Below, one piece after another: positions 1 to 64,000 of a stretch of 64,000 nt of DNA; positions within the stretch are counted from its first letter, which is position 1, and each line of letters opens with the position of its first letter. Source of the DNA: an uncultured Bacteroidota bacterium (GTDB lineage Bacteria; Bacteroidota; Bacteroidia; Chitinophagales; Chitinophagaceae); NCBI GenBank assembly GCA_903882805.1, contig CAIRYK010000053.1, positions 62,001-126,000 of the forward strand, given 5' to 3'. Below the pieces are notes generated by a model, which saw only the letters and a program-made list of their open reading frames with translations, did no database searches and was not told the DNA's origin. The translations under genes and the position numbers were made by a program.

Positions 1-504
1 TGCATCTTCGGCGCTGCGCGGGTGCACGCCCAGCACTATATAGCCTTTATTTATGCCGGCTTCGTAAAGCTGTGCATGGTCTGCAGGAATACCTGCTCCG
101 GCAAGCGCGCCCAGCAGTCCACCCGTAACCACGCCAGCTCCAGCTCCGGCCAAGCCTGCTATAATAGGTCCGGCAATAATAAACCCAAGTCCGGGTACTA
201 CCAGACTGGTACTAACAGCCGCTACTACACCCAATATAGCCCCAACAGTTCCGCCTATAGCCGAGCCTACAGCCGCCTCGCCAAGCGCAGTAGATGCGCC
301 TGTTGCTGTAGCGTCTACATCCTCGGGATAGTATTTTTGCTGTGTTTCGGCCGACATCACCAGGCTGATTTCTTCTTTAGAGTACCCCTTGTTTATCAAC
401 GCTTTGTATGCGCTGTCGGCGCTTTCGCGGTTGGCAAACATTGCGGTTATTATTCTTGCACTGGTATAGGTGTTGTCGTCGCGCACCGATTGGCTGGTTT
501 CCAT
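1..504 (-). CDS. Stress-type protein with glycine-zipper-like centre (3' part cut by window edge)
   Basis: The frame is open from an ATG at 504 to the window edge, giving 168 residues without a stop; the C-terminus lies outside. Residues 1-55 resemble the short alpha/beta module of general stress proteins (AMFANRESADSAYKALINKG, then KEEISLVMS). Residues 65-130 are a Gly/Ala-rich hydrophobic stretch (GGTVGAILGVVAAV) that could form one or two membrane helices or a glycine zipper. A second module seems to begin near the edge (YEAGINKGYIVLGVHPRSAE). Proteins of this layout are common in Bacteroidota and often called general stress proteins, but the biochemical role is unknown. No Shine-Dalgarno is visible, which is normal for the phylum. 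Confidence 0.65.
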   Translation of the reverse strand, partial: METSQSVRDDNTYTSARIITAMFANRESADSAYKALINKGYSKEEISLVMSAETQQKYYPEDVDATATGASTALGEAAVGSAIGGTVGAILGVVAAVSTSLVVPGLGFIIAGPIIAGLAGAGAGVVTGGLLGALAGAGIPADHAQLYEAGINKGYIVLGVHPRSAEDA

Positions 505-982
505 TGGATATGATTTGGCTAACTATGAAGATCAAATATTATGTAAAGGTGTATAGATTACCTCATCATAGCATTACACAACTTGTACAGATAGTTACAT
601 CTTTCACACCTGCAAGGCTTTTTAACCAGCAAAACGGTATTTGCCGCTGCAATTGCGGCTTATATGCGCCATTTGTATGGTGTGGTATTATGGCCCTTCT
701 TATTCAGGCATCCATTGCCGCCTGTGCTTCTCGCGTATGGGTAGTTGGGATGCTGCCTTGATAGCGCCATTTAGCGAGGCTGAAAAGAATAAATCGTATA
801 GCGCAATACCCACTGATCCATTGGGCGCCCTTGGTTACCATAAATCGGGAGCGCCTCGGTGTGATCGAAACATATACCCATTGCGCAAGCAAGATGCTTG
901 CTTTTGTTGGGACCAATGTACACCCATCTACCAGTGGGGCTCGTTTCAAAAGGTGTAAAGGCTTAGCTATATTGCTTTTCCT
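505..982. other. Intergenic region without a convincing gene
   Basis: About 480 bases lie between two minus-strand genes. Short open frames exist on both strands (for example minus 704-949) but none has family character or good codon use. One minus frame reads protein-like for about 60 codons around 770-955 (GRWVYIGPNKSK is visible) and is then interrupted, so a decayed gene is possible but unproven. Confidence 0.4.
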
Positions 983-1501
983 CTATTTCAGCGCATCGCG
1001 GTAGCGCTTATCCCATTGTTGGTTTAGCATGGTTAGTTGCGTATAGTTCCGGTCTTTGGGTAGTTTTCTGTCCCAGCGGTATAATATATGCTGCAGTTGG
1101 CTCCGGTTGCGTTTCAAAAACGCCACCGACCCCTTTGCATAAAAGTACCAGGCTGCTCCATCTGCCCCGCCAAACCAGCGATAAAATACGTTGTACGTTT
1201 TTCCGAAATATTTTATTGCCATAGCGTTGTTACCGGCTTTGGCATATTGCTGTCCGGCATGCCATCGCAGTGCATGAAGGTTGCCCTGCTTATGGGTATT
1301 TATATAGGCCACAATGAGGTTTGCAGCATCACCATACCGGGCGTTTGCGGCCAGTTGCCGCCAGCAGCAAGTGTCGCTATCGAAAGCTACCTGAGGGTAA
1401 TCGAGCGTTGCGTTTTGCTGCGCAGATACCTGAAGCGATAGCAACAGCGCAACTATACCCGGCAATATACTGCTACCGCAAGTCGTCTTTGTATTTCCCA
1501 T
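983..1501 (-). CDS. Small secreted protein of unknown function
   Basis: 172 residues. An N-terminal signal peptide (hydrophobic ILPGIVALLLSLQVSA, cleavage probably before QQNA) indicates export to the periplasm or beyond. The mature part is helical with an alternating aromatic/hydrophobic pattern (AGQQYAKAGNNAMAIKYFGK) that resembles a single tetratricopeptide-like helical pair, followed by a basic C-terminus (KLPKDRNYTQLTMLNQ). No catalytic motif is visible. It starts at ATG 1501 and stands alone between an intergenic region and a broken carbonic-anhydrase gene on the same strand. Function unknown; similar short secreted proteins are widespread in Chitinophagaceae. Confidence 0.6.
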   Translation of the reverse strand: MGNTKTTCGSSILPGIVALLLSLQVSAQQNATLDYPQVAFDSDTCCWRQLAANARYGDAANLIVAYINTHKQGNLHALRWHAGQQYAKAGNNAMAIKYFGKTYNVFYRWFGGADGAAWYFYAKGSVAFLKRNRSQLQHILYRWDRKLPKDRNYTQLTMLNQQWDKRYRDALK

Positions 1502-1538
1502 TGGCCATTTTATGCATATTTGCCCGTCAACTACTTGC

Positions 1539-2270
1539 TTATAAAAAATAGTCTATCAGGTTTCTTTTCGTTTTCTCGTGCACATTTACTACATCAAATC
1601 GCCTTGCGGCGGTGTAAGACCCCATTTCGCTGTCGCTGCTTATACGCATAGCGCCCATGAGCAATACGTTTTTACAGTTGAAAACGGTATGTTCTACCAG
1701 GTAGTTAATGCATTCATCAATTGCTTCATACATCGCCTCGGTAGCTCCATATATAGGGTGTTGTGCATTTAGTATTCGGTATTTCTGTTTTAAAAAAATT
1801 TGTTCTATCACATTCATCCGGTAAGCTGTATCTGTAATTTCGCCTCGCACTATCTCGCTGTTCTTTAGTTTATCCGGGGCTGCTTTAGCGGCGCTGCAGC
1901 AGTGTGGCTCCTCTTTTTGCCCCACGCTCAGCGCCTCGCCCAACTCGCCATACTTTGTCATGCCTTTGTGCGAGCCAAAATATAGAAACACCGCTCCCTC
2001 GTCGGGTAGGTGGCTGGCAAACGCCTACATGCCTGTTTTTCCGGCAAACGTATACGCGTTTAGTCCGCCCATATTGAATTGCCCTAAAAACTTATACGCT
2101 CTTGTGCGTACTGAATATTGTCTTTGTCGGCAGCATATACTCGGCATGCATTACCTTGGTAGGCTCCAGTTCATCTTCTACAAAATCTACCAATTTGCTT
2201 ACACTGTCTATTGTGTTACTGCATAGGGGTAAAATCTGCGTATACTCTCCAGTTTTTCTTTCTTAATCAT
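1539..2270 (-). pseudogene. Broken LCIB-type (theta) carbonic anhydrase-like gene
   Basis: The reading frame is recoverable only in pieces. From ATG 2270 it reads MIKKEKLESIRRFYPYAVTQ and meets TAG at 2208-2210. A second frame carries IDSVSKLVDFVEDELEPTKV and ends at TAA 2092-2094. A third carries FNMGGLNAYTFAGKTGM, is cut by TAG at 2025-2027, then continues AFASHLPDEGAVFLYFGSH and runs to the natural end at 1539. The pattern F-x-GGL, FAGxTG, HxPDxG, YGxH and an HCC motif matches my recollection of the limiting-CO2-inducible LCIB family, whose members are zinc carbonic anhydrases. About 244 residues would be the intact length. At least two frameshifts plus one nonsense codon make it non-functional as written; the GTG-started 150-residue open part is unlikely to be translated as such. 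Confidence 0.7.
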
Positions 2271-2329
2271 CAACCAGTTTGCTGTTTTTGGTATTCAAAT
2301 AATATCTGGATAGTAGACCGCTAAATACC

Positions 2330-3337
2330 TTACAGTATAATATTGTTTTTGGGATGCAGTGGTTCGGGCAGTTCGGTTTCGCCCAGCATCTCTCTCATAT
2401 CGCGCTCTATGGTGCGGCTCATTTGCGATATGGGTATGTCGTTGGCGCTACCTTCAAACGGGTTTTCAGTACCCTCGCCTATCTGATCGAGGGTGGTAAA
2501 AAACCACGAAATAAGTATACTGAACGGCAATACCATCCATACCATATGGCCTTTCATTATGCCCTCTACGCTATCGTTCAGTTTATCAAATTCGCGCAGC
2601 ATACCAAATGGCAACAATATGCTGAACAACCGTATAAAGTAGGTATTAGACGATGCAAACTGGCGGGGATACGGGAAGTTCTTTATGCGCTCGGCCTTTC
2701 CCTGATGGTCGTAAAATTCTTTTATCATGCGCTCCATTTCCAGAAACGTAAGCGTATCTATTTGTTTTCCGTCCAGCAGTTGTTTCAGCGCCGCCGATTG
2801 CGCGGCCATTATCTGCACACTTTTATTCTTGGCCTGCAAGGTAGCTTTCAGCTCGGCCGGATTCAGGTATTTTGCCAGTTCGGCTTCCAGCGAGGTATCG
2901 TTTTCGGGTATGGTATATAGTCGGCTGTATTCTTCGTTGTAGGGCTTACCGCGGTTTTCCCATGGTTTGCGCTCGCGCAGTTGGTACCTAAACGCCGTAA
3001 GCCATGCAAAGTGCCGGTATACCAGCAGCTTTGTAACCTCGCTATTATCAAAAAAATCGCGGCACATAACTCCCCACATACGGCTGCTGTTCAGTATGCC
3101 GCCCCATATTTGGCGTGCTTCCCAGGCGCGGTTGTAGGTTTGTGTATTTTTAAAACCTACCGTAAATGCAGTAGCCGTACCCAGCAAGCCAACAACTGTC
3201 CACGGTAGCGCAATCCATTTTTGCCCGGCTACCTCATATAGTACTACGGGTACCACACTGATCAACAGCGCTTTATAAATATTTCTACGGGTCCAGAATA
3301 TGAATTCTTTAAAGGTGTACTGACTGCCGGCATGCAT
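2330..3337 (-). CDS. Bestrophin-like anion channel family membrane protein
   Basis: 335 residues, starting at ATG 3337. Features of the bacterial bestrophin (RFP-TM/UPF0187) family: an N-terminal amphipathic start and TM1 (IYKALLISVVPVVLYEVAG), a second TM pair (PWTVVGLLGTATAFTVGFKN), the conserved YNRAWEARQIWGGILNSSR segment, and a C-terminal TM pair (LPFGMLREFDKL then MVWMVLPFSILISWFF) followed by the conserved EGTENPFEGSANDIPISQMS stretch. The family forms pentameric anion channels in the inner membrane; some bacterial members conduct cations. It stands alone, 60 bases upstream of the broken carbonic-anhydrase gene on the same strand, so bicarbonate conduction is a thought suggested by the neighbour, not shown. 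Confidence 0.85.
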   Translation of the reverse strand: MHAGSQYTFKEFIFWTRRNIYKALLISVVPVVLYEVAGQKWIALPWTVVGLLGTATAFTVGFKNTQTYNRAWEARQIWGGILNSSRMWGVMCRDFFDNSEVTKLLVYRHFAWLTAFRYQLRERKPWENRGKPYNEEYSRLYTIPENDTSLEAELAKYLNPAELKATLQAKNKSVQIMAAQSAALKQLLDGKQIDTLTFLEMERMIKEFYDHQGKAERIKNFPYPRQFASSNTYFIRLFSILLPFGMLREFDKLNDSVEGIMKGHMVWMVLPFSILISWFFTTLDQIGEGTENPFEGSANDIPISQMSRTIERDMREMLGETELPEPLHPKNNIIL

Positions 3338-3681
3338 AAATTATTCCTGTTTGTTTGTATACGTTACAATCTATTACTACTACATGCAGTTGTATGAATG
3401 TGGATCTATAAAAATATACAACTCACACAATCGACCAAATAAATAATAGCAATGCAATAATAAACGAAGGTTAAACGCCGAAACGACCTCACTAACCCAC
3501 CTCAACGCAGCCATATACCACGCGCATACTGCTGCGCCGCGTGGCGCATCTGCTTAGTATTAAAAACCTGCTTTGTATATGGATCAGAAAAACCCTCTGT
3601 ACGCAATAATGAAACCTGCAAAAAAGGAGTGGGGCTCACGGGACGAATATCTACCCCCGAATTGTTACTAAAGGCTAAAAA
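3338..3681. other. Intergenic region, no gene supported
   Basis: AT-rich at 3340-3470, then mixed. On the minus strand the frame of the ABC gene stays open for about 54 codons after its stop, without a start codon of note or known motif; this is within chance expectation. It contains the palindrome-like GCGCCGCGTGGCGC near 3534. No promoter could be assigned with confidence. Confidence 0.4.
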
Positions 3682-5502
3682 CTACTTCACCTGCTGCAGC
3701 TCTACCAAGCGTTTATACATACCGTCTTTGGCTATAAGGGTGGCATGTGTGCCGCGCTCTACTACGCGGCCTTTTTCCATCACTATTATCTCGTCGGCAT
3801 GCTGCACTGTGCTCAGGCGGTGGGCTATTACTACGCAGGTGCGGTTTTCCATAAGTTTGTTTATGGCGTCTTGCACTATACGCTCGCTTTCGGTGTCGAG
3901 CGATGAGGTGGCCTCATCGAGTATAAGTATGGGTGGATTTTTCAACACAGCCCTGGCTATGGTTATGCGCTGGCGTTCGCCGCCGCTCAGCCTTGCGCCT
4001 CGGTCGCCGGCTACAGTCTGGTAGCCTTCGGGCTTTTGCATTATAAAGTTGTGGGCATGGGCTATGCGCGCTGCATCCTCTACCCGTTCTTGGGTGGCGC
4101 CGCCGGTGCCCAATATTATGTTGTTGTATATGGTGTCGTTAAACAGTATGGGGTCTTGGCCCACCACGCCCATCAGCCTGCGCAGGTCGTCCAGCTTGCA
4201 GTCTTTTACATTTACGCCATCTATGAGTATTTCGCCGCCGCTCACATCATGAAACCGCGGAATGAGATCGGCCACAGTGCTTTTACCGGCTCCCGATGCG
4301 CCTACCAGGGCCACCATTTTTCCCTTCTTTATGGTTAGGTTCAGCCCATTCAGTATTTGCTTGTCGCCATAGGCAAACGTTACATTCCTAAACTCCAGAC
4401 TGTCTTCAAACCCCGCTATGGGCTTGGCATCGGGGCGTTCGGTAATGGTGTTTTCGGTATGTAGTAGCTTTTCTATACGGTCGAGGGCGGCAGTGCCTTT
4501 CTGCACGTTGTAAAAAGCCGACGACAGATTTTTGAAGGGGTTGATAATCATGGTAAAGTAGGCGATATAGGTAAGGAACGACGCCCCGTCGAACCCGGTA
4601 CCGGCAAACACTATACGTCCGCCAAACCACAATATGATGCTCACCACAATAATACCCATGGTTTCAGACATGGGCGATGCCAGCTCGCGGCGAGCCGCAA
4701 TAGTGTTGCGCGTGCGAAACAGCGTATTGTTGAGTTTCATAAACCGCAGGTGTTGGTGCCGCTCAGCGCCAAAGGCTTTTACCACGCGCATACCCACAAG
4801 GGTTTCGTCTATCACGCCCAGCATACCGCCCAGTTGTTCCTGCGCCAGATTGCTCGATTTGCGCAGCGACTTACTGATGCGCCCGATGACAAAACCGGCT
4901 ACCGGCAAAAACAGAAACAGAAAAATAGTGAGCTGATAGTTGATATACACCATCATACCCAGGTACACAATTATAGTGAGCGGCTCGCGGATAAACACCT
5001 CCAGCACGCTCATTATAGACAGTTCTACCTCGTTTATATCGTTGGTCATTTTAGATATCAGGTCGCCCTTGCGCTCTTCGGTAAAAAAGCCAATGGGCAG
5101 CGACAGCATTTTGGTAAACATATCGTCGCGCAGGCGGCGTAGCACCGCATTGCGCAGCGGATTGAGGATATAGAGCGATATATACAGAAACAGATTTTTG
5201 AACACCGTAAACACTACCACTGCCACGCATATATAGGCCAGCGCCGTAAGTTTGCCATCGGTGGCTATTACCTGATGCACAAAGGCTTTTATCTGGTTCA
5301 TGATATCGGTGGCTACCTTGCTGTTTGCTGCTGCTTTTACCGACTGTGCATTTTCGCCCATAAACAGCACCTGCAATACCGGAGCCAGCATAGCCAGCGA
5401 CAACATACCAAAGAAAATGCTGAGCAGATTAGAGGTGAAATAGAGCGCTATTTTACCCTTGTAGTCTGCCAGATACGTCAATAGCCTCGATATTTTTTTC
5501 AT
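3682..5502 (-). CDS. MsbA-like ABC exporter, fused permease and ATPase
   Basis: 606 residues in the half-transporter layout. Residues 1-330 hold six membrane helices (for example LLSIFFGMLSLAMLAPVLQV and LTIFLFLFLPVAGFVIGRIS). Residues 365-600 form the nucleotide-binding domain: Walker A GASGAGKST at 401-409, signature LSGGERQR at 505-512, Walker B ILILDE at 525-530, D-loop SSLD, H-loop His561. Length and layout fit MsbA, the inner-membrane flippase for lipid A core, which acts as a homodimer; multidrug or peptide exporters of the same fold cannot be excluded. It starts at ATG 5502. It is a single-gene unit; msrB lies divergently upstream. Confidence 0.85.
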   Translation of the reverse strand: MKKISRLLTYLADYKGKIALYFTSNLLSIFFGMLSLAMLAPVLQVLFMGENAQSVKAAANSKVATDIMNQIKAFVHQVIATDGKLTALAYICVAVVVFTVFKNLFLYISLYILNPLRNAVLRRLRDDMFTKMLSLPIGFFTEERKGDLISKMTNDINEVELSIMSVLEVFIREPLTIIVYLGMMVYINYQLTIFLFLFLPVAGFVIGRISKSLRKSSNLAQEQLGGMLGVIDETLVGMRVVKAFGAERHQHLRFMKLNNTLFRTRNTIAARRELASPMSETMGIIVVSIILWFGGRIVFAGTGFDGASFLTYIAYFTMIINPFKNLSSAFYNVQKGTAALDRIEKLLHTENTITERPDAKPIAGFEDSLEFRNVTFAYGDKQILNGLNLTIKKGKMVALVGASGAGKSTVADLIPRFHDVSGGEILIDGVNVKDCKLDDLRRLMGVVGQDPILFNDTIYNNIILGTGGATQERVEDAARIAHAHNFIMQKPEGYQTVAGDRGARLSGGERQRITIARAVLKNPPILILDEATSSLDTESERIVQDAINKLMENRTCVVIAHRLSTVQHADEIIVMEKGRVVERGTHATLIAKDGMYKRLVELQQVK

Positions 5503-5731
5503 GCTGTATTTTTGGGATTACTTAATCCTTCGGCAAAGGTGCGTACTAATTGCAATACTTCTATTCATTTAGCGCAGCGCTTACCCGAAAATTATACATT
5601 TATATACATTAACCCACGGCGCAGACAAAAGGTAGCCAGAAATAGTTAATAAAATGATAAACCATAACAGCCTGAAAAACATAAACAACACACCTGCCGT
5701 AAATGAAGCAAACCACTTAATATCAGCTACA

Positions 5732-6244
5732 ATGCGTAAATTTAACATCGTAAGCAGCCTTTGCGCTATGCTTCTTTTTTCTGAATGTAATACTGCACAA
5801 ACTATGAACGACCACAAAAACAATCCGTACTACTCACGCACCGACACTACGCACCTGAACGTAAGCAACAAGGAATGGAGTAAAATACTACCCAAAGACG
5901 TATATAACATAGCCCGTGAAAAAGGCACGGAATGGGCTTTTAGCGGCAAGTATTATAAAACCGATACTAAGGGATCGTATTACTGTGCAGTATGCGGCAA
6001 TCATTTGTTTAAGTCTGATGCGAAATTTGCATCGAGTTGCGGTTGGCCCAGCTTCTACGAAGCCATTCGCCCCAACAGCGTACTTTATCTGGAAGACAAC
6101 TCACATGGCATGAGCCGCACCGAAGTAGAATGCGCCCGTTGCAACTCGCACCTCGGCCACATCTTCGACGACGGCCCTGCCCCCACCTACCGCCGCTTTT
6201 GCATGAATTCGGCAGTACTGGATTTTGAGCCAGACGCGAAGTGA
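5732..6244 (+). CDS. msrB: Peptide-methionine (R)-S-oxide reductase, exported
   Basis: Reduces the R epimer of methionine sulfoxide in oxidised proteins. From ATG 5732 the product has 170 residues: a hydrophobic N-terminus (MRKFNIVSSLCAMLLFSEC) that looks like a signal or lipoprotein peptide, then the MsrB fold with zinc ligands Cys85/Cys88 (YYCAVCGN) and Cys134/Cys137 (ECARCNSHLGHIFDDGP), the SSCGWPSF motif with Cys103, and the catalytic Cys157 in RRFCMNS. A longer frame opens at ATG 5654 but adds 26 residues before the signal peptide, so the internal start is preferred. An exported MsrB protects envelope proteins. No msrA is adjacent. Confidence 0.92.
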   Translation: MRKFNIVSSLCAMLLFSECNTAQTMNDHKNNPYYSRTDTTHLNVSNKEWSKILPKDVYNIAREKGTEWAFSGKYYKTDTKGSYYCAVCGNHLFKSDAKFASSCGWPSFYEAIRPNSVLYLEDNSHGMSRTEVECARCNSHLGHIFDDGPAPTYRRFCMNSAVLDFEPDAK

Positions 6245-6709
6245 TACCATTTGAACATCAAAAAACACTAACCCATTAGGTAATATTGGGGCTCAATTTG
6301 ATTGCAATTTGTACTTAGCCCGATAGGGCTAAAATGTGAGTAGCCGGAGGTAACGCCTCCGGTATTATTCAAAATGAGGTCCGACTCCGGAGGAGTCGAA
6401 TGTGCTATTGTAAAATATAAATCCGAAAAGCCTCACATTCGAGCTTTTTGAGGGTATTTGTGTTTTTTGCGCCTCTCCCCGGGATGCTCCCGCGGCAACG
6501 CCTATCAAGCCTATTTGGGCTTTTAGGTAGCAGAGCAATGTCAGTCATCTCTATGGCATTTTAAGTACAAATGCAAACTTGTTGGTGTGTTTGACATTGC
6601 CGAAAAATGAATTCCAATTGGTTCAACAGTTTGATTTGGCCTTTATTCCGTAATTAGGTGCGGATGGATTACTGGAAGGGCAACTAAGAGGGAAAGAAAA
6701 TCGCCCCCG
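6245..6709. repeat. Intergenic region with three REP-like palindromes
   Basis: No gene is visible. Three perfect short hairpins are spaced through it: TAGCCCGATAGGGCTA at 6316-6331, CCGGAGGTAACGCCTCCGG at 6344-6362 and CGACTCCGGAGGAGTCG at 6382-6398. The first bases after the msrB stop (from 6244) read ATACCATTTGAACATCAAAA, which resembles the inverted right end of the dispersed repeat at 10726-10869. Such palindromes recur in intergenic spaces of this window and look like repetitive extragenic palindromes. Confidence 0.5.
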
Positions 6710-7000
6710 CTACACTTCCTCCGGCTTGCCTATCTGGTCTATCCAGTTGTCGGTTTGATCGGGTAGTTTGTTGAGGTGCGCTTTAAGTAGAAAATACGAT
6801 GCCACGGCGCAAGCAATTGCCAGCAGGTAGTAAACAATAGGTTCGTCGGTGAGCATACCGCCTACTACTGCGCCTATTACCTCGCCGGCAAACCATGCCA
6901 GCACAGTATATAGTTTCCATGTGCCGGCCTTCAGGCCTTTGCTGGTAGCGAGGAATCCAATTCTTTTAGTAAGGTTTACCAGGAGTATAATTTCGAGCAT
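6710..7000 (-). CDS. Small membrane protein of unknown function
   Basis: 96 residues with a short cytoplasmic-looking N-terminus (LTKRIGFLATSKGLKAGTWK) between hydrophobic segments. Two clear helices follow: VLAWFAGEVIGAVVGGML and IVYYLLAIACAVASYFLL. The tail is polar (LNKLPDQTDNWIDQIGKPEE). No known motif. It is a single gene 54 bases downstream of another minus-strand membrane protein and may share its transcript. Resembles the many short two-TM hypothetical proteins of Chitinophagaceae; function unknown. Confidence 0.65.
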   Translation of the reverse strand: MLEIILLVNLTKRIGFLATSKGLKAGTWKLYTVLAWFAGEVIGAVVGGMLTDEPIVYYLLAIACAVASYFLLKAHLNKLPDQTDNWIDQIGKPEEV

Positions 7001-7054
7001 TCCAGGTTAATTTTCCTAATAATACAAAACAAATCTTGTCTGCAAAATTATTTT

Positions 7055-7630
7055 TTATATCTCTTTTATGCCAGGCTGCAATTGCAGCAGGCTGTGCATA
7101 AAATCGTAGTGGTCGTCTACGGTAAGTACTATTTTATTGTTGGCGGTAGTGGTAAGGAGCACATAATTTTTCCTTTTGGTGCAGTACCATTGCATTGGGC
7201 CGTAGTCTTTGTGGTAAAACGGCCCCACAAAGCCCCAAATACTATTTTTGGTGCGCGAGCCGGTGTAGCGGGCCATCATCAGATCTCTGGGCGAAGGTTG
7301 GGCCATAGTCGCAATATCGGCTATGTTTATGGCGGCCGGTTTTCTTAGTCCGTCAATAATAACTTCCGTATCTGTGAGCGTTACGCCCAGCATACGTCCC
7401 TTGTAGGTGTAGATAAGTAGCGCCCAAAGCACAACAGGCGCTACCATAGTAGCGGCAATAAATTCCAGATTCATCAGCTTTAGATAAGCAATAATGCCCA
7501 TGCCGCTATGGTTGCCGTAGTTGTGCAGATAAGGATAAAACCCCATAGCCACAAAACTTAGCGAAAGCGCGAGTATGGTAAAAGGCCCCATCTTGGCAAC
7601 ACCATCGGGCGAACTGATGTATTTTTTCAT
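7055..7630 (-). CDS. Two-TM membrane protein with a PH-like C-terminal domain
   Basis: From ATG 7630 the product has 191 residues; the frame extends to a TTG at 7693, but the first in-frame ATGs are at 7645 and 7630. Two membrane helices are visible (FTILALSLSFVAMGFYPYL and FIAATMVAPVVLWALLIYTY). After them comes a soluble beta-rich part (GVTLTDTEVIIDGLRKPAAI, WYCTKRKNYVLLTT, NKIVLTVDD) of the pattern seen in bacterial PH-like domains that sit after two helices. Divergent from the GldM-like gene with a 113-base gap that must hold both promoters. Function unknown. Confidence 0.6.
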   Translation of the reverse strand: MKKYISSPDGVAKMGPFTILALSLSFVAMGFYPYLHNYGNHSGMGIIAYLKLMNLEFIAATMVAPVVLWALLIYTYKGRMLGVTLTDTEVIIDGLRKPAAINIADIATMAQPSPRDLMMARYTGSRTKNSIWGFVGPFYHKDYGPMQWYCTKRKNYVLLTTTANNKIVLTVDDHYDFMHSLLQLQPGIKEI

Positions 7631-7743
7631 GTAGGGTATAAACATACGCAAAAAGAGTATATGCTGTAGTGTAATAAAAGTAGTACCGCACAAGCATGGA
7701 TAGCCTATCTGTATTTTTTCGTAAATTGTATGATCGTTGTTCT

Positions 7744-8835
7744 ATGCTAAAAAACCTCATCATATTGTTATTGTGCGCCACTACAGCGTTGGCAACATAC
7801 GCGCTTTTGGCCGGGCGTAGCCAATGCCGCAAAATGGATCTGGTATTTGAGGAGGCATTCAAACATTTGGAACACGAGAAAACGGAGTTGACCAAAGAAA
7901 TAGTAACCGAATTTAAAGAAAAATATGCAGGCGATACCGAACGTAGGTACCCCTATTACCGAAAAGCGATGATGGTAACGGCTATAAGCGAATCGCTGCG
8001 GGCTGAAGTGCAAGAAGCGACAGATATAGGCTACCTGAGCAGGCGCATACCAATGCAAGTGACCGCCATGATAGCCCTGTCCACTACCGCCGATACTGCT
8101 GCAATGCGTATTAGGCTGCAGGAGGCCGGTTATGGGCGGTACCTCGCAGGCAAGGCTGGTTTGGCCGACAGCGTTTTGGGCGGAGCCTGTAAGCAGGCAG
8201 GTAAAGCCATACTAAAGGCCGACATAGCCGCAATAGCACATGCTGTAATAGGAAAGATATATGCCGAAGGCTCATCGGGCTGCACATTGCGGTTTGATAA
8301 CCATTTTGCGATGGCGATTGTAAAAACGCCTGTAGTTTATGCCGGCGACAGGGTAGAAGGCGCGCTGCTGATGGCGCAAACTATAGACGGGAATAACGAA
8401 CGGGTTACTGCAATGACCGTAAACGGCAAACCGCTGACTGCTGTAAATAGTGTGGGCAGTTTTGGGTGGACAGCCGGGGCGCCAGGCACAAAGCCTGTTT
8501 CCGCCAAAGTAGAACTCATTAACAGCGCTGGCAGCAAGACGCTTTATACATCAGTCGCTACTTACCGTATAGAGCGACCCGGCGTGTTGTTGAGCATAGA
8601 CAATAACAGAACGGTATATGTAGCAGAGCCAAACCCAATATCGGTGATGACGCCCGTAGCGCCAACCGAAGACCTGAGGTTGCGCACCAACAATGGCACG
8701 CTCACCGGCGGCAATGGTAAATACCTGCTGACGCCCGAACATACCGGTAATGTGAAAATAACAGTGGCCGCCCGCATACCGGGCAACGGAAACCGGGATA
8801 TAGACAGCTTTGTATGCACTGCTATAGCCCGGTAA
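7744..8835 (+). CDS. Orphan GldM-like envelope protein
   Basis: 363 residues from ATG 7744 (the frame opens at 7696, but the ATG directly before the hydrophobic segment is preferred). One N-terminal membrane helix (LKNLIILLLCATTALATYAL) is followed by a charged helical region (EEAFKHLEHEKTELTKEIV) and beta-rich domains. Residues 276-363 (RPGVLLSIDNNRTVYVAEPN, NNGTLTGGNGKYLLTP) follow the periplasmic repeat domains of GldM, the shaft protein of the gliding and T9SS motor, as I remember them. GldM is usually about 510 residues and encoded beside gldK, gldL and gldN; none of these is here and the protein is shorter. It may be a divergent paralogue anchored in the inner membrane. Role unproven. 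Confidence 0.5.
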   Translation: MLKNLIILLLCATTALATYALLAGRSQCRKMDLVFEEAFKHLEHEKTELTKEIVTEFKEKYAGDTERRYPYYRKAMMVTAISESLRAEVQEATDIGYLSRRIPMQVTAMIALSTTADTAAMRIRLQEAGYGRYLAGKAGLADSVLGGACKQAGKAILKADIAAIAHAVIGKIYAEGSSGCTLRFDNHFAMAIVKTPVVYAGDRVEGALLMAQTIDGNNERVTAMTVNGKPLTAVNSVGSFGWTAGAPGTKPVSAKVELINSAGSKTLYTSVATYRIERPGVLLSIDNNRTVYVAEPNPISVMTPVAPTEDLRLRTNNGTLTGGNGKYLLTPEHTGNVKITVAARIPGNGNRDIDSFVCTAIAR

Positions 8836-8863
8836 TCAGGTATTGCCAAAATAGACGCTAAAA

Positions 8864-9010
8864 CTATGCGCGGCGTATAATGCCAAGCAGCAAAGATATT
8901 ATAGCCAGTACAAGCAAGATATGAATAATGGAACCTGCGCTATATACAAAAGCGCCCAACACCCAACCGATAACCAAAATAACCGCAATAACATATAAAA
9001 TAGACCTCAT
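8864..9010 (-). CDS. Small DUF5670 (lmo0937-type) membrane protein
   Basis: 48 residues, read directly from the reverse strand: it begins MRSILYVIAVILVIGWVLGA and ends LLLGIIRRA before TAG at 8864-8866. Nearly the whole chain is hydrophobic with two predicted helices (ILYVIAVILVIGWVLGAFVY and IIHILLVLAIISLLLGII). This sequence is the hallmark of the lmo0937/DUF5670 family of tiny membrane proteins, which are abundant in Bacteroidota and often linked to envelope stress. Its exact function is unknown. Confidence 0.85.
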   Translation of the reverse strand: MRSILYVIAVILVIGWVLGAFVYSAGSIIHILLVLAIISLLLGIIRRA

Positions 9011-9099
9011 GGTGTTGTTTATACCAAATGTGGCAATTACCATGCCGCGAATAGGAAAACAGATAAGAAACTGTATTTATATTTTCCAGCCTGGTTGCT

Positions 9100-9507
9100 T
9101 TAGTTGGCAGGGGCGCCGGTATGTATCCATCTGGCTATTTTGGCCAGCGAACAGCTATCGAGCACATACGTGGGCGGCATGGGTTGCGCCAGGCTGGCAT
9201 GGGCAATACAGTGGTAGAGCTTAGATCCGTAAATGCCATCGCCGCGGAAACCGTATTGCAGATAAGATTTAAGGGTAGCAAAGGTTTCGAGATTGAGACC
9301 CGATGTAGCCACTGCCGCGCCATGGCAACTGTAGCAGTTGGCGGCAAATATGGGTTGCACATCGGCAGCATAGCTAACAGCGGTGGTGTCGCACAGTGTA
9401 GTAGGGTGAGGGGCCGGCACAGGAGACGGTATTGTAAAAGCCTGATGAACACAACCCGACAGCGCAATGCACCAAAAGCCAATGAAAATACCGCTAACCC
9501 ATTTCAT
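9100..9507 (-). CDS. c-type cytochrome lipoprotein
   Basis: 135 residues from ATG 9507. The N-terminus is a lipoprotein signal with lipobox ALSGC (Cys about residue 19), so the mature protein is membrane-anchored. A single haem-c site CYSCH is followed by GAAVATSGLNLETFATLK, and a candidate distal methionine lies in QPMPPTY. This matches the small cytochrome c domains of Bacteroidota that carry the phrase 'FAANCYSCHG' and a lysine-helix end (LAKIARWIHTGAP). Likely a periplasm-facing electron carrier. No oxidase or dehydrogenase gene is adjacent, so the partner is unknown. Confidence 0.8.
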   Translation of the reverse strand: MKWVSGIFIGFWCIALSGCVHQAFTIPSPVPAPHPTTLCDTTAVSYAADVQPIFAANCYSCHGAAVATSGLNLETFATLKSYLQYGFRGDGIYGSKLYHCIAHASLAQPMPPTYVLDSCSLAKIARWIHTGAPAN

Positions 9508-9674
9508 AATTATTGCAAAGCTACAGGTAGTGTGTTACCGCAATATTATGTGTCGTTGGGGCATTAAATGCCCATACGCAGCCGGCGCAGCCACATTCAG
9601 AAAATTGGATTAGTTTTTGGAAAGCATTAAGTATTCTTTCACAAATACCTTAAATCTTTAAAACCCCCAACTTT

Positions 9675-10622
9675 ATGAGTAACAAAATTATGCCAGCAAT
9701 GGCCCTGGCCGCCCTATGCCTTGCGGCATGCACTAAACCCCGCACCATTACCGCCGGTCCCGACCCCGTACCAACCCCGACCCCAACCGTAACCTACGAT
9801 ATAGCTACGGTATTTGCCGCCAATGCCCCCACCGCCAAAACAGTGACGATAGACGCCGCTGCCGGCGGCACGTTTACCGGCAATGGCGGCGCCCGCTACA
9901 CCTTTCCGGCAAATGCTTTTGTAACGGCTGCCGGCGCCCCCGTAACCGGCGCAGTAACCGTGCGCGCCGCCGAAATGCTGACCAAGGCCGACATGATATT
10001 TTCGGGCATACTACCTATAAGTAATGGCGAACCGCTGATATCGGGCGGAGAGGTGTATATGAAAGTAATGCAGGGCAACACCTCGCTGCGCATGGCTCCC
10101 GGCAAAAAATATACCGTAAGCATGCCGCAGGGCCGTACGCCTACGCCGGGTATGCAGTTGTATTATGCCGCAGGGGCGTATAAAAGCACAATAGGCGGAG
10201 TGAACTGGCAATTGAATACCGACTCTACGAGCGGAACAATAGTATATAACGGCGACTCTATCTCTATTTTTTCCGACAGCATAGGGCTGGCTAATGCCGA
10301 CCGCTTTTTGCCATCGCCCGATTATCAAAACTTTACGGTAGCCGTGAGCGCCGGCGGCCGCACCATTAGCCCCGATTCGCTGGTAGGCTATGCCCTCTAC
10401 GACGAGTACAACGGCGTATGGCCATTAACAAGCTACGCCAGCGGCGTATATGCCGAATACCACGTGCCCAATATCCCCGTTCATTTTGTGGTAGTAGCCG
10501 TAATAAATGGCGCAATGTATGCAGGCGCTACCGGCGCCACCCCCGCCAACGGCGGCGTGTATGTAGTAAATATAGCCGCCATTACCCCCACCGAGCTAAA
10601 AGCGCTGGTGCAGGCGCTGTAG
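9675..10622 (+). CDS. Surface or periplasmic lipoprotein, beta-rich
   Basis: 315 residues from ATG 9675. A lipoprotein signal peptide ends in the lipobox CLAAC (Cys about 19), followed by a Pro/Thr linker (DPVPTPTPTV). Residues 55-160 (GGTFTGNGGARYTFPANAFV, GAVTVRAAEMLTKADMIFSG) repeat the beta pattern seen in many Bacteroidota lipoproteins with a ZU5-like domain. The C-terminal half is beta-rich without a motif I recognise. It is a single gene, closed by a strong terminator 34 bases after the stop. Function unknown; an outer-membrane-anchored exported protein is likely. Confidence 0.65.
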   Translation: MSNKIMPAMALAALCLAACTKPRTITAGPDPVPTPTPTVTYDIATVFAANAPTAKTVTIDAAAGGTFTGNGGARYTFPANAFVTAAGAPVTGAVTVRAAEMLTKADMIFSGILPISNGEPLISGGEVYMKVMQGNTSLRMAPGKKYTVSMPQGRTPTPGMQLYYAAGAYKSTIGGVNWQLNTDSTSGTIVYNGDSISIFSDSIGLANADRFLPSPDYQNFTVAVSAGGRTISPDSLVGYALYDEYNGVWPLTSYASGVYAEYHVPNIPVHFVVVAVINGAMYAGATGATPANGGVYVVNIAAITPTELKALVQAL

Positions 10623-10655
10623 CGCTTATGCTCGGCTCTCTATTTAGTTTTATTA

Positions 10656-10688
10656 ACGGCCCGGCCTTATGCCGGGTCGTGTTTTTTT
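10656..10688 (+). terminator. Rho-independent terminator after the lipoprotein gene
   Basis: A GC-rich stem (GCCCGGC, loop CTTAT, GCCGGGT) is followed after a few bases by a run of seven T. It directly follows the stop of the lipoprotein gene at 10622. Confidence 0.8.
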
Positions 10689-10725
10689 GGGGTTAATCTG
10701 AAATTCATTTGAAAAGGGTGTAATG

Positions 10726-10869
10726 CCAAATCGATTAAAATTCGGCGCCAACGCATGTCATTGCGCCGTTAGGCGCTACAGGTTTGTAGTTGAGTTATGT
10801 GTTGTTTATGGCTGCGCCCCGTAGGGTCGCAACAATCCCGCATAGCGATTTTTGATGTCCAAACGGTAT
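10726..10869. repeat. Dispersed ~145 bp repeat, copy 1
   Basis: The block from CCAAATCGATTAAAATTCGG to AAACGGTAT recurs at 20188-20333 with only a few substitutions and small indels. It contains two internal imperfect palindromes (GCGCCGTTAGGCGC and CGCCCCGTAGGGTCGC). The ends are weakly inverted (ATACC / GGTAT in copy 2). No coding potential; it resembles a small non-autonomous or REP-type element. Confidence 0.75.
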
Positions 10870-11025
10870 AACCACTGCTCAAAAAGGAGACTGGCTAATA
10901 TGGCAGCAAATAGCTACAAAAATACTATTTCAATTTTTCTTTGCCCTATTTCTTGCAGCACAGCAGCAGCGAGGAGAGGTTTTGTAACCTGCTGTAGGCA
11001 TGTACGCATTTTCATTCCCCTATTC

Positions 11026-11081
11026 GCCGGTCGGGAGACCGGCTTCCTTTCAGTCCGTAGTCTGAAGACTACGAACATCAG
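11026..11081. repeat. REP-like palindrome pair; 21-bp tail recurs at 11426-11446
   Basis: A perfect hairpin GCCGGTCGGGAGACCGGC lies at 11026-11043 and a second, GTAGTCTGAAGACTAC, at 11057-11072. The 21 bases 11061-11081 recur exactly at 11426-11446, where they overlap the last codons of the nuclease-family gene that follows. The arrangement suggests a mobile palindromic element. Confidence 0.6.
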
Positions 11082-11442
11082 ACAGAGGGTTCTCTTCACT
11101 CGAAGCGCTTGTCCTATCTTGTTCGAAACCTATGTCACCACATGAAGACAAAAAAAACAGCAAGAAGGGTATCAAAAAAAGGAAATTTCATAACAATGAA
11201 TTGACGTTTTGTTAAAAAAATGGATTTCATTTGCGCGCACTCGGCACTAATAAAATGTATTTAAAAATAAAAGTGCGGGCATATGCAAAATTATAACTCT
11301 TAATGTTACTTATGTACCATTGCCGTTACTTATAAGGCCAATAGGTTATGGTTATTTGATCGTTATTTGTAAGCCATCCCTGACCTTAGTAAAAAATATT
11401 GTTCTTGTTGCCCTGATGCCCGTCTTCTGAAGACTACGAACA

Positions 11443-12339
11443 TCAGCGTATATTCGAGCCCCCCACTGTTAATATAACCGGCATATGGTCGCTCAACTCC
11501 AACCACTGTTCAGGGTGCCCAATTGCGAATGTTTTGATTGAATCTGCAAAATCTGTGCTTCCGAAAATGTAGTCGATGTGGTAGGATTTTGTACGGTTTT
11601 TTCTTAAGTAAAATGTCGGTCGCACCTCCTTGCCCTGTTCTTCATTGTAGAATTTATGGTACAGGCTTTCAATACCTAATTCTGCCAACTCTCTTAAAAC
11701 GTCGCTGTGGTTCCACCACCTATCCCATTTATCCCATATTACGTTGCTATTGAAATCGCCGGCTATAATTGCATTGCTTAATTTAGTTTTATGTATTTGC
11801 AGGTATTTCCAAAGCTGGCCTATATATCCGAATGTGGGCGAATTTGCTCCATGACACCACGTTGCAACAAGGTTGAACTTATTATTCACTCTGCAAGCAA
11901 TAAAATATTTCAAGCCATTGGCATCCCACAGCAAGTCTTCTATAACTACGCCCGCCGCTGGAAACACGCCAAGTCCTTTGTGCTTATTTTCACCGATCCA
12001 CAAGCAATTTGCTCCCCAACTTTTGTAACTTTCATCGGTTGATGTATTGGGATTTTCACATTCCTGAATGACATACACACTTGCTTCAAGATTTAAAATT
12101 GCATTGTATTTTTTTCTGAAAGCGCCACCGCAGTTCCATGTCAGTATGCTAAAGTCTCCAGACGATAGTTCTTCTCTTTTAATCTCGGATGGCCTTCGCA
12201 GATTGTTCTTAACAATGAATGCTTCGCTATAAGGCAATTTATAGTTGGGGTCGGCATCTTCTGCAAGCATTTCGGCAATGGTTGCATCGTCGGTATTGGT
12301 AGCTATTTCTATTTGCTTTAGCGTTTTCTTTTGGGCCAT
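11443..12339 (-). CDS. Endonuclease/exonuclease/phosphatase-family protein
   Basis: 298 residues from ATG 12339. Residues 1-65 are a polar helical leader (LKQIEIATNTDDATIAEMLA) with no family I recognise. From about residue 66 the EEP fold is visible: FSILTWNCGG (metal-binding Asn), VIQECENP (metal-binding Glu), WCHGANS, AGDFNSNVIWDKWDRW (catalytic Asp/Asn), IDYIFGS and ELSDHMPVIL (catalytic His). Relatives cleave phosphodiesters in DNA, RNA or lipid head groups; the substrate here cannot be told. The gene is clearly more AT-rich than its neighbours and its 3' end lies inside a dispersed palindromic repeat, both suggestive of horizontal arrival. Confidence 0.8.
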   Translation of the reverse strand: MAQKKTLKQIEIATNTDDATIAEMLAEDADPNYKLPYSEAFIVKNNLRRPSEIKREELSSGDFSILTWNCGGAFRKKYNAILNLEASVYVIQECENPNTSTDESYKSWGANCLWIGENKHKGLGVFPAAGVVIEDLLWDANGLKYFIACRVNNKFNLVATWCHGANSPTFGYIGQLWKYLQIHKTKLSNAIIAGDFNSNVIWDKWDRWWNHSDVLRELAELGIESLYHKFYNEEQGKEVRPTFYLRKNRTKSYHIDYIFGSTDFADSIKTFAIGHPEQWLELSDHMPVILTVGGSNIR

Positions 12340-12503
12340 ATCAACTTAGTTTTCAATATTATTGAGTAGCGCATTATAATAATGCGCCTAATTCAGCAGC
12401 AATGCTCTTTTCCCCAAGTAATGGTCATAATATGCCAATTCTAGCCCAAAGCACACGAGCCAAATGTTGAAACAGCTAGGCAGTTTTTAATATCTAAATA
12501 CAC

Positions 12504-12540
12504 AACCAAAACGCGCCCGATCTATACAGACCGGACGCGT
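12504..12540 (-). terminator. Terminator of the Lys/Glu-rich barrel protein gene
   Basis: On the minus strand a 12-bp stem (ACGCGTCCGGTC paired with GATCGGGCGCGT, two wobble pairs) is followed by TTTT. It begins 4 bases after the stop codon of the gene at 12545. Confidence 0.8.
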
Positions 12541-12544
12541 TCAG

Positions 12545-14713
12545 TTAATTCCCTTCTTTATCTTTTTTTTCTTTCTCTTCTTTTTCCCTTTCTTTCTTCT
12601 CTTTGAGTTCCTGCAGTTCTTTTTCTCTTTTCTCTTTCAGTTCCCTCATTTCCCGCTCTCTCTTTTCTTTCATCTCCTGCATTTCCTTTTCGCGCTTGTT
12701 CTTAGCATCTTCACGTTCGGCATCGCGTTTGGCTTTAAGGTCGGCCATTTCTTTTTCTCTGGCGGCCTTCTTGTCATTTAGCTCCTGCTCACGTTTTGCT
12801 TTTGCTTCTTCTTTGTCCTTGCGCTCTTGCTCCTTTTTCTCCTCACGCGCTTTCTTTTCTTCCTCAGCTTTCTGTTCGCGCGCCTTTTTCTCTTCAGCTA
12901 TTTTATCTTCTTTTTCTTTCTTCTCTTGTTCCTTTCTGTCTATTTCGTCTTGTTTTGCTTTTTCGGCATTTTGGCTTTCTTCCTTGGCCTTAGCCTTAGC
13001 TTCCTGTTCTAAGCGAGCCTTCTCTTTAGCTTCTTCTTTTTGTTTTTCTTTTTCCAGGCGTTCTTGTTCTTTCTTTTCCTGTTTGGCTTTTTTCTCCAGT
13101 TCTTTTTGTTCTTTCTTACTTGGTTTTTCTGGTTCGGCAGTTGGTTCTTTCTCGGCCGGCTTCACCGGTTCGGGTTGTTTTTCGGGTTCAGGTTGTTTTT
13201 CTTCCGGTTTCTCCTCGGCCTTTTTCAGTTCTTCAGCGGCTTTGCGTTCGGCCTCCTGCGCTGCTTTACGTTCGGCTTCTTCTTTTTTCTGCTGCTCTTT
13301 CAGTTGTTTCTTGCTCAGCTTCACTGGTTCGCCGTTCATCAGCGCTATGCTGTCTTTTACCGCTTGTTCTTCTTTCTTTTTTAGCGCCTTCAGTTCCTTC
13401 TTACTCAGTTCTTTTGGCTCTTTTGGCGCTACTGCACCGCTGCTGTCGGTATTACCTTGAGGCGGTATAGATTGTAAACTATCTGTAACCACGCCTATAG
13501 GATTGCCAAGGCTGTCTACGGCCGCTTTATCTTTATTCTTGCGCTCTTTTTTCTCCAGTTTGGCTTTCAGCTTACGCTCTTTACGGCTAAGCGTATCGTC
13601 CCAGTTCACGTTAGCCAGACTGTCGGCAATAGATTTATTTATACTATCCAACACAGCGCGGTAAATATTACTATCAATAGGCGTAGTATCCACCACCTTA
13701 ATACGGCGGTTGCTACGGTCCACGATTTCCTGAAACTCAGGAATATCCTCCATAACATCTTTGCCGCGTTTAGCTTCTATTTCCTTGCTCTTTTTGCTCT
13801 TCTTACTTTCGCTGTAGTCTATATCTTTCTTCTCTTTATTGAGGGTAAACAACGGCATTATGGTTACAACTTTGCGTTCTTTATAAAACAGCGGGTTGTA
13901 ATGCCTGTTGGGGATGGTAGGGAATGTAAATCCAAGGCTGGCAATAAATTCTGTTGTATTCAGTGTTTGACTGGCCACGCCCTGATACACTTTCAGATCG
14001 CTATAGGACGCATAGTCGTACTTACCTGCAAACTCGAGATAGATGTAGCGCTTTAGCGTTATGCGCAATGCTGCTTCAGCGCCTATATTCCAGCCTCTCA
14101 TATCAAATCCAGGGTCGTTGCCTGCATTAGAGTCGAGCATGGAACTAAGACTGGGCATAACCGGGCCAATACCCAGTTTCGCCAATGCGTCTATGCCTAT
14201 ATTGTTGGATGTGGGCCGGTATAATGTAAACCTACGCACCAGATTGACGAGTACCAGATTTGACCCGCCCATATTATAGAAATACCCGTTTTTAGATGAA
14301 AACACTACCTGCTTGGTAGTGTTAGCAACATCGTTGATGATACCTTTAAGTTGTACAGTCTGGCCGTCCGTTACATGAAAATTTACCGGATCGTAACTCA
14401 ATTCTATACCATAAGTCTGATCAAAATTGAAGTAATAACCGAGTCTGTAATTGAGATTTGAAAAAGAAAACTGTGTATTACCCTTATTGTCTGCTGTTAC
14501 TTTTGTTATATCGTAGTAGTTTCCAAGCGTGGGTTGTTCTATATGTATTGTGGGCTGGTTATACCATGCCGTATTCCAGCCTACGCTGAAATACACTGAA
14601 CCCTTTCTTCCAACGGTTCCTTTTCTGATTTGTGCGCTTGATATATTTGTAAATAGTATAAATGATAGAAAAAATATTACAAATATACGCAAAAGCGTAT
14701 TTTTCAATGGCAT
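12545..14713 (-). CDS. Barrel-like outer-membrane protein with a ~430-residue Lys/Glu-rich tail
   Basis: 722 residues from ATG 14713. A signal peptide (LLRIFVIFFLSFILFTNISS, cleaved before AQIRK) is followed by about 260 residues of alternating beta strands (GSVYFSVGWNTAWYNQPTIH, YGIELSYDPVNFHV, RYIYLEFAGKYDYASYSDLK) typical of small outer-membrane barrels. After residue ~290 the chain becomes low-complexity and highly charged: SKKELKALKKKEE, AERKAAEE, then heptad-like KEREKE/REMRELKEKREKELQE blocks to the end, interrupted by a Pro/Glu segment (EKQPEPEKQPEPVKP). Such a tail can form a long single alpha helix or coiled coil. The barrel part is paralogous to the downstream-numbered gene at 15007-15894, which lacks the tail. 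Function unknown. Confidence 0.7.
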   Translation of the reverse strand: MPLKNTLLRIFVIFFLSFILFTNISSAQIRKGTVGRKGSVYFSVGWNTAWYNQPTIHIEQPTLGNYYDITKVTADNKGNTQFSFSNLNYRLGYYFNFDQTYGIELSYDPVNFHVTDGQTVQLKGIINDVANTTKQVVFSSKNGYFYNMGGSNLVLVNLVRRFTLYRPTSNNIGIDALAKLGIGPVMPSLSSMLDSNAGNDPGFDMRGWNIGAEAALRITLKRYIYLEFAGKYDYASYSDLKVYQGVASQTLNTTEFIASLGFTFPTIPNRHYNPLFYKERKVVTIMPLFTLNKEKKDIDYSESKKSKKSKEIEAKRGKDVMEDIPEFQEIVDRSNRRIKVVDTTPIDSNIYRAVLDSINKSIADSLANVNWDDTLSRKERKLKAKLEKKERKNKDKAAVDSLGNPIGVVTDSLQSIPPQGNTDSSGAVAPKEPKELSKKELKALKKKEEQAVKDSIALMNGEPVKLSKKQLKEQQKKEEAERKAAQEAERKAAEELKKAEEKPEEKQPEPEKQPEPVKPAEKEPTAEPEKPSKKEQKELEKKAKQEKKEQERLEKEKQKEEAKEKARLEQEAKAKAKEESQNAEKAKQDEIDRKEQEKKEKEDKIAEEKKAREQKAEEEKKAREEKKEQERKDKEEAKAKREQELNDKKAAREKEMADLKAKRDAEREDAKNKREKEMQEMKEKREREMRELKEKREKELQELKEKKEREKEEKEKKDKEGN

Positions 14714-15006
14714 AGTGTAGCAATTGCGGCAAAAATAATAATTAATTTACTAACATTGGCATGAGATTGCATAATCAAACGATAAGATAACATTAATATT
14801 TCATTTATGCGTTATCCAGAGCTATTTTACCAGGATAGTATGACAACAGATAAGGCCTTGGTAGTATAGAAAATCACCTACCTAATATAGTTAATTACAG
14901 CAAGATAAAAATAAGCTAACCTTACGGATAATAAATATCACAATACCGTAAACAACGGATAGCTAATGATAGGAAATAATAAAAAGCAAAAAAATAACTT
15001 CTTCAT

Positions 15007-15894
15007 TTAATTTTTCGACAGCCCAAACAACACCGCATTTCTTTTTGTGGTTTTGATAGTATAACCCAAACTGCCGATAAGCTGATAGGCGCCTATATTT
15101 TGTTTAGCTGTTCCGGAAAAAATTTTCATATCGCTATACATTGCATAGTTGTATTTCTGAGAAAGTTCCAGATATAGATGATGCTTGATAGTGAAGCGTA
15201 ATGCTGTTTCGATGCCAAAATTCCAGCCGCGCATCTGAAACTGTGGGTCTTTAAAGGTTTTACCGTTAAAGCTGGTTTCGAGCGATGGCATCAATGGACC
15301 TCCGCCTATTCTGCCTATGGCGTCTACACCCACGCTTTTCCTTACCCTTGGCCAAAGGTCGTAGCGGCGCACAAGGTTCAGCCCTATCATGTTTGCCCCG
15401 CCCATGTAATAATAGTTACCGGCTTTTTCTGAAAACACCTGCTTTGCGTCTACCCCGGCTACATTGTTTACCGTTCCTTTCATTTGCAGGGTTTGCATAT
15501 CGGCAATATGGTAATTCAGCGGATCGTAGCTGAGCTCTACACCCCACAACTGAAAATAATCGAAATAATACCCAATGCGGATATTTAAAGCCAACGGATC
15601 GAGCGATCCGGTTTTATTTTGATTATCGGCTTTTACTTTCAGCAGGTCGTAGCTGTTGCCTAGTGTTTTTTGCTCTATATGTACAGTACTCTTGCTGTAT
15701 GTGGGCTTGTTGTACCCTACTGTAAAATATAACGAGCCCCGGTGACCATCGGGTTTATGCCTGATCTGAGCGAAAGCAGCGCTTGACAACATGGAAATAC
15801 ATGCAGTAAATATTGCAACCGAACCTGCTGATAACGCTCTGCCAGAACCAATAAATTTTTCCCAGCTATTGTGTATGTAACCGACTGTAGTCAT
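15007..15894 (-). CDS. Barrel-like outer-membrane protein, paralogue without charged tail
   Basis: 295 residues from ATG 15894. A signal segment (VAIFTACISMLSSAAFA) precedes AQIRHKPDGHRGSLYFTVGY. The strands and order match the neighbouring 722-residue protein closely (HIEQKTLGNSYDLLKVKADN versus HIEQPTLGNYYDITKVTADN; GVELSYDPLNYHIADMQTLQ versus GIELSYDPVNFHVTDGQTVQ; MRGWNFGIETALRFTIK versus MRGWNIGAEAALRITLK), so the two arose by tandem duplication. This copy ends after the barrel at LGYTIKTTKRN. The genes are 293 bases apart, same strand; no shared motif with enzymes is visible. Function unknown. Confidence 0.7.
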   Translation of the reverse strand: MTTVGYIHNSWEKFIGSGRALSAGSVAIFTACISMLSSAAFAQIRHKPDGHRGSLYFTVGYNKPTYSKSTVHIEQKTLGNSYDLLKVKADNQNKTGSLDPLALNIRIGYYFDYFQLWGVELSYDPLNYHIADMQTLQMKGTVNNVAGVDAKQVFSEKAGNYYYMGGANMIGLNLVRRYDLWPRVRKSVGVDAIGRIGGGPLMPSLETSFNGKTFKDPQFQMRGWNFGIETALRFTIKHHLYLELSQKYNYAMYSDMKIFSGTAKQNIGAYQLIGSLGYTIKTTKRNAVLFGLSKN

Positions 15895-16088
15895 GTTTTG
15901 CCTGATACCTTTTTTATTAACACCAAATTATTACTCTGCCTAAACGCTACGCATAATAGTTATGCATTAACAGTTGAAACAAAGTTCGCCAAAGATAAAC
16001 TATATTGAAAATCAATTATCGACCCTAAGCCAGCTTTTTTTGAAAATAACAATACTATTTTTTTCAATCCTAACGCATTGACTATTAA

Positions 16089-17345
16089 CTACTCATAGCG
16101 TAATGCCACAATAGGGTCGAGTTTAGATGCTTTTATTGCAGGATATATGCCCGATATAACACCCACCAGTGCGCACAGTGTAATACCCATGGTCATCCAC
16201 AGCCAGGGCACTATAAAACCGGTTTTGAAAAACAAGCCCACTATGTTGCCCAGCAGTATACCCAGTATCACACCCGCGGCTCCGCCCATAAGGCTTATCA
16301 TCACCGACTCTGTAAGGAACTGCATTTTTATTGCCGACGAGCGGGCACCCAGAGCCTTGCTAACGCCTATCTCGCGGGTACGTTCTGCCACCGATACCAG
16401 CATTATATTCATAAGCCCTATCACTGAGCCCAGCAATGTGATAATACCTATAATAACCGCCGACCACTGTATGTACTTAATACTATCCAGCACTATAGCC
16501 ACAAGGTCGTTGTTCTGGGTTACGGTAAAATTATTTTCTGTGCCCAATTGCTGACGGCGTATTACCCTAAACAATCCTTCTGCCTCTTCGGCTGCCAGAT
16601 CTTTGCTTTTTACGTTCGGCACCATTACGCTTATCAGGTACGAGTTTTCGCCGCCATACAAGGCTCGCGCAGTATTGAGCGGCAGCAGCACCGAATTATC
16701 GGCATCCATCACCATACTTCCCCCCTTCGATTCCATAATACCCACAACCCTGCATCTCACATCGCCCACAGACACTATCTGATTGATAGCCAGCGACAAA
16801 TTGCGCTTGAAGAGTTTTTTTGCGGCGCCATACCCCAGTATACACGAAAAGCTACCCGACTGAATTTCTGATGCGCTAAAGTTGCGGCCTTCTTCTATTT
16901 TAGTGTCGGTAACCGCCATATGCGTTTCGTCTACGCCGGTTACCCGCACATTAGGGTTTGTTTTTTCGCTTTGGTAGCGAAGGGTGGCAACGCTTGTGCC
17001 ATTCATAGACACGCTCACAGTAGCCGGATACTTATACCGGTCTTTGAATGCGCGCGCTTCATCATAGGTTATGTTTTTGCCTTCGCTAACGCTCACATTC
17101 ATACCGCCGCGACGGCGTTTTTTCTTAATCACATCGCTCGTTATCTGAAACGAATTGACACCCATGCTGCTGAAGTTGGAGTACACGCTTTCTTTCATTA
17201 CCTGAATAGAAGTAAGAATACCCACCAGCGCCATAATACCTACGCCAATAATAGCGATGGTAAGCACAGACCGTAACAAATTGTTGCGGATAGCGCGAAA
17301 GGCGAGTATGAGATAAAAAAGCAGTTGCATAATAGCGTGGGTCAA
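16089..17345 (-). CDS. MacB/FtsX-type ABC transporter permease
   Basis: 418 residues from ATG 17345. The layout is that of MacB-type permeases: TM1 (LLRSVLTIAIIGVGIMALVG), a large periplasmic domain (about residues 45-280), then three C-terminal helices (WSAVIIGIITLLGSVIGLMN, a second near AAGVILGILLGNIVGLF, a third LWMTMGITLCALVGVISGIY). The conserved coupling motif VAERTREIGVSKALGA and the final YPAIKASKLDPIVALRYE are present. Such permeases work with a separate ATPase to drive periplasmic export or lipoprotein handling. No ATPase gene is adjacent, so it is an orphan here. It lies 30 bases after the T9SS cargo gene and may be co-transcribed with it. Confidence 0.85.
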   Translation of the reverse strand: MTHAIMQLLFYLILAFRAIRNNLLRSVLTIAIIGVGIMALVGILTSIQVMKESVYSNFSSMGVNSFQITSDVIKKKRRRGGMNVSVSEGKNITYDEARAFKDRYKYPATVSVSMNGTSVATLRYQSEKTNPNVRVTGVDETHMAVTDTKIEEGRNFSASEIQSGSFSCILGYGAAKKLFKRNLSLAINQIVSVGDVRCRVVGIMESKGGSMVMDADNSVLLPLNTARALYGGENSYLISVMVPNVKSKDLAAEEAEGLFRVIRRQQLGTENNFTVTQNNDLVAIVLDSIKYIQWSAVIIGIITLLGSVIGLMNIMLVSVAERTREIGVSKALGARSSAIKMQFLTESVMISLMGGAAGVILGILLGNIVGLFFKTGFIVPWLWMTMGITLCALVGVISGIYPAIKASKLDPIVALRYE

Positions 17346-17375
17346 AGGTAGGAACTGTAAGGGGGAGTAGCCCGC

Positions 17376-19238
17376 TTATTTCCGTAAAAAAGTGTGCACA
17401 TCAATTGTTTCCCCTTTTTGTCCTACTGCTTTCAGAAAATATGTACCGGGCGCAAGCGGCGCAATGTTGAAAGTAATCAGGTTGCGACCGCTCTTGCATG
17501 GATGATCGGTGAGCTTATCTACCACACGGCCCTGCATATCGTACACCATAAAGCTAAAACCCTGTTCCTGATCTACGCTAAATTCGAAACTGATAAACTC
17601 GAATGCTGGATTGGGGTATAGCTTGCCGGCTGTTTTTGCAGCGGTCTGCACAGTGGGCACGCCCACCTTGAATGGCGATGAAAGGCGCGCAAGGTAATTG
17701 CCATACAAATGATCTTTACGACCATAAATACCCTCTATCCATACCGAACCAAGGCTCGACCAGTCGGGCTGATTACCGCTATAGTCGCCCCAGCGTTGCT
17801 CCTTGCCCGATAGGCGGCTTATAGAGCCATCGCCGGTTTTTACCTTCACAAGTTCTGAGAAATTATTACCGTCGAACAGTATAGCGCCCAAGCCGGGATA
17901 GGTAGTGGGGCCTGTATATTCGAATGAAATGATGGAGTGATTTTGCCCAAACACATTGCCGGTGAAGGAGATGTTCGGGTAGCCAAAGTCGAGGGTGTCT
18001 ATACTGAATATGCGACCGGTAACCACTGGCGCAGTGCGGAAATTGCTGATAATGCCATGGTAAATACCGGCTGCTCCGCTCGATGGGTTGACAGACGTAC
18101 TGACAAACTGTATTTCATCGCCCCTGATAAATCCGCCCAATACGCGACCGTCGTTTGTGGCCAGCGTTTTGGTAGTATCGGGTTGGCGGCCATTGGGCGG
18201 TACGCCATAATTGAGCGACGACACCAGCGGCGTAATACGCAGGAATGAATCGGCGCTGCCAATAGTATCGGGCACCTGCACAAGGAAAACGGAGTCGTTG
18301 GTTACATCAAAATTACGGTTGGAAAGGAAGTACTGGCTTGGGCCCTGTAGCGTGTCGCCGGGGTTGAGGGGGTACAGGCAGCGCAGGTAGCGGTTGTTGT
18401 ATTTCACACTGTCCCATATCTGGTAGTTCAGTACTGTATCGCCATTATAGCCATCTTCTTTACGCACCTGGTATATGAGGGTTTGTGTAAAACCAGCCTG
18501 CCAGCTACTATCGAACATGATTTTGTTGCCGGTAAAGAAAAACTCGTTTTTAGTAACGGCAATAGCAGGATAATCGAACCAGGTGGTGTCGCCGGCATAG
18601 TTGCCATAAAATTTGTAAAAATTCCAGGCGCCATTGGGGTCGTTGGTTTTAGAAAAACCTATTACTATATAGTTATACGCCACAGTGCCGTTCAGCATGA
18701 TGCAAATAAACTTATCGGCTTCTGGATCGTAAAGCACTTTGGGGTCGTAGCGGTAGTCGTTGCTAAAATTATTGAGGCCTACGCTCACCGAAAACACCTT
18801 CAGGCTCTTACGGCTCTCGTAGGCGCCCGTTGCGGCGTCGTGCACGGCAATGGTAGAGTTCATTACAGACACTGCCTTGCCGCCGCGGCTCACAGCGCTA
18901 CAGTTGTCGGGCGGTATACCCGACATAGAGTCGGCCACAAAACTTATGTCCACCACAGGCGATGGAACAGACGATGATGTCTTTTTTCTGGAGCCATCGG
19001 CCTGCCTCGGAAATTTAAGGCTGATTTGTTTTTTTATCTCTTCCAGTTTTTTCTGTTCCGCATCAGCGTCGGGGTCTGGCATCTCCATGCTATACACCTG
19101 TGCGTTGTATTTATCTACTACCTCGCTAAGCGTTACCTTGCCTGCCAGAGGAGTTGTGTATCTTTTCACGCGCCCCTGCGCTGCTGCGCCCTGAGCTATA
19201 AATAACGAGCCTATGAGTAAAAGGAGAGAAAATCGCAT
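17376..19238 (-). CDS. Secreted protein with T9SS C-terminal sorting domain
   Basis: 620 residues from ATG 19238. A signal peptide (FSLLLLIGSLFIAQGAAA) gives Sec export. Residues 95-540 form a beta-rich, propeller-like region (YDPKVLYDPEADKFICIMLN, FDYPAIAVTKNEFFFTGNKI, LARLSSPFKVGVPTV) without a catalytic motif I recognise. The last ~75 residues are a type A sorting domain: AGKLYPNPAFEFISFEF, FSFMVYDMQGRVVDKL, GRNLITFNIAPLAPGTYFLK and a basic end TFLRK. The protein should therefore cross the outer membrane through the type IX system and be released or attached to the surface. Function of the body is unknown. Confidence 0.85.
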   Translation of the reverse strand: MRFSLLLLIGSLFIAQGAAAQGRVKRYTTPLAGKVTLSEVVDKYNAQVYSMEMPDPDADAEQKKLEEIKKQISLKFPRQADGSRKKTSSSVPSPVVDISFVADSMSGIPPDNCSAVSRGGKAVSVMNSTIAVHDAATGAYESRKSLKVFSVSVGLNNFSNDYRYDPKVLYDPEADKFICIMLNGTVAYNYIVIGFSKTNDPNGAWNFYKFYGNYAGDTTWFDYPAIAVTKNEFFFTGNKIMFDSSWQAGFTQTLIYQVRKEDGYNGDTVLNYQIWDSVKYNNRYLRCLYPLNPGDTLQGPSQYFLSNRNFDVTNDSVFLVQVPDTIGSADSFLRITPLVSSLNYGVPPNGRQPDTTKTLATNDGRVLGGFIRGDEIQFVSTSVNPSSGAAGIYHGIISNFRTAPVVTGRIFSIDTLDFGYPNISFTGNVFGQNHSIISFEYTGPTTYPGLGAILFDGNNFSELVKVKTGDGSISRLSGKEQRWGDYSGNQPDWSSLGSVWIEGIYGRKDHLYGNYLARLSSPFKVGVPTVQTAAKTAGKLYPNPAFEFISFEFSVDQEQGFSFMVYDMQGRVVDKLTDHPCKSGRNLITFNIAPLAPGTYFLKAVGQKGETIDVHTFLRK

Positions 19239-19324
19239 TTGGAAAGTTTGTATAAAGTTAAAGAAAGTCGGGTAAATGACGCTTAGTTTTTACTTTGCTG
19301 TATGCTGGCAGCCAGTAGTCCAGA

Positions 19325-19963
19325 TCATTCCCGCCAGTTTTTTATTTTCAGTTGTTCAAAAAAGGTTTCTTCTTCTATTTCGCGCACGCATCCCGGCTGC
19401 AAATCGCCGAGTTGCAGGTCTTCAATCGATATACGTATCAGGCGGCGCACTCTATGTCCTACGGCATCGGTCATTTTGCGCACCTGATGAAATTTGCCTT
19501 CCGTAAGGCTAATGGTCAGCCAGCTAAATACACCGTATTCCTTCGGGCGGTTGCCGCTCACAAAGAGCCCTTCGGGCTTTTGTACCACTTGCACATCGCA
19601 CGGCGGAGTAATATAGGTTGCTCCATTCTGAACAATAATAGGTACGCCTGTGCGCAACTTGTGCAGACTTTCAGCGCTTAGCTCGTCTTTTACCTGCACC
19701 AGATAGGTGCGCGCATGCGGCGTCTCGCCCTGAAATAAGAGTCGGGTAACCTTCTTGTTGGTGGTAAGTATCAGCAACCCCTCCGAATGGTTGTCGAGGC
19801 GGCCGATAGCATGAATGCCCTCGGGGAAATCGAAATTTATCTTTCCCAGCAGCCGAACATTGTCGGGACTCACAAACTGAGAAACCATATTGAAGGGCTT
19901 GTTGATGATGTAATATTTGAAACCCTCGGCAACAGTATCTGGTTGGTGCATATTATCCGGCAT
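19325..19963 (-). CDS. RsuA/RluE-family rRNA pseudouridine synthase
   Basis: Converts a specific uridine in rRNA to pseudouridine. The catalytic motif GRLDNHSEGLLILTTN carries the essential Asp, and the conserved KTYLVQVK-like strand appears as ARTYLVQVK. The family C-terminal motif is present as HQVRKMTDAVGHRVRRLIR. The N-terminus (YYIINKPFNMVSQF) lacks an S4 domain, as in RluE, which modifies 23S rRNA; RluB/RsuA carry S4. RluE is therefore the best guess, not certain. The frame opens at a TTG at 19990; the ATG at 19963 (MPDNMHQPD) is preferred, giving 212 residues. Confidence 0.82.
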   Translation of the reverse strand: MPDNMHQPDTVAEGFKYYIINKPFNMVSQFVSPDNVRLLGKINFDFPEGIHAIGRLDNHSEGLLILTTNKKVTRLLFQGETPHARTYLVQVKDELSAESLHKLRTGVPIIVQNGATYITPPCDVQVVQKPEGLFVSGNRPKEYGVFSWLTISLTEGKFHQVRKMTDAVGHRVRRLIRISIEDLQLGDLQPGCVREIEEETFFEQLKIKNWRE

Positions 19964-19990
19964 GCTTAAGAAAAGGGGCAAAGCTATCAA

Positions 19991-20541
19991 ACGTTTGGGA
20001 AAAGAAGCTATTTCTGATTTATGGCGCTTAGGTTGTGTTTGTTGATGTGATTGGAATTGATATCAAACACGTTCAACCGGTTTCCGGTAGGCGCGAGAAG
20101 GTGCAATTTACCCCAGACTTCGCCACGGGGCTAGGCAAATTCAAGCCCTTCAGGCTTACACATCAAGTGGAGATGTCATCAATTATACCAAATCGATTAA
20201 AATTCGGCGCCAACGCATGTCATTGCGCCGTTAGGCGCTACAGGTTTGTAGTTGAGTAATGTATTACTTATAGTCTGCGCCCCGTAGGGTCGCAACAATG
20301 TCCGCATGGCGATTTTTAATGTCCAAACGGTATTACCTGACTATATATACATGTATTGCAATAGTAGCAAACAAGAGATAGAGAATGTTAACAGAGCGAC
20401 CTAATCGCACCACAATCCTAAGTACTGAAGTTCCTCTATTTATGGAAATCTCATTAAGATATTTTATATTCACAGTACAATAGGTTGAATAGTAAATCAG
20501 CAATGATGTAGCGGTCTATTGAAATACTGATCGTATCCTCC
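19991..20541. other. Intergenic region with palindromes and a dispersed repeat
   Basis: No gene is supported. A hairpin AAGCCCTTCAGGCTT lies near 20143-20157, and the second copy of the ~145 bp repeat occupies 20188-20333. From 20340 to the regulator stop at 20542 the sequence is AT-rich and featureless. Confidence 0.5.
20188..20333. repeat. Dispersed ~145 bp repeat, copy 2
   Basis: Near-identical to 10726-10869 in the same orientation. This copy is bordered by ATACC on the left (20184-20188 region) and GGTAT on the right, short inverted ends that suggest a mobile element. Differences are confined to a few positions, so the copies are recent relatives. Confidence 0.75.
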
Positions 20542-21174
20542 CTATATAAACTTATTATCCTTAGCGGCCTTTATAGCATCGGCTTTGCTGTGCACGTTTA
20601 GTTTGTTGTATATGTTTTTGATGTGCGATTTTACGGTTTCCAGGTCTATATATAGTTCTTCGGCTATGCGCTTGCGGCTTTTGCCGGTGGCTATTTGCTC
20701 CAGTATCTCGGTTTCGCGGCGGGTGAGGGGCGACGATTCATTACGCTTAAACGACGATATCACCAGCCGGGCTATGTTGGCGCTCATGGGGCCGCCACCT
20801 TCCATCACCTCGTGTATGGCCGATACTATTTTTTCGGGCGGGGTGTTCTTCGTCAGGTAGCCTTCGGCGCCATTGCCCAGCGCCCGGAAGATAAGTAACT
20901 CCTGCTCATATACCGTCAGTATCAGTATATGGGTATTGGGTAGCAGGCGTTTCAGCTTGGGCAGCGCTTCTATGCCCGATATGCCGGGCAGCTCCACATC
21001 CAGCAACAATACATCGGGGTCGTCGGCAGCTATTTTCTTAAAGGCGTCTTCGCACGATGCGTAAACGCTGGCTATTTTATAACCGGGGGTGTTGCCTATC
21101 AGAAAGGCATAGCCCTCGCGTATGGTTTCGTCGTCTTCTATGATGGTTACACGTATGTCCAGATCGCGTTTCAT
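20542..21174 (-). CDS. NarL/LuxR-family response regulator
   Basis: 210 residues from ATG 21174. The receiver domain has the acidic pocket Glu13/Asp14/Asp15 (IIEDDETIREGY), the phospho-acceptor Asp59 (VLLLDVELPG), Thr87 and Lys109 (EGYLTKNTPPEK). The C-terminal LuxR-type helix-turn-helix spans about residues 145-210 (LTRRETEILEQIATGKSRKR, ETVKSHIKNIYNKLNVHSKA). It lies 47 bases downstream of the sensor kinase on the same strand, so the two form a two-component system in one transcript. Target genes are unknown. Confidence 0.92.
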   Translation of the reverse strand: MKRDLDIRVTIIEDDETIREGYAFLIGNTPGYKIASVYASCEDAFKKIAADDPDVLLLDVELPGISGIEALPKLKRLLPNTHILILTVYEQELLIFRALGNGAEGYLTKNTPPEKIVSAIHEVMEGGGPMSANIARLVISSFKRNESSPLTRRETEILEQIATGKSRKRIAEELYIDLETVKSHIKNIYNKLNVHSKADAIKAAKDNKFI

Positions 21175-21221
21175 AGTATGTGGTATTTATACAAAGGTCT
21201 TTAATACAGTTGGCACGGTTA

Positions 21222-24209
21222 TCACCTGTTTAGCGGTATTTTAAAGGTCAGCGTTATTATAGTTCCCTTACCCGGGCGCGAGTCTACATAGAGGCGGCCA
21301 TCCAGCCTGCCGGCGCGCACATTCATATTGTTCAGTCCGTTGCCTTTCTTTATGGTTTGCAGGTCAAAACCCTGTCCGTCGTCTTTGAGGGTCAGTTGCA
21401 GTACATTTTTGTTTTTCAGCGTCACGTCCAGCGTCACATTGCGGGCTTTCGAGTACTTCAGGCAGTTATTGAGCGACTCCTTGAAGATCATGATCAGGTT
21501 GCGGCTCATATCCATGGGCAGTCTGAACTTGCGCCATTTTTCGTCGGTGCCTGTAAAGGTGAAATTCACATCGGTATCCTGAAACAACTCACCTGCAAAA
21601 TCGCGTATGCGATGCAGTATCTCATACAGATTGTCGTTCGATGGTTTTAACGACCACAATATGTCGCGGGTGCCGCTGTATAGCTGGCCGGTATTGTCTT
21701 CTATCTGCCCCAGTATTCGCTCTGCTTCGGGGGTAAGGGGTATTTTGTTCTTCAGCACATTCGTCAGCACATTTATGCGCGTCAGTTTGTTGCCTATTTC
21801 GTCATGAAAATCTTCCGCAGTGCGCAGCCTTATCTTGCTTTGCTCTTCAGCCCTCAGTTTGGCCAGCAGCTTCAGCCTGCGCTGCTTGCGGCTGTTTACC
21901 AGGTATTGCAGGCCTATACCCATGCCTATACAGGCCGCCAGCACTGCCAGGCGAAACCAGTTGGTTTTCTGAAATGGCGTTATAATTTCAAATTCGTACT
22001 TCAGTTCAGGGTTCACGCCATCTTCTGCGCCGCGACACTGCACATGAAACACATAGTTGCCGGGCGGCAATGCCGAGTAAGATACCGAATTGGTAGCCGA
22101 CCAGTCGCTCCATGGCACATCAAGCCCCTCTATACGATACCGATACAGCAGTTGCTGCGCCCCGCTGAGCGATACGGCCTGAAAGGTAAACGACAGATTG
22201 TTTTTGCGATAAGGCAGGCGTAGCCTGTAGGGAATGCCATACCAGTTGTCGAGGCTGTCGTACCACGACCGCTCCAGCGCGTTTTCGCCCGTAACTTTCA
22301 CAGACACCAACGCTATGCTATGCGGCGCCGACGACACTACTGCCGTATGCGGCTGGTAGTGAATAGCCCCGTTGGTGGTGCCAAACCAAATGCTGCCATC
22401 GGCCTGCTTTAGCACCGAGTTCATATTGCTCTCCATGCCCGATATGCCCTGCGCCTTGCCGTAAAAAGTAACCTGCGGCGGCTTGCCGTTGGTTATTTTT
22501 ATTTTATGAATACCAAAGCCGGTACCCACCCAAATGTTGCTGTCTATATCATCGGTAATGTTGTAAATAAAATCTGATAGCAGACCTGCAGCTTTATTGA
22601 TCACCAAAGCCTTGCGGGTATCCATATTGTAGCGCAGGGCGCCGTTATCGCTACTGCCCAGCCATAGCTCGCGGCCGCGCTTATACATGCACTGCACCAC
22701 GCTGCTATCTACCATAGTGCGGGTTATAAAGTCGGTTACCATTCCACCGCTATACAGTTTCAGCCCGTTTTTCTCGCCGGTAGCCATCAGCACGCTGTCG
22801 GCCCCAATGGTCAGAAACGACTGCACCGTCGATCCTTTCACATCTACGGCTTTAAACGCTTCCTGATCTACCACCACTGCGCCGTTTGAGAAGCCAATCC
22901 ACAGCCTATGACCGGTATCTTCGTAAATGCTGGTAATGGTGTTCGAAGGGAAGTTACGGTCGGGAGCTTCGTACTGCCTGAATATTTCGTTCTGGTACGA
23001 CCATAGTCCACGATCGCGGGTGCCTATCCACAGCTTCGATTTGCTGGTGTAGCATAGCGAGGTTATGGTGGGCGTAGGTTTTGACGGAAACGCCAGCGAG
23101 CTGACTTTGCCATCTTTGTAAATGTATAATCCGGCGTCGTAGGTACCTAAAAATAAGGAGTCGCGATTGTTGGTGGCGATGGCCATTACCTGCGCGCTGG
23201 GTAACCCCATAGATTCGTCGAGGGCCGTAAACTGCGTGCCCGAATACCTGAAAATACCTTGTCCGTCGCTGGCCATCCATATATTCCCCTCGGCATCGGT
23301 CAGCAGGTCCAGAAAACCATTATCGCTCAGCCCGTTATGCTTATTGTAGTATTGTATGCTACTACCTGCTATGCGTATAGCGCCGCTGGCTGCGCCCAGC
23401 CATATAGCCCCGGTATTATCTTGCGTTATAGCGGTGAGCGGAGGAAACACCAACGGATCGGGACCGGTTGCAAAAGGCATAAACAGACCGTTATCGAGCC
23501 GGAATAGTCCAAAATTGGTGGTTGCCCACACCTGTCTCGTCTTATCTCTGAATATCCGGAAAATGTTGGGCCTTATCACCTCGCCGCCATACACAAAGCC
23601 TAAAGTATCCCACCGGCCATGCTCCAGATGGTAGATAAATACATCCTTGGCTACCCACAGCCCGCCATGCTCGGCCAGCAATGCGCTCACTGTATCGGGG
23701 GTGCCGGGCGTAGCAAAGCGGGTCAGTTTGCCGGCGGCGTAGTAATATAAGTCGCCCTGTACGCGCCACCAGGTAGTGTCTCCCACAATTTGCAGTTGTT
23801 GCGGCGCGCTAACGCCGCTACGCTCTGTAAGGGGTCTTTTGCTAAGGTAGGTGAAGTTCTTGCCATTGAAACGCGACAAACCCGCCTGACCCGACAGCCA
23901 GATATTGCCAGAGGCATCTACAGCTACAGCGCGCACCTCGTTGCCGGGCAGTCCGTTTTTTACGGTATAGTTGGTAAAGTTGCGGCCGTCATAGCGCGAC
24001 AGGCCGCCGAGGGTGCCTATCCACAAATTGCCGGCTTTATCCTGCGCCAGCGATGTAGCCTGGCTCTGCATCAGCCCGTCTTCAACACTCAGATTGTGAA
24101 ACGGATAACGCTGCCCCCAAGCGCATACCGAGCACACAATGCCCGCAAGCAGCAGGGCAAGCCCTCTGCCCGCAAAAGCAATAGTTTTCAGGTGTTTGCT
24201 CCGGTTCAT
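21222..24209 (-). CDS. Propeller-type sensor histidine kinase
   Basis: 995 residues from ATG 24209. A signal-anchor segment (LALLLAGIVCSVCAWGQ) precedes two seven-bladed periplasmic propellers built of repeats such as DKAGNLWIGTLGGLSRYDG and DAEGNIWMASDGQGIFRY (about 34-640). A Y_Y_Y domain follows (YRYRIEGLDVPWSDWSATNS, LPPGNYVFHVQC), then one membrane helix at about 742-762. The cytoplasmic part has a HisKA_3 dimerisation helix with phospho-acceptor His802 (DFHDEIGNKLT), the N box (NNCLKYSKA) and G boxes (KDDGQGFD, KGNGLNNM). No DNA-binding domain is fused, unlike the hybrid systems of Bacteroides; the regulator is the next gene. The ligand is unknown. Confidence 0.92.
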   Translation of the reverse strand: MNRSKHLKTIAFAGRGLALLLAGIVCSVCAWGQRYPFHNLSVEDGLMQSQATSLAQDKAGNLWIGTLGGLSRYDGRNFTNYTVKNGLPGNEVRAVAVDASGNIWLSGQAGLSRFNGKNFTYLSKRPLTERSGVSAPQQLQIVGDTTWWRVQGDLYYYAAGKLTRFATPGTPDTVSALLAEHGGLWVAKDVFIYHLEHGRWDTLGFVYGGEVIRPNIFRIFRDKTRQVWATTNFGLFRLDNGLFMPFATGPDPLVFPPLTAITQDNTGAIWLGAASGAIRIAGSSIQYYNKHNGLSDNGFLDLLTDAEGNIWMASDGQGIFRYSGTQFTALDESMGLPSAQVMAIATNNRDSLFLGTYDAGLYIYKDGKVSSLAFPSKPTPTITSLCYTSKSKLWIGTRDRGLWSYQNEIFRQYEAPDRNFPSNTITSIYEDTGHRLWIGFSNGAVVVDQEAFKAVDVKGSTVQSFLTIGADSVLMATGEKNGLKLYSGGMVTDFITRTMVDSSVVQCMYKRGRELWLGSSDNGALRYNMDTRKALVINKAAGLLSDFIYNITDDIDSNIWVGTGFGIHKIKITNGKPPQVTFYGKAQGISGMESNMNSVLKQADGSIWFGTTNGAIHYQPHTAVVSSAPHSIALVSVKVTGENALERSWYDSLDNWYGIPYRLRLPYRKNNLSFTFQAVSLSGAQQLLYRYRIEGLDVPWSDWSATNSVSYSALPPGNYVFHVQCRGAEDGVNPELKYEFEIITPFQKTNWFRLAVLAACIGMGIGLQYLVNSRKQRRLKLLAKLRAEEQSKIRLRTAEDFHDEIGNKLTRINVLTNVLKNKIPLTPEAERILGQIEDNTGQLYSGTRDILWSLKPSNDNLYEILHRIRDFAGELFQDTDVNFTFTGTDEKWRKFRLPMDMSRNLIMIFKESLNNCLKYSKARNVTLDVTLKNKNVLQLTLKDDGQGFDLQTIKKGNGLNNMNVRAGRLDGRLYVDSRPGKGTIITLTFKIPLNR

Positions 24210-24479
24210 AATTCAGTGTGAAATTAAACCTTAAAGCGATTAGTATAATAGGTTGCAGGGATTTTTTTGACGGATGCGGAGCTTCAAAACCTATTGCATA
24301 ATTCCAACTGTGATCTGGTAATAAATTGGAGCGTTTGATGGAAGCTAATTTACATTACCCTAAAATGGATTCAATCTTCGGAAAGCTATCTTTAGGGTTA
24401 TTACAGTGTATTCACGAACATTCTTTAGAATTCTAAACTGGTTTTTCAGTAATTCAACTTAAAAATTCCGGAGCCACAA

Positions 24480-24664
24480 GGTGGCGTTGGCCAGATGCCA
24501 GGTCTTTGGGCAGGTGATTTTTTTTCGAGCCCTACCAGGAGTAGCATTTCATCGGCTGCCGTTTGTTTCTGCCTGCCGCTCATGGGCGCCAAAAGTTGCT
24601 TCCCTTTTTCGGCGGCTGTAAAATAGAATATCAGTGCAAAGGTTTGCATTACAAAGCCTATTTG
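24480..24664 (-). pseudogene. Remnant of the ABC ATPase gene found at 27172-27846
   Basis: The minus strand reads IGFVMQTFALIFYFTAAEKG and APMSGRQKQTAADEMLLLVG, matching VGFVMQSFALIPYLTAAENV and APMSGRQKQTAADEILRLVG of the intact ATPase, and after a frameshift continues NHLPKDLASGQRH, matching NHLPKELSAGQRQ. Only the middle of the gene remains: no Walker A, no Walker B. DNA-level similarity is high, so the duplication is fairly recent. On its other side it abuts an rsmI fragment in opposite orientation. Confidence 0.75.
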
Positions 24665-25018
24665 TTGTTTGAAGGGTTTTTGCCCCAGAAAAAAGGCAGG
24701 CAAACCATTCTGCGCCTGCTATCGAGCGAGGAACGCACCATAATACTGTATGAGTCGCCCCACAGATTGGTAAAAACCCTTACCGAAATGGCTACCTGTT
24801 TTGGCCCCGACCGTTAGGCCGCAGTGTGCCGCGAGCTGACCAAAATGTTTGAAGAGACCAACAAAAACACCCTTACAGCCCTTGCTGCCCACTACACAAA
24901 ACACCCACCCAAGGGCGAAATAGTAATAGTAATAGCCGGTAAAGACCCACGAGCCGCCCTGCTGCCAGAGCCGGATGCACAAATAGAAGAAGGGGAGGAA
25001 GGAGATGAAGTGGAGTAG
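24659..25018 (+). pseudogene. rsmI: 3' remnant of rsmI (16S rRNA 2'-O-methyltransferase) with a nonsense codon
   Basis: The frame reads LFEGFLPQKKGRQTILRLLS, then EERTIILYESPHRLVKTLTE, CFGPDR, a TAG at 24815-24817, and AAVCRELTKMFEETNKNTL, KHPPKGEIVIVIAGKDPR to a stop at 25018. These are signatures of the C-terminal half of RsmI, which methylates the ribose of C1402 in 16S rRNA. The AdoMet-binding N-terminal half is missing. A CAG to TAG change would explain the stop. The acidic tail (EEGEEGDEVE) is consistent with the natural end. An intact rsmI may exist elsewhere in the genome. Confidence 0.8.
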
Positions 25019-25118
25019 TAGGAGTTGTGGTTGGCTGAGGTGCTGACTACAGATGGCTTGTATGAAGCAGCCCAAGGAAAGTATCGGGATGAGTTGAAAG
25101 AAGCAATGAAAAATCTTA

Positions 25119-25280
25119 TTATTTTAGTACTTCGAAAACACTTTCAACAGGGAGTTTAAGTTCGTTCTCCCGGTCTTCCATCATCGACAATAATGCCCAA
25201 TCTGCTTTTTGCTCTTCCGATAGCACCTTTGCTTTGAAGTGCAATTTCCGGAAACCACCCTACTTAAGCTTTATTACCAT
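25119..25280 (-). pseudogene. Possible small broken gene
   Basis: From ATG 25280 the frame reads MVIKLK, then TAG, then GGFRKLHFKAKVLSEEQKAD and a further 27 residues ending FEVLK before TAA at 25119-25121. The part after the stop is well-formed, polar and helical. It could be the end of a short antitoxin-like or chaperone-like protein, but I recognise no family. It lies between the rsmI remnant and the DUF262 gene. Confidence 0.35.
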
Positions 25281-25356
25281 TTGCGGTTAATATAGTTCAA
25301 TAAAATGCTAAAGGTTTAGCCATACATTTCATAGCATCCTGCTATATCTTTCTTAC

Positions 25357-27066
25357 CTATGCCAATTGGCTTATTCTCCATATTGTTTTGGCCTGTTTCG
25401 CCATCCATTTTTGCCGATCCGCAATATGCTCAGGTGTCCATTCGCTATTCTCCTCAGCAATTTTTTGTGTTATCAAAAATTCACTTTTTGCATACATTCC
25501 TTTTTTGTCCGGAAATTCCTTATTTCCAACTAATCTGTTATCCGTTGAGTTCATCAGTGTCATATTACCCAATCGGTACACAAATTGTTCATGTTCTGTA
25601 TCCGAAAATTGATCCCAATCATTTCCAAGCGATTCAGGTAAAATATGCTCAATATTGTATTTGTCGCTTGTTGTGCTATAATCTACCGAAGACTCACGCT
25701 TTTCCAATTTAAACAGTACATACCGAACAATATCCCTGCCATGCTTTTGAGTTGTTTTTATTTGCTTATCGCTAAACGCATTAAAGAAGGTGGAATCATC
25801 GGGGTATAAACTACTAAGTGCTTGAATTACTGCCGAAATACCAGTTAAAGTGCCCCTGTGCAACTGCTCCGCGACATTGGTATAAACCAATTCTTGGTCA
25901 TTTGTGGGTAAGTTGCCAATAACATTATACCTAAAAGAAATGATACTGCACACGTTTAGTAGCGAAGTAAAATCTTTGGGACTCAGCACTCTATAACCAG
26001 CAAGCAACAAAGGATATAACTGGCGCACGCTGAACATTGTTAACTCTCGAATATATACGCGCTGATCCGCGTTCCATAAAACATCCTCAGGTTTGGATAG
26101 CGCAACATAAAGGTCTGCATCTTCTCCCATTTCTCGAAGCAACTCAAATACTAAACCTCGGCTATTAATTTTCAACTGTATTTTCTTAAAAAGTTCAGCC
26201 GAGCGTACCATTTTGTTTCTGCTATTCCAGTGTGTACGCAAAAAGTTCGGAAACTTTTCACTGCCCAACTTTCCAACCAAATCTTCCCAACGTTCATCCA
26301 GTTGATTCAACTCTGTTTCATTATTACCTTCTTTGTGTACTACTGAGAATAAATAGTTCTTCAATAAATCGGTTGAGGAGAGTTTTACCCCACGCGCATT
26401 AAGTGTTTCGAAAACTTTATATGCGTTCAGTTCGTCATTTACAGTTATTACTGTAAAAAACAGTTTATCACTTAAATTTTCCAATAATGTAGCCAGTAAT
26501 GCGCCGTCTTTTTTATTTCCATACTCCTGCCATATTTTACCTTCAAACCACTCAAAAGCTTTACGCATTTGATGTTCAGTAAATTTTACATTTCTTGTAG
26601 GTAATTTCTGCAACGGAACGAGGTAGTGTTGGTAATAGGAGTTGTTATTCCTGTTGAGCTCCAGTTTGGTTTTTGCAATCAGCGTTACCGGGTCAAGATA
26701 ACCAATAAAGGTACTTCTTAATTGCGTTTGTCTGATCTTATTGTCGTCGGGGTCTACTCCATCAGCTATTAGCCGTTCAAAATTTTTCAGTACGGAAAGC
26801 GAAATAATACTTAAGGTAGTAATACGTTGCTGCCCATCTATAATATCAAATTTCTTATTGTCTTTAGATTGGAGCACCAAGTAGCCCATGTAATGGGCAG
26901 TTTCACCATCAGTCTGAAATAGATTTTGAATATCTGCCCACAAATCACTCCATTCCTCATCTGTCCAGCTATAATCGCGCTGAAACCGTGGTACGGTATA
27001 TATCAGTCCATTTCCTATCAGGCTCCTGTAAGTTTGATTTGAAGTATTGAAATTAGTAATAGACAT
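25357..27066 (-). CDS. DUF262/DUF1524 protein, GmrSD-like restriction type
   Basis: 569 residues from ATG 27066. The N-terminal DUF262 (GmrS-like) domain shows VPRFQRDYSWTDEEW and the nucleotide-handling motif IIDGQQRITT at 75-84. The C-terminal DUF1524 (GmrD-like) nuclease domain shows an HNH-type pattern: NIEHILPESLGNDWD followed by YRLGNMTLMNSTDNRLVGN. Fused proteins of this kind act as modification-dependent restriction or other anti-phage factors; BrxU is a described relative. The gene is visibly more AT-rich than its surroundings, stands alone and is bordered by gene remnants, which fits acquisition by transfer. Substrate and partners are unknown. Confidence 0.85.
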   Translation of the reverse strand: MSITNFNTSNQTYRSLIGNGLIYTVPRFQRDYSWTDEEWSDLWADIQNLFQTDGETAHYMGYLVLQSKDNKKFDIIDGQQRITTLSIISLSVLKNFERLIADGVDPDDNKIRQTQLRSTFIGYLDPVTLIAKTKLELNRNNNSYYQHYLVPLQKLPTRNVKFTEHQMRKAFEWFEGKIWQEYGNKKDGALLATLLENLSDKLFFTVITVNDELNAYKVFETLNARGVKLSSTDLLKNYLFSVVHKEGNNETELNQLDERWEDLVGKLGSEKFPNFLRTHWNSRNKMVRSAELFKKIQLKINSRGLVFELLREMGEDADLYVALSKPEDVLWNADQRVYIRELTMFSVRQLYPLLLAGYRVLSPKDFTSLLNVCSIISFRYNVIGNLPTNDQELVYTNVAEQLHRGTLTGISAVIQALSSLYPDDSTFFNAFSDKQIKTTQKHGRDIVRYVLFKLEKRESSVDYSTTSDKYNIEHILPESLGNDWDQFSDTEHEQFVYRLGNMTLMNSTDNRLVGNKEFPDKKGMYAKSEFLITQKIAEENSEWTPEHIADRQKWMAKQAKTIWRISQLA

Positions 27067-27171
27067 AGCCAGATATTTTTCACATCAATTGTGCGTTCAA
27101 CAATTCCTTTTTGCTTTAAAGCAAATGTAAATAAACTCTTAGAGCTGGAGTGTAAGAGTAGGAAATATACA

Positions 27172-27846
27172 TCATGCGACCACCTCCCCATCCTTCAGAT
27201 GTATTTTCCGGTTGCCGTAGGCGGCGGCCATGGGGCTGTGGGTAACCATGAGTATGGTTAGGTTTTGAGTTTTGTTGATGGTGGAGAGCAAATCGAGGAT
27301 GTCGGTAGATAGTGTGGGGTCCAGATTGCCGGTGGGTTCATCTGCAAGTATCAGTTCGGGTTTGTTGATGAGGGCACGAGCTATAGCCACCCGCTGGCGT
27401 TGCCCTGCGCTCAGTTCTTTGGGCAGGTGATTTTTTCGGTTTTCCAGCCCTACCAGGCGCAGTATTTCATCGGCAGCCGTTTGTTTCTGCCTGCCCGACA
27501 TGGGTGCCTGCGCCAGTGGCAGCATCACATTTTCGGCGGCAGTTAGGTAGGGTATCAGTGCAAAACTCTGCATCACAAAGCCCACTTTGCTTTTTCGGAA
27601 GTGCGATAACTGACTGTCTGAGGCAGAGGTGATGGTGAAATCCTGAAATTGCACAGTACCACCGCTCGACTGTATCAACCCGGCAAGGCACAGCAACAGC
27701 GTAGTTTTGCCCGAGCCAGAGGAGCCGGTGATAGTTACAAAATCGCCCTTATCTACCGCAAACGATACTTTGTTCAATGCATAGATATCACCATCGGCGT
27801 GGCGATATTTTTTTGTCAGGTCGCTTATTGTCAGTATCGTACTCAT
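27172..27846 (-). CDS. ABC transporter ATPase (LolD/MacB type), last gene of the ars-linked operon
   Basis: The start is ATG 27846, inside the stop of the permease gene (ATGA overlap), giving 224 residues; the longer open frame upstream is out of character. Motifs: Walker A GSSGSGKTT, Q-loop MQSFALIP, signature as SAGQRQRVAIARA (LSAGQ instead of LSGGQ), Walker B LILADEPTGNLD, H-loop VTHSP. It would energise the permease encoded just before it. A degraded partial copy lies at 24480-24664. Position as the eighth co-directional gene after arsR suggests expression under arsenic control. Confidence 0.9.
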   Translation of the reverse strand: MSTILTISDLTKKYRHADGDIYALNKVSFAVDKGDFVTITGSSGSGKTTLLLCLAGLIQSSGGTVQFQDFTITSASDSQLSHFRKSKVGFVMQSFALIPYLTAAENVMLPLAQAPMSGRQKQTAADEILRLVGLENRKNHLPKELSAGQRQRVAIARALINKPELILADEPTGNLDPTLSTDILDLLSTINKTQNLTILMVTHSPMAAAYGNRKIHLKDGEVVA

Positions 27847-29060
27847 TCCTCCTGCATATTGATGAACGGATCTATTTTGCCTGCCAGGTATGCCGGAATT
27901 GCAGACCCCAATAGAGCTACTACCGCAGCAATAGCCAGAGCTGCCGGCAACAGTTGCGGCAGTGGCTGCACTGCCAGTTGGGCAAACTGCGGTCCCAGCC
28001 ACATAGCAGCGCCAGTGCCAATTATATACCCCAGTGCGCCACCCATTATACCCAGTATCAACGCCTTGGCCAACAGCAAACGGTATATAACCCCCTTCGA
28101 AAACCCTATCATCCGCAACATGCCTATTTCTTTGCGCCGCTCATTTACATTGGCCCACATAAAGTTGCCTATAGATACACCTCCTACAAACAAAATAATC
28201 ACCAAAAACACCAGCGACACCTTGTTCATCAGTTTGTTGGTTTGTACTTGTGTGGCTACTATCTGGCCTATGGTGGTTATCTTGGTGTCGGGCAGCAGGT
28301 TGCGGAGTTTGCTCAGCAAGCCGTCGGTTATGGCATTGCAGCAGCCCATTATTTCTATAGCGCTTACCTGCTCTTTTATGCCCAGCAGGCGCTGCACCGT
28401 GTGCAGGTGAGCAAAAATCCGGTCGTCGTCTATAGTGCCGGTTTCGGTCAGTACTTTGGCTACTTTAAAGCCGCCACCTTCCAGGGTTATAGTATCGTTT
28501 TCTTTGAGCTGCAGCCTTTGTGCGGCCGACGAACCCAAAATACATTCATCTTCCTCAATTGCGTCTATCGACTTCCGTAGCAGTTTTTCGTCTTTATATG
28601 CTCCATTATCTGTGGCAGCCCCTGGCGCACAACTGGCCTTAGCCCCTGCCCCAAACAAACCCGATTTTTGCCACAGCGGTTTTGAGGCCAGTTCGTTTTT
28701 AGGCAATATTCCGGTAAGCGCCAGTTTTTGACCCCTTACTGTTATGCGCCTCGTCAGTTTTGGCGACATATTGTCTACCCCCTGCAGTGCAGACGTGGCT
28801 ACAATCTCTACATAAGCTTCGGGAAAGGTGGGTGCATCAATATCGGCGGTGTAGTAGTTGTCTACATTGGCGCCTTGGGGGAGTACAAGTATATTGGCGC
28901 CCAGATTATCGAGATTGATAGCCACTGCTTTTTCAGATACCACCGATACCGAACGAATACCCACAATAACCGCCACTCCCAGCGTGATAGCCAGTAATCC
29001 GGTTATCAACTGCGACTTGTGGTACTTAAACTCCAGCCAAACAAGTTTTGTGAGATTCAT
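27843..29060 (-). CDS. FtsX/MacB-type permease with cysteine-bearing extracytoplasmic domain
   Basis: From ATG 29060 (MNLTKLVWLEFKYHKSQLIT), 405 residues; the open frame runs further upstream but overlaps the previous gene. TM1 is LLAITLGVAVIVGI; a large domain at 45-275 follows; three helices close the protein (SLVFLVIILFVGGVSIGNFM, LILGIMGGALGYIIGTGAAM, LPAALAIAAVVALLGSAI). The coupling motif NERRKEIGMLRMIGFSKG is clear. The extracytoplasmic domain has Cys144 (GAKASCAPGA), Cys173 (EEDECILGSS) and a Cys240-Cys241 pair (EIMGCCNAITD), unusual for this family. It overlaps its ATPase gene by 4 bases and follows the thioredoxin-like gene by 10. Role in arsenic or thiol handling is inferred from context only. 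Confidence 0.85.
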   Translation of the reverse strand: MNLTKLVWLEFKYHKSQLITGLLAITLGVAVIVGIRSVSVVSEKAVAINLDNLGANILVLPQGANVDNYYTADIDAPTFPEAYVEIVATSALQGVDNMSPKLTRRITVRGQKLALTGILPKNELASKPLWQKSGLFGAGAKASCAPGAATDNGAYKDEKLLRKSIDAIEEDECILGSSAAQRLQLKENDTITLEGGGFKVAKVLTETGTIDDDRIFAHLHTVQRLLGIKEQVSAIEIMGCCNAITDGLLSKLRNLLPDTKITTIGQIVATQVQTNKLMNKVSLVFLVIILFVGGVSIGNFMWANVNERRKEIGMLRMIGFSKGVIYRLLLAKALILGIMGGALGYIIGTGAAMWLGPQFAQLAVQPLPQLLPAALAIAAVVALLGSAIPAYLAGKIDPFINMQEE

Positions 29061-29070
29061 GAACGGATAA

Positions 29071-29808
29071 TTATTTCTTACAGTTTTTAGCGCCGCCGGG
29101 GCAGCACTCTTTGACTTCCTTCTTGGCCGATTCCACCAGCGTGTTGGTTTGCACCGGCAAGGCGTGCTTCGACGAGAAATCGCCCTTGCTGTTGAACACA
29201 TGCACAATAGTGCTTTTTACAGGTTGCGCCGGATTGAGTAAGGCTATAAACGGAGCCTCTGCTTTGTCGTCGAGGTCTACTTCTACCACCACTGCCTTGC
29301 CTTTCAGCGCATCTGTTGCTTTCTTACATTCGGCTATCATGGCAGGTTTGTCGGTAAAACTCTTTTTATACATCGCCACAAATACAGGTTTCTTTTGGTC
29401 GAAACCCAACAAGGCTTCCGATTGTTTTGGCGTGGGTATGCCCTCAACCAGTTTTTGGGGTGTGGCATCTTGCTTGGCAAAACCTTCTGTTACAACCCCG
29501 TTTTGTGCTACTACCAGAACCATGGGCATGGGTGCGCCGCTAAGGCCGTAGCGTTTTACCGATGCGGCATTGGCAGGATCTGCCTTATCCATCATCAGCA
29601 CTGCCGAATGCGGATAAAGGGCTTTGGCCTTCTGTGCAATATCTTTCAGCGGCGCAGCATTTGCCCCACCCTCCGTTACTACCAGAAACACCGCATTACC
29701 CAGTTTGTTTTGCTTCGCAATATCATTGGCTACCTGCGCCCCGGCAGTTGTTGCTGCCAGCAATAACAATCCCGTAAGCAAGCCGAAAACGCTGTTATAT
29801 ATGGTCAT
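29071..29808 (-). CDS. Secreted thioredoxin-like protein with cysteine-rich tail
   Basis: 245 residues from ATG 29808. A signal peptide (FGLLTGLLLLAATTAGA) is followed by two alpha/beta segments. Each has a strand and proline turn as in thioredoxin folds (NAVFLVVTEGG with GLSGAPMPMVLVVAQNG; KPVFVAMYKKS with VVVEVDLDDK), but neither has a CxxC site. Cysteines are Cys161 (AECKK) and a C-terminal cluster Cys235, Cys236, Cys243 (EVKECCPGGAKNCKK). The tail resembles metalloid-binding ends such as that of ArsD in this operon. Its genes on both sides are 28 and 10 bases away. A periplasmic binding or delivery role for the ABC transporter is a hypothesis. Confidence 0.7.
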   Translation of the reverse strand: MTIYNSVFGLLTGLLLLAATTAGAQVANDIAKQNKLGNAVFLVVTEGGANAAPLKDIAQKAKALYPHSAVLMMDKADPANAASVKRYGLSGAPMPMVLVVAQNGVVTEGFAKQDATPQKLVEGIPTPKQSEALLGFDQKKPVFVAMYKKSFTDKPAMIAECKKATDALKGKAVVVEVDLDDKAEAPFIALLNPAQPVKSTIVHVFNSKGDFSSKHALPVQTNTLVESAKKEVKECCPGGAKNCKK

Positions 29809-29836
29809 TGGGTCTGGTTTCTATTTTTCTATAAAA

Positions 29837-30607
29837 TTAGTAAGCCTTACGCAGCATATCTGCATATTTATTGGGCAGTGGACTGTTTTCTACCGCCACA
29901 GCAGCCTTTTCTACATCGTACTCAAATCTTATAAACTCTACTTTTATGGCATCGCGGACGGCAATACTGCTGTCTTCGTTTATGTGCAACAGCACGTAGC
30001 AGCCTCTGGTATCTCCATCCTTTGGCTTGCCTACCGAGCCGGTATTTATGGCATGGCGGTAGCGGGTTGTTTCGCCTGCCTGTTCCATTATGCGGTGGTA
30101 GGGCTTGTGGGTATGGCCAAAACACATAATATCGGCATCTGCATCGGTCATTATACGCAGCATACTTTTTTCGTCGCGGTCTTCAAACAAGTATTCGTTT
30201 ATTTTCCTTGGGCTGCCATGCACCAGCAGTAGGTTAAGCCTGTCTTCATTGAGCTGAAACTCTATGCGTATATGTGCCGGCAGCGTGCGGAGATACCTGC
30301 GTTCGTCGTCGTGCACTATTTCGTTGGTATACGATATAGATATCTTGCCCATTGCCTTATCGTCGTCGGTTTTGTAGGCGCAGCCACATTCGTCGATTGC
30401 GCGTCCTATGCCGAAATCGTAGTTACCGGCAATAGTGGGTATGCCCCGCTGCCTGATGATATTGATAACCTCGTTTGGCCAAATATTGTAGCCTACCAGG
30501 TCGCCGAGGCAATAAATAGCGTCGGGTTGCTTACTGTCTATGTCTGCAAGGCAGGCTTCCAGTGCCGGCAGATTGGCATGTATGTCTGAAAATAGCGCTA
30601 TACGCAT
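29837..30607 (-). CDS. Calcineurin-like metallophosphoesterase in the ars operon
   Basis: 256 residues from ATG 30607. The metallophosphoesterase motifs are in order: FSDIHANLPAL (Asp8, His10), CLGDLVGYN, AGNYDFGIG (GNxD in place of GNHD), LLLVHGSP and CFGHTHKPYHR, followed by NTGSVGKPKDGD. This is the single-domain YfcE/MJ0936 type, which binds two metal ions and hydrolyses phosphodiesters or monoesters; the substrate is unknown. A cysteine pair ECGCAYK lies after the GNYD motif. It is 18 bases after acr3 and 28 before the thioredoxin-like gene, so it is firmly inside the ars unit. No predicted export signal; cytoplasmic. Confidence 0.87.
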   Translation of the reverse strand: MRIALFSDIHANLPALEACLADIDSKQPDAIYCLGDLVGYNIWPNEVINIIRQRGIPTIAGNYDFGIGRAIDECGCAYKTDDDKAMGKISISYTNEIVHDDERRYLRTLPAHIRIEFQLNEDRLNLLLVHGSPRKINEYLFEDRDEKSMLRIMTDADADIMCFGHTHKPYHRIMEQAGETTRYRHAINTGSVGKPKDGDTRGCYVLLHINEDSSIAVRDAIKVEFIRFEYDVEKAAVAVENSPLPNKYADMLRKAY

Positions 30608-30625
30608 GGTAGTATTTTTAAGTTG

Positions 30626-31696
30626 TTACAGAGACTTCGTATAATATTTTTTGCGGAGCCAGAAGGCTACATTAACCAGGGCTATTAGGGCGGGCACCTC
30701 TACCAGAGGGCCTATTACTCCTGCAAAGGCTTGTCCGCTATTGATACCGTATACACCTATGGCCACTGCAATAGCCAGCTCAAAGTTGTTGCCGGCGGCG
30801 GTAAATGCTATGGAGGCATTGGTAGAATAGTCGGCGCCCATTCGCTTGCCAATGAAAAAACTGGCTAAAAACATAATGGCGAAATAAATAACCAATGGTA
30901 TGGCAATGCGCACCACATCGAGCGGTATTTGCACAATAAGTTTGCCCTTGAGGCTAAACATAACCACAATGGTAAAAAGCAATGCCACCAGCGTAATGGG
31001 AGATACACGGGGTATAAACTTTGTGTTGTACCACTCCTCGCCCTTAGCTTTAAGCAATACAGTGCGGGTAAGGTAGCCAGCCAAGAAGGGAACGCCGAGG
31101 TATATACCCACGCTTTGCGCTATTTGCCCAATAGTAATATCGACAGTAGACCCGGTAATACCAAACAACGGAGGAAGCACGGTAACAAACACATAGGCAT
31201 AAACGCTGTAGAGCAACACCTGAAAAATACTGTTCATAGCTACCAGTCCGGCGGCATATTCTCGACTGCCTTCGGCCAGTTCGTTCCACACTATTACCAT
31301 GGCTATGCAGCGCGCCAGCCCTATCAGTATCAGCCCTACCATGTATTCGGGGTAGCCGCGCAGAAAAACTACCGCCAGCACAAACATCAGTATGGGGCCT
31401 ATCACCCAGTTGAGCAGCAGCGACGCGCCAAGCACACGGGTATTTTTAAACACCTCCTTCAGCTTGTCGTAGCGCACCTTGGTGAATGGCGGATACATCA
31501 TGAGTATCAGCCCTATAGCCAGCGGAATATTGGTAGTACCCGATGAAAATGAATCGATAAAGCCCGATGAGGAGGGTATGAAATACCCTATAGCCACGCC
31601 CAGTCCCATGGCCATAAATATCCACAAGGTGAGGTATTGGTCTAAAAAGCTCAGTTTTTTTCGTTCGTGCGCCGGTGCGCAGTTGTTTGCCGACAT
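30626..31696 (-). CDS. acr3: ACR3-type arsenite efflux permease
   Basis: 356 residues from ATG 31696. Ten membrane helices typical of ACR3/BASS transporters are visible, starting with [20 protein letters not shown]. The family cysteine sits in helix 4 as Cys130 ([17 protein letters not shown]), and the conserved end segment is [19 protein letters not shown] with the acidic residue needed for transport. ACR3 exports arsenite (and sometimes antimonite) across the inner membrane, here probably with ArsA as an added ATPase. The gene starts 14 bases after the arsA stop. The N-terminus [14 protein letters not shown] is short and cytoplasmic. Confidence 0.95.
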
Positions 31697-31710
31697 GCTG
31701 TGTTGTTGTA

Positions 31711-33492
31711 TTAATGGTTATGGTTGGTTGTGTATTTGTTTACCAATACCGGCAGCAGGTTTTTCTCCGGTATTAGCGGTATGCCATAGGTGCGTGGAGC
31801 CAGATTGTTTTCTATGTTTTTTATCACTGCCACCTCGGCGGCTGCGCGTTTTCTCAGCAATGGGTCGGTAATGCCGTGCTGCATACTCAGGCTTTGGTTT
31901 ACCACCCACGCATAGGGGGTAATACCCGCCCTTTTCAGGTCTTCCTGCAAGGCCGCGGCCTCGCGCATGGGCGTGGTTTCGGGCAGCGATATCAGCAATA
32001 TTTTAGATAGCTCATGGTCTTGCAGCGCCATGTAGGGTGTTTTTATGCGCGCTGCATCGAGGCTGGTATTGCGCAACACCTCGCGGTGGTAGCTGCCTGC
32101 AGTGTCGAGCAGCAACAGCGTATGCCCGGTAGGCGCAGTGTCCATTACCACAAACTTGCGTTTGGCTTCGCTTATGGCTTTAGAAAAAGCATGAAATACC
32201 GCTACTTCCTCTGTACAAGGCGATTTCAGGTCTTCCAGCAATAGTTTCTTGCCGTTTTCGTCCAGCTTTTCACCTTTCTGAGCCATTATTTTATCTACAT
32301 AATGCTGTGTTTCTGCTTTGGGGTCTATGCGGTCTACAGTTAGTGTAGGGGGTATTTCGGTTAGCTGGTCTATAAAATCCTTTACATGCGCGGCAGGGTC
32401 GGTGGTGGTGAGGTGCACTTCAAAGCCCTTCTGCGCCAGCAGCACAGCTATAGCCGACGCTGCAATGGTTTTACCTACGCCACCCTTGCCCATGGTCATA
32501 ATCAGTCCATGATTTTGGGTTTCGGCAATGTGGTTTACAAAATCGCCCAGACTTGCCAGCGTGTGGTCTATCTCTGTTATCTTACTTATTTCGGCAGCTA
32601 TCGCCTCCCTTTGCAATTCGGGGTGCAGCAGTGAGCGCAGCTTTTGTATACCCAGCACATTGTAGGGCAGTAGCGGAAAGGTAGTTAGCGGTAGCAGCAA
32701 TAGCTTCGGCGGTATAGCTTGAAGCTGTTCGTCGGCAAGGGCTTGCATGCCCACGGCTATGGTGTCGGTAGTGTCTATGGCTTTAAAAACACCGTTTATA
32801 TACAGGCGCTGGTTTTGCATACCCAGCTCGTTAAGCTCCTCGCTGGTGCGCGCAGCCTCCTTGAGCGACGATCGCTCGGCTCTCGATACTATATAAAATG
32901 TGGTTTGTGCGGCATCGCGCAGCCTGCTCACTACGGTATTGTAGCGTTCCTGACTGCTTTTTAGCGCCGAGGTAGGCCCAAGGCACGAAGCCCCATCGGG
33001 ATTTTCTTTGCTGAAATCAGACCAGGCAGCAGGTAGCTCCAGCAGGCGCAGCGTGTGGCCGGTGGGCGCTGTATCGAAAATAACCACATCGAATTTGCCG
33101 CCCTCATTCTCGCGCGAAATAAACCGGGAGAACTCGTCGAACGAGGCTATCTCTGTTGTGCATGCCCCGGATAGTTCTTCTTTTATTTTTTTAATGGCTG
33201 CTGCCGGTAATATATCATTCAGCGGCTCTGTAACCCTGTTGCGGTATTCCTCGGCCGATACTTCGGGATTGATATTGATGGCAAACAGATTATCTATTCC
33301 GTTTACCGGACTTATTTTTTCGGACACCTTGCTCTCCAGCACATCTTCCAGATTAGACGCCGGATCGGTACTGACCAGCAACACACGCTTCCCTTCGTCG
33401 GCAAGGCGCACTGCTGTAGCGCACGATAGCGAGGTCTTGCCCACGCCACCCTTACCGGTAAAAAACAAAAACGGCGTTGTGCTGTTTTGCAT
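31711..33492 (-). CDS. arsA: Arsenite-stimulated ATPase ArsA, two-halved
   Basis: 593 residues from ATG 33492, the full pseudo-dimeric length. The A1 P-loop is GKGGVGKT at 13-20 and the A2 P-loop at 335-342; each half has the DTAPTGHTL signature (140-148 and 451-459). Cys111 ([11 protein letters not shown]), Cys170 ([10 protein letters not shown]) and Cys426 ([11 protein letters not shown]) correspond in context to Cys113, Cys172 and Cys422 of the E. coli R773 enzyme that bind As(III). ArsA receives arsenite from ArsD and energises efflux through the partner permease. It sits between arsD (54 bases upstream) and acr3. Confidence 0.95.
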
Positions 33493-33546
33493 AGGTATTT
33501 CTTTTTTTGATTAAATGATTACTGATGCCCATTTAGCTGCTGCAGC

Positions 33547-33939
33547 TTAGCAACAACCGCTGCCGGAGCAGCAACTGCCCGACTCTTTGTTTTCTACTGG
33601 CGCCATGGTCAGTTCCACCATTTTGCGCGGTTTCTCAGCGCCTGCGCTCAGTAGCGACTCCCATTCTGCTTTTTCAGGATAGCGTCCGGACATAACAAGA
33701 CGATTATCAATGAAAATATAAGGCAATGAATCTGTGCCTTCTTTTTGCAGTTTGGCAATAGCTTCGGGATAATTTTTGAATGCCGCGGCATCATTTGCTA
33801 TGCCATGGCGGTCTACCTCATGTCCGGTTGCCTTCAGCCATTTTACATTGGCAGCAGTTTGTACAAGCACATCATCTACATCGGTTCCGCAAACGCCTGT
33901 GCTGCAACACATGGCCGGATCAAAAATGGTAATTTTCAT
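33547..33939 (-). CDS. arsD: Arsenic metallochaperone ArsD with extra C-terminal cysteines
   Basis: 130 residues from ATG 33939. The metalloid site Cys11-Cys12 and Cys17 (DPAMCCSTGVCG) matches Cys12/13/18 of the R773 protein, and the thioredoxin-like fold shows DSLPYIFIDNRLVMSGRYP. The tail ends ESGSCCSGSGCC, adding two vicinal cysteine pairs beyond the core. ArsD hands As(III) to ArsA and weakly represses. It follows arsR by 34 bases. Confidence 0.93.
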   Translation of the reverse strand: MKITIFDPAMCCSTGVCGTDVDDVLVQTAANVKWLKATGHEVDRHGIANDAAAFKNYPEAIAKLQKEGTDSLPYIFIDNRLVMSGRYPEKAEWESLLSAGAEKPRKMVELTMAPVENKESGSCCSGSGCC

Positions 33940-33973
33940 ATGGGTATGTTTTTATGTTTTTTATTAGTAGAAA

Positions 33974-34309
33974 TCAACAACAATCGCCATCGCCGCACAA
34001 GGACACTTCTTTAAAAAATGCCGAGAAAAATTCGCGATACTCTTGCCACACTGTAAGGTTGATGCAGTAGCACACGCTGTTTCCCTCTACCGTGCCGCGA
34101 ATGATACCTGCGTTTTTAAGTTCCTTGAGGTGTTGCGATACCGTTGGTTGGGCAAGACCCAGCTCAGTAACCAGCTCGCCGCATATACAGGCCTTGGCTG
34201 CTACCAGCTGCTGCAAAATGGCTATGCGCGCCGGATGCGCTATTGCCTTGGCCATATTGGCAAGGTCGTTTTGCTCTTTGGTAAATAAGTCGATTTTTGT
34301 AGCGCCCAT
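33974..34309 (-). CDS. arsR: ArsR-family arsenic-responsive repressor
   Basis: 111 residues from ATG 34309. The winged helix has [20 protein letters not shown] followed by the recognition helix [19 protein letters not shown]. Cysteines that could sense As(III) are Cys41 and Cys43 in the helix before the HTH (KACICGEL), Cys80/Cys82 in the wing (SVCYCIN), and Cys105, Cys110, Cys111 at the end (SLCGDGDCC). First gene of the ars run; it should bind the palindrome at 34327-34342 just upstream and leave it when arsenite binds. Confidence 0.93.
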
Positions 34310-34326
34310 AGTTTATTTATTAATTG

Positions 34327-34358
34327 CAATATTACGATATTGAGATTTACGAAACAAG
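34327..34358 (-). promoter_or_regulatory. ars promoter with overlapping ArsR-type palindrome
   Basis: CAATAT-TACG-ATATTG at 34327-34342 has perfect 6-base arms, 17 bases before the arsR start. On the minus strand TAATATTG (34334-34327) is one base from the Bacteroidota -7 box TAnnTTTG, and TTG (34357-34355) stands exactly 20 bases further upstream as the -33 element. The palindrome covers the -7 box, the geometry expected for repression. Confidence 0.7.
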
Positions 34359-34453
34359 TATTCTAAAAACCTTAACAGAGCGTATCTCACAATAGGCAGT
34401 GCGCTGGCACAGGCTTTGCAGATAGTCTACTCTAACAAAAATAACTATAAGAT

Positions 34454-34717
34454 ATGCGTTACCTGTATTTTAGAAAACCGCTTATTGCCCTATTAGCCAT
34501 AGTATCGCTCGGCGCCGCATCGTGCAGAAACGAGAAAGGCGGTTACACTTGCCATTGCATTGTAACAAACGGTACTCCGCCCGATGCCTGTACTACTACA
34601 TCGGATTACGAATACTACGACCAATCGTTTATGGAAGCTGAGCTCAACTGCACCATTCAGGCAGAAATAACCAGAAAACTGAGCGGCAAAAACACTACTG
34701 TGACTTGTGGATTGTAA
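34454..34717 (+). CDS. Small cysteine-rich lipoprotein
   Basis: 87 residues from ATG 34454. The signal peptide (LIALLAIVSLGAASC) ends in the lipobox GAASC, giving a lipid-anchored mature peptide of about 63 residues with five further cysteines (YTCHCIVTNG, PDACTTT, LNCTIQ, VTCGL). Such spacing suggests disulphides. It is transcribed divergently from arsR with a 144-base gap. Nothing in it is specific to arsenic; function unknown. Confidence 0.65.
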   Translation: MRYLYFRKPLIALLAIVSLGAASCRNEKGGYTCHCIVTNGTPPDACTTTSDYEYYDQSFMEAELNCTIQAEITRKLSGKNTTVTCGL

Positions 34718-35008
34718 AATGCTGCTGCACTTTTGAAAAACTTGAAATTACTGATCAACTCGTATTAAGGCAATAGCACACGAACACACATGCGCATAAC
34801 CAAAATAGCGAATGGAACGAAAATCAAACAAATGTTGAAAGAAGAATGTTCAGTTAATCATCGTGTTCCTACATAGCAATTTTGCAGTAGCCGCCCAGAC
34901 ATTTCTTACGGATATATTAACTCTTGCGCACAAACATCGGTATGTCTGAAAATAATTGTAAACTTGGGTATAAAATAGTTTTTCGTGCAGCAACCCAAAG
35001 CCACCTCT

Positions 35009-35779
35009 ATGAAAACAAAACAAGAGATAGTAGAAAACTGGCTGCCCCGCTATACGGGCCAGCAGCTTAGCGATTTCGGGCATTATATATTGCTCTGCAA
35101 TTTCAGCGCCTATGTCAATCAGTTTGCCGAAAAGTATGGGGTGCCTGTAGTGGGCGCCAACAAACCTATGCAATGCGCTACCGCGCAAAACATTACCATC
35201 ATCAATTTTGGTATGGGTAGCGCGGGCGCCGCTACTATGATGGATCTGTTGTCGGCTATAAAGCCAAAGGCGGTGCTGTTTTTGGGCAAGTGCGGCGGAC
35301 TGAAACGCAAGAACAATGTGGGCGACCTGATACTACCCATTGCGGCAATAAGGGGAGAGGGTACCAGCAACGACTATTTTCCGCCCGAGGTGCCGGCCCT
35401 GCCGTCGTTTGCGCTGCAAAAAGCAATTTCTACCACCATCCGCGACCACAAACGCGACTACTGGACGGGCACTGTATATACCACCAATCGCCGGGTGTGG
35501 GAGCACGATGAGGAATTTAAAAACTACCTGCGCCGCATACGGGCTATGGCCATAGACATGGAAACGGCCACGATATTCATCACGGGGTTTCATAACAAAA
35601 TACCTACCGGCGCGCTGCTACTGGTGTCGGACCAACCCATGACGCCGGAGGGGGTTAAAACAGCCGCCGGCGACACTGTGGTTACCAACAGCTTTGTAGA
35701 CCACCACCTGCAGATAGGTATAGACTCGCTGATGCAACTGATAAATGGCGGTATGACCGTGAAACACCTCAGGTTTTAA
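35009..35779 (+). CDS. amn: AMP nucleosidase
   Basis: Splits AMP into adenine and ribose 5-phosphate. From ATG 35009 the protein has 256 residues, the length of the short Bacteroidota enzyme; a GTG at 34985 would add eight residues. Nucleoside-phosphorylase-type motifs are present: NFGMGSAGAATMMDLL, FLGKCGGLKRKNNVGDLI, AIRGEGTSNDYFPPEVPALP and AIDMETATIF, whose Met-Glu contacts ribose. The long N-terminal regulatory domain of the E. coli enzyme is absent. Single gene, followed by a strong terminator. Confidence 0.88.
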   Translation: MKTKQEIVENWLPRYTGQQLSDFGHYILLCNFSAYVNQFAEKYGVPVVGANKPMQCATAQNITIINFGMGSAGAATMMDLLSAIKPKAVLFLGKCGGLKRKNNVGDLILPIAAIRGEGTSNDYFPPEVPALPSFALQKAISTTIRDHKRDYWTGTVYTTNRRVWEHDEEFKNYLRRIRAMAIDMETATIFITGFHNKIPTGALLLVSDQPMTPEGVKTAAGDTVVTNSFVDHHLQIGIDSLMQLINGGMTVKHLRF

Positions 35780-35813
35780 CGCTAACCCGCGACATTGGCC
35801 TAACAACGGCAAT

Positions 35814-35852
35814 AAAAAAAGCTATGCAGATCGGCGACCTGCATAGCTTTTT
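35814..35852. terminator. Bidirectional terminator
   Basis: AAAAAAAGCTATGCAG, a 9-base loop, then CTGCATAGCTTTTT: a perfect 10-bp stem with A and T runs on either side, so it can stop transcription from amn and from the convergent small lipoprotein gene. Confidence 0.9.
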
Positions 35853-35912
35853 GTTATATAAATACCGTAAATACCTGCTATATAAGCGAGCGGCGTGCCG
35901 GATGGCCGACTA

Positions 35913-36098
35913 CTACCAGTAACCACCCCGGTGCGCGCGCGGCTTGGCGCCATGAGCGTGCCAGAAATGGTAGCGCGCTTTCTGGTTGATAAATTTAGGG
36001 CTCAAGTAAACTTTGCTCCTATACACTGTGCGTCCGCAACTGGTTACAAAAACCAGCAACGCCAATAAAAACAACAGCCTTGTAAAAGTGTCTTTCAT
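35913..36098 (-). CDS. Small lipoprotein with His/Arg-rich end
   Basis: 61 residues from ATG 36098. The signal peptide (RLLFLLALLVFVTSC) ends in a lipobox, so the mature peptide is about 41 residues. Its C-terminus is rich in His, Arg, Tyr and Trp (HFWHAHGAKPRAHRGGYW). Short lipoproteins of this kind are frequent in the group; function unknown. Confidence 0.6.
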   Translation of the reverse strand: MKDTFTRLLFLLALLVFVTSCGRTVYRSKVYLSPKFINQKARYHFWHAHGAKPRAHRGGYW

Positions 36099-36387
36099 AA
36101 TAATTGTGTTGCAAAGTACTTTATTATTTAATATTCAGCGAATATCCGGCGGTATTTTTTTTCGCGCATTGGCGCTTATTTTTCACGCCGCGCTTATTAC
36201 CCTCTGCACATAATCGTTTTTACAGTTATAAAAATAGACAATAAATGGCTATTTTCACACCTTGGGCATATGCTGCATACCGGCGGCAAACAACCGTGGC
36301 TTGATTATTGCATTATTTATTTAAAATATCGCGACCTGCGATCATCTCTCCGCGGCTGGCGCTGCCGAGACTTTTAAAAAGCTAAAG

Positions 36388-38235
36388 TTGTTGGGCAAAA
36401 GGTTATCTATATCTATCTTGTTGTGGTGGTGTCTGTTCGGTTGGGGGCAGGCAGCGGCTCAGTCTACGCCCGTTATTGACACCGGTAGCCTCAATAATCT
36501 GCAGGTATCGCACAACAAATTTGTAAACAACATTTTTCAGCAAGCTGTTAATTCCATTAAGAAAACGCCCGGCCCTGGCGCCAGCTACCTCAACGGCAAG
36601 AGTGAAGACCCCTACCTGCCCTATCAGGGCAAGATAATCAGACACATAAACATTGAGACCATAAACTTCGACAGGTCGTTTAAAGACACCAGCCTGCGCG
36701 ACAACACGCTGGGCTCGAGGGTGGGCCGGCGGCTGCACATGACCACCAGCAACTTTGTGATACGCAACAATCTGTTTATTAAAGAAAATACCCCGCTCAA
36801 TGCCTTTAAGGTAGCCGATAACGAACGTTTCATACGGTCGCTGGAGTATATACATGATGCGCGCTTTATTGTAGATACCGTAGAGGGCGCTACAGATTCG
36901 GTAGACGTTACGGTGATTACCAAAGACCTGTTCAGCATAGCCGGCGGTATGGAGGCCGACGGGCTCAACCGCATAAGCGCCAATGTATATGATGCCAACC
37001 TGGCTGGAATGGGGCAGCGACTGGAGCTAACGGGACTATATGCAAAAACCCGTGAAAACCACTTCGGCTTTGGCGGCTACTACCGCAAAAACAATATGTT
37101 TCATACGTTTATAGACGCTACCATAGGGTACAGTACCGTAAACATAAGCCCGCTAACGAATAGCGAGCAAACCACCGAATACCTGACGCTCAGCCGGCCG
37201 TTGATATCGCCCTACTCGCGGGTAGCAGGCGCACTCACCATAAGCCACAACGAGGCCTACAACAGCTACAACCTGCCCGACAGCCAGATATTTAAGTATC
37301 GTTACAACCTGTTTGATGCATGGGCGGGCTACAATCTGGGTATAAAACTCCTTACTGCTACCAACAACACCATCCGCGACCGCCGGTTCCTGTCGTTCCG
37401 CGTGTTCGACCGGCAGTTTGTACGGCCTCCCTACCAGATAGAAGGCCGGTACAACCCTATATACAATAGCGCGCAGGCAGCGCTGGCGCAAATCACGTTT
37501 TTCAGGCAAGACTATTACCGCAGCCAGTATATATATGGATTCGGCTTTACAGAAGATTTGCCGTATGGCTACAATATAGCTATTACCACAGGCTGGCACC
37601 GCCAGCTAGACCTGCAGCGACCCTATGGCGGAATAAATGCCACTCATTTTATAGCTACAAAAAAAGGCGACTTTATAAAGCTATACCTGAGGGCCGGCGG
37701 CTACCTGCACGAAGGAAGTGTGCAGGATGGGGGATTTCTGGTAGGCGCCACCATACACGGCAGGCTGTTTAATATAGATGAGACCAAGGTGCGATCGTAT
37801 ATTAACGCAAGCTATACCCACCTCTACAATCGCACTACCACCGAACCGCTGCGCATCAACAACGACTTTGGCCCGCGCGGCTTCCTGTCCGATTCCGCTT
37901 TTGGGTCGCAGCGACTGACGATACAGCTGGAAACAGTGTTTTACCTGCCCTACAAGCTATGGGGGTTTCAGTTTGCGCCATTCCCTTACTTAGATTTTAC
38001 GGGCGTTACTCCGCAGGATGCGCCGTTCAGCAAATCAAATCTGTATACGAGCCTGGGCGGCGGAATAAGGGCCCGCAACGAGAATCTGGTGTTTGAAACC
38101 ATAGAGGCGCGCGCCTATTTCTTTCCGGTGGCGCCAAACAATATGAAGGGTTTTAAGGTAGTGGTAAACGCCAATCTGCGCTACCGCTATGCCAACAACT
38201 ATATTACCGCCCCCGAGCTATTGAAGCTCAATTAG
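36388..38235 (+). CDS. Omp85-like outer-membrane protein with one POTRA-like domain
   Basis: 615 residues. No ATG opens the frame; TTG 36388 (followed by a second TTG) directly precedes the signal peptide (SISILLWWCLFGWGQAAA) and is the probable start. Residues 78-180 look like a POTRA module (GKIIRHINIETINFDRSFKD, IRSLEYIHDARFIVDTVEGA, DSVDVTVITKDLFSI). From ~190 to the end the chain alternates as a transmembrane beta barrel (GFGGYYRKNNMFHTFIDATI, SYINASYTHLYNR) and closes with RYRYANNY. BamA/TamA family membership is inferred from this layout; substrates are unknown. Its last four bases overlap the convergent mqnB stop. Confidence 0.6.
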   Translation: MLGKRLSISILLWWCLFGWGQAAAQSTPVIDTGSLNNLQVSHNKFVNNIFQQAVNSIKKTPGPGASYLNGKSEDPYLPYQGKIIRHINIETINFDRSFKDTSLRDNTLGSRVGRRLHMTTSNFVIRNNLFIKENTPLNAFKVADNERFIRSLEYIHDARFIVDTVEGATDSVDVTVITKDLFSIAGGMEADGLNRISANVYDANLAGMGQRLELTGLYAKTRENHFGFGGYYRKNNMFHTFIDATIGYSTVNISPLTNSEQTTEYLTLSRPLISPYSRVAGALTISHNEAYNSYNLPDSQIFKYRYNLFDAWAGYNLGIKLLTATNNTIRDRRFLSFRVFDRQFVRPPYQIEGRYNPIYNSAQAALAQITFFRQDYYRSQYIYGFGFTEDLPYGYNIAITTGWHRQLDLQRPYGGINATHFIATKKGDFIKLYLRAGGYLHEGSVQDGGFLVGATIHGRLFNIDETKVRSYINASYTHLYNRTTTEPLRINNDFGPRGFLSDSAFGSQRLTIQLETVFYLPYKLWGFQFAPFPYLDFTGVTPQDAPFSKSNLYTSLGGGIRARNENLVFETIEARAYFFPVAPNNMKGFKVVVNANLRYRYANNYITAPELLKLN

Positions 38236-38891
38236 CTCTCGGCCTCCAGCGCATCCACATAGCTTATCAGCCAGCTATTGAGGTTTAGTATAGCGTCTTT
38301 CATGTTCCACTGGCTTTTGTCGCGCGGGGTTACATAGTTCGACACTGCGCGCACCTGTGCAAACGGTATACCCTCTTGCAGGCATACGTAGTGAAACGCA
38401 GCGCCCTCCATACTCTCTATATCGCAGCAATACTTGTTCCAGCGTATGGTTATGGTGCGCTGTGCGCCGCTTACGGTGTTTACGGTTAGTCCGCTGGCCT
38501 CGGGCAGCGCTATGCGCGCCGCCGGCTGGCTGGCCGGCATGGTCAATCGGGCATTGGTAAAGGGCGCTTCATTGGGCTGCAGCAGTCCCAGCTCGTTTAT
38601 GTCTAGATAGGCGTCGTGGTCTTCGGCGCCCAGATCGCCATAGCCGTCGGTAGTAATCTTTACAAGGCCGCCCAGCGGCAGATGCGGAGTGAAGCTGCCG
38701 CCCACGCCCACCTGCAAGGCAAACTGATGCTCCTGCCCCTGCAGACTGCGCGTGAGCGCATAGGTAGTAGCCATCATGCCCACGCCCGTAACCAGACAAT
38801 GAACAGAAACGCGGGTATAGCTTTGCGATTGTAAATGCGCCAAAAACGGGGCTATTTCGGCCTGAGTAGCGGCCACTATAAGCAACTTCAT
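38232..38891 (-). CDS. mqnB: Futalosine hydrolase
   Basis: Removes hypoxanthine from futalosine in the alternative menaquinone pathway. From ATG 38891 the enzyme has 219 residues (a longer frame reaches 38948 but the family begins MKLLIVAATQAEI). Nucleosidase motifs: VTGVGMMATTYAL, GVGGSFTPHLPLG, DLGAEDHDAYLDI, DIESMEGAAFHYVC (catalytic Glu pair region) and VRAVSNYVTPRDKSQWNMKD. No other mqn genes are adjacent. The presence of this gene implies menaquinone made through futalosine. Confidence 0.88.
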   Translation of the reverse strand: MKLLIVAATQAEIAPFLAHLQSQSYTRVSVHCLVTGVGMMATTYALTRSLQGQEHQFALQVGVGGSFTPHLPLGGLVKITTDGYGDLGAEDHDAYLDINELGLLQPNEAPFTNARLTMPASQPAARIALPEASGLTVNTVSGAQRTITIRWNKYCCDIESMEGAAFHYVCLQEGIPFAQVRAVSNYVTPRDKSQWNMKDAILNLNSWLISYVDALEAES

Positions 38892-38909
38892 CACGCAATT
38901 AACAGCTTT

Positions 38910-38941
38910 TTTGCGAATACCATGTAGGAACGCTAATTTTG
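38910..38941 (+). promoter_or_regulatory. Bacteroidota-type promoter of queD-folE
   Basis: TTTG at 38910-38913, a 20-base spacer and TAATTTTG at 38934-38941 fit the -33/-7 consensus TTTG and TAnnTTTG, 16 bases before the queD start. Confidence 0.7.
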
Positions 38942-38957
38942 CACCCAAATTATATCA

Positions 38958-39371
38958 ATGGTTTACCTGACGCGTGTAGAGCATTTTAATGCCGCACATA
39001 AATTAGCGAATACGAACTGGAGCGATGCCGAAAACAAAGAAGTGTTTGGTAAATGCGCCAATGAAAACTGGCATGGTCATAACTATGAGCTGCATGTAAC
39101 CGTAAAAGGGATACCCAATGCCGAAACGGGATTTATATACAATGCCAAAACACTGGGTAAACTGATAATGGAGGTGATAATAGACAAGGTAGACCACCGC
39201 AACCTGAACCTGGACGTAGACTTTATGCGCGGAAAATTTACTAGCGCCGAGAATGTAGCCATAGGCATATGGAACGAACTGCAGCCACACATAGAAAACA
39301 ACAGCGACGCCAAACTACACTGCATAAAACTGATAGAAACCTCTAAGATATACGTAGAGTATTTTGGATAG
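38958..39371 (+). CDS. queD: 6-carboxytetrahydropterin synthase / 6-pyruvoyl-tetrahydropterin synthase family
   Basis: 137 residues from ATG 38958. Zinc ligands His14 (VEHFNAAHKL), His39 and His41 (NENWHGHNYEL), catalytic Cys33 (FGKCANEN), and the closing ETSKIYVEYFG motif mark the PTPS/QueD fold. It uses 7,8-dihydroneopterin triphosphate, the product of folE, which follows 82 bases later in the same direction. In bacteria this enzyme mostly serves queuosine synthesis; biopterin synthesis is the alternative. Confidence 0.9.
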   Translation: MVYLTRVEHFNAAHKLANTNWSDAENKEVFGKCANENWHGHNYELHVTVKGIPNAETGFIYNAKTLGKLIMEVIIDKVDHRNLNLDVDFMRGKFTSAENVAIGIWNELQPHIENNSDAKLHCIKLIETSKIYVEYFG

Positions 39372-39453
39372 GTAATACATATGGCGGCATAGGCAATTGT
39401 GAAGCGGCGCCCCATACCATACTATTAATATTGCGCACTAAACACCACACACA

Positions 39454-40050
39454 TTGGCCTACCGCAAAATAGAAACCTACGACGAAGCAACCACCGAAGC
39501 GCTGAAAGCTAATTACAGAGCAGCGCTGGAAACGCTGGGCGAAGACCCCGACCGCGAAGGACTGCTGAAAACGCCCGAGCGCGTAGCAAAGGCTATGCAG
39601 TTTATAACGCAGGGCTACCACATGAACGCTGCCGATATTCTGAATTCGGCAAAGTTTCATGAGTCGTATAGCGAAATGGTGCTGGTGAAAAACATAGAGC
39701 TGTACTCGCTGTGCGAGCACCACATGCTGCCGTTTTTTGGTAAAGCCCACATAGCCTACATACCCAATGGCGTAATAACCGGACTGAGCAAGCTGGCCCA
39801 TGTGGTAGAGTGTTACTCGCGCCGACTGCAGGTGCAGGAGCGACTGACGCACCAGATACTGGATGTGATACAGGAAACGCTGAACCCGCTGGGCGTAGGC
39901 GTGGTGATAGAAGCCCGCCATATGTGCATGATGATGCGCGGCGTGCAAAAGCAAAACAGCGCCACTACCACATCGGCATTTAGCGGTGTATTTATGAAAA
40001 ACGAGACCCGCTCCGAATTTTTGAAACTCATAGCCAGCGACCTGGCCTAA
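39454..40050 (+). CDS. folE: GTP cyclohydrolase I
   Basis: Makes 7,8-dihydroneopterin triphosphate from GTP, the entry step for folate, queuosine and biopterin. The frame opens at TTG 39454 (reads [10 protein letters not shown]); no ATG is near, so TTG is the likely start, 198 residues. Zinc ligands Cys87, His90 and Cys158 are in [20 protein letters not shown] and [12 protein letters not shown]. The substrate loop [20 protein letters not shown] is intact. Operon partner of queD. A strong terminator follows. Confidence 0.95.
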
Positions 40051-40073
40051 CCAACAATACTACAATACCATAG

Positions 40074-40120
40074 CGAGAGGCGCAGACAGGAAAAACCCTG
40101 CCTGCGCCTCTCGATTTTTT
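40074..40120 (+). terminator. Terminator after folE
   Basis: CGAGAGGCGCAGACAGG, loop AAAAAC, then the complementary CCTGCCTGCGCCTCTCG and TTTTTT: a stem of about 16 bp with one mismatch. Confidence 0.9.
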
Positions 40121-40150
40121 ATGGGCCGCTATAGCCTGATAACCGCCAAA

Positions 40151-41452
<1,302 letters not shown>

Positions 41453-41557
41453 TTTTAACCTCACAGTAAAGGAAAGTTTTTATACAATATGCAGCGCCAA
41501 AAAGCCCTTTGATTAATATATTTTACCTACCTTTGCACACCTGTAAATGAAAAAATA

Positions 41558-41631
41558 CGGGACGTAGCGCAGCCCGGTAGCGCACATGGCTGGGGGTCAT
41601 GTGGTCGCTGGTTCGAATCCAGTCGTCCCGA
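41558..41631 (+). tRNA. tRNA-Pro (anticodon GGG)
   Basis: Cloverleaf by eye: acceptor CGGGACG pairs with CGTCCCG, D arm AGCGCAGCCCGGTAGCGC, anticodon stem CATGG/TCATG with loop CTGGGGG (anticodon GGG), T arm CTGGTTCGAATCCAG, discriminator A. CCA is not encoded. TACCTTTG at 41528-41535 is a candidate -7 box. Confidence 0.95.
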
Positions 41632-41636
41632 CTTAG

Positions 41637-41673
41637 AGAGGTTATTCATCATATGAGTAGCCTCTTTTTTTTT
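41637..41673 (+). terminator. Terminator after tRNA-Pro
   Basis: AGAGGTTATTCAT and ATGAGTAGCCTCT form a 13-bp stem with two wobble pairs, followed by nine T, five bases after the tRNA end. Confidence 0.9.
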
Positions 41674-41945
41674 GCCCAAGAACCAAGGCCAGCAACAGTT
41701 TCAGCCGATTGGGCCATTCAGCGCGCTCATCTTTGAGTACCCCAAAATTCCTTTCTGGTAGCCTTCTACGAACTACCGTTACTGAGTCCATCAACACGTT
41801 TACTGAGTCCATAAAACTGCACTTTCCCTCCCAGGCAGGTTTGCCATCATTTTGTCCCGATTTTACCTCTTTTTACCAAATCATTAACTATAAAACCACC
41901 CACTATGCTAAGCTACAAAATCAACTTCTACCTACGTGCCTGTAG

Positions 41946-43235
41946 GGTGCAAAAGATTTCAATTATGTATCTTCTTTCGAATGGTACGAACTGAGTGTAA
42001 CCCCTTACGTTTTATCGTATAAAATACCCGGCAACGATGAAGATCGCGTAATGGGCGACGTAGACCACTTATATGCCTATTTCAGCGACTTCATAAAAAA
42101 TGTGAACAAAACAGAAGAAGCAACCATAGTAGAGATTGCCGCTGAAGTAGCAAAAGGCGACAAAACAGAAAAAGAAAAAGCCGCTCACATCTACCAATGG
42201 GTGCAATCGAACATACACTATGTGGCTTTTGAAGATAGCCTGGAAGGATATATACCCAGACAAGCCGCTGTGGTTATGAAACGCAAGTTTGGCGATTGTA
42301 AAGACATGGCCAGCGTATTGGTGGCGCTCTGCAGGCAAGCAGGGCTGAAAGCATATTTCACCTGAATAGGCACCCGCTCAAAACCCTATACCTATGCAGA
42401 GATGCCCGTACCCAGAGTAGCCAATCATATGATATGTACGGTAAAAATAGGGGAAGAGTGGATATTTATGGACGGAACACATCCGCTGATACCCTTTGGT
42501 ATTCCTCCGGAATCGCTGCAGGGAAAAGAGGCCATGATAAGCATTAGCGATAAGGAATATAAAATTATTACCGTACCTCATTCTGTCCCATCCACTAATA
42601 AAGTGATAGACACCTCCTATCTTAAAATTAATGGCCGGCAGATAGTCGGTAAAATTAAATTGCATTTGCAGGGTCACCCATCATGGAGTACTCAGGTGGC
42701 GCTTATGTACCGGAAAAACAAGGTAAGAGAAGAATACATCAAAGCAATACTTGAGCGGGGCTCTAACAAATATATTCAGCGCAGTTATGAATACTCGCCG
42801 TCAGACACCGGAACTAAGCCTTGTGTAATAGCAGCAGATTTTGTTCTTGATGACTTTGCGCATGTCCTCGGTAATGAATACTACATCAATCTTAATTTAA
42901 GCCTGAGAAACTACTTCGACAACAACTATATAGATACTACCGAGCGCGATATTCCGGAGTACTTTGGATACATGGACACCGAGCGCGAGGTTGTGGTTGT
43001 AGATATCCCCGATGGGTATCATGTGTCGTACATGCCGCCCCAATCAAGCGGGCAGGTGAGCAATATATGGGATTATAACATTAACTACACACAGGATGGC
43101 AAGCGAGTTATATTGTCGAAAGAATACACAGTGCACAGCATGACAATGCCTACACGGTATTTTGCGGAGCATAACCGGGCTGTAAATGCCCTGAAGAAAC
43201 AATACAAGGAGAGAATAGTGTTAACTGCAAACTGA
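41946..43235 (+). pseudogene. Truncated DUF3857/transglutaminase-like gene with in-frame TGA
   Basis: The frame is open from 41946, after TAG at 41943-41945, so the N-terminal half is gone. It reads GAKDFNYVSSFEWYELSVTP, then the transglutaminase core EKAAHIYQWVQSNIHYVAFE and RKFGDCKDMASVLVALCRQA (Cys and following region of the core). TGA at 42363-42365 interrupts GLKAYFT-stop-IGTRSKPYTYAEMP, where relatives carry Trp (TGG to TGA). The rest continues unbroken to 43235 with MICTVKIGEEWIFMDGTHP and a beta-rich end. The next gene, an intact member of the same family, starts 3 bases later, so the two were an operon. Confidence 0.8.
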
Positions 43236-43238
43236 CTT

Positions 43239-45194
43239 ATGAACAAACTAATTGTGTTGTTATGTGCCTTAATGCCGGGCACGGAGGCCCTGGCGCAGAA
43301 TAAGGTAGGCGAATACTGGCAGCAACAGCCTAAAATACATGCCGTGCCAGCTGAACTGGCCAACGAATCGTCTATTATTATAGAAGAGAATACTGCAATA
43401 AAATATGAAGATGGCGCCGATAACAAGGTGTGGATGCATCGCACAGTGCACCGAATTATAAAAGTGCTTGATAACAAAGGAATAGAAGACTTCAATACTA
43501 TGTCGGCGCCTGTGTATGCAAACCAGGAACTGGAAACTATGAAAGCAAGAACCATTTTACCTAATGGGACTGTAATAGAAGTATCGAAAGATAAAATGAA
43601 GGAATCGAAAGGAGACGACGGTAAGACCAATATTGTTTTTGCACTTGATGGGGTTGAGAAAAATGCGGAGATAGAGTGGATTATGACTTACAAAAAGCTG
43701 CCGGCATGGTATGGTTCTGAAGACTTTCAGTTCACCATACCAGTGGTGCATGCCTCGTTCGAGCTATCGTCGCCTACCCGGTTGAAGTTTGAAGAAAAGG
43801 GCTACCAGGGATTCCCTACCGTAAAAGACACTGTAATAGGAGATGTGCGGCTATTGCAAGCGTCTAAGAGTAATATTCCTTCATTGCGCGATGAGCCTAT
43901 GGCCAACTACCAGTTAAACAGGATGCGCGCCGACTACAAATTGAGTTATCAGGAAAAGAATGCCAATGTGCGCATTTTCACCTGGCAGGAGCTAACCGAA
44001 AGGCTTTACGCCAATACCTATACGCTGTCTGATAAGGAGGAAAAAGCCGTAGAAAACTATCTCCGTTCTATAGGCGTGACGCAGGAGATGAGCGAAGAAG
44101 ACAAAATTAAAAAAATAGAAAACGCCATTAAGTCTGGTATAACGCTATATAAAGTAGACCTTGATGAAAACGCGCTGAAGCTGAATAACCTGATTGCAAA
44201 CAAAACAGCTACAGAGGCAAGTATGACCAGGCTTTTTGCTGCATGCTTTAGAAAAAGCGGTGTAAAGCACGAGCTGGGTATGACCAACGATCGCAACAGT
44301 ATTCCGTTTGATCCCGATTTTGAGAACTGGAATACAGTGGAAAAATTTGTTTTCTATTTCCCCGACAGAAAAAGATTTATTTCGCCGGTATCGCCCTACA
44401 TACGCTATCCGTTTACAGATGCCGACGTAATCAGCAACAAAGCGCTCTTTTGCAAAATGACTACGATAGGCGACATTACGCGAGCTATAACAGATATAAG
44501 AACAATAACCCAAACGCCTGCAACCGAAAGCCAAAACAATGTGAATGCAGAGGTCGCTTTTTCGGCCGATATGGAAACGAGTATCCGTATTGCCTTTAGT
44601 TTCACGGGCTATTGCGCTATGGGAATACGAGAAGCTTTCTTGCTGCTGCCTAAGGAAAAACACAAAGATCTTCTGAAAACAATAATAGGCGTAGCAAGCA
44701 AGCCGGAGGATATACAGAGTTCGGCCATATCGGGAGAAGCATTTGAGTATTACAGCAGCGGTAAACCGCTTGTGGTAGAAGCTACGGTAAAGGCTCCGCA
44801 ATTGGTGGAAAACGCAGGTTCAAAATTTCTGTTCAGGCTGGGCGATGTAATAGGAAAACAATCTGAGCTGTATCAGGTAGATGAAAGAAAGCAACCCGCT
44901 GAAATGAATTATCCGCATTTGCTGAAAAGAACCATAACGGTAAACGTACCTGCAGGGTACAAGGTTTTAAATCCGGAGGCTACAAAAATGAAGACGGAAT
45001 ACAAAGACAAGCAAGGCGCTATTACGGCATACTTTTTAAGCGATTATAAACTGGACGGCAATAAGCTGGAGGTAAATATCGTGGAAGCCTATGAGCAGAT
45101 CTATTACCCTTTGGCCGACTTTGACAACTTCAGGAAAGTGATCAATGCAGCGGCCGACTTTAATAAAATTACGTTGCTATTGGGCAAAATATAG
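43239..45194 (+). CDS. DUF3857 domain protein, secreted
   Basis: 651 residues from ATG 43239. Signal peptide LIVLLCALMPGTEALA. The DUF3857 region (SIIIEENTAIKYEDGADNKV, VHRIIKVLDNKGIEDFNTMS, LPNGTVIEVSKDKMKES, WIMTYKKLPAWYGSEDFQF) covers about 35-220. The middle (EKAVENYLRSIGVTQEMSEE, TEASMTRLFAACFRKSGVKH) has the transglutaminase-like fold but no clear Cys-His-Asp triad, so it may be inactive. The end is beta-rich (LKRTITVNVPAGYKVLNPEA). Such proteins are numerous in Bacteroidota; function unknown, probably periplasmic. Follows the broken paralogue by 3 bases. Confidence 0.82.
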   Translation: MNKLIVLLCALMPGTEALAQNKVGEYWQQQPKIHAVPAELANESSIIIEENTAIKYEDGADNKVWMHRTVHRIIKVLDNKGIEDFNTMSAPVYANQELETMKARTILPNGTVIEVSKDKMKESKGDDGKTNIVFALDGVEKNAEIEWIMTYKKLPAWYGSEDFQFTIPVVHASFELSSPTRLKFEEKGYQGFPTVKDTVIGDVRLLQASKSNIPSLRDEPMANYQLNRMRADYKLSYQEKNANVRIFTWQELTERLYANTYTLSDKEEKAVENYLRSIGVTQEMSEEDKIKKIENAIKSGITLYKVDLDENALKLNNLIANKTATEASMTRLFAACFRKSGVKHELGMTNDRNSIPFDPDFENWNTVEKFVFYFPDRKRFISPVSPYIRYPFTDADVISNKALFCKMTTIGDITRAITDIRTITQTPATESQNNVNAEVAFSADMETSIRIAFSFTGYCAMGIREAFLLLPKEKHKDLLKTIIGVASKPEDIQSSAISGEAFEYYSSGKPLVVEATVKAPQLVENAGSKFLFRLGDVIGKQSELYQVDERKQPAEMNYPHLLKRTITVNVPAGYKVLNPEATKMKTEYKDKQGAITAYFLSDYKLDGNKLEVNIVEAYEQIYYPLADFDNFRKVINAAADFNKITLLLGKI

Positions 45195-45384
45195 GGGAGG
45201 CGCGGGTATTTTATAAAAGCTGTGAGCGGCAAAGTTTACACAGTTTTGTATAGAAGATAAAGGGCGATTATTTTGGGAAAGAGGTGAACAACAATGAATT
45301 GCGCTGCCTGTATCATTAAAAGCAATTTCTCTTTCCACAATTCCCCCATTCCCCTATTTATAATACCTTTATGCACATATCCTT

Positions 45385-46032
45385 ATGAAAAATTATACAG
45401 CATTTTTGCATCGCTATTTGTTTCGGGTACTATTGGCGGCTGCGATAGGCTATGGCCCGACGGCAATGGGGCAAATAGGTATTAAGGGCGGCTTACTTAC
45501 GCCCTATGGCGATATTGGTCAGTATTATAAAAAGACGCCCTCTTTCGAGGTTTTTCTATTTAATGCCGATGAGGAAAACAGGTATAAGATACGATTCGGG
45601 TATTATTACGCAAATCTGCCAATTAGGATAGACACAGTTCCTATTTATGCTATACAGTATCCGGCCGTTATTGTGCTGCCGGGCTTTCTGGTAAACAAGA
45701 CTTTGATTATGCAAGGGGTCAATTCCGATTTCTCGTACCGGGTGGCTCATTTAGGAAATCTATCCTTATTTGCCGCAGCCGGCCTGTGTATAAGTATAGG
45801 CCATATAGAATCGGTAAAGCAGATAGAAACCGTATATACCGAAACCACAAACTCGGATACCTGGCTCGGAGGTTTCAGATTGATGGCGTCGCTGGAATAC
45901 AAGCTCAGCGAATCGTTTGACCTTATTGCCGATGCTTCTTACAATAAAATGGTGACTACCGACTACTCCGCCGATTTTACACATACAACCTTGTATTTTG
46001 GCATCAATTACCGCTTTATCCATGAAGACTAA
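45385..46032 (+). CDS. Small outer-membrane barrel-like protein
   Basis: 215 residues from ATG 45385. A signal segment (FRVLLAAAIGYGPTAMG) precedes QIGIKGGLLTPYGDIGQYYK. Alternating strands (YKIRFGYYYANLPIRIDTVP, LSLFAAAGLCISIGHIE, FDLIADASYNKMVT, TTLYFGINYRFIHED with a terminal aromatic-rich strand) fit an eight-strand barrel. Function unknown. Its end overlaps the start of the lipoprotein gene by 11 bases, so the pair is co-expressed. Confidence 0.65.
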   Translation: MKNYTAFLHRYLFRVLLAAAIGYGPTAMGQIGIKGGLLTPYGDIGQYYKKTPSFEVFLFNADEENRYKIRFGYYYANLPIRIDTVPIYAIQYPAVIVLPGFLVNKTLIMQGVNSDFSYRVAHLGNLSLFAAAGLCISIGHIESVKQIETVYTETTNSDTWLGGFRLMASLEYKLSESFDLIADASYNKMVTTDYSADFTHTTLYFGINYRFIHED

Positions 46033-46813
46033 CCTCCTCCTGTTGCTCGCCGTTGCTGTTGTTTGCTGCTATGGCGGCTGCAAAAAAGTTGAGCAAGACC
46101 CTTATTTTTATTATCCTAATGTGCGCACCGATTCGGCGGTGGCGCTGCCCGATGGCAGCGTTAAGGTATATGGCACTGTGCTATCGGCAGGCAATACCGG
46201 TATAATAGCGGCCGGTTTCTGTATGGCCGACACAGCTAACCCTAAAATGATGTCGAAGCAAAAGCTAACCGATTCGCTCACCAACAACTCATTTTCTGTT
46301 ACTTATCCGGCTATCAACTTTAGCAGCATAAAGCAATACTATTTCAGGGCGTTTGTGTGCAACGAAAACGGTTATGCAATAGGCGCCGATGTATCTTTAG
46401 CCAATGTGAGTTTCGATACTGCGACTATATCCTGCCATCCTACCCGGCAGCATTTATTGCTCAACGGGGTTATTGCACAAGACGAGCCCTATACGCATAG
46501 CGAAAAGCTGAGCCCTACAGTGCAGGAATACAGCGGCTGGATATGGTCGTCGAGCCATGGCATACAGATAGTGTTTGGCGGGTATCCTACGTCGGGCGTA
46601 TATGCCATTACCCCCACCAGTCCGGGATCAAGGCAGGTAAGCCTGATGATAGATGGCAGTATGGCAGATGCAGCCGGACGCCTGTATGTGGTAGAGCGGC
46701 AGCCAGACCTCATAGAGGTAACCATTTGCGACGCCAAGGTAGACCTGAGGGTAGGCTGGTCGTCTACCTATTATCCATTCACTATTGCTACAAATTTTGT
46801 GCTGCAGCGGTAA
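46022..46813 (+). CDS. Lipoprotein of unknown function
   Basis: 263 residues from ATG 46022; the frame opens at 45998 but the ATG before the signal peptide is preferred. Signal LLLLLAVAVVCCYGGC ends in lipobox YGGC. Residues 45-130 look like a fibronectin-type or Ig-like beta fold (GSVKVYGTVLSAGNTGIIAA, QYYFRAFVCNENGYAIG), common in Bacteroidota surface lipoproteins. The rest is beta-rich. Overlaps the barrel-like gene upstream, so a surface complex is possible but not shown. Confidence 0.65.
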   Translation: MKTNLLLLLAVAVVCCYGGCKKVEQDPYFYYPNVRTDSAVALPDGSVKVYGTVLSAGNTGIIAAGFCMADTANPKMMSKQKLTDSLTNNSFSVTYPAINFSSIKQYYFRAFVCNENGYAIGADVSLANVSFDTATISCHPTRQHLLLNGVIAQDEPYTHSEKLSPTVQEYSGWIWSSSHGIQIVFGGYPTSGVYAITPTSPGSRQVSLMIDGSMADAAGRLYVVERQPDLIEVTICDAKVDLRVGWSSTYYPFTIATNFVLQR

Positions 46814-46898
46814 GCGGACTACAGACTGCAATAGTTATTCTATAAATGCGTTACGGCGTAAATAGTCGATACCTATATTTGCTATTGTACAACGCATT

Positions 46899-47804
46899 AT
46901 GATAGCCGCACATTCAGCCGACCGCATCAACGAGGTTTTGTTTTTTATAGATCACAACCTCGACGGAGATTTGTCGCTCGATACCCTCGCGCGTGTTGGC
47001 TGCTATTCGCCTTTTCATTTACACCGGCTATTCAAAACCGTAACAGGCGAAACGCTGAACAACTATATTACCCGTAAGCGCATAGAAAAAATAGCCGGCT
47101 GCCTTATGTATCGCAAAGATATTGCCGTGGGCAGCCTGGCCGTGCAATATGGCTTTAGCAGCAATGCCACCCTCACGCGGGCATTTACAAAATACTATGG
47201 CGTTAGCCCCACCCGGTTCAGGCATATGCTGCCGGGCGAGTATAGCAAGATATGCAAAACAGATAGCAAGAATAGCGAAGCGCCCGCCATTTTCGACCAA
47301 TACATTTGCGATATCAATAACTGTTTAAACTACATGAAGATGAACGCAAACATTGAAGTAAAACAACTGCCGGCTATGCGCATAGCCTACACTACCTGCA
47401 TAGGCGTGGGCGAGCTGGAGCGCAGCTTTGAGCAAATGATGCAATGGGCACGCAAGGCACGAATACTGGAACGCCCGGATTTTAAGATGGTGCGTATTTT
47501 CCACGACAGCTTCCGTATCACCGCCCCCGAAAGAGTGCGCATGAGCATAGGAGCGCCCGCCCCGCCCGATGCCGAAACCGGCGACGCAATAGGCCTCACA
47601 ACTACGCCCAAAGGAAAATATATAGTGGCGAGTATGCTCATTGCCCCTCCCGATTTTGGCAAAGCATGGGAGAGCCTGTTTGTATGGATGAACGAAAACG
47701 GCTACAAAAAAGCCCCCGGCGACCCCTTTGAAATGATATACAACAACTACAACACCCATCCCGAAGGAAAGAGCCAGGTAGATATGTGCATACCTATACA
47801 GTAA
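46899..47804 (+). CDS. AraC-family regulator with GyrI-like ligand-binding domain
   Basis: 301 residues from ATG 46899. The double helix-turn-helix is N-terminal: LSLDTLARVGCYSPFHLHRL followed by IAVGSLAVQYGFSSNATLTR and ALTRAF-type KYYGVSPTRFRH. From about residue 150 a GyrI-like small-molecule domain follows (IEVKQLPAMRIAYTTCIGVG, GKYIVASMLIAPPDFGKAWE, GDPFEMIYNNYNTHPEGKSQ). Such Rob/SoxS-like regulators respond to drugs or amphipathic compounds. The genes downstream on the same strand are small soluble proteins; control of them is possible. Confidence 0.9.
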   Translation: MIAAHSADRINEVLFFIDHNLDGDLSLDTLARVGCYSPFHLHRLFKTVTGETLNNYITRKRIEKIAGCLMYRKDIAVGSLAVQYGFSSNATLTRAFTKYYGVSPTRFRHMLPGEYSKICKTDSKNSEAPAIFDQYICDINNCLNYMKMNANIEVKQLPAMRIAYTTCIGVGELERSFEQMMQWARKARILERPDFKMVRIFHDSFRITAPERVRMSIGAPAPPDAETGDAIGLTTTPKGKYIVASMLIAPPDFGKAWESLFVWMNENGYKKAPGDPFEMIYNNYNTHPEGKSQVDMCIPIQ

Positions 47805-47923
47805 TGCCCGTATGCAGCGCTCCGCAATATTTTTTCTGTGCTTGCGCTGCAATTTTCGGGGTTTTTACTACCTTGGCATAGCTGCTCAATGCGGCTGGTT
47901 GCATTAAAAACAAAACAAATTTT

Positions 47924-48502
47924 ATGAACCCTAAGGTGGATTTTTACTTCGACAAAGCCGGTAAGTGGCGCGAAGAACTGGAACTGCTTCGCCCTATAGC
48001 GCTAAGCATGGGCCTTACCGAGGAGCTGAAATGGGGCTGCCCATGCTATGTGCTGAACAAAAGCAATGTGGTACTGATACATGTGTTTAAAGAATACTGT
48101 GCGCTATTGTTATTTAAAGGAGCGCTGCTTACCGACGATGCCGGCCTGCTGGTGCAACAAACAGAGCAGGTGCAGGCAGCCCGTCAGCTAAGGTTTACCA
48201 GCGCCGCTCAGATAGTCGCGCAGGAGCCTCAGATAAAGGCTTATATACAACAGGCGATAAACGTAGAAAAAGCCGGACTGAAGGTAGAAATGCGTAAAAA
48301 CACCGATCTGGTACATCCGGTAGAGTTTCAGTCGAAACTGGATGAAATGCCCGAGCTGAAAGCGGCTTTCGAAGCCCTTACGCCCGGCAGGCAGCGCGCT
48401 TACAATATGTATTTTTCGGAGCCCAAACAGGCGAAAACTCGCGAGGCAAGGGTAGAAAAAAGCCTGCTGCAAATACTGGATGGCAAAGGGCTAAACGACT
48501 AA
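47924..48502 (+). CDS. YdeI/DUF1801-family protein
   Basis: 192 residues from ATG 47924. The N-terminal DUF1801-like part (RPIALSMGLTEELKWGCPCY, NVVLIHVFKEYCALLLFKGA) is followed by the YdeI-type C-terminus (DEMPELKAAFEALTPGRQRA, FSEPKQAKTREARVEKSLL). This is the complete family layout; bacterial members are small cytosolic proteins of unclear role, sometimes iron-associated. First of a co-directional series with the DUF4256 and SRPBCC genes. Confidence 0.85.
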   Translation: MNPKVDFYFDKAGKWREELELLRPIALSMGLTEELKWGCPCYVLNKSNVVLIHVFKEYCALLLFKGALLTDDAGLLVQQTEQVQAARQLRFTSAAQIVAQEPQIKAYIQQAINVEKAGLKVEMRKNTDLVHPVEFQSKLDEMPELKAAFEALTPGRQRAYNMYFSEPKQAKTREARVEKSLLQILDGKGLND

Positions 48503-48532
48503 ACTGTCTAATACGCCAATAAACTGAAAAAC

Positions 48533-49090
48533 ATGACCAAACAACTGGATCCCGCGCAGCGCCAGGCCCTGCTGGCAACGCTAAAAACGAGGTTTGACAA
48601 ACACCCGTCGCGCCACAAGGGTATAACCTGGGCCGATGTACTGGCGAGGCTGGAAGCCGCTCCCGACAAGCTATGGTCGCTGAATGCAATGGAACAGACC
48701 GGCGGCGAGCCCGATGTAACCGGCTACGATGCCGCCGCCAACAAATATATATTTGTGGATTGCAGCCCTGAAAGCCCCGCTGACCGCCGTAGCCTGTGCT
48801 TCGACGGCGAAGCGCTGGACGCCAGAAAGGAAAACAAACCCGTAGGCAGCGCGCTGGATGCAGCCGAAGAAATGGGTGTGCAGATGCTGAACGAAGCGCA
48901 ATACCGCGAGCTGCAACAGCTTGGCGTATTCGATGCCAAAACATCGAGCTGGATACAAACGCCGGCGGCTATACGCAAGCTGGGCGGCGCCCTGTTTGCC
49001 GACTACCGCTATGCTACGGTATTTGTGTACCATAATGGCGCACAGTCGTATTATGCAGCGCGGGGTTTCCGCAGCATGTTGAGGGTATAG
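48533..49090 (+). CDS. DUF4256-family protein
   Basis: 185 residues from ATG 48533, 30 bases after the YdeI-like gene. Typical phrases: RFDKHPSRHKGITWADVLAR, MEQTGGEPDVTGYD, YIFVDCSPESPADRRSLCFD, GVQMLNEAQYRELQQLGVFD and the end GAQSYYAARGFRSMLRV. The family is widespread and uncharacterised. Cytosolic, no membrane segment. Confidence 0.85.
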   Translation: MTKQLDPAQRQALLATLKTRFDKHPSRHKGITWADVLARLEAAPDKLWSLNAMEQTGGEPDVTGYDAAANKYIFVDCSPESPADRRSLCFDGEALDARKENKPVGSALDAAEEMGVQMLNEAQYRELQQLGVFDAKTSSWIQTPAAIRKLGGALFADYRYATVFVYHNGAQSYYAARGFRSMLRV

Positions 49091-49131
49091 ATGGACCGGC
49101 AACTGAAACGATAACCTAACTGAGCCAAGGA

Positions 49132-49581
49132 ATGGACAACAATAACGACCATGTATTACAAACAATACACACTATAGCCGCACCCGTAGCGCTGGTATGG
49201 CAGCTATGGACCCAGCCCGAGCATATTGCCCACTGGTGGGGCCCCGCCGGATTTACCGCTACCATACATACCATGGATGTGCTACCCGGCGGCGAATGGA
49301 AACTGACCCTGCATGGCCCCGATGGTACAAACTACCCAAACCGCAGCATATATGCCGACATTGTGCCGATGCAGAAAATTGAGTTTGAGCATTTCAATCC
49401 GCACTTTTTCACTACTGTACTGTTTGAGCCAGTCGGCGATGCTACCCGCATAAACTGGTCATTACTCTTCGACACCCCCGAGATGCGCGACCTGATAGTA
49501 AAAGTGCACAAAGCCGATGAAGGCCAACGACAGAACATAGAACCACTGAAGACTTATGTAGCGCAGCTGATGGGAACGTAG
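49132..49581 (+). CDS. SRPBCC (AHSA1-like) protein
   Basis: 149 residues from ATG 49132. The AHSA1/START-type fold is evident from TIAAPVALVWQLWTQPEHIA, HWWGPAGFTATIHTMDV, GGEWKLTLHGPDGTNYPN and FEPVGDATRINWSLLFDTPE. Such proteins bind small hydrophobic ligands in a helix-grip cavity. It ends the co-directional series after DUF4256 (41-base gap) and faces the GNAT gene. Confidence 0.9.
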   Translation: MDNNNDHVLQTIHTIAAPVALVWQLWTQPEHIAHWWGPAGFTATIHTMDVLPGGEWKLTLHGPDGTNYPNRSIYADIVPMQKIEFEHFNPHFFTTVLFEPVGDATRINWSLLFDTPEMRDLIVKVHKADEGQRQNIEPLKTYVAQLMGT

Positions 49582-49606
49582 GGATTGGGACTTGCAAAAA
49601 AAACCT

Positions 49607-50068
49607 CTACCCCAATACCTTTTCAAAACACACGCTGCTCTCCACACCCGCATATTGTCCGTAGTTGGGTATGGTGTGGTAGTGGTTTTTTTGGTATAGC
49701 CGTATGGCTTCGGGTTGTTTGTAGCCGGTTTCTAAAATGCAGGTTGTGTAGCCAAGCTCTTTAGTCCATGCTTCCAGCTCTTGCAACACCGCCGATGCTA
49801 TGCTCTTGCCGCGGTGCAGTGGCGGCACATACATCCGCTTTACCTCCGTTGTTGCGGGGGCATACTCTTTTATGGCGCCGCAGCCTACCGGCTCGCTGCC
49901 CGCATAGGCAACTACTACATGCTTTATGAGGTCTATTTTGTTGAACTGTGCAAAGAATGAGTGTTCGGCGCCATCTCTAATGGCCAGATCTTCATCCAAG
50001 GCGGCAACCAGCGTTCTGAAATCTGGGTTGGTGGAGTCTGTGCGCTGCAGCAATATATGGTGGTGCAT
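49607..50068 (-). CDS. GNAT-family N-acetyltransferase
   Basis: 153 residues from ATG 50068. Acetyl-CoA-binding strand and P-loop (TEVKRMYVPPLHRGKSIASA, with R-x-x-G-x-A in RGKSIA) and the end IRLYQKNHYHTIPNYGQY are typical. The N-terminus has the acceptor-side fold (VVAYAGSEPVGCGAIKEYAP). Acetyl acceptor unknown. Divergent from the WYL regulator across a REP-containing gap. Confidence 0.88.
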   Translation of the reverse strand: MHHHILLQRTDSTNPDFRTLVAALDEDLAIRDGAEHSFFAQFNKIDLIKHVVVAYAGSEPVGCGAIKEYAPATTEVKRMYVPPLHRGKSIASAVLQELEAWTKELGYTTCILETGYKQPEAIRLYQKNHYHTIPNYGQYAGVESSVCFEKVLG

Positions 50069-50149
50069 ATTGGGTGTTTAGGGCGGGGGTATGTGGTGCA
50101 AAGCTACTATTTCTCCCATTCAGGGTTAAATTTTATAACGTACCTTTTT

Positions 50150-50269
50150 CGATGGGCGTTGCCCATCGCTATGGGATTTTTGCCCTTTCAGGGCGTCTTG
50201 GTTTTTTAAAAACCTCATAATCCATTGGGCAAGGCCCAATAATCTCTTAGAATAGGGCAACGCCCTATT
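50150..50269. repeat. Cluster of four REP-like hairpins
   Basis: Perfect hairpins: CGATGGGCGTTGCCCATCG (50150-50168), GCCCTTTCAGGGC (50182-50194), ATTGGGCAAGGCCCAAT (50224-50240) and AATAGGGCAACGCCCTATT (50251-50269). They fill the gap between the divergent GNAT and WYL genes and belong to the same kind of element seen at 6316-6398 and 11026-11081. Confidence 0.7.
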
Positions 50270-50304
50270 AACTTTGTAATTTTACACGCTAACCACCAAC
50301 TCCC

Positions 50305-51009
50305 ATGAACCGCATCGATCGCCTGTTTGGTATCACTACCATGCTACAATCTAAAAAGTATGTAACTGCGGAGCAAATTGCCGATAAGTTCGGGATAAGC
50401 GTACGCACCGTGTACCGCGATGTAAAGGCGCTGGCAGAGCAAGGTATTCCGGTTAGCTTTGAGCAAAACAGGGGTTATTTTCTGGTGCAAGGCTACTTCT
50501 TGCCGCCGGTGGCTTTCAGCACCGAAGAAGCCAATGCCCTGTTGCTGATGGAAAAAATTATTTATGTCTTTGCCGACAAATCTATATTGGCGCATTACAC
50601 CACTGCGCTCCACAAGGTTAAAGCCGTGATGAGCAGCGCCGAGAAGAAGAAAATAGAGCAACTGAACAGCAGTATAAAGATGCGGGTATCAGAGCATTTT
50701 GCCGGCAATTTCGACTATCTGGCGGCGCTGCAGTCTGCTATTGCCGAACGGCAAATAATAGATGTAAGCTACCGCAACCTAAACGGCGATGCCAGTGTAC
50801 GACAGTTGGAACCTATAGGACTGGTATTTTACGGCGCGGCCTGGCACTTAATTGCGTGGTGCCACCTGCGCGGCGAGTATCGCGATTTTAAGGTAGTGCG
50901 TATACAGGGGCTTACCCCCACAGGCAAGCCGTTCAGGCACGAAACCCACATAACTCTCAACGAATATATTGCCAGTCTGCAGCTAAACTGTCCGCCAGCT
51001 ATGCAATAA
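50305..51009 (+). CDS. YafY-type HTH/WYL-domain transcription regulator
   Basis: 234 residues from ATG 50305. N-terminal DeoR-like helix-turn-helix (VTAEQIADKFGISVRTVYRD), then a WYL domain with IDVSYRNLNGDASVRQLEPI, YGAAWHLIAWCHLRGEYRDF and KVVRIQGL (the W-H-L core replaces W-Y-L). Ligands of such proteins can be nucleic acids or small molecules. The neighbouring DinB gene follows by 85 bases in the same direction, a common pairing for YafY-type regulators. Confidence 0.9.
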   Translation: MNRIDRLFGITTMLQSKKYVTAEQIADKFGISVRTVYRDVKALAEQGIPVSFEQNRGYFLVQGYFLPPVAFSTEEANALLLMEKIIYVFADKSILAHYTTALHKVKAVMSSAEKKKIEQLNSSIKMRVSEHFAGNFDYLAALQSAIAERQIIDVSYRNLNGDASVRQLEPIGLVFYGAAWHLIAWCHLRGEYRDFKVVRIQGLTPTGKPFRHETHITLNEYIASLQLNCPPAMQ

Positions 51010-51094
51010 AAAATATTTTCGACCCTCTATTTCAGACTGCCATAGGGCTGTCAGTGGGCAGCGCTTCCTTTGTGTTATCAAATACAAACAGATT

Positions 51095-51592
51095 ATGACA
51101 ACAACACAAAAGTTCCTGAAACAACTGGAAGCCGAAGCAGTGGTAACCCGCAAAATGCTGAGTATTATACCCGACAACAAGCTGGACTGGCAGCCGCACC
51201 CCAAGAGCATGACGCTCCGTGCGCTGGCCACGCACGTAGCCGAAATATCGGGCTGGGTAACGATAGCGCTGGATACCACCGGGCTGGATCTGGGCAACAA
51301 CCCCTACGAGCCGCCAGTAATGAACAGTAGCGCTGAGTTGCTCGCTTTTTTTGAAGCGCGACTGGCTGCAGGCTGTGCATCGCTGCAAAAAGCTACCGAC
51401 GACGATCTGGCCGATATGTGGACCATGAGCTATGGCGAAAAAGTGATTAGCGTATCGCCAAAAGAAAGTGTGATACAGAGCTCTATCAACCAGATCATTC
51501 ACCACCGCGCACAGCTGGGCGTCTTCCTGCGCCTGCTCGATGTGCCTATACCCGGCACATATGGCCCCAGCGCCGACGAAATGACCATGTAA
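51095..51592 (+). CDS. DinB-family protein
   Basis: 165 residues from ATG 51095. Four-helix DinB fold with the histidine metal site: ALATHVAEISGW (first His), then IIHHRAQLGVFLRLLDVPIP (two His) and the family end GTYGPSADE. Members are thiol- or metal-dependent transferases in several cases; this one is uncharacterised. Likely co-regulated with the WYL regulator upstream. Confidence 0.9.
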   Translation: MTTTQKFLKQLEAEAVVTRKMLSIIPDNKLDWQPHPKSMTLRALATHVAEISGWVTIALDTTGLDLGNNPYEPPVMNSSAELLAFFEARLAAGCASLQKATDDDLADMWTMSYGEKVISVSPKESVIQSSINQIIHHRAQLGVFLRLLDVPIPGTYGPSADEMTM

Positions 51593-51621
51593 TACCGCCG
51601 GCCCTTACACCCCACACTATT

Positions 51622-51652
51622 GCACAACCCGCTACCACAGCGGGTTGTGTGC
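51622..51652. other. Hairpin after the DinB gene, possible terminator
   Basis: ACAACCCGCT and AGCGGGTTGT form a 10-bp perfect stem with a 5-base loop, 30 bases after the stop. There is no clear T run, so termination is uncertain. Confidence 0.4.
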
Positions 51653-51730
51653 ATTTATGGCGCATTAGCGGCGCTGTGGTTGCAAGTTCTGTTTGTTAAA
51701 ATAAGGCAAATGCGTAAAATAAATTTTGCA

Positions 51731-51774
51731 ATTACGATAAACGTCGTAATTTTATCTACGATAATAGTCGTAGA
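51731..51774 (+). promoter_or_regulatory. Two perfect operator dyads for the BlaI-type repressor
   Basis: ATTACGATAAACGTCGTAAT (51731-51750) and TCTACGATAATAGTCGTAGA (51755-51774) are palindromes with 7-base arms and the shared core TACGA-N6-TCGTA, 24 bases centre to centre. The second ends at the first base of the blaI-like start codon. The position and tandem form match BlaI/MecI operators, so autorepression is very likely. AAATTTTG at 51722-51729, one base off the -7 consensus, lies just before. Confidence 0.8.
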
Positions 51775-52166
51775 TGAAAGAGCAGCAGACAATAAAGGCT
51801 ACAGAAGCCGAAATGGAAATACTGAATATACTATGGACCCACGGCCCGTCAACGGTGCGCGATGTGCACGACAGGCTGGCGGAGGTGAAGGATACGGGCT
51901 ACACCACTACGCTGAAACAAATGCAGGTAATGCACGAAAAACAATTGCTGACAAGAGTTGCTGAAGGCAAAACCCATGTGTATACTGCTAAGGCAAATAA
52001 AACCGATGCGCAGGGCCAGCTACTGAAACGTATGATAGACTCGGTGTTCAATGGGTCGGCAATGCAACTGGTGATGCAGGCCCTGGGCAGCCACAAGCCC
52101 AGCGATGCCGAGTTGGACATGATTCGCGAATACCTGGAAAAGAAAAAAGAAGTAAATAATAACTAA
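51774..52166 (+). CDS. BlaI/MecI/CopY-family repressor
   Basis: 130 residues from ATG 51774. The winged helix shows TEAEMEILNILWTHGPSTVRD, DVHDRLAEVKDTGYTTTLKQ and MHEKQLLTRVAEGKTHVYTA; the dimerisation helix follows (LLKRMIDSVFNGSAMQLVMQ). In the classical system BlaR1 signalling cleaves the repressor and releases target genes. Here the M56 sensor is the next gene (31-base gap) and two operator dyads lie at the start. No beta-lactamase is adjacent, so the regulated function is open. Confidence 0.92.
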   Translation: MKEQQTIKATEAEMEILNILWTHGPSTVRDVHDRLAEVKDTGYTTTLKQMQVMHEKQLLTRVAEGKTHVYTAKANKTDAQGQLLKRMIDSVFNGSAMQLVMQALGSHKPSDAELDMIREYLEKKKEVNNN

Positions 52167-52197
52167 CTACCGCTACCTCTACTAAATAATATTGCCA

Positions 52198-53550
52198 ATG
52201 GCTATCTGGATACATTCTTTGTCGTGGACGCTCATTTATGGGTTGGGTCAGGGTTGTGTAGTTTATGGCCTGCTCAGGCTGGCCCTAAGGCTTACTCCTG
52301 CGGCGTCGGCAGCCTATCGCTACGCATTGTCGCTATCGGGGCTATTTGGGCTGCTGGTATGGTTTGCCGCCACCTGGGCCCAGCAATACGCAGCGCTGGC
52401 CAACTTGCCGGTTACAGAAGTATATATATTTAGCGCGTTTACGGCATCGCCTGTAGGGCAGGCCGCGCATGGCCCGGCACAGTCATCAATTTTTACCGCC
52501 TGGTTTCCGTGGCTGGCGGGCTTTTATGTGGCTGGTGTGTCGATTATGCTTGTCCGCTTGCTGGCTGGCCTGGGCCAGGTAGTGCGTTTGCGCACTGCCG
52601 GCGCTACGCCCCCCGATGCGGCGCTTATCCGTAGTCTCCATAAGCTTGCCGAAAGCATAGGGTGCAGCGCGCCAGTTAGGTTGCTGGTATCGGTGCGCGC
52701 CCATACGCCTATGGTTATAGGCTGTATAAAACCTGTAATACTGCTGCCGGCGGCTGCCCTGGCACAACTAACCCCCTACCAGCTGGAAACAATACTGCTA
52801 CACGAACTGGCCCATATAAAACGGCACGATTACCTCATGAACCTATTGCAAACCATTGCTGAGACCCTTATGTTTTTTAATCCGTTTGTTTGGCTGATAT
52901 CGGCGCAGGTGCGCGCTGAGCGCGAAATGTGTTGCGACGATATAGCGTTGGCGCACATTGCCGAGCCGTTAAGCTATGCTGCCGCTCTGGCTGCTCTGGC
53001 CGCACAGCCTGCCGGATACTCGCCAATGGCCATAGCCGCTACCGGACAATACAACCATCTTTATAACCGAATACAAAGAATTATGGAACCGAAAAAAAGC
53101 CCCCTCAGCTACAGCCGCAAGATAGCCGCCGTAGCCCTAACCGCCGCTATAGGCGCAGCAACTGCCATTCTTATGCCGGGATGCATACAGCCGGCGCAAG
53201 CGACCCAATGCGTACCGCCCGAAGCTGCGGCCGCTCAGGCGACAGATAGCGCAACCGCAGCCCTGACAGATGAAACCCGACTGATGCGCAGTCTGGTGGA
53301 TGATGGCGTGGTAGACCAGGTAAAAGGATTTATTGTAGAAAAAAATCTGGAAAAGCTATATATCAACGGCCGACTCCAGCCCACCGATATAACCGAAAAA
53401 TACCTGAAGAACATAACCGATAAATATATAAGGATACAAGTGCACTCATTTTCTGAGCGGCTGCAAATGCATCCAGATGCAAGTTTGCTACAGCTGATAT
53501 TGCCTGTTACCAGTTCATCGCCTTGTGTTGACAAAAAACCGGGATGCTAA
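52198..53550 (+). CDS. M56 (BlaR1-like) membrane metallopeptidase sensor
   Basis: 450 residues from ATG 52198. Four N-terminal membrane segments (LIYGLGQGCVVYGLLRLALR, YALSLSGLFGLLVWFAATWA, AWFPWLAGFYVAGVSIMLVR) flank the zinc protease domain with HELAHIKRHDYLMNL (HExxH) and a later REMCCDDIAL. A final helix (AAVALTAAIGAATAILMPGC) is followed by a ~120-residue periplasmic tail with no penicillin-binding SxxK motif. It should relay an envelope signal by cleaving the BlaI-type repressor encoded just upstream. The ligand is unknown. Confidence 0.9.
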   Translation: MAIWIHSLSWTLIYGLGQGCVVYGLLRLALRLTPAASAAYRYALSLSGLFGLLVWFAATWAQQYAALANLPVTEVYIFSAFTASPVGQAAHGPAQSSIFTAWFPWLAGFYVAGVSIMLVRLLAGLGQVVRLRTAGATPPDAALIRSLHKLAESIGCSAPVRLLVSVRAHTPMVIGCIKPVILLPAAALAQLTPYQLETILLHELAHIKRHDYLMNLLQTIAETLMFFNPFVWLISAQVRAEREMCCDDIALAHIAEPLSYAAALAALAAQPAGYSPMAIAATGQYNHLYNRIQRIMEPKKSPLSYSRKIAAVALTAAIGAATAILMPGCIQPAQATQCVPPEAAAAQATDSATAALTDETRLMRSLVDDGVVDQVKGFIVEKNLEKLYINGRLQPTDITEKYLKNITDKYIRIQVHSFSERLQMHPDASLLQLILPVTSSSPCVDKKPGC

Positions 53551-54017
53551 CAGGTGTGGATAAGCCTTACAGAGGGCCATGTGGCGGCAGTGTATAACGT
53601 AATGTGGCAGCCCTATGGGGCGCCGCACAATTCAATGCACTGTTACAACATGCCTTAGACTCCTAACGGAGTCGCCCTTCGTCAACGCACAGGGGTCAAT
53701 CTGTTAGTTATATTATGAAAAGATAATTCAAAATGAAGCGGAGAGATTATAATACTCAACTTAATCAAAGGTTCACACAAAAACCATCAGGGCCATCCAA
53801 TAATCGTTCAATCAAGGTTCAGAAAAATGCGCTTGCGCCGGTATCGCCCGTCGGCAGGGCTCAGGCCGACCTAACAGACTAAATTGCTAATTGAAAAAAC
53901 ATCAACCTAACCCTACCACTCAGCTTAATCAAAAGTTCAGGCATCCCTCAAAGTGTGTACCATTTTATACAACTTTATAGGCAAATAAAAAAAAACAATC
54001 AGAATATCATGTTCCCA
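53551..54017. repeat. Intergenic region with a REP-like hairpin and a 21-bp direct repeat
   Basis: No gene is seen. GACTCCTAACGGAGTC forms a hairpin at 53658-53673. A 21-base element containing CTTAATCAAA and GTTCA occurs at 53755-53775 and, with two changes, at 53919-53939; a shorter related CAATCAAGGTTCAG lies near 53810. The purpose is unclear. Confidence 0.45.
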
Positions 54018-54025
54018 TATATTTG
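54018..54025 (+). promoter_or_regulatory. Candidate -7 box of galE
   Basis: TATATTTG fits TAnnTTTG exactly and stands 20 bases before the galE start. A clear -33 TTTG was not found at the right distance. Confidence 0.45.
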
Positions 54026-54045
54026 CAATAATAAAACAGCAGAAC

Positions 54046-55089
54046 ATGAACAAGATACTTGTTACAGGCGGATGTGGCTATATAGGCGGCCACACGATTG
54101 TGGATCTGATACAGAATGGATTCGATGTTATTTCGGTAGATAATCTATCGAGAGGCTCATTGAAGATGCTGGCGGGAATAGAGAAGATTGTAGGAAGACC
54201 AATAAAAAACTATCGTGTAGACCTTTGCAATCTCGACGATACAGAAGCCATTTTTTCTGAAAACCCCGATATAGTGGGCGTTATACATTTCGCTGCATTC
54301 AAGTCGGTGCCGGAGTCGGTGAGCAACCCGCTTATGTATTACAAAAACAATCTGAATAGCCTGATCAATGTACTGCAGTGCGCCGAAGATTTTGATGTAG
54401 ATAACTTTGTGTTTTCTTCATCTTGCTCGGTTTATGGCAATACCACTCAGCTGCCGGTAAGCGAAGAGGTGCCTTTTGCGGAGCCCGAATCGCCCTATGC
54501 CCGCACTAAGCAAATGGGTGAGGCTATATGCGGCGACTTCTCAAACCTGCACAAAGACTTCAACACTATATTACTCCGTTATTTCAACCCTGTTGGCGCG
54601 CACCCGTCGGGCCATATAGGCGAGTTTCAAGACCTTAGCGAGAGCGTAGTGCCGGTTATTACGCAGACCGCTATAGGCAAGCGTAAAGAAATGACGGTGT
54701 TTGGCAACGATTACGATACCCGCGACGGATCGTGCGTGCGCGACTACATACACGTTATGGATATTGCCAATGCCCACACCAAGGCGCTACAATACATAAT
54801 AGAAAGCCGCAACAAAAACAATTGCGAGGTGTTCAATCTGGGCACTGGTAATGGCGTGAGCGTGCTGGAACTGATAGATGCCTTCGAAAAAGTATCGGGC
54901 GAAAAACTGAACTACAAGATTGGCCCTCGCAGACCAGGCGATGTAGTATCGGTATATGCCAACAACAACAAAGCGCGCACACTGCTTGGCTGGGAAACAC
55001 AATACAACCTAGACGCTATGATGGACACCGCCTGGAAATGGGAAAACATATATGCTCAAATGAAAAAAGCCGCTGCGCCTGTAGCCTAA
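54046..55089 (+). CDS. galE: UDP-glucose 4-epimerase
   Basis: Interconverts UDP-glucose and UDP-galactose for sugar use and surface polysaccharide. 347 residues from ATG 54046. Rossmann motif TGGCGYIGGHTIVDLI near the start, IHFAAFKSVPESV, catalytic Ser/Tyr/Lys in FSSSCSVYGN and SPYARTKQMGE, RYFNPVGAHPSGHIGE, and DTRDGSCVRDYIHVMDIANA are all intact. Single gene with its own promoter box and a strong terminator 18 bases after the stop. Confidence 0.95.
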   Translation: MNKILVTGGCGYIGGHTIVDLIQNGFDVISVDNLSRGSLKMLAGIEKIVGRPIKNYRVDLCNLDDTEAIFSENPDIVGVIHFAAFKSVPESVSNPLMYYKNNLNSLINVLQCAEDFDVDNFVFSSSCSVYGNTTQLPVSEEVPFAEPESPYARTKQMGEAICGDFSNLHKDFNTILLRYFNPVGAHPSGHIGEFQDLSESVVPVITQTAIGKRKEMTVFGNDYDTRDGSCVRDYIHVMDIANAHTKALQYIIESRNKNNCEVFNLGTGNGVSVLELIDAFEKVSGEKLNYKIGPRRPGDVVSVYANNNKARTLLGWETQYNLDAMMDTAWKWENIYAQMKKAAAPVA

Positions 55090-55106
55090 TATATTTTGCA
55101 AAAAGC

Positions 55107-55141
55107 AAAAAGCCATGCTCCGCTCGGGGCATGGCTTTTTT
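55107..55141 (+). terminator. Terminator after galE
   Basis: AAAAAGCCATGC, a loop of ten bases, then GCATGGCTTTTTT: a 7-bp GC-rich stem extended by A-T pairs with flanking A and T runs, usable in both directions. Confidence 0.9.
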
Positions 55142-55332
55142 ATGTGCTTTTTGCTCAGTTCATCCGGTATCTGCGCAGCTATGCCGCGCCATAAAATACC
55201 CACATTTTGTAGCATGGCTACAACCCGCTATGGGCTTGTATCTGGGGTATTTATGCCCGCATATTCTGTGGAAATCGCGGCCGCAGCGGTAGGCTGCAGC
55301 CCGCTATATTTGGGGTATAAAATCTATCTACT

Positions 55333-55641
55333 ATGCGCGGACAACGAATTTACAAAGAGATTATTAAGGGCAACGGCTTAGAAAAAGCCATGCGCAAGGG
55401 CCGCAACTCATCGCTGCTCACTAAGCGCAACGAATGTTTGTTTGCCCGTTATTACTACTATTGCTGGTTTAAAAACCGGTGCTACGAAGAGGCTTTACGA
55501 CTATTGGTGTCGGAGTTTTTCATATCGCCATCCACAATTTCCATGCTTATTACCAGCCATACCGTAGATTTGCAGGCGCTCAAACAAAAATCGCCCACCC
55601 TGTATTTCTTTCAAAACCGATGGCCGCACCTTAAATGGTAA
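55333..55641 (+). CDS. Small basic protein at the edge of the phage-like cluster
   Basis: 102 residues from ATG 55333. Basic and aromatic-rich (YKEIIKGNGLEKAMRKGRNS, KRNECLFARYYYYCWFKNRC, EEALRLLVSEFFISPSTISM), with a helix-turn-helix-like middle (LLVSEFFISPSTISMLITSH). It reminds me of small Bacteroidota phage- or conjugation-linked DNA-binding proteins, but I cannot name a family. A TATATTTG box at 55305-55312 precedes it and a terminator follows directly. It faces the minus-strand phage genes. Confidence 0.55.
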   Translation: MRGQRIYKEIIKGNGLEKAMRKGRNSSLLTKRNECLFARYYYYCWFKNRCYEEALRLLVSEFFISPSTISMLITSHTVDLQALKQKSPTLYFFQNRWPHLKW

Positions 55642-55650
55642 TCGTTACTA

Positions 55651-55671
55651 ACGCCTTCTGGCGTTTTTTTT
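55651..55671 (+). terminator. Terminator after the small basic protein
   Basis: ACGCC, loop TTCT, GGCGT and eight T: short but with a perfect stem and a strong T run, 10 bases after the stop. Confidence 0.75.
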
Positions 55672-55709
55672 ATGCAGCAACCATCTTTCCTTCACAGGGC
55701 TGCTTATAG

Positions 55710-56222
55710 CTACAGGCTTATAGCCAAGTGGTTTTCTATCACCGCCGTGGCGGGCACATACTCGCGGGTATTTTTGGTACTGTAGTCGTCAAAGCAAAGC
55801 GTATAGCGAAGCTCGCGCACGCGGTAGGCGTCGGGGCGCTTTTGGGTGGCCGCAGTTGCCCGGTTCAGTTGGCCAAAGGCATCGCCCGGGCTCCAGTTTT
55901 GTAGTGTCTTGTGCAAGCGCCACTCTATATCGTAATAGGCAAGGGCTTGTTCCTTATAGTCGGTAGGTGCGGCCGCGGCAGTAGAGCCGTGCGGTGCAAA
56001 CCCCAATCTGAACACTACCACACCGGCGGCGGTCTGCACCTGCTCGCCCAGGTTGTTGAATTTGAAGTCTTCAAAATCTATCAGCACACATGGCCACGAT
56101 ACCGGTGGCCGGACGCCGGGCCGCAATTGGCCCAGGTCTTGGTCTATACAGGCTATGCCCGGCATGGCTGCGCGCAAGCGGCTTTGCACATTCAGTAATA
56201 TAGTTGCAAATGGCGAATTCAT
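55710..56222 (-). CDS. Phage tail-associated protein, Mu gp37-like
   Basis: 170 residues from ATG 56222. Phrases typical of tail-terminator-type proteins: LLNVQSRLRAAMPGIACIDQ, WPCVLIDFEDFKFNNLGEQV, VVVFRLGFAPHG, YDIEWRLHKTLQNW and a beta-rich end RVRELRYTLCFDDYS. Similar proteins follow the DUF1320 and portal genes in Mu-like phages. Assignment is from fold pattern and neighbours, so moderate confidence. It is 38 bases after the portal gene. Confidence 0.5.
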   Translation of the reverse strand: MNSPFATILLNVQSRLRAAMPGIACIDQDLGQLRPGVRPPVSWPCVLIDFEDFKFNNLGEQVQTAAGVVVFRLGFAPHGSTAAAAPTDYKEQALAYYDIEWRLHKTLQNWSPGDAFGQLNRATAATQKRPDAYRVRELRYTLCFDDYSTKNTREYVPATAVIENHLAISL

Positions 56223-56260
56223 TTTTTAGTAGAAGTTTAGGGTAAAAAAATATGCGTTTG

Positions 56261-57376
56261 TTATTCACCAGCGGGTATGCCATAAGTGGCGCTCCAGTAG
56301 CCGGCGGGTATTGGCGTAAGGGCAGCTATCTGCCTGTCTATCTCCATACGGGTTTTCAGGTAGTCAATATCGTTGTCTTTGGCAAACACAAATCTCCCTC
56401 CTGCTGTCTCGTAGCCATATCCAGCCAGTATGCTCATAAAAGTAGGGCTGTTCAGCATGGCGGCCGTATAGGTCATGTCGCTACGGGTTATCTCCAGTTG
56501 TTGCTCCAGGTGCACCTTGCTTTGCGCATAGCCGGCGCTCTGGCTACTGGTGGTAGTCTCTGTATTACCCAGTATGGTTATGCTCATTTCCTCATTGAGG
56601 GCCTTTACAAATGATAGTTGTAGATTACCGTCGCAGTTGGTTTGCTTTCCATCCTTTATTTCAAAGTCGGCCTGCCGCGGCAGCATTATAGATAGCGAGC
56701 TGCCGCTTTCGTCCAGTATTCGTTTCAGCTCGGCGCGCGTTTGCTCGTCATACGAGTCGTACTTTATCACCCTTATGGGCTGGCCAAACAGCTCAATATA
56801 CTGTGCCCAGTCCGACAGGCCTCCGCGTTTATACAGCGCATAGGGTGCGCATTTCAGCAGCAGTCCCAGGTCGGAGGGGTCGCCCATTATCCATACCTGA
56901 GGCATATCGGCATAGCGCAGTCCTGTATTACCGGTTTGCTCAAAAGCTATTATACCCAGTTCGGGTTTTATGTGTTTGCGGGGTATGTGGTGAAAAGCAA
57001 ATGTCTTACCCGGCAAAAACTCAACCCCCGATACGCCCCACAGTAGCGTTTGCAATATTGTTTTCATCAGCTCTCTGAAGGGCATCGACTGTATTAGCCC
57101 ATCAAACGAAGCATTTCTGGCGCCATTGGTTTCAAAACACAGTTCTTTATTCAGCACTGCGTCCAGTCGTTTGGCTATTACACCGCTCAGATGCCCGTCC
57201 AGTATTATGTCGCTATACAGGTCATAAAGCCTTGTTCGGTTTGGGTTGTATACCGACTCTGCATTGGTGAGCGCATTGCGCCAGTAAGAAATATCCTTCC
57301 TCGATCTGTCGGCCGAGCGGATGTTTAGTTCATTAATAACTATCTGCTGTGCAGATGTTTTATTTACGTTGATCAT
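56261..57376 (-). CDS. Phage portal protein, DUF935 (Mu gp29-like)
   Basis: 371 residues from ATG 57376. DUF935 features: RTRLYDLYSDIILDGHLSGV, IAKRLDAVLNKELCFET, LLWGVSGVEFLP, GLLLKCAPYALYKRGGLSDW, YIELFGQPIRVIKYDSYDEQ and the Gln-rich SSQSAGYAQSKVHLEQQLEI. The portal forms the dodecameric DNA gate at the capsid vertex. It is shorter than the ~510 residues of Mu gp29: the C-terminal part beyond about residue 360 is missing or divergent (ends AIPAGE-like GIPAGE). Confidence 0.82.
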   Translation of the reverse strand: MINVNKTSAQQIVINELNIRSADRSRKDISYWRNALTNAESVYNPNRTRLYDLYSDIILDGHLSGVIAKRLDAVLNKELCFETNGARNASFDGLIQSMPFRELMKTILQTLLWGVSGVEFLPGKTFAFHHIPRKHIKPELGIIAFEQTGNTGLRYADMPQVWIMGDPSDLGLLLKCAPYALYKRGGLSDWAQYIELFGQPIRVIKYDSYDEQTRAELKRILDESGSSLSIMLPRQADFEIKDGKQTNCDGNLQLSFVKALNEEMSITILGNTETTTSSQSAGYAQSKVHLEQQLEITRSDMTYTAAMLNSPTFMSILAGYGYETAGGRFVFAKDNDIDYLKTRMEIDRQIAALTPIPAGYWSATYGIPAGE

Positions 57377-57468
57377 ACGATTGGATTTTTATTGCTTGTT
57401 AGTTGTATAAAATAATGGGCTGAAATTTGTAACTTGCACCCTCCAACTATAAATATCAGGTATACACT

Positions 57469-57849
57469 ATGAGGCGGTTAATTGCTGATTTATATAAAAT
57501 TGTCTTTAAATTAACTGGTCACCGCGCATTTTCTTTTTTCTTTGCATTGGGCTACGTTACTATGCTCAATCTGCTGTCGGTGTATGGTATTTGCGTTTTG
57601 CTCGAGAACCTGTATCCTCAATTGTGGTATATACACAACTACCTGTTCACCTTAAGACTCAACTTTATTATTACTGTTATCGGCGTAACGGCGCTCAACT
57701 TCAGGATTATGTTGCCACTGCACAATCTGTCGAACGAGATCAACATCAAACCCCGCCTGTTACCCATAATCATCTACACCTTTCTTTCTATGGTGTTATA
57801 TTCCTATATACTTATCACCAATCTCGAAGTGGATATCAATACAGTATAA
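57469..57849 (+). CDS. Small three-TM membrane protein, twin A
   Basis: 126 residues from ATG 57469, on the strand opposite to the phage genes around it. Membrane segments: AFSFFFALGYVTMLNLLSVY, LNFIITVIGVTALNFRIML and LLPIIIYTFLSMVLYSYILI. The N-terminus MRRLIADLYKIVFKLTGHRA is shared with the next gene (MKPLIVDLYKILYRKTNSTL), so the two are a tandem duplication. Own promoter-like TTGCAC 5' of the start. No known family; a moron or immunity role is a hypothesis. Confidence 0.65.
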   Translation: MRRLIADLYKIVFKLTGHRAFSFFFALGYVTMLNLLSVYGICVLLENLYPQLWYIHNYLFTLRLNFIITVIGVTALNFRIMLPLHNLSNEINIKPRLLPIIIYTFLSMVLYSYILITNLEVDINTV

Positions 57850-58006
57850 CCGGAGTCTGACAATTAAATACAGATTTTGCTGCGGGCAACCCCAAACACA
57901 GCTTGTCTGCAACACTAAAAATGGTAGGTCGGTTCACTAGTATTTTACATAAATGCAACACACACAAACACTAACAATCGCATAAAATCCATAATTTGCA
58001 CAGCTC

Positions 58007-58378
58007 ATGAAACCACTGATTGTAGATCTCTATAAGATTCTTTACAGAAAGACAAACAGTACACTTTTGTCGGCTTTGTTAGCTATCACGTATGTCAGTA
58101 TACTCAACGTAATATCTCTGGTGGGGCTTAGCTTACTTATCGAGGAGCTGGTACGACCATTGCGCAAGGTGCATCGCTTGTATGTATTCCCATACTATCT
58201 GGCTATTGGCGCTTTTTTCTGGTTCCTCAACTACTGGATCATGCAACCCCTCGATAAGCTTTCTAAAGAGCGCAAGAAAGACCCTTTTTATGCGCCCATT
58301 ATCACTTACACTATAGCTTGCGTGCTTACTTATTTGTATATCTATTACAAAGACAAGATATTTAAAGTAAATTTCTAA
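58007..58378 (+). CDS. Small three-TM membrane protein, twin B
   Basis: 123 residues from ATG 58007. Membrane segments: LLSALLAITYVSILNVISLV, YLAIGAFFWFLNYWIMQPLD (hydrophobic part) and YAPIITYTIACVLTYLYIYY, then a basic end KDKIFKVNF. Same architecture and N-terminus as twin A, about 30 percent identical by eye. An upstream ATAATTTGCACAG resembles the -7 region. It lies 38 bases before the convergent DUF1320 gene end. Function unknown. Confidence 0.65.
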   Translation: MKPLIVDLYKILYRKTNSTLLSALLAITYVSILNVISLVGLSLLIEELVRPLRKVHRLYVFPYYLAIGAFFWFLNYWIMQPLDKLSKERKKDPFYAPIITYTIACVLTYLYIYYKDKIFKVNF

Positions 58379-58415
58379 GCGCAATCGCTAAAGCCCGGCA
58401 TCGAATACCTTTCAG

Positions 58416-58847
58416 TTAATAGTGATTTTCTCTGCGTGTATTGCTATGCCAGCTCACGGTTGTGCCATCAGGTATGTTGAGGTTATCTGTGCCTGCATAG
58501 GGCCAGTCGGGTTGGGCCAGTCCCTTCATAATATTGTTTAGCGCTGCAACAGCATCCTGATAGGCACTGCGGAAAGCTGCATAATCTACGCTCGTGTTGC
58601 ACAACCTTATCAGTCTCCAGCAGGCTATATCCTTCACTAGTGTTTTCAGGTATTCGTCGGTTATGGCAGGCGCGGTAGTTACTGTGCCAAACAGTTGGGC
58701 CAGATCATAGCGAGCCAAATAGGTTTTTGCTTCTTGTATGGCCGCATCAATTGCGGTGTCTATAAGCGCGCCATCGGCGCGGGTTATCTCATCTATTATC
58801 TCTGCGTAGAGATGTGTGTACAGGTCTGTACGGTCAATGATAGGCAT
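58416..58847 (-). CDS. Phage DUF1320 (Mu gp36-like) protein
   Basis: 143 residues from ATG 58847. DUF1320 pattern: MPIIDRTDLYTHLYAEIIDE, AIDAAIQEAKTYLARYDLAQ, YLKTLVKDIACWRLIRLCNT and the end NIPDGTTVSWHSNTRRENHY. In Mu-like phages the gene follows the major capsid gene and its product joins head to tail. Here it stands after the secreted acidic protein gene and before the twin membrane genes; no capsid gene is present. Confidence 0.8.
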   Translation of the reverse strand: MPIIDRTDLYTHLYAEIIDEITRADGALIDTAIDAAIQEAKTYLARYDLAQLFGTVTTAPAITDEYLKTLVKDIACWRLIRLCNTSVDYAAFRSAYQDAVAALNNIMKGLAQPDWPYAGTDNLNIPDGTTVSWHSNTRRENHY

Positions 58848-58913
58848 AGTATTTTGCTTTTAGGTAATGATTTTTAGACAATCGCTACCTGCAAGCCTAC
58901 TGTGCCCTGCAGG

Positions 58914-59618
58914 TTAGTCCTCGTCTTCGTCTTTTTGCTTTTTCTTTACCGGTTTTTCTTTCTCCTCTTCTTCGTCATCATCGTCGTCGTCGGATTTCTT
59001 CTTTGGCGGCGCCTTCTTCACTACCGGTTTTTTCTCTGTCCTTTCCTCTGCTTCTTCGTCATCATCGTTTTTCTTTTTGGGCGCTGGTTTGGATGTAGCT
59101 GGTTTCTTGGATGCCTTTGGTTCGTCGGCATCGTCGTCGTCAGATTTCTTTCCAACCCTTTTCGATGCACCTTTTGGCTGCGCTGCAGCTGCTTCTTTTT
59201 CCAGTTCTGCGCCTTCCTGGGTCATGCGCACATTTATTATTTTCTTTTGTGCACGATCGTAAGTGGCTTCATAAATGTTAGTAGCGTTGTCGCCCACAAT
59301 TTCGCATATATAGCCTATCAGCGACTTGTTTTTGCCATCATCGGCATCCAATGTATCTACATATGCCAGTACTTTCACTACACCTTTGTTCAACTTTTGC
59401 AATTCTGGTATCTTCTTGCGTTCGTCGGCATATTCTTTCAGCGACAACATCTGGCGTCTAAACAAGTTGTTGTCTACTTTATCTCTGTTTTTAGCTTTCC
59501 GTTCATCCAGCGCTTCTTTACGGTCCTCCTTATCGGCAGGTGTCTTTTTGCCTGTCTGGGCTATAAGTGTCGATTGAAAAGCTATGAGAAGCAGCGTAAG
59601 TAGTTGCAATTTGCGCAT
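58914..59618 (-). CDS. Secreted protein with acidic/basic low-complexity tail
   Basis: 234 residues from ATG 59618. Signal peptide LQLLTLLLIAFQSTLIAQ. Residues 20-135 are a helical-to-beta part (RRQMLSLKEYADERKKIPEL, VVKVLAYVDTLDADDGKNKS, ICEIVGDNATNIYEATYDRA) with no motif I know. From ~140 the chain is built of Lys/Pro and Asp/Glu blocks (KKSDDDDADEP, KKKNDDDEEAEERTEKKPVV, KKSDDDDDDEEEEKEKPVKK). It interrupts the phage gene order between terminase and DUF1320, and its signal peptide is not phage-like. Second protein in the window with a long charged tail. Confidence 0.65.
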   Translation of the reverse strand: MRKLQLLTLLLIAFQSTLIAQTGKKTPADKEDRKEALDERKAKNRDKVDNNLFRRQMLSLKEYADERKKIPELQKLNKGVVKVLAYVDTLDADDGKNKSLIGYICEIVGDNATNIYEATYDRAQKKIINVRMTQEGAELEKEAAAAQPKGASKRVGKKSDDDDADEPKASKKPATSKPAPKKKNDDDEEAEERTEKKPVVKKAPPKKKSDDDDDDEEEEKEKPVKKKQKDEDED

Positions 59619-59745
59619 CGTTTATCAGAGTTAAATAGCCTGTAAACCACAGGACTGCAAAGGTCTGATTATCTGCCAAGAAATTCAACATTTGCGTCAA
59701 TCGAAATTTTGTTAAAGATGTTGCAAACAAGCCTTTACCGGCGGG

Positions 59746-61293
59746 TTAATACCTGTTGGCATTTACCGGCCGCGGATATGCCATTAGGCTGCCTTGCGCC
59801 GCAATACTCATTTTTTCGTTTATCTTCCATATTGCACCCTCCACTGCGTCGGGTCCGTCATCGTGTGCGCGGCTGCCTGCGCTAAAGGCTACAAACTGTT
59901 CATCCAGTCGTTGCATATGAGGGTTGTGGCGTTCCGCTTCGTTCAGGTAAAGCAGGCCATTGCGGTGCAGCGGTTCAAGCAGGCTTTCTATGCGCATAAA
60001 TTTATCGGGCTTTTTGCGCTTATCGCCGCGCACAGGTATGGTTATACCCTCCTGCCGTCCGCTCAGCGCCACCTCGCGCACCAGCACATCCTGCATAAAT
60101 ACCTCCTCCATATAGTAGTAGCAGGCATTAGCTCCTACCAGCTTCATTATCTGCTTGTGCCATTCTATCATTTGCGCTGTTGTGGCCAGCTCCAGGTAGC
60201 ATTTTATTATATGAAACTCGTCCTGCCATTTGCCTACCAATATGGTAGCTTTATAGTCGTTGGTATCCTTATACGATGGGTCGGTATAGCATACCAGCGC
60301 CTGGTATTCGTGCAGAGGAGCTATAGGCTTGTACGCCATTTTCTGGAACACCGAACCTTCATTTATCGGGTTGTTATAGTACTCCTTCTGTGCCGCTGCG
60401 TAGCTTTTCTGTGCCAATACCCTATCTATGTGCTGCTCAGTATTCTTTTCTGGCCAGGTCGATACACCGTTTTCATCGCGAATATTCACCACCGTTACTT
60501 CGTCTGCAAGACGTGCCGCGCGCACTATACAGCAGTCGAGCGCAATGCGGTTGCCGCAAAATATAATGCTTGTTGGTTGCGATACCGACCTTGTGCCTAT
60601 GGCGGCTTCTTCTATCCATCGCCAGTGGCGCGCTACTATGTCTGTATTCAGGCAGTCGGCATCGGTGTCCACATCGTCAAACAATATAATGTCGGGACGC
60701 GCCTCTTCGTTTCTCGATCCTCTTGGGCTTTGCCCGGCCCCTATCGCTCTAAACCCTATGCCTGTAGCAGTAGTAAACTCAGCCGCTTGCCAGGCGCCTG
60801 CGCTTTCCTGTCGGCCATAGTCTTGTATCAGGCGTTTGTTTAGTTCCAGATTTGCTTTGTAGGGCATCAGTAACCGCGTCGCGTTGTCCAGACTATTACT
60901 TATCAGCAATACATAACGTTTCTTCTTGCGCTCCATCGTCACCGCGGAATCGGTTACACGGAGTTCGTTGCCCATTTCTGGGTGCCCTACAAAAGTCAGG
61001 TAAAACACCTCCATCATTGTTCGGGTACTTTTTGCCAACTCGCGACTCCACATCCTTACCTCGTACCATTCAGGATGCGCTAATACGCGTTTCGTTGCTG
61101 CTTTATGAAATTCCGCCGGCTCTGCATAAAAATAGCCCGGAAAATAGTATCGGAACCATGCTTCTGGGTCGGTCTCTAACGCATGTATTCGTTCTTTTCT
61201 TACATGGTCGGGCTCCTCTGTATCTATTGTCGTGCCTGCAAATAACTCTTGTAGCGACTTTTGCCACTTGCTTAATCTTTGTTTCTCGGTCAT
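59746..61293 (-). CDS. Phage terminase large subunit (Mu gp28-like)
   Basis: 515 residues from ATG 61293. ATPase part: MWSRELAKSTRTMMEVFYLT (Walker A-like, ELAKSTR), PDIILFDDVDTDADC (Walker B-like), IIFCGNRIA. Nuclease part: ALVCYTDPSYKDTNDYKATI (metal-binding Asp), YMEEVFMQDVLVREV, and a conserved AHDDGPDAVEGAIWK end. It packages DNA into the prohead with the small subunit encoded 39 bases upstream. Intact by appearance. Confidence 0.85.
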   Translation of the reverse strand: MTEKQRLSKWQKSLQELFAGTTIDTEEPDHVRKERIHALETDPEAWFRYYFPGYFYAEPAEFHKAATKRVLAHPEWYEVRMWSRELAKSTRTMMEVFYLTFVGHPEMGNELRVTDSAVTMERKKKRYVLLISNSLDNATRLLMPYKANLELNKRLIQDYGRQESAGAWQAAEFTTATGIGFRAIGAGQSPRGSRNEEARPDIILFDDVDTDADCLNTDIVARHWRWIEEAAIGTRSVSQPTSIIFCGNRIALDCCIVRAARLADEVTVVNIRDENGVSTWPEKNTEQHIDRVLAQKSYAAAQKEYYNNPINEGSVFQKMAYKPIAPLHEYQALVCYTDPSYKDTNDYKATILVGKWQDEFHIIKCYLELATTAQMIEWHKQIMKLVGANACYYYMEEVFMQDVLVREVALSGRQEGITIPVRGDKRKKPDKFMRIESLLEPLHRNGLLYLNEAERHNPHMQRLDEQFVAFSAGSRAHDDGPDAVEGAIWKINEKMSIAAQGSLMAYPRPVNANRY

Positions 61294-61332
61294 AGGGTAT
61301 AGTGTGGGGATATGCGGGCAACAATTGTAGGC

Positions 61333-61776
61333 TTATTCGTCTGTTCGTTGCTTAATAAATGCGTCGAAATGGGTAGCTACGGCTCGGGCGAAGTGCAAGT
61401 CGCGCTTACGTAGCCAGGTAATAAATAGCTCTGCAATATCTATTATCAACGATACCGTTACCTCCGGTTCCAGACTTTTGATGGCTGTGGTGTACTTTAT
61501 AGCCAGATCAATATCTTTTGGATTCACTTCTTTGTCGGCATCCTCAATGGTTCGCGTTAGCTTTTCAAGGGCAGTATACAAGCGTTTTAGCTGCGTTTGT
61601 TTCGATATCAGCAGCGAGCTACGCACATTATCCCATGCATCTTCTTTAGCCCATTTCAGCACCTGGGTTTCCTGCACCGCCACAGTATTTGCTACATCTG
61701 TTACCGATAGCTCTTGCTTCGTGTACAGCATACGCGCCCACTCTTTGCGTTCTTCATACTTTAGTCGTTTTGTCAT
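61333..61776 (-). CDS. Phage terminase small-subunit-like DNA-binding protein
   Basis: 147 residues from ATG 61776. Helix-turn-helix near the N-terminus (ARMLYTKQELSVTDVANTVA, VQETQVLKWAKEDAWDNVRS), then long helices (LKRLYTALEKLTRTIEDADK, DIDLAIKYTTAIKSLE). The position directly before terL and the HTH-plus-oligomerisation layout identify a small terminase. First gene of the minus-strand phage run. Confidence 0.75.
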   Translation of the reverse strand: MTKRLKYEERKEWARMLYTKQELSVTDVANTVAVQETQVLKWAKEDAWDNVRSSLLISKQTQLKRLYTALEKLTRTIEDADKEVNPKDIDLAIKYTTAIKSLEPEVTVSLIIDIAELFITWLRKRDLHFARAVATHFDAFIKQRTDE

Positions 61777-62141
61777 TCGATAGGATTTTTAGGGTTGTTT
61801 ACAGCACAAAGTTGCAACAGCCTACGCATCTGCACAAAACATGAATATATAATGCGGTGTAATCCTTCAGTAATCAACCTACTGCTGCAACACGATAAAA
61901 ATTATTTGCGTGGATATCGTGAACTAGGCAATTGCCAATCAAATTGTTTTACTTCAAAATCTCTTGCATATTAATACCAGATACTAAAAAAAGAAAAGAT
62001 TTTCCAGCAATACCGCTACATTATAATCAATTTCACTGCAAAAGGCTCACTACAACCAACGCTAACCAATATGTCAGCAACGGGCCGCGACAATTAACTA
62101 ATTTTGCTACTCTGGCGCACTGCCTAAAAAACACAAAATCT
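61777..62141. other. Intergenic region upstream of the asparaginase gene
   Basis: AT-rich, about 365 bases, divergent promoters expected for the phage run and for the peptidase gene. AAATTTTG at 62099-62106 is close to the -7 consensus. The open frame that precedes ATG 62142 in this space is not coding in character. No repeats or RNA were found. Confidence 0.45.
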
Positions 62142-63071
62142 ATGAACACACAGAAAATAGCAATTGCCATCCATGGTGGAGCTGGCACTATATTACGTAG
62201 TACAATGACACCAGCATTGCAAGTTCAGTATGAACAAGCACTACAAGCTGCACTCGACGCAGGTTATACCCTGCTCCAGGCGGGAGGAACAAGCGTAGAC
62301 GCTGTTGCTGCTGCAGTTGTAAGCCTCGAAAATTTCCCCTTGTTCAACGCCGGAAAGGGCGCCGTGTTCAATAACTTGGGCAAGCACGAAATGGACGCTG
62401 CTATTATGGATGGTAAAACACTGGAGGCTGGAGCAGTTTGCGGCGTTGCTAATACTAAGAACCCTGTTTTATTGGCTAAGGCGGTTATGGAGCACAGCGA
62501 ACATGTGGTTTTATGCGGCGCGGGCGCAGAACAATTTGCTGCTGCACAGGGTATTTCAAGCGAGCCCGACGAGTACTTCTACACAAAACAACGCTACCAA
62601 CAATGGCAACAGGCTCTTGCCGAAGACAGAGTGCAACTGGACCATACAGAAAAGAAGTTTGGTACGGTGGGCGCTGTGGCGCTCGATGCAGCCGGCAATT
62701 TAGCGGCAGCAACCAGCACCGGCGGCATGACCAATAAGAAGTATGGCCGCATGGGCGACAGCCCTGTAATAGGCGCCGGAACTTATGCCAACAACCATAC
62801 ATGCGCCATTTCGTGTACCGGTCATGGCGAGCTGTTTATACGCAGCGTGGTAGCCTACGATATTTCATGCCTTATGGAATATGCCGGACTGAGCCTCGCA
62901 GAGGCATGCGACAAAGTTGTGCACGACAAACTGGTGAAAATTGGCGGCGAGGGCGGCCTCATAGCAATAGACAAATTGGGAAATATTGAGCTACCATTCA
63001 ATAGCGAGGGCATGTATCGCGGTTGCAAAAACAGTGATGGCTTAAATGTAATCAGTATCTATAAAGACTAA
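62142..63071 (+). CDS. Isoaspartyl peptidase/L-asparaginase (Ntn hydrolase)
   Basis: 309 residues from ATG 62142; a longer frame to 61932 lacks family character. Typical of plant-type asparaginases: IAIAIHGGAGTILRSTM, NAGKGAVFNNLGKHEMDAAI and GAVCGVANTKNPVLLAKAVM in the alpha part, then the self-cleavage site KKFGTVGAVALDAAGNLAAA with catalytic Thr, and TGGMTNKKYGRMGDSPVIGA, GHGELFIRSVVAYD in the beta part. The enzyme cuts itself before the Thr and hydrolyses asparagine or beta-aspartyl dipeptides. No signal peptide, so cytoplasmic. Confidence 0.93.
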   Translation: MNTQKIAIAIHGGAGTILRSTMTPALQVQYEQALQAALDAGYTLLQAGGTSVDAVAAAVVSLENFPLFNAGKGAVFNNLGKHEMDAAIMDGKTLEAGAVCGVANTKNPVLLAKAVMEHSEHVVLCGAGAEQFAAAQGISSEPDEYFYTKQRYQQWQQALAEDRVQLDHTEKKFGTVGAVALDAAGNLAAATSTGGMTNKKYGRMGDSPVIGAGTYANNHTCAISCTGHGELFIRSVVAYDISCLMEYAGLSLAEACDKVVHDKLVKIGGEGGLIAIDKLGNIELPFNSEGMYRGCKNSDGLNVISIYKD

Positions 63072-63113
63072 AGAATCGTTAACTCCAACCGGTCTTAAAT
63101 CTGACAATAAATG

Positions 63114-63149
63114 AAAAAGGTGAGTAGCGCATGCTACTCACCTTTTTTG
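63114..63149. terminator. Bidirectional terminator between convergent genes
   Basis: AAAAAGGTGAGTAGC, loop GCAT, GCTACTCACCTTTTTT: a perfect 12-bp-plus stem with A and T runs, between the asparaginase gene and the convergent T9SS cargo gene. Confidence 0.92.
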
Positions 63150-63168
63150 TATGACTGATCGTCAAAGA

Positions 63169-64000
63169 CTATCTCTCGATCACGAAATGGAACACATTGT
63201 TCGCAGAAGCAGAACGCATGTTCAGGATATACATTCCGTTTGCAAGGCCGCTGTTCAGAGTAATCTGCTCGTTGATGTTACCGCCATTAGCTTTAACACT
63301 TGTAGCGTAAACTACCTGACCAACCATGTTCACAACTTCAAGAGTTACATCCTGATCGTTGATAGAACCAATTGAACCTTTCACTGTAAATGTACCCTTG
63401 TTCGGGTTTGGCATGATCTTAACGTCTGATGCAGTATTAGCTACTGATTGAACGCCCACTGTATTTACAGTGATAGTCAACGATTTGCTTGATGTTCTTG
63501 TACCGCAAGCGCTGTGGCTTGTCATGTCGCAAGAGATAACATCGTTGTTAACCAGTGTAAATGTAGAGTAAGTAGAGCCTGTAGCTGTTGGTATAACAGT
63601 ACCGTTCTTTTTCCATACATAAGTAGGAGCAACGCCTGGAACTGTAGCATCAGCTGAGAATGTAACATTCAGGCCTTTACCTACGTTTGTACCGAGGTCA
63701 GAGTTCAAACTAAACACTGGAGTAACAGGAGCATCGTCGATAACTACGTTGTTACTGTATACAGAGTTCATTGTGCGGCACTCAAAATTGCTGGTCATTA
63801 CGCAGCTGATGATGTCGCCAGCAGCAGTAGTGTAGCTGTAAGCAGCGCCTGTTGCAACTGGTACGCCGTTGTTCAACCACTGATAACCAGGAGCAGTACC
63901 GCCGTTAGTTGGGGTAGCGTTGATGGTTACTGCAGTACCAGGACATGGTTTAGCAGTTGCGCCTGCAGAAATCGTAACTGCTGGAGCTGCCATTGCATTA
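63169..64000 (-). CDS. T9SS cargo protein with Ig-like repeats (N-terminal part beyond window)
   Basis: The frame is open to the window edge; 277 residues are seen. Two repeats of an Ig/PKD-like fold are visible (GYQWLNNGVPVATGAAYSYT with DIISCVMTSNFEC; TYVWKKNGTVIPTATGSTYS with DVISCDMTSHSACG). The last ~75 residues form a type A sorting domain: VKIMPNPNKGTFTVKG, VTLEVVNMVGQVVYATSVKA, LNSGLANGMYILNMRS and the end VFHFVIER. The protein should be exported by T9SS and attached to the surface. Repeats of this type are typical of large adhesin-like proteins of the phylum. The ATG at 63993 is internal; the true start lies outside. Confidence 0.85.
   Translation of the reverse strand, partial: NAMAAPAVTISAGATAKPCPGTAVTINATPTNGGTAPGYQWLNNGVPVATGAAYSYTTAAGDIISCVMTSNFECRTMNSVYSNNVVIDDAPVTPVFSLNSDLGTNVGKGLNVTFSADATVPGVAPTYVWKKNGTVIPTATGSTYSTFTLVNNDVISCDMTSHSACGTRTSSKSLTITVNTVGVQSVANTASDVKIMPNPNKGTFTVKGSIGSINDQDVTLEVVNMVGQVVYATSVKANGGNINEQITLNSGLANGMYILNMRSASANNVFHFVIER

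Follow-up and report, generated by a model that had tools for sequence, protein, structure and literature searches.

Why should an arsenic resistance operon run on, past its efflux gene, into a phosphoesterase, a secreted thioredoxin-like protein (TrxL) and an ABC transporter? This question is raised by eight co-directional genes on the minus strand of the window (the whole stretch of DNA that was analysed, 64,000 nucleotides). All eight were confirmed by an ORF check of the window. Their intergenic gaps of 34, 54, 14, 18, 28 and 10 bases in order, followed by a 4-base overlap, agreed to the base with a preliminary description of the locus.

The arsenic genes and the head of the operon

The first four genes are familiar ones. 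The gene arsR (33974..34309; all coordinates are on the minus strand) encodes an ArsR/SmtB repressor with a CICGEL motif and a C-terminal CGDGDCC (NF033788, 71.9 bits against a cut-off of 55), and arsD (33547..33939) encodes an As(III) metallochaperone with a C-terminal CCSGSGCC (NF033727, 105.9 bits against 90). They are followed by arsA (31711..33492), for a two-domain pump-driving ATPase (TIGR04291, 731.5 bits against 650), and acr3 (30626..31696), for an As(III) efflux permease (TIGR00832, 451.5 bits against 282.8) that was the sole SBF-family match in its own genome. All four were above their NCBIfam cut-offs and lie in one same-strand run with gaps of 54 bp or less; no arsC was found in the ars run of the window. 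As in ArsRDA-Acr3 operons, arsR, arsD, arsA and acr3 form one run headed by an ArsR box. The locus differs from such operons by a putative Car1-type enzyme replacing arsC, and by a trio encoding TrxL, an FtsX-type permease and an ABC ATPase.

The ArsR-type palindrome that had been reported at the head was found there as an exact 16-mer, ATCGTAATATTGCAAT (34323..34338). The 4.94 Mb genome contains exactly two exact copies, one in the window and one before an arsM gene; no others appeared when up to one mismatch was allowed, and a reversed-pattern control gave no site. The box was exact in 11 of the 112 arsR upstream regions scanned (nine distinct loci, the window included) and absent in its exact form from the other 101, while no ArsR box was seen in the 83 TrxL upstream regions scanned across all loci (best, 4 mismatches). 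In five of eight trio genomes that we chose for comparison, the operator heads the run that bears the trio. In the other three, the trio lies away from acr3, and TrxL has no ArsR box closer than 200 bp. Three congeners have the trio on contigs other than that of acr3, away from ars genes and lacking the box; the trio is thus not under this operator everywhere.

The single promoter proposed at the head was not recovered: neither a sigma-70-type scan nor a Bacteroidota-type pattern gave one between the operator and arsR. Since the scans find no promoter at the head, they say little on internal promoters. Counts of terminator-like sites (15) and promoter-like sites (13) were both near those of shuffled sequence (10.2 ± 2.9 and 11.3 ± 3.0, respectively). 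From the genes and the box, we infer that the locus is an ArsR-controlled arsenic operon, with the head operator as the probable site of control.

A putative Car1-type arsenate reductase

The gene after acr3 (29837..30607) encodes a protein of the metallophosphoesterase fold (PF12850, 78.8 bits against a cut-off of 27) with a C74-G-C76 loop. Cys74 and Cys76 are reported as essential in Car1-type arsenate reductases, and Car1 itself as an arsenate reductase of Rufibacter tibetensis, of the metallophosphoesterase family, encoded in an ars operon adjoining acr3 (Shen et al. 2024, as described in PMC12124457). The window enzyme shares the family, the two cysteines and the acr3-adjoining ars setting, a likeness drawn from the description of Car1. 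Among 19 distinct proteins compared, including that of the window itself (row L119), 16 have C-G-C and GNY; the remaining three are GNH paralogues devoid of the cysteine loop.

Of the 36 class genomes with a relative of the phosphoesterase (E ≤ 1e-40), 25 have it no more than about 1.2 kb from acr3, a count that probably includes paralogues below 57% identity; at 57% identity or more, the proximity holds in 19 of 27. Both counts were read by hand from tables and include the genome of the window. The window protein is also 40.1% identical to a protein of a Paraclostridium plasmid, encoded beside acr3 and arsM, and Paraclostridium is the genus of Orf1 in PMC12124457. The linkage to acr3 is independent of the trio.

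The cysteine pair and this independent linkage place the phosphoesterase, in all probability, in cytoplasmic As(V) reduction, and on their strength we reject a phosphate- or damage-related enzyme. We predict a Car1-type As(V) reductase in the slot of arsC, with no new function; this kind of reductase, although recently described, is already known. The four genes after acr3 had at first been taken as one group. We reject a single unit on the separate distributions of the phosphoesterase and the trio, and divide the four genes into two groups, the Car1-type enzyme and the TrxL-FtsX-ABC trio.

Distribution of the trio and its linkage to arsenic genes

An initial TrxL search of genome contigs gave no relative. 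Trio loci were found through an alignment of the FtsX permease, in which 80 of 110 relatives were kept and ars genes were not a criterion. The counts over 80 loci refer to L038-L117 only, and some genomes are repeated among all loci (L009/L042, L010/L038, L011/L040, L012/L045, L013/L044, L014/L097 and L089/L118). TrxL directly precedes, and the ABC ATPase directly follows, the permease in 70 of the 80; in three of the ten exceptions, the contig ends at the missing gene. TrxL, permease and ATPase are thus one module. In a phylum sample (395 searched), the TrxL profile hit only its own genome and one other, taken as L096, and so nothing new; the order of G066 had a single genome. Plasmids searched contained no TrxL and phages searched no FtsX, and a plasmid search with FtsX gave one distant match. 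Contigs of metagenome-assembled genomes (MAGs) may be mis-binned, and phylum labels were therefore not used as evidence. The open-licence literature searched yielded no description of the trio, or of an FtsX-type ABC transporter in ars operons. The trio may have gone unnoticed because the records of all 80 loci are titled as MAGs or uncultured bacteria.

The preliminary description had staked its reading on conservation of the added genes beside ars genes in other genomes, and they are conserved there. In 51 of the 80 loci, the immediate neighbour of the trio is a same-strand ArsR-family gene, and acr3 lies within the fetched stretch in 49. The same-strand run (gaps ≤200 bp) holds acr3, arsA or arsD in 41 loci; when every ars-type gene is counted, ArsR too, the number rises to 64. 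ArsE-, ArsF- and ArsG-family genes also neighbour the trio in other genomes. Gene clusters were built by single linkage, and the 'arsC' cluster thus includes an arsC-arsM fusion. At the genome level, acr3 occurs in 69 of the 80 trio genomes (46 on the basis of local clustering with Acr3 rather than a curated cut-off, plus 23 of 34 searched) vs 155 of the 395 genomes of a class sample (Fisher test uncorrected for relatedness, P = 3e-15). Among congeners, it occurs in 6/6 trio genomes vs 9/34 overall (P = 6e-5). Three of the nine acr3-bearing congeners have no TrxL, so TrxL is accessory.

The arrangement of neighbours changes at least 29 times on an FtsX tree, although some of the 'other' labels are contig ends. 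This was a quick tree, in which 26 of the 79 inner branches are open and L097 is marked as a long row; ORFs above 410 residues entered it with their last 410. The many changes indicate that the linkage of trio and ars genes is not one frozen ancestor.

Might the trio have another role and merely ride in ars islands? Lone trios lacking the box in G008, G028 and G031 would suit such a passenger, as would the 16 loci whose same-strand run has no ars-type gene and the eight of 80 trio genomes, all draft MAGs, in which we found neither acr3 nor a clear fragment of it. However, the linkage outlasts many rearrangements, and the co-occurrence with acr3 also holds for unlinked trio copies; we regard this explanation as hardly probable at all. 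In some loci whose stretch lacks acr3 (L052, L067, L069, L111 and L117), an ArsR encoded nearby has a CVC motif, which in this family has a role with As(III). The arsenic linkage of the trio is well supported.

Folds and cysteines of the trio proteins

TrxL (29071..29808) is a secreted protein with no curated family match in searches with Pfam- and NCBIfam-type models. Its predicted structure consists of two thioredoxin folds in tandem. It has no CXXC, which rules out a CXXC oxidoreductase, and it matches neither the ArsE nor the ArsF model, which rules out those two families for the window protein; 8 of 70 family members match ArsF weakly (best E = 0.0037). The C-terminal tail, CCPGGAKNC in the window, has the form CC-x6-C, with its cysteines at 235, 236 and 243. 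Tail cysteines are conserved in 79/80 and 78/80 sequences, and C236 is missing in 26/80.

The permease (27843..29060; PF02687 and PF12704) has an FtsX domain, an extracytoplasmic domain and a partner ATPase (27172..27846; LolD/FtsE-like; PF00005, 115.7 bits), the features of an FtsX-type (type VII) ABC transporter. The extracytoplasmic domain carries C144 (conserved in 79/81), C173 (69/81, missing in 12) and the pair C240 and C241 (both 81/81, a value biased by the use of IEIMGCC as a search pattern; 78/80 contain it). In the structural model, the C144 loop and residues 241-243 have pLDDT below 50. A relative in a copper island has CSGC at the site of the CC pair, and an upstream HMA protein there has a CCGGKNGGC tail.

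Comparison with known systems

In the FetMP-FetABCDEF system, a metal transporter is paired with ABC permeases, an ATPase and thioredoxins, and the function of the ABC part is called unclear by the authors who describe it (PMC10783030). Fet resembles the trio in having ABC permeases, an ATPase and a thioredoxin-fold partner in a metal-transporter operon. It differs in having two permeases, CXXC thioredoxins and FTR1, P19 and FtrD proteins (an FTR1 permease, P19 and an FtrD-like protein are absent from the window operon), and in serving iron uptake. The Fet cluster of Campylobacter is the model for an alternative in which the FtsX-type ABC unit and its thioredoxin-fold partner supply or relay periplasmic reducing power, or a small thiol, and so protect or regenerate thiols attacked by exported As(III). 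The ABC part of Fet is predicted by its authors to be a source of reducing power (PMC10783030). On an E. coli plasmid, Fet comes with permeases of the FtsX type and a TlpA protein, and a Vibrio plasmid carries an ArsR-headed FtsX-ABC-TlpA module. Nevertheless, we consider a thiol-redox role rather unlikely. CxxC occurs outside the last 25 residues in only two of 70 TrxL rows, and the TlpA protein of Fet gave no match to the TrxL profile. C144, C173 and the CC pair have no counterparts in the FtsX proteins of Fet, apart from a single cysteine in one of them that aligns with C241; on the trio profile, these proteins scored 79 and 77 bits, within the range of three MacAB-type controls (49-83).

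The trio has in common with MacB, LolCDE and HrtBA, all FtsX-type, the permease fold and domain order and the ATPase family. It differs from them by its extracytoplasmic cysteines, its TrxL partner and an operon that encodes neither an adaptor nor a lipoprotein carrier. As HrtBA does with heme and MacB with its substrates, the trio might export one particular arsenical (methylated As(III) or an arsenic-thiol conjugate) from the inner membrane or periplasm. Against this stand the absence of a membrane-fusion adaptor of the MacAB-TolC kind among the eight genes and of a TolC gene in the operon, the lack of evidence on a substrate, and the fact that no arsM was noticed at the one trio locus fetched from G017; we judge such export unlikely.

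Alternatively, a BceAB- or LolCDE-like unit might detect or remove damaged envelope components under arsenic. The ATPase shares its family with LolD but falls below the cut-off of the LolD equivalog (218.2 vs 307.75), the operon has no gene for a histidine kinase or a lipoprotein carrier, and the conserved cysteine sets of TrxL and FtsX would go unexplained. This appears quite improbable, and the repair of arsenic-damaged envelope components, suggested earlier, found no specific support. ArsEFG and SAO have thioredoxin-like proteins and an arsenic or organometal context in common with the trio. SAO differs in using an ABC transporter that has substrate-binding subunits (PMC13188914); the window ATPase scored 136.8 against the SaoA cut-off of 360.

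A possible two-stage mechanism

A periplasmic binding protein with its transporter, as originally proposed, remains the best reading of the trio. We put the probability at roughly one half that the locus is a two-stage, ArsR-controlled operon with a periplasmic hand-over of arsenic from TrxL to the FtsX-ATPase unit. For arsenic binding, transfer, its direction, energy coupling and operator control, we infer the following. In the cytoplasm, the Car1-type enzyme would reduce As(V) to As(III), which would be passed from ArsD to ArsA and pushed into the periplasm by ArsA/Acr3. In the envelope, TrxL, having no CXXC redox site, would bind As(III) through the thiols of its C-terminal tail. Trivalent methylated arsenic might be its ligand instead, considering that the same operator also heads arsM. 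TrxL would then bring the arsenic to FtsX, at the extracytoplasmic domain with its own conserved cysteines. Mechanotransmission is known for MacB, LolCDE and FtsEX; here, ATP hydrolysis would move the FtsX domain and free the arsenic from protein thiols. The freed arsenic would go towards the outer membrane and the medium; no gene for an outer-membrane exit was found in the window operon.

More tentatively, and at less than even odds, the trio might be a dedicated ATP-driven arsenic module acting in the periplasm after Acr3, in which a cysteine-tailed tandem-thioredoxin chaperone delivers As(III) to a cysteine-bearing mechanotransmission ABC unit that clears the envelope. It would then be the arsenic branch of a wider FtsX-ABC-thiol family for iron, copper and other metals.

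Accounts of arsenic resistance usually consist of reduction in the cytoplasm and extrusion into the periplasm. They leave largely open what becomes of As(III) between the inner and the outer membrane. With its linkage to ars genes and an ATPase of its own, the envelope module offers named genes and testable cysteines for this question, and it has the look of a second stage of arsenic handling, so far unrecognised, that lies beyond the inner membrane. ABC units of the FtsX type that are paired with thioredoxin-fold proteins may form a general class for the handling of metals, and such a class would help to make sense of the ABC part of Fet.

Structure of the operon

Eight minus-strand genes form a continuous run in the window: arsR (34309-33974), arsD (33939-33547), arsA (33492-31711), acr3 (31696-30626), a metallophosphoesterase gene (MPE, 29837-30607), and a trio encoding a secreted tandem-thioredoxin-fold protein with a C-terminal CCPGGAKNC (TrxL, 29808-29071), an FtsX-type permease (29060-27843) and an ABC ATPase (27846-27172). 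The intergenic gaps are 34, 54, 14, 18, 28 and 10 bases, and the last two genes overlap by 4 bases. The order and spacing reported in the preliminary description were confirmed on the sequence. The promoter that it placed at the head of the operon was recognised by neither of the two patterns tried. The products of arsR, arsD, arsA and acr3 met curated cut-offs, and arsC is absent from the run.

Immediately 3′ of the operon lies a 569-aa ORF (25357-27066, minus strand), which had no NCBIfam match at 1e-8 and which we take to resemble a DUF262-type restriction or defence protein. About 2.5 kb past the operon end, the minus strand holds a degenerate, incomplete second copy of the ABC ATPase gene (24472-24670): tblastn aligns 53 aa at 68% together with a piece of 19 aa, and blastn gives 76% across 211 columns.

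A probable Car1-type arsenate reductase in the place of arsC

A 2025 paper (PMC12124457) describes an ars-operon metallophosphoesterase, Orf1, which shares about 40% identity with the As(V) reductase Car1 of Rufibacter tibetensis and has the Cys74 and Cys76 essential to Car1-type activity. The window MPE reads IDECGCAY, with cysteines at positions 74 and 76. This C-G-C loop was found in 16 of the 19 distinct MPE rows compared, and the same 16 have GNY. The other three are tandem paralogues without the Cys loop and have GNH, the usual motif of the metallophosphoesterase family, in place of GNY. A second metallophosphoesterase follows the Car1-like gene at three fetched loci, L121, L122 and L123, where it lacks the CGC loop, and on a Mucilaginibacter plasmid (L132:5001-6493).

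MPE matches at E <= 1e-40 were present in 36 of the 395 genomes of our class sample, the window's own genome included. By hand comparison of the MPE and acr3 match tables from this sample, MPE and acr3 were no more than ~1.2 kb apart in 25 of the 36, and in 19 of 27 genomes at >=57% identity. Among the 11 genomes with an unlinked match, ten had no acr3 at E <= 1e-60; the remaining one has acr3 elsewhere, and its MPE match is at 42% identity. One of the ten carries arsR, arsM, a Car1-like gene and a MIP-family channel gene consecutively (L127:279-2928), a layout that fits exit of enzyme-made As(III) via the channel. Similar arsM, Car1-like and MIP-channel genes, judged by eye, occur at L128:1498-3771 in a genome with no acr3 at E <= 1e-60; NCBIfam confirmation of arsM and the channel applies to L127 only. 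On a Paraclostridium plasmid, an MPE relative (40.1% identical) lies between arsR and acr3-arsM. Judged by motif and context, on which the orthology is based, MPE probably belongs to an arsenate reductase type already described, Car1, and it occupies the arsC slot in the window run.

Conservation of the trio and its linkage to ars genes

The three trio genes form a conserved module with linkage to ars genes. Six congeners beyond the window's own genome have TrxL, and FtsX and ABC follow it in every one of them. Two of them (G021 and G034) show the order arsD-arsA-acr3-TrxL-FtsX-ABC and G017 shows acr3-MPE-TrxL-FtsX-ABC. In G008, G028 and G031, the stretch fetched around the trio shows no ars genes. 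Acr3 is present in all six of these genomes, compared with 9 of 34 congeners overall (p = 6e-5). TrxL was not found in three congeners that have acr3.

Scanning by means of the FtsX alignment yielded 110 relatives; 80 were retained for the locus counts. TrxL directly precedes and ABC directly follows FtsX in 70 of these loci. Three of the ten departures lie at a contig end; at L069:1849-3865, TrxL-FtsX has no adjoining ATPase gene and the contig continues for ~5 kb. The trio is directly flanked on its own strand by an ArsR-family gene in 51 of the 80 loci (37 upstream, 18 downstream, some both). The fetched stretch includes acr3 in 49 loci, at a distance of 0.6 to 8.3 kb from FtsX. Searching 34 trio genomes whole revealed acr3 above the cut-off in 23, fragments in three (G460, G468 and G479) and no sign of it in eight. 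In all, acr3 is present in 69 of 80 trio genomes (46 local cases and 23 searched) versus 155 of the 395 class-sample genomes; as the 80 genomes are mutually dependent, the Fisher value of 3e-15 is a guide only. The same-strand run is without any ars-type gene in 16 of the 80 loci, several of them at contig ends. The permease specific to the trio is rare: when up to four candidates were scored in each of the 395 class-sample genomes, one other genome reached 675 bits and the next 71. The open-licence searches made found no description of the trio.

According to a quick FtsX tree, at least 29 changes of neighbour arrangement took place, some 'other' labels being contig ends, and well-supported branches alone force 11 changes in the presence of an upstream ArsR gene. 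The window and locus L097 share the acr3-MPE-trio order but belong to separate supported sets. Therefore, this combination probably arose more than once, although the placement of L097, a long row, is unsure.

Neighbours of the trio also include ArsE, ArsF and ArsG family members, a SaoE-like permease under the SaoE cut-off, and a fusion of pI258-type ArsC with an arsenite methyltransferase (L086:11401-12633). A small lipoprotein-like protein with a conserved Cys (11 loci) is recurrently paired, near the trio, with a barrel-like secreted protein (15 loci; CC at the mature start in 13-14 of 16 rows), as at L041, L058, L075, L077, L082, L085, L088, L095, L104 and others. One scanned representative of each had no Pfam match. 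The pair are possible outer-membrane partners of the trio. The window operon genes include no outer-membrane exit; some islands have a barrel-like protein starting with CC.

Operator and regulon

An ArsR-type operator, ATCGTAATATTGCAAT, lies at 34338-34323, immediately upstream of arsR. The exact 16-mer was found in 11 of 112 arsR upstream regions scanned, representing nine distinct loci with the window included; the remaining regions presumably use different boxes. Allowing up to one mismatch, the window's own genome has the box at two sites only, the window operon and position 4928 of contig C68. The latter directly precedes arsM (L139:4928-5801), whose product passes the arsenite methyltransferase family cut-off. 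The reversed-pattern control gave zero matches across the eight genomes searched. Judged by this pattern, the predicted regulon is the window operon plus arsM, and given the second box, both loci may be under the control of a single ArsR. The box is missing from the lone trios of G008, G028 and G031; each of these genomes has it ahead of an arsR gene on a separate contig, as an exact match in G008 and G028 and with one mismatch in G031.

Related units and a possible mechanism

The only plasmid relative of the trio FtsX is in the copper island of Pelobacter propionicus pPRO1 (L021:6883-9692), ordered HMA protein, FtrD-like protein, FtsX, ABC. On the trio FtsX profile, its permease scores 199 bits; it has neither C144 nor C173, and CSGC stands at the site of the C240-C241 pair; the C-terminal CCGGKNGGC tail of the HMA protein is much like that of TrxL. 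Vibrio campbellii pIFL1_1 carries ArsR-x-FtsX-ABC-TlpA (L138:3673-7061; FtsX 142 bits) and a Massilia putida plasmid carries ArsR-x-x-x-FtsX-ABC-DsbD_N (L134:3756-8356; FtsX 68 bits), both without the CC pair. These two units are possibly further metal-specific versions of the module. The Fet iron cluster is arranged FtsX-FtsX-ABC-TlpA, and its FtsX proteins score 79 and 77 bits, within the 49 to 83 bits of three MacAB-type controls. Across the copper, Vibrio, Massilia and Fet clusters, an FtsX-ABC unit is thus repeatedly accompanied by a thiol partner in a metal context, a shared arrangement rather than evidence for one clade.

FtsX-type transporters (MacB, LolCDE, FtsEX) act by outer-domain movement, not by way of a channel. 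Conserved cysteines lie on the periplasmic side in both TrxL and FtsX. The main rival explanation is a thiol-redox role, which is the proposal made for the Fet cluster in PMC10783030. We take TrxL-FtsX-ABC to be an arsenic-linked envelope module, as judged from sequence. The preliminary description, which took all four extra genes as a second line of arsenic handling, was half right: MPE is a described enzyme type, whereas the arsenic-linked envelope reading stands for the other three. As(III) would be delivered to the periplasm through Car1-type reduction and ArsD/ArsA/Acr3 extrusion. There it may be captured by TrxL, and the ATPase-driven FtsX would strip it from TrxL and pass it onward.
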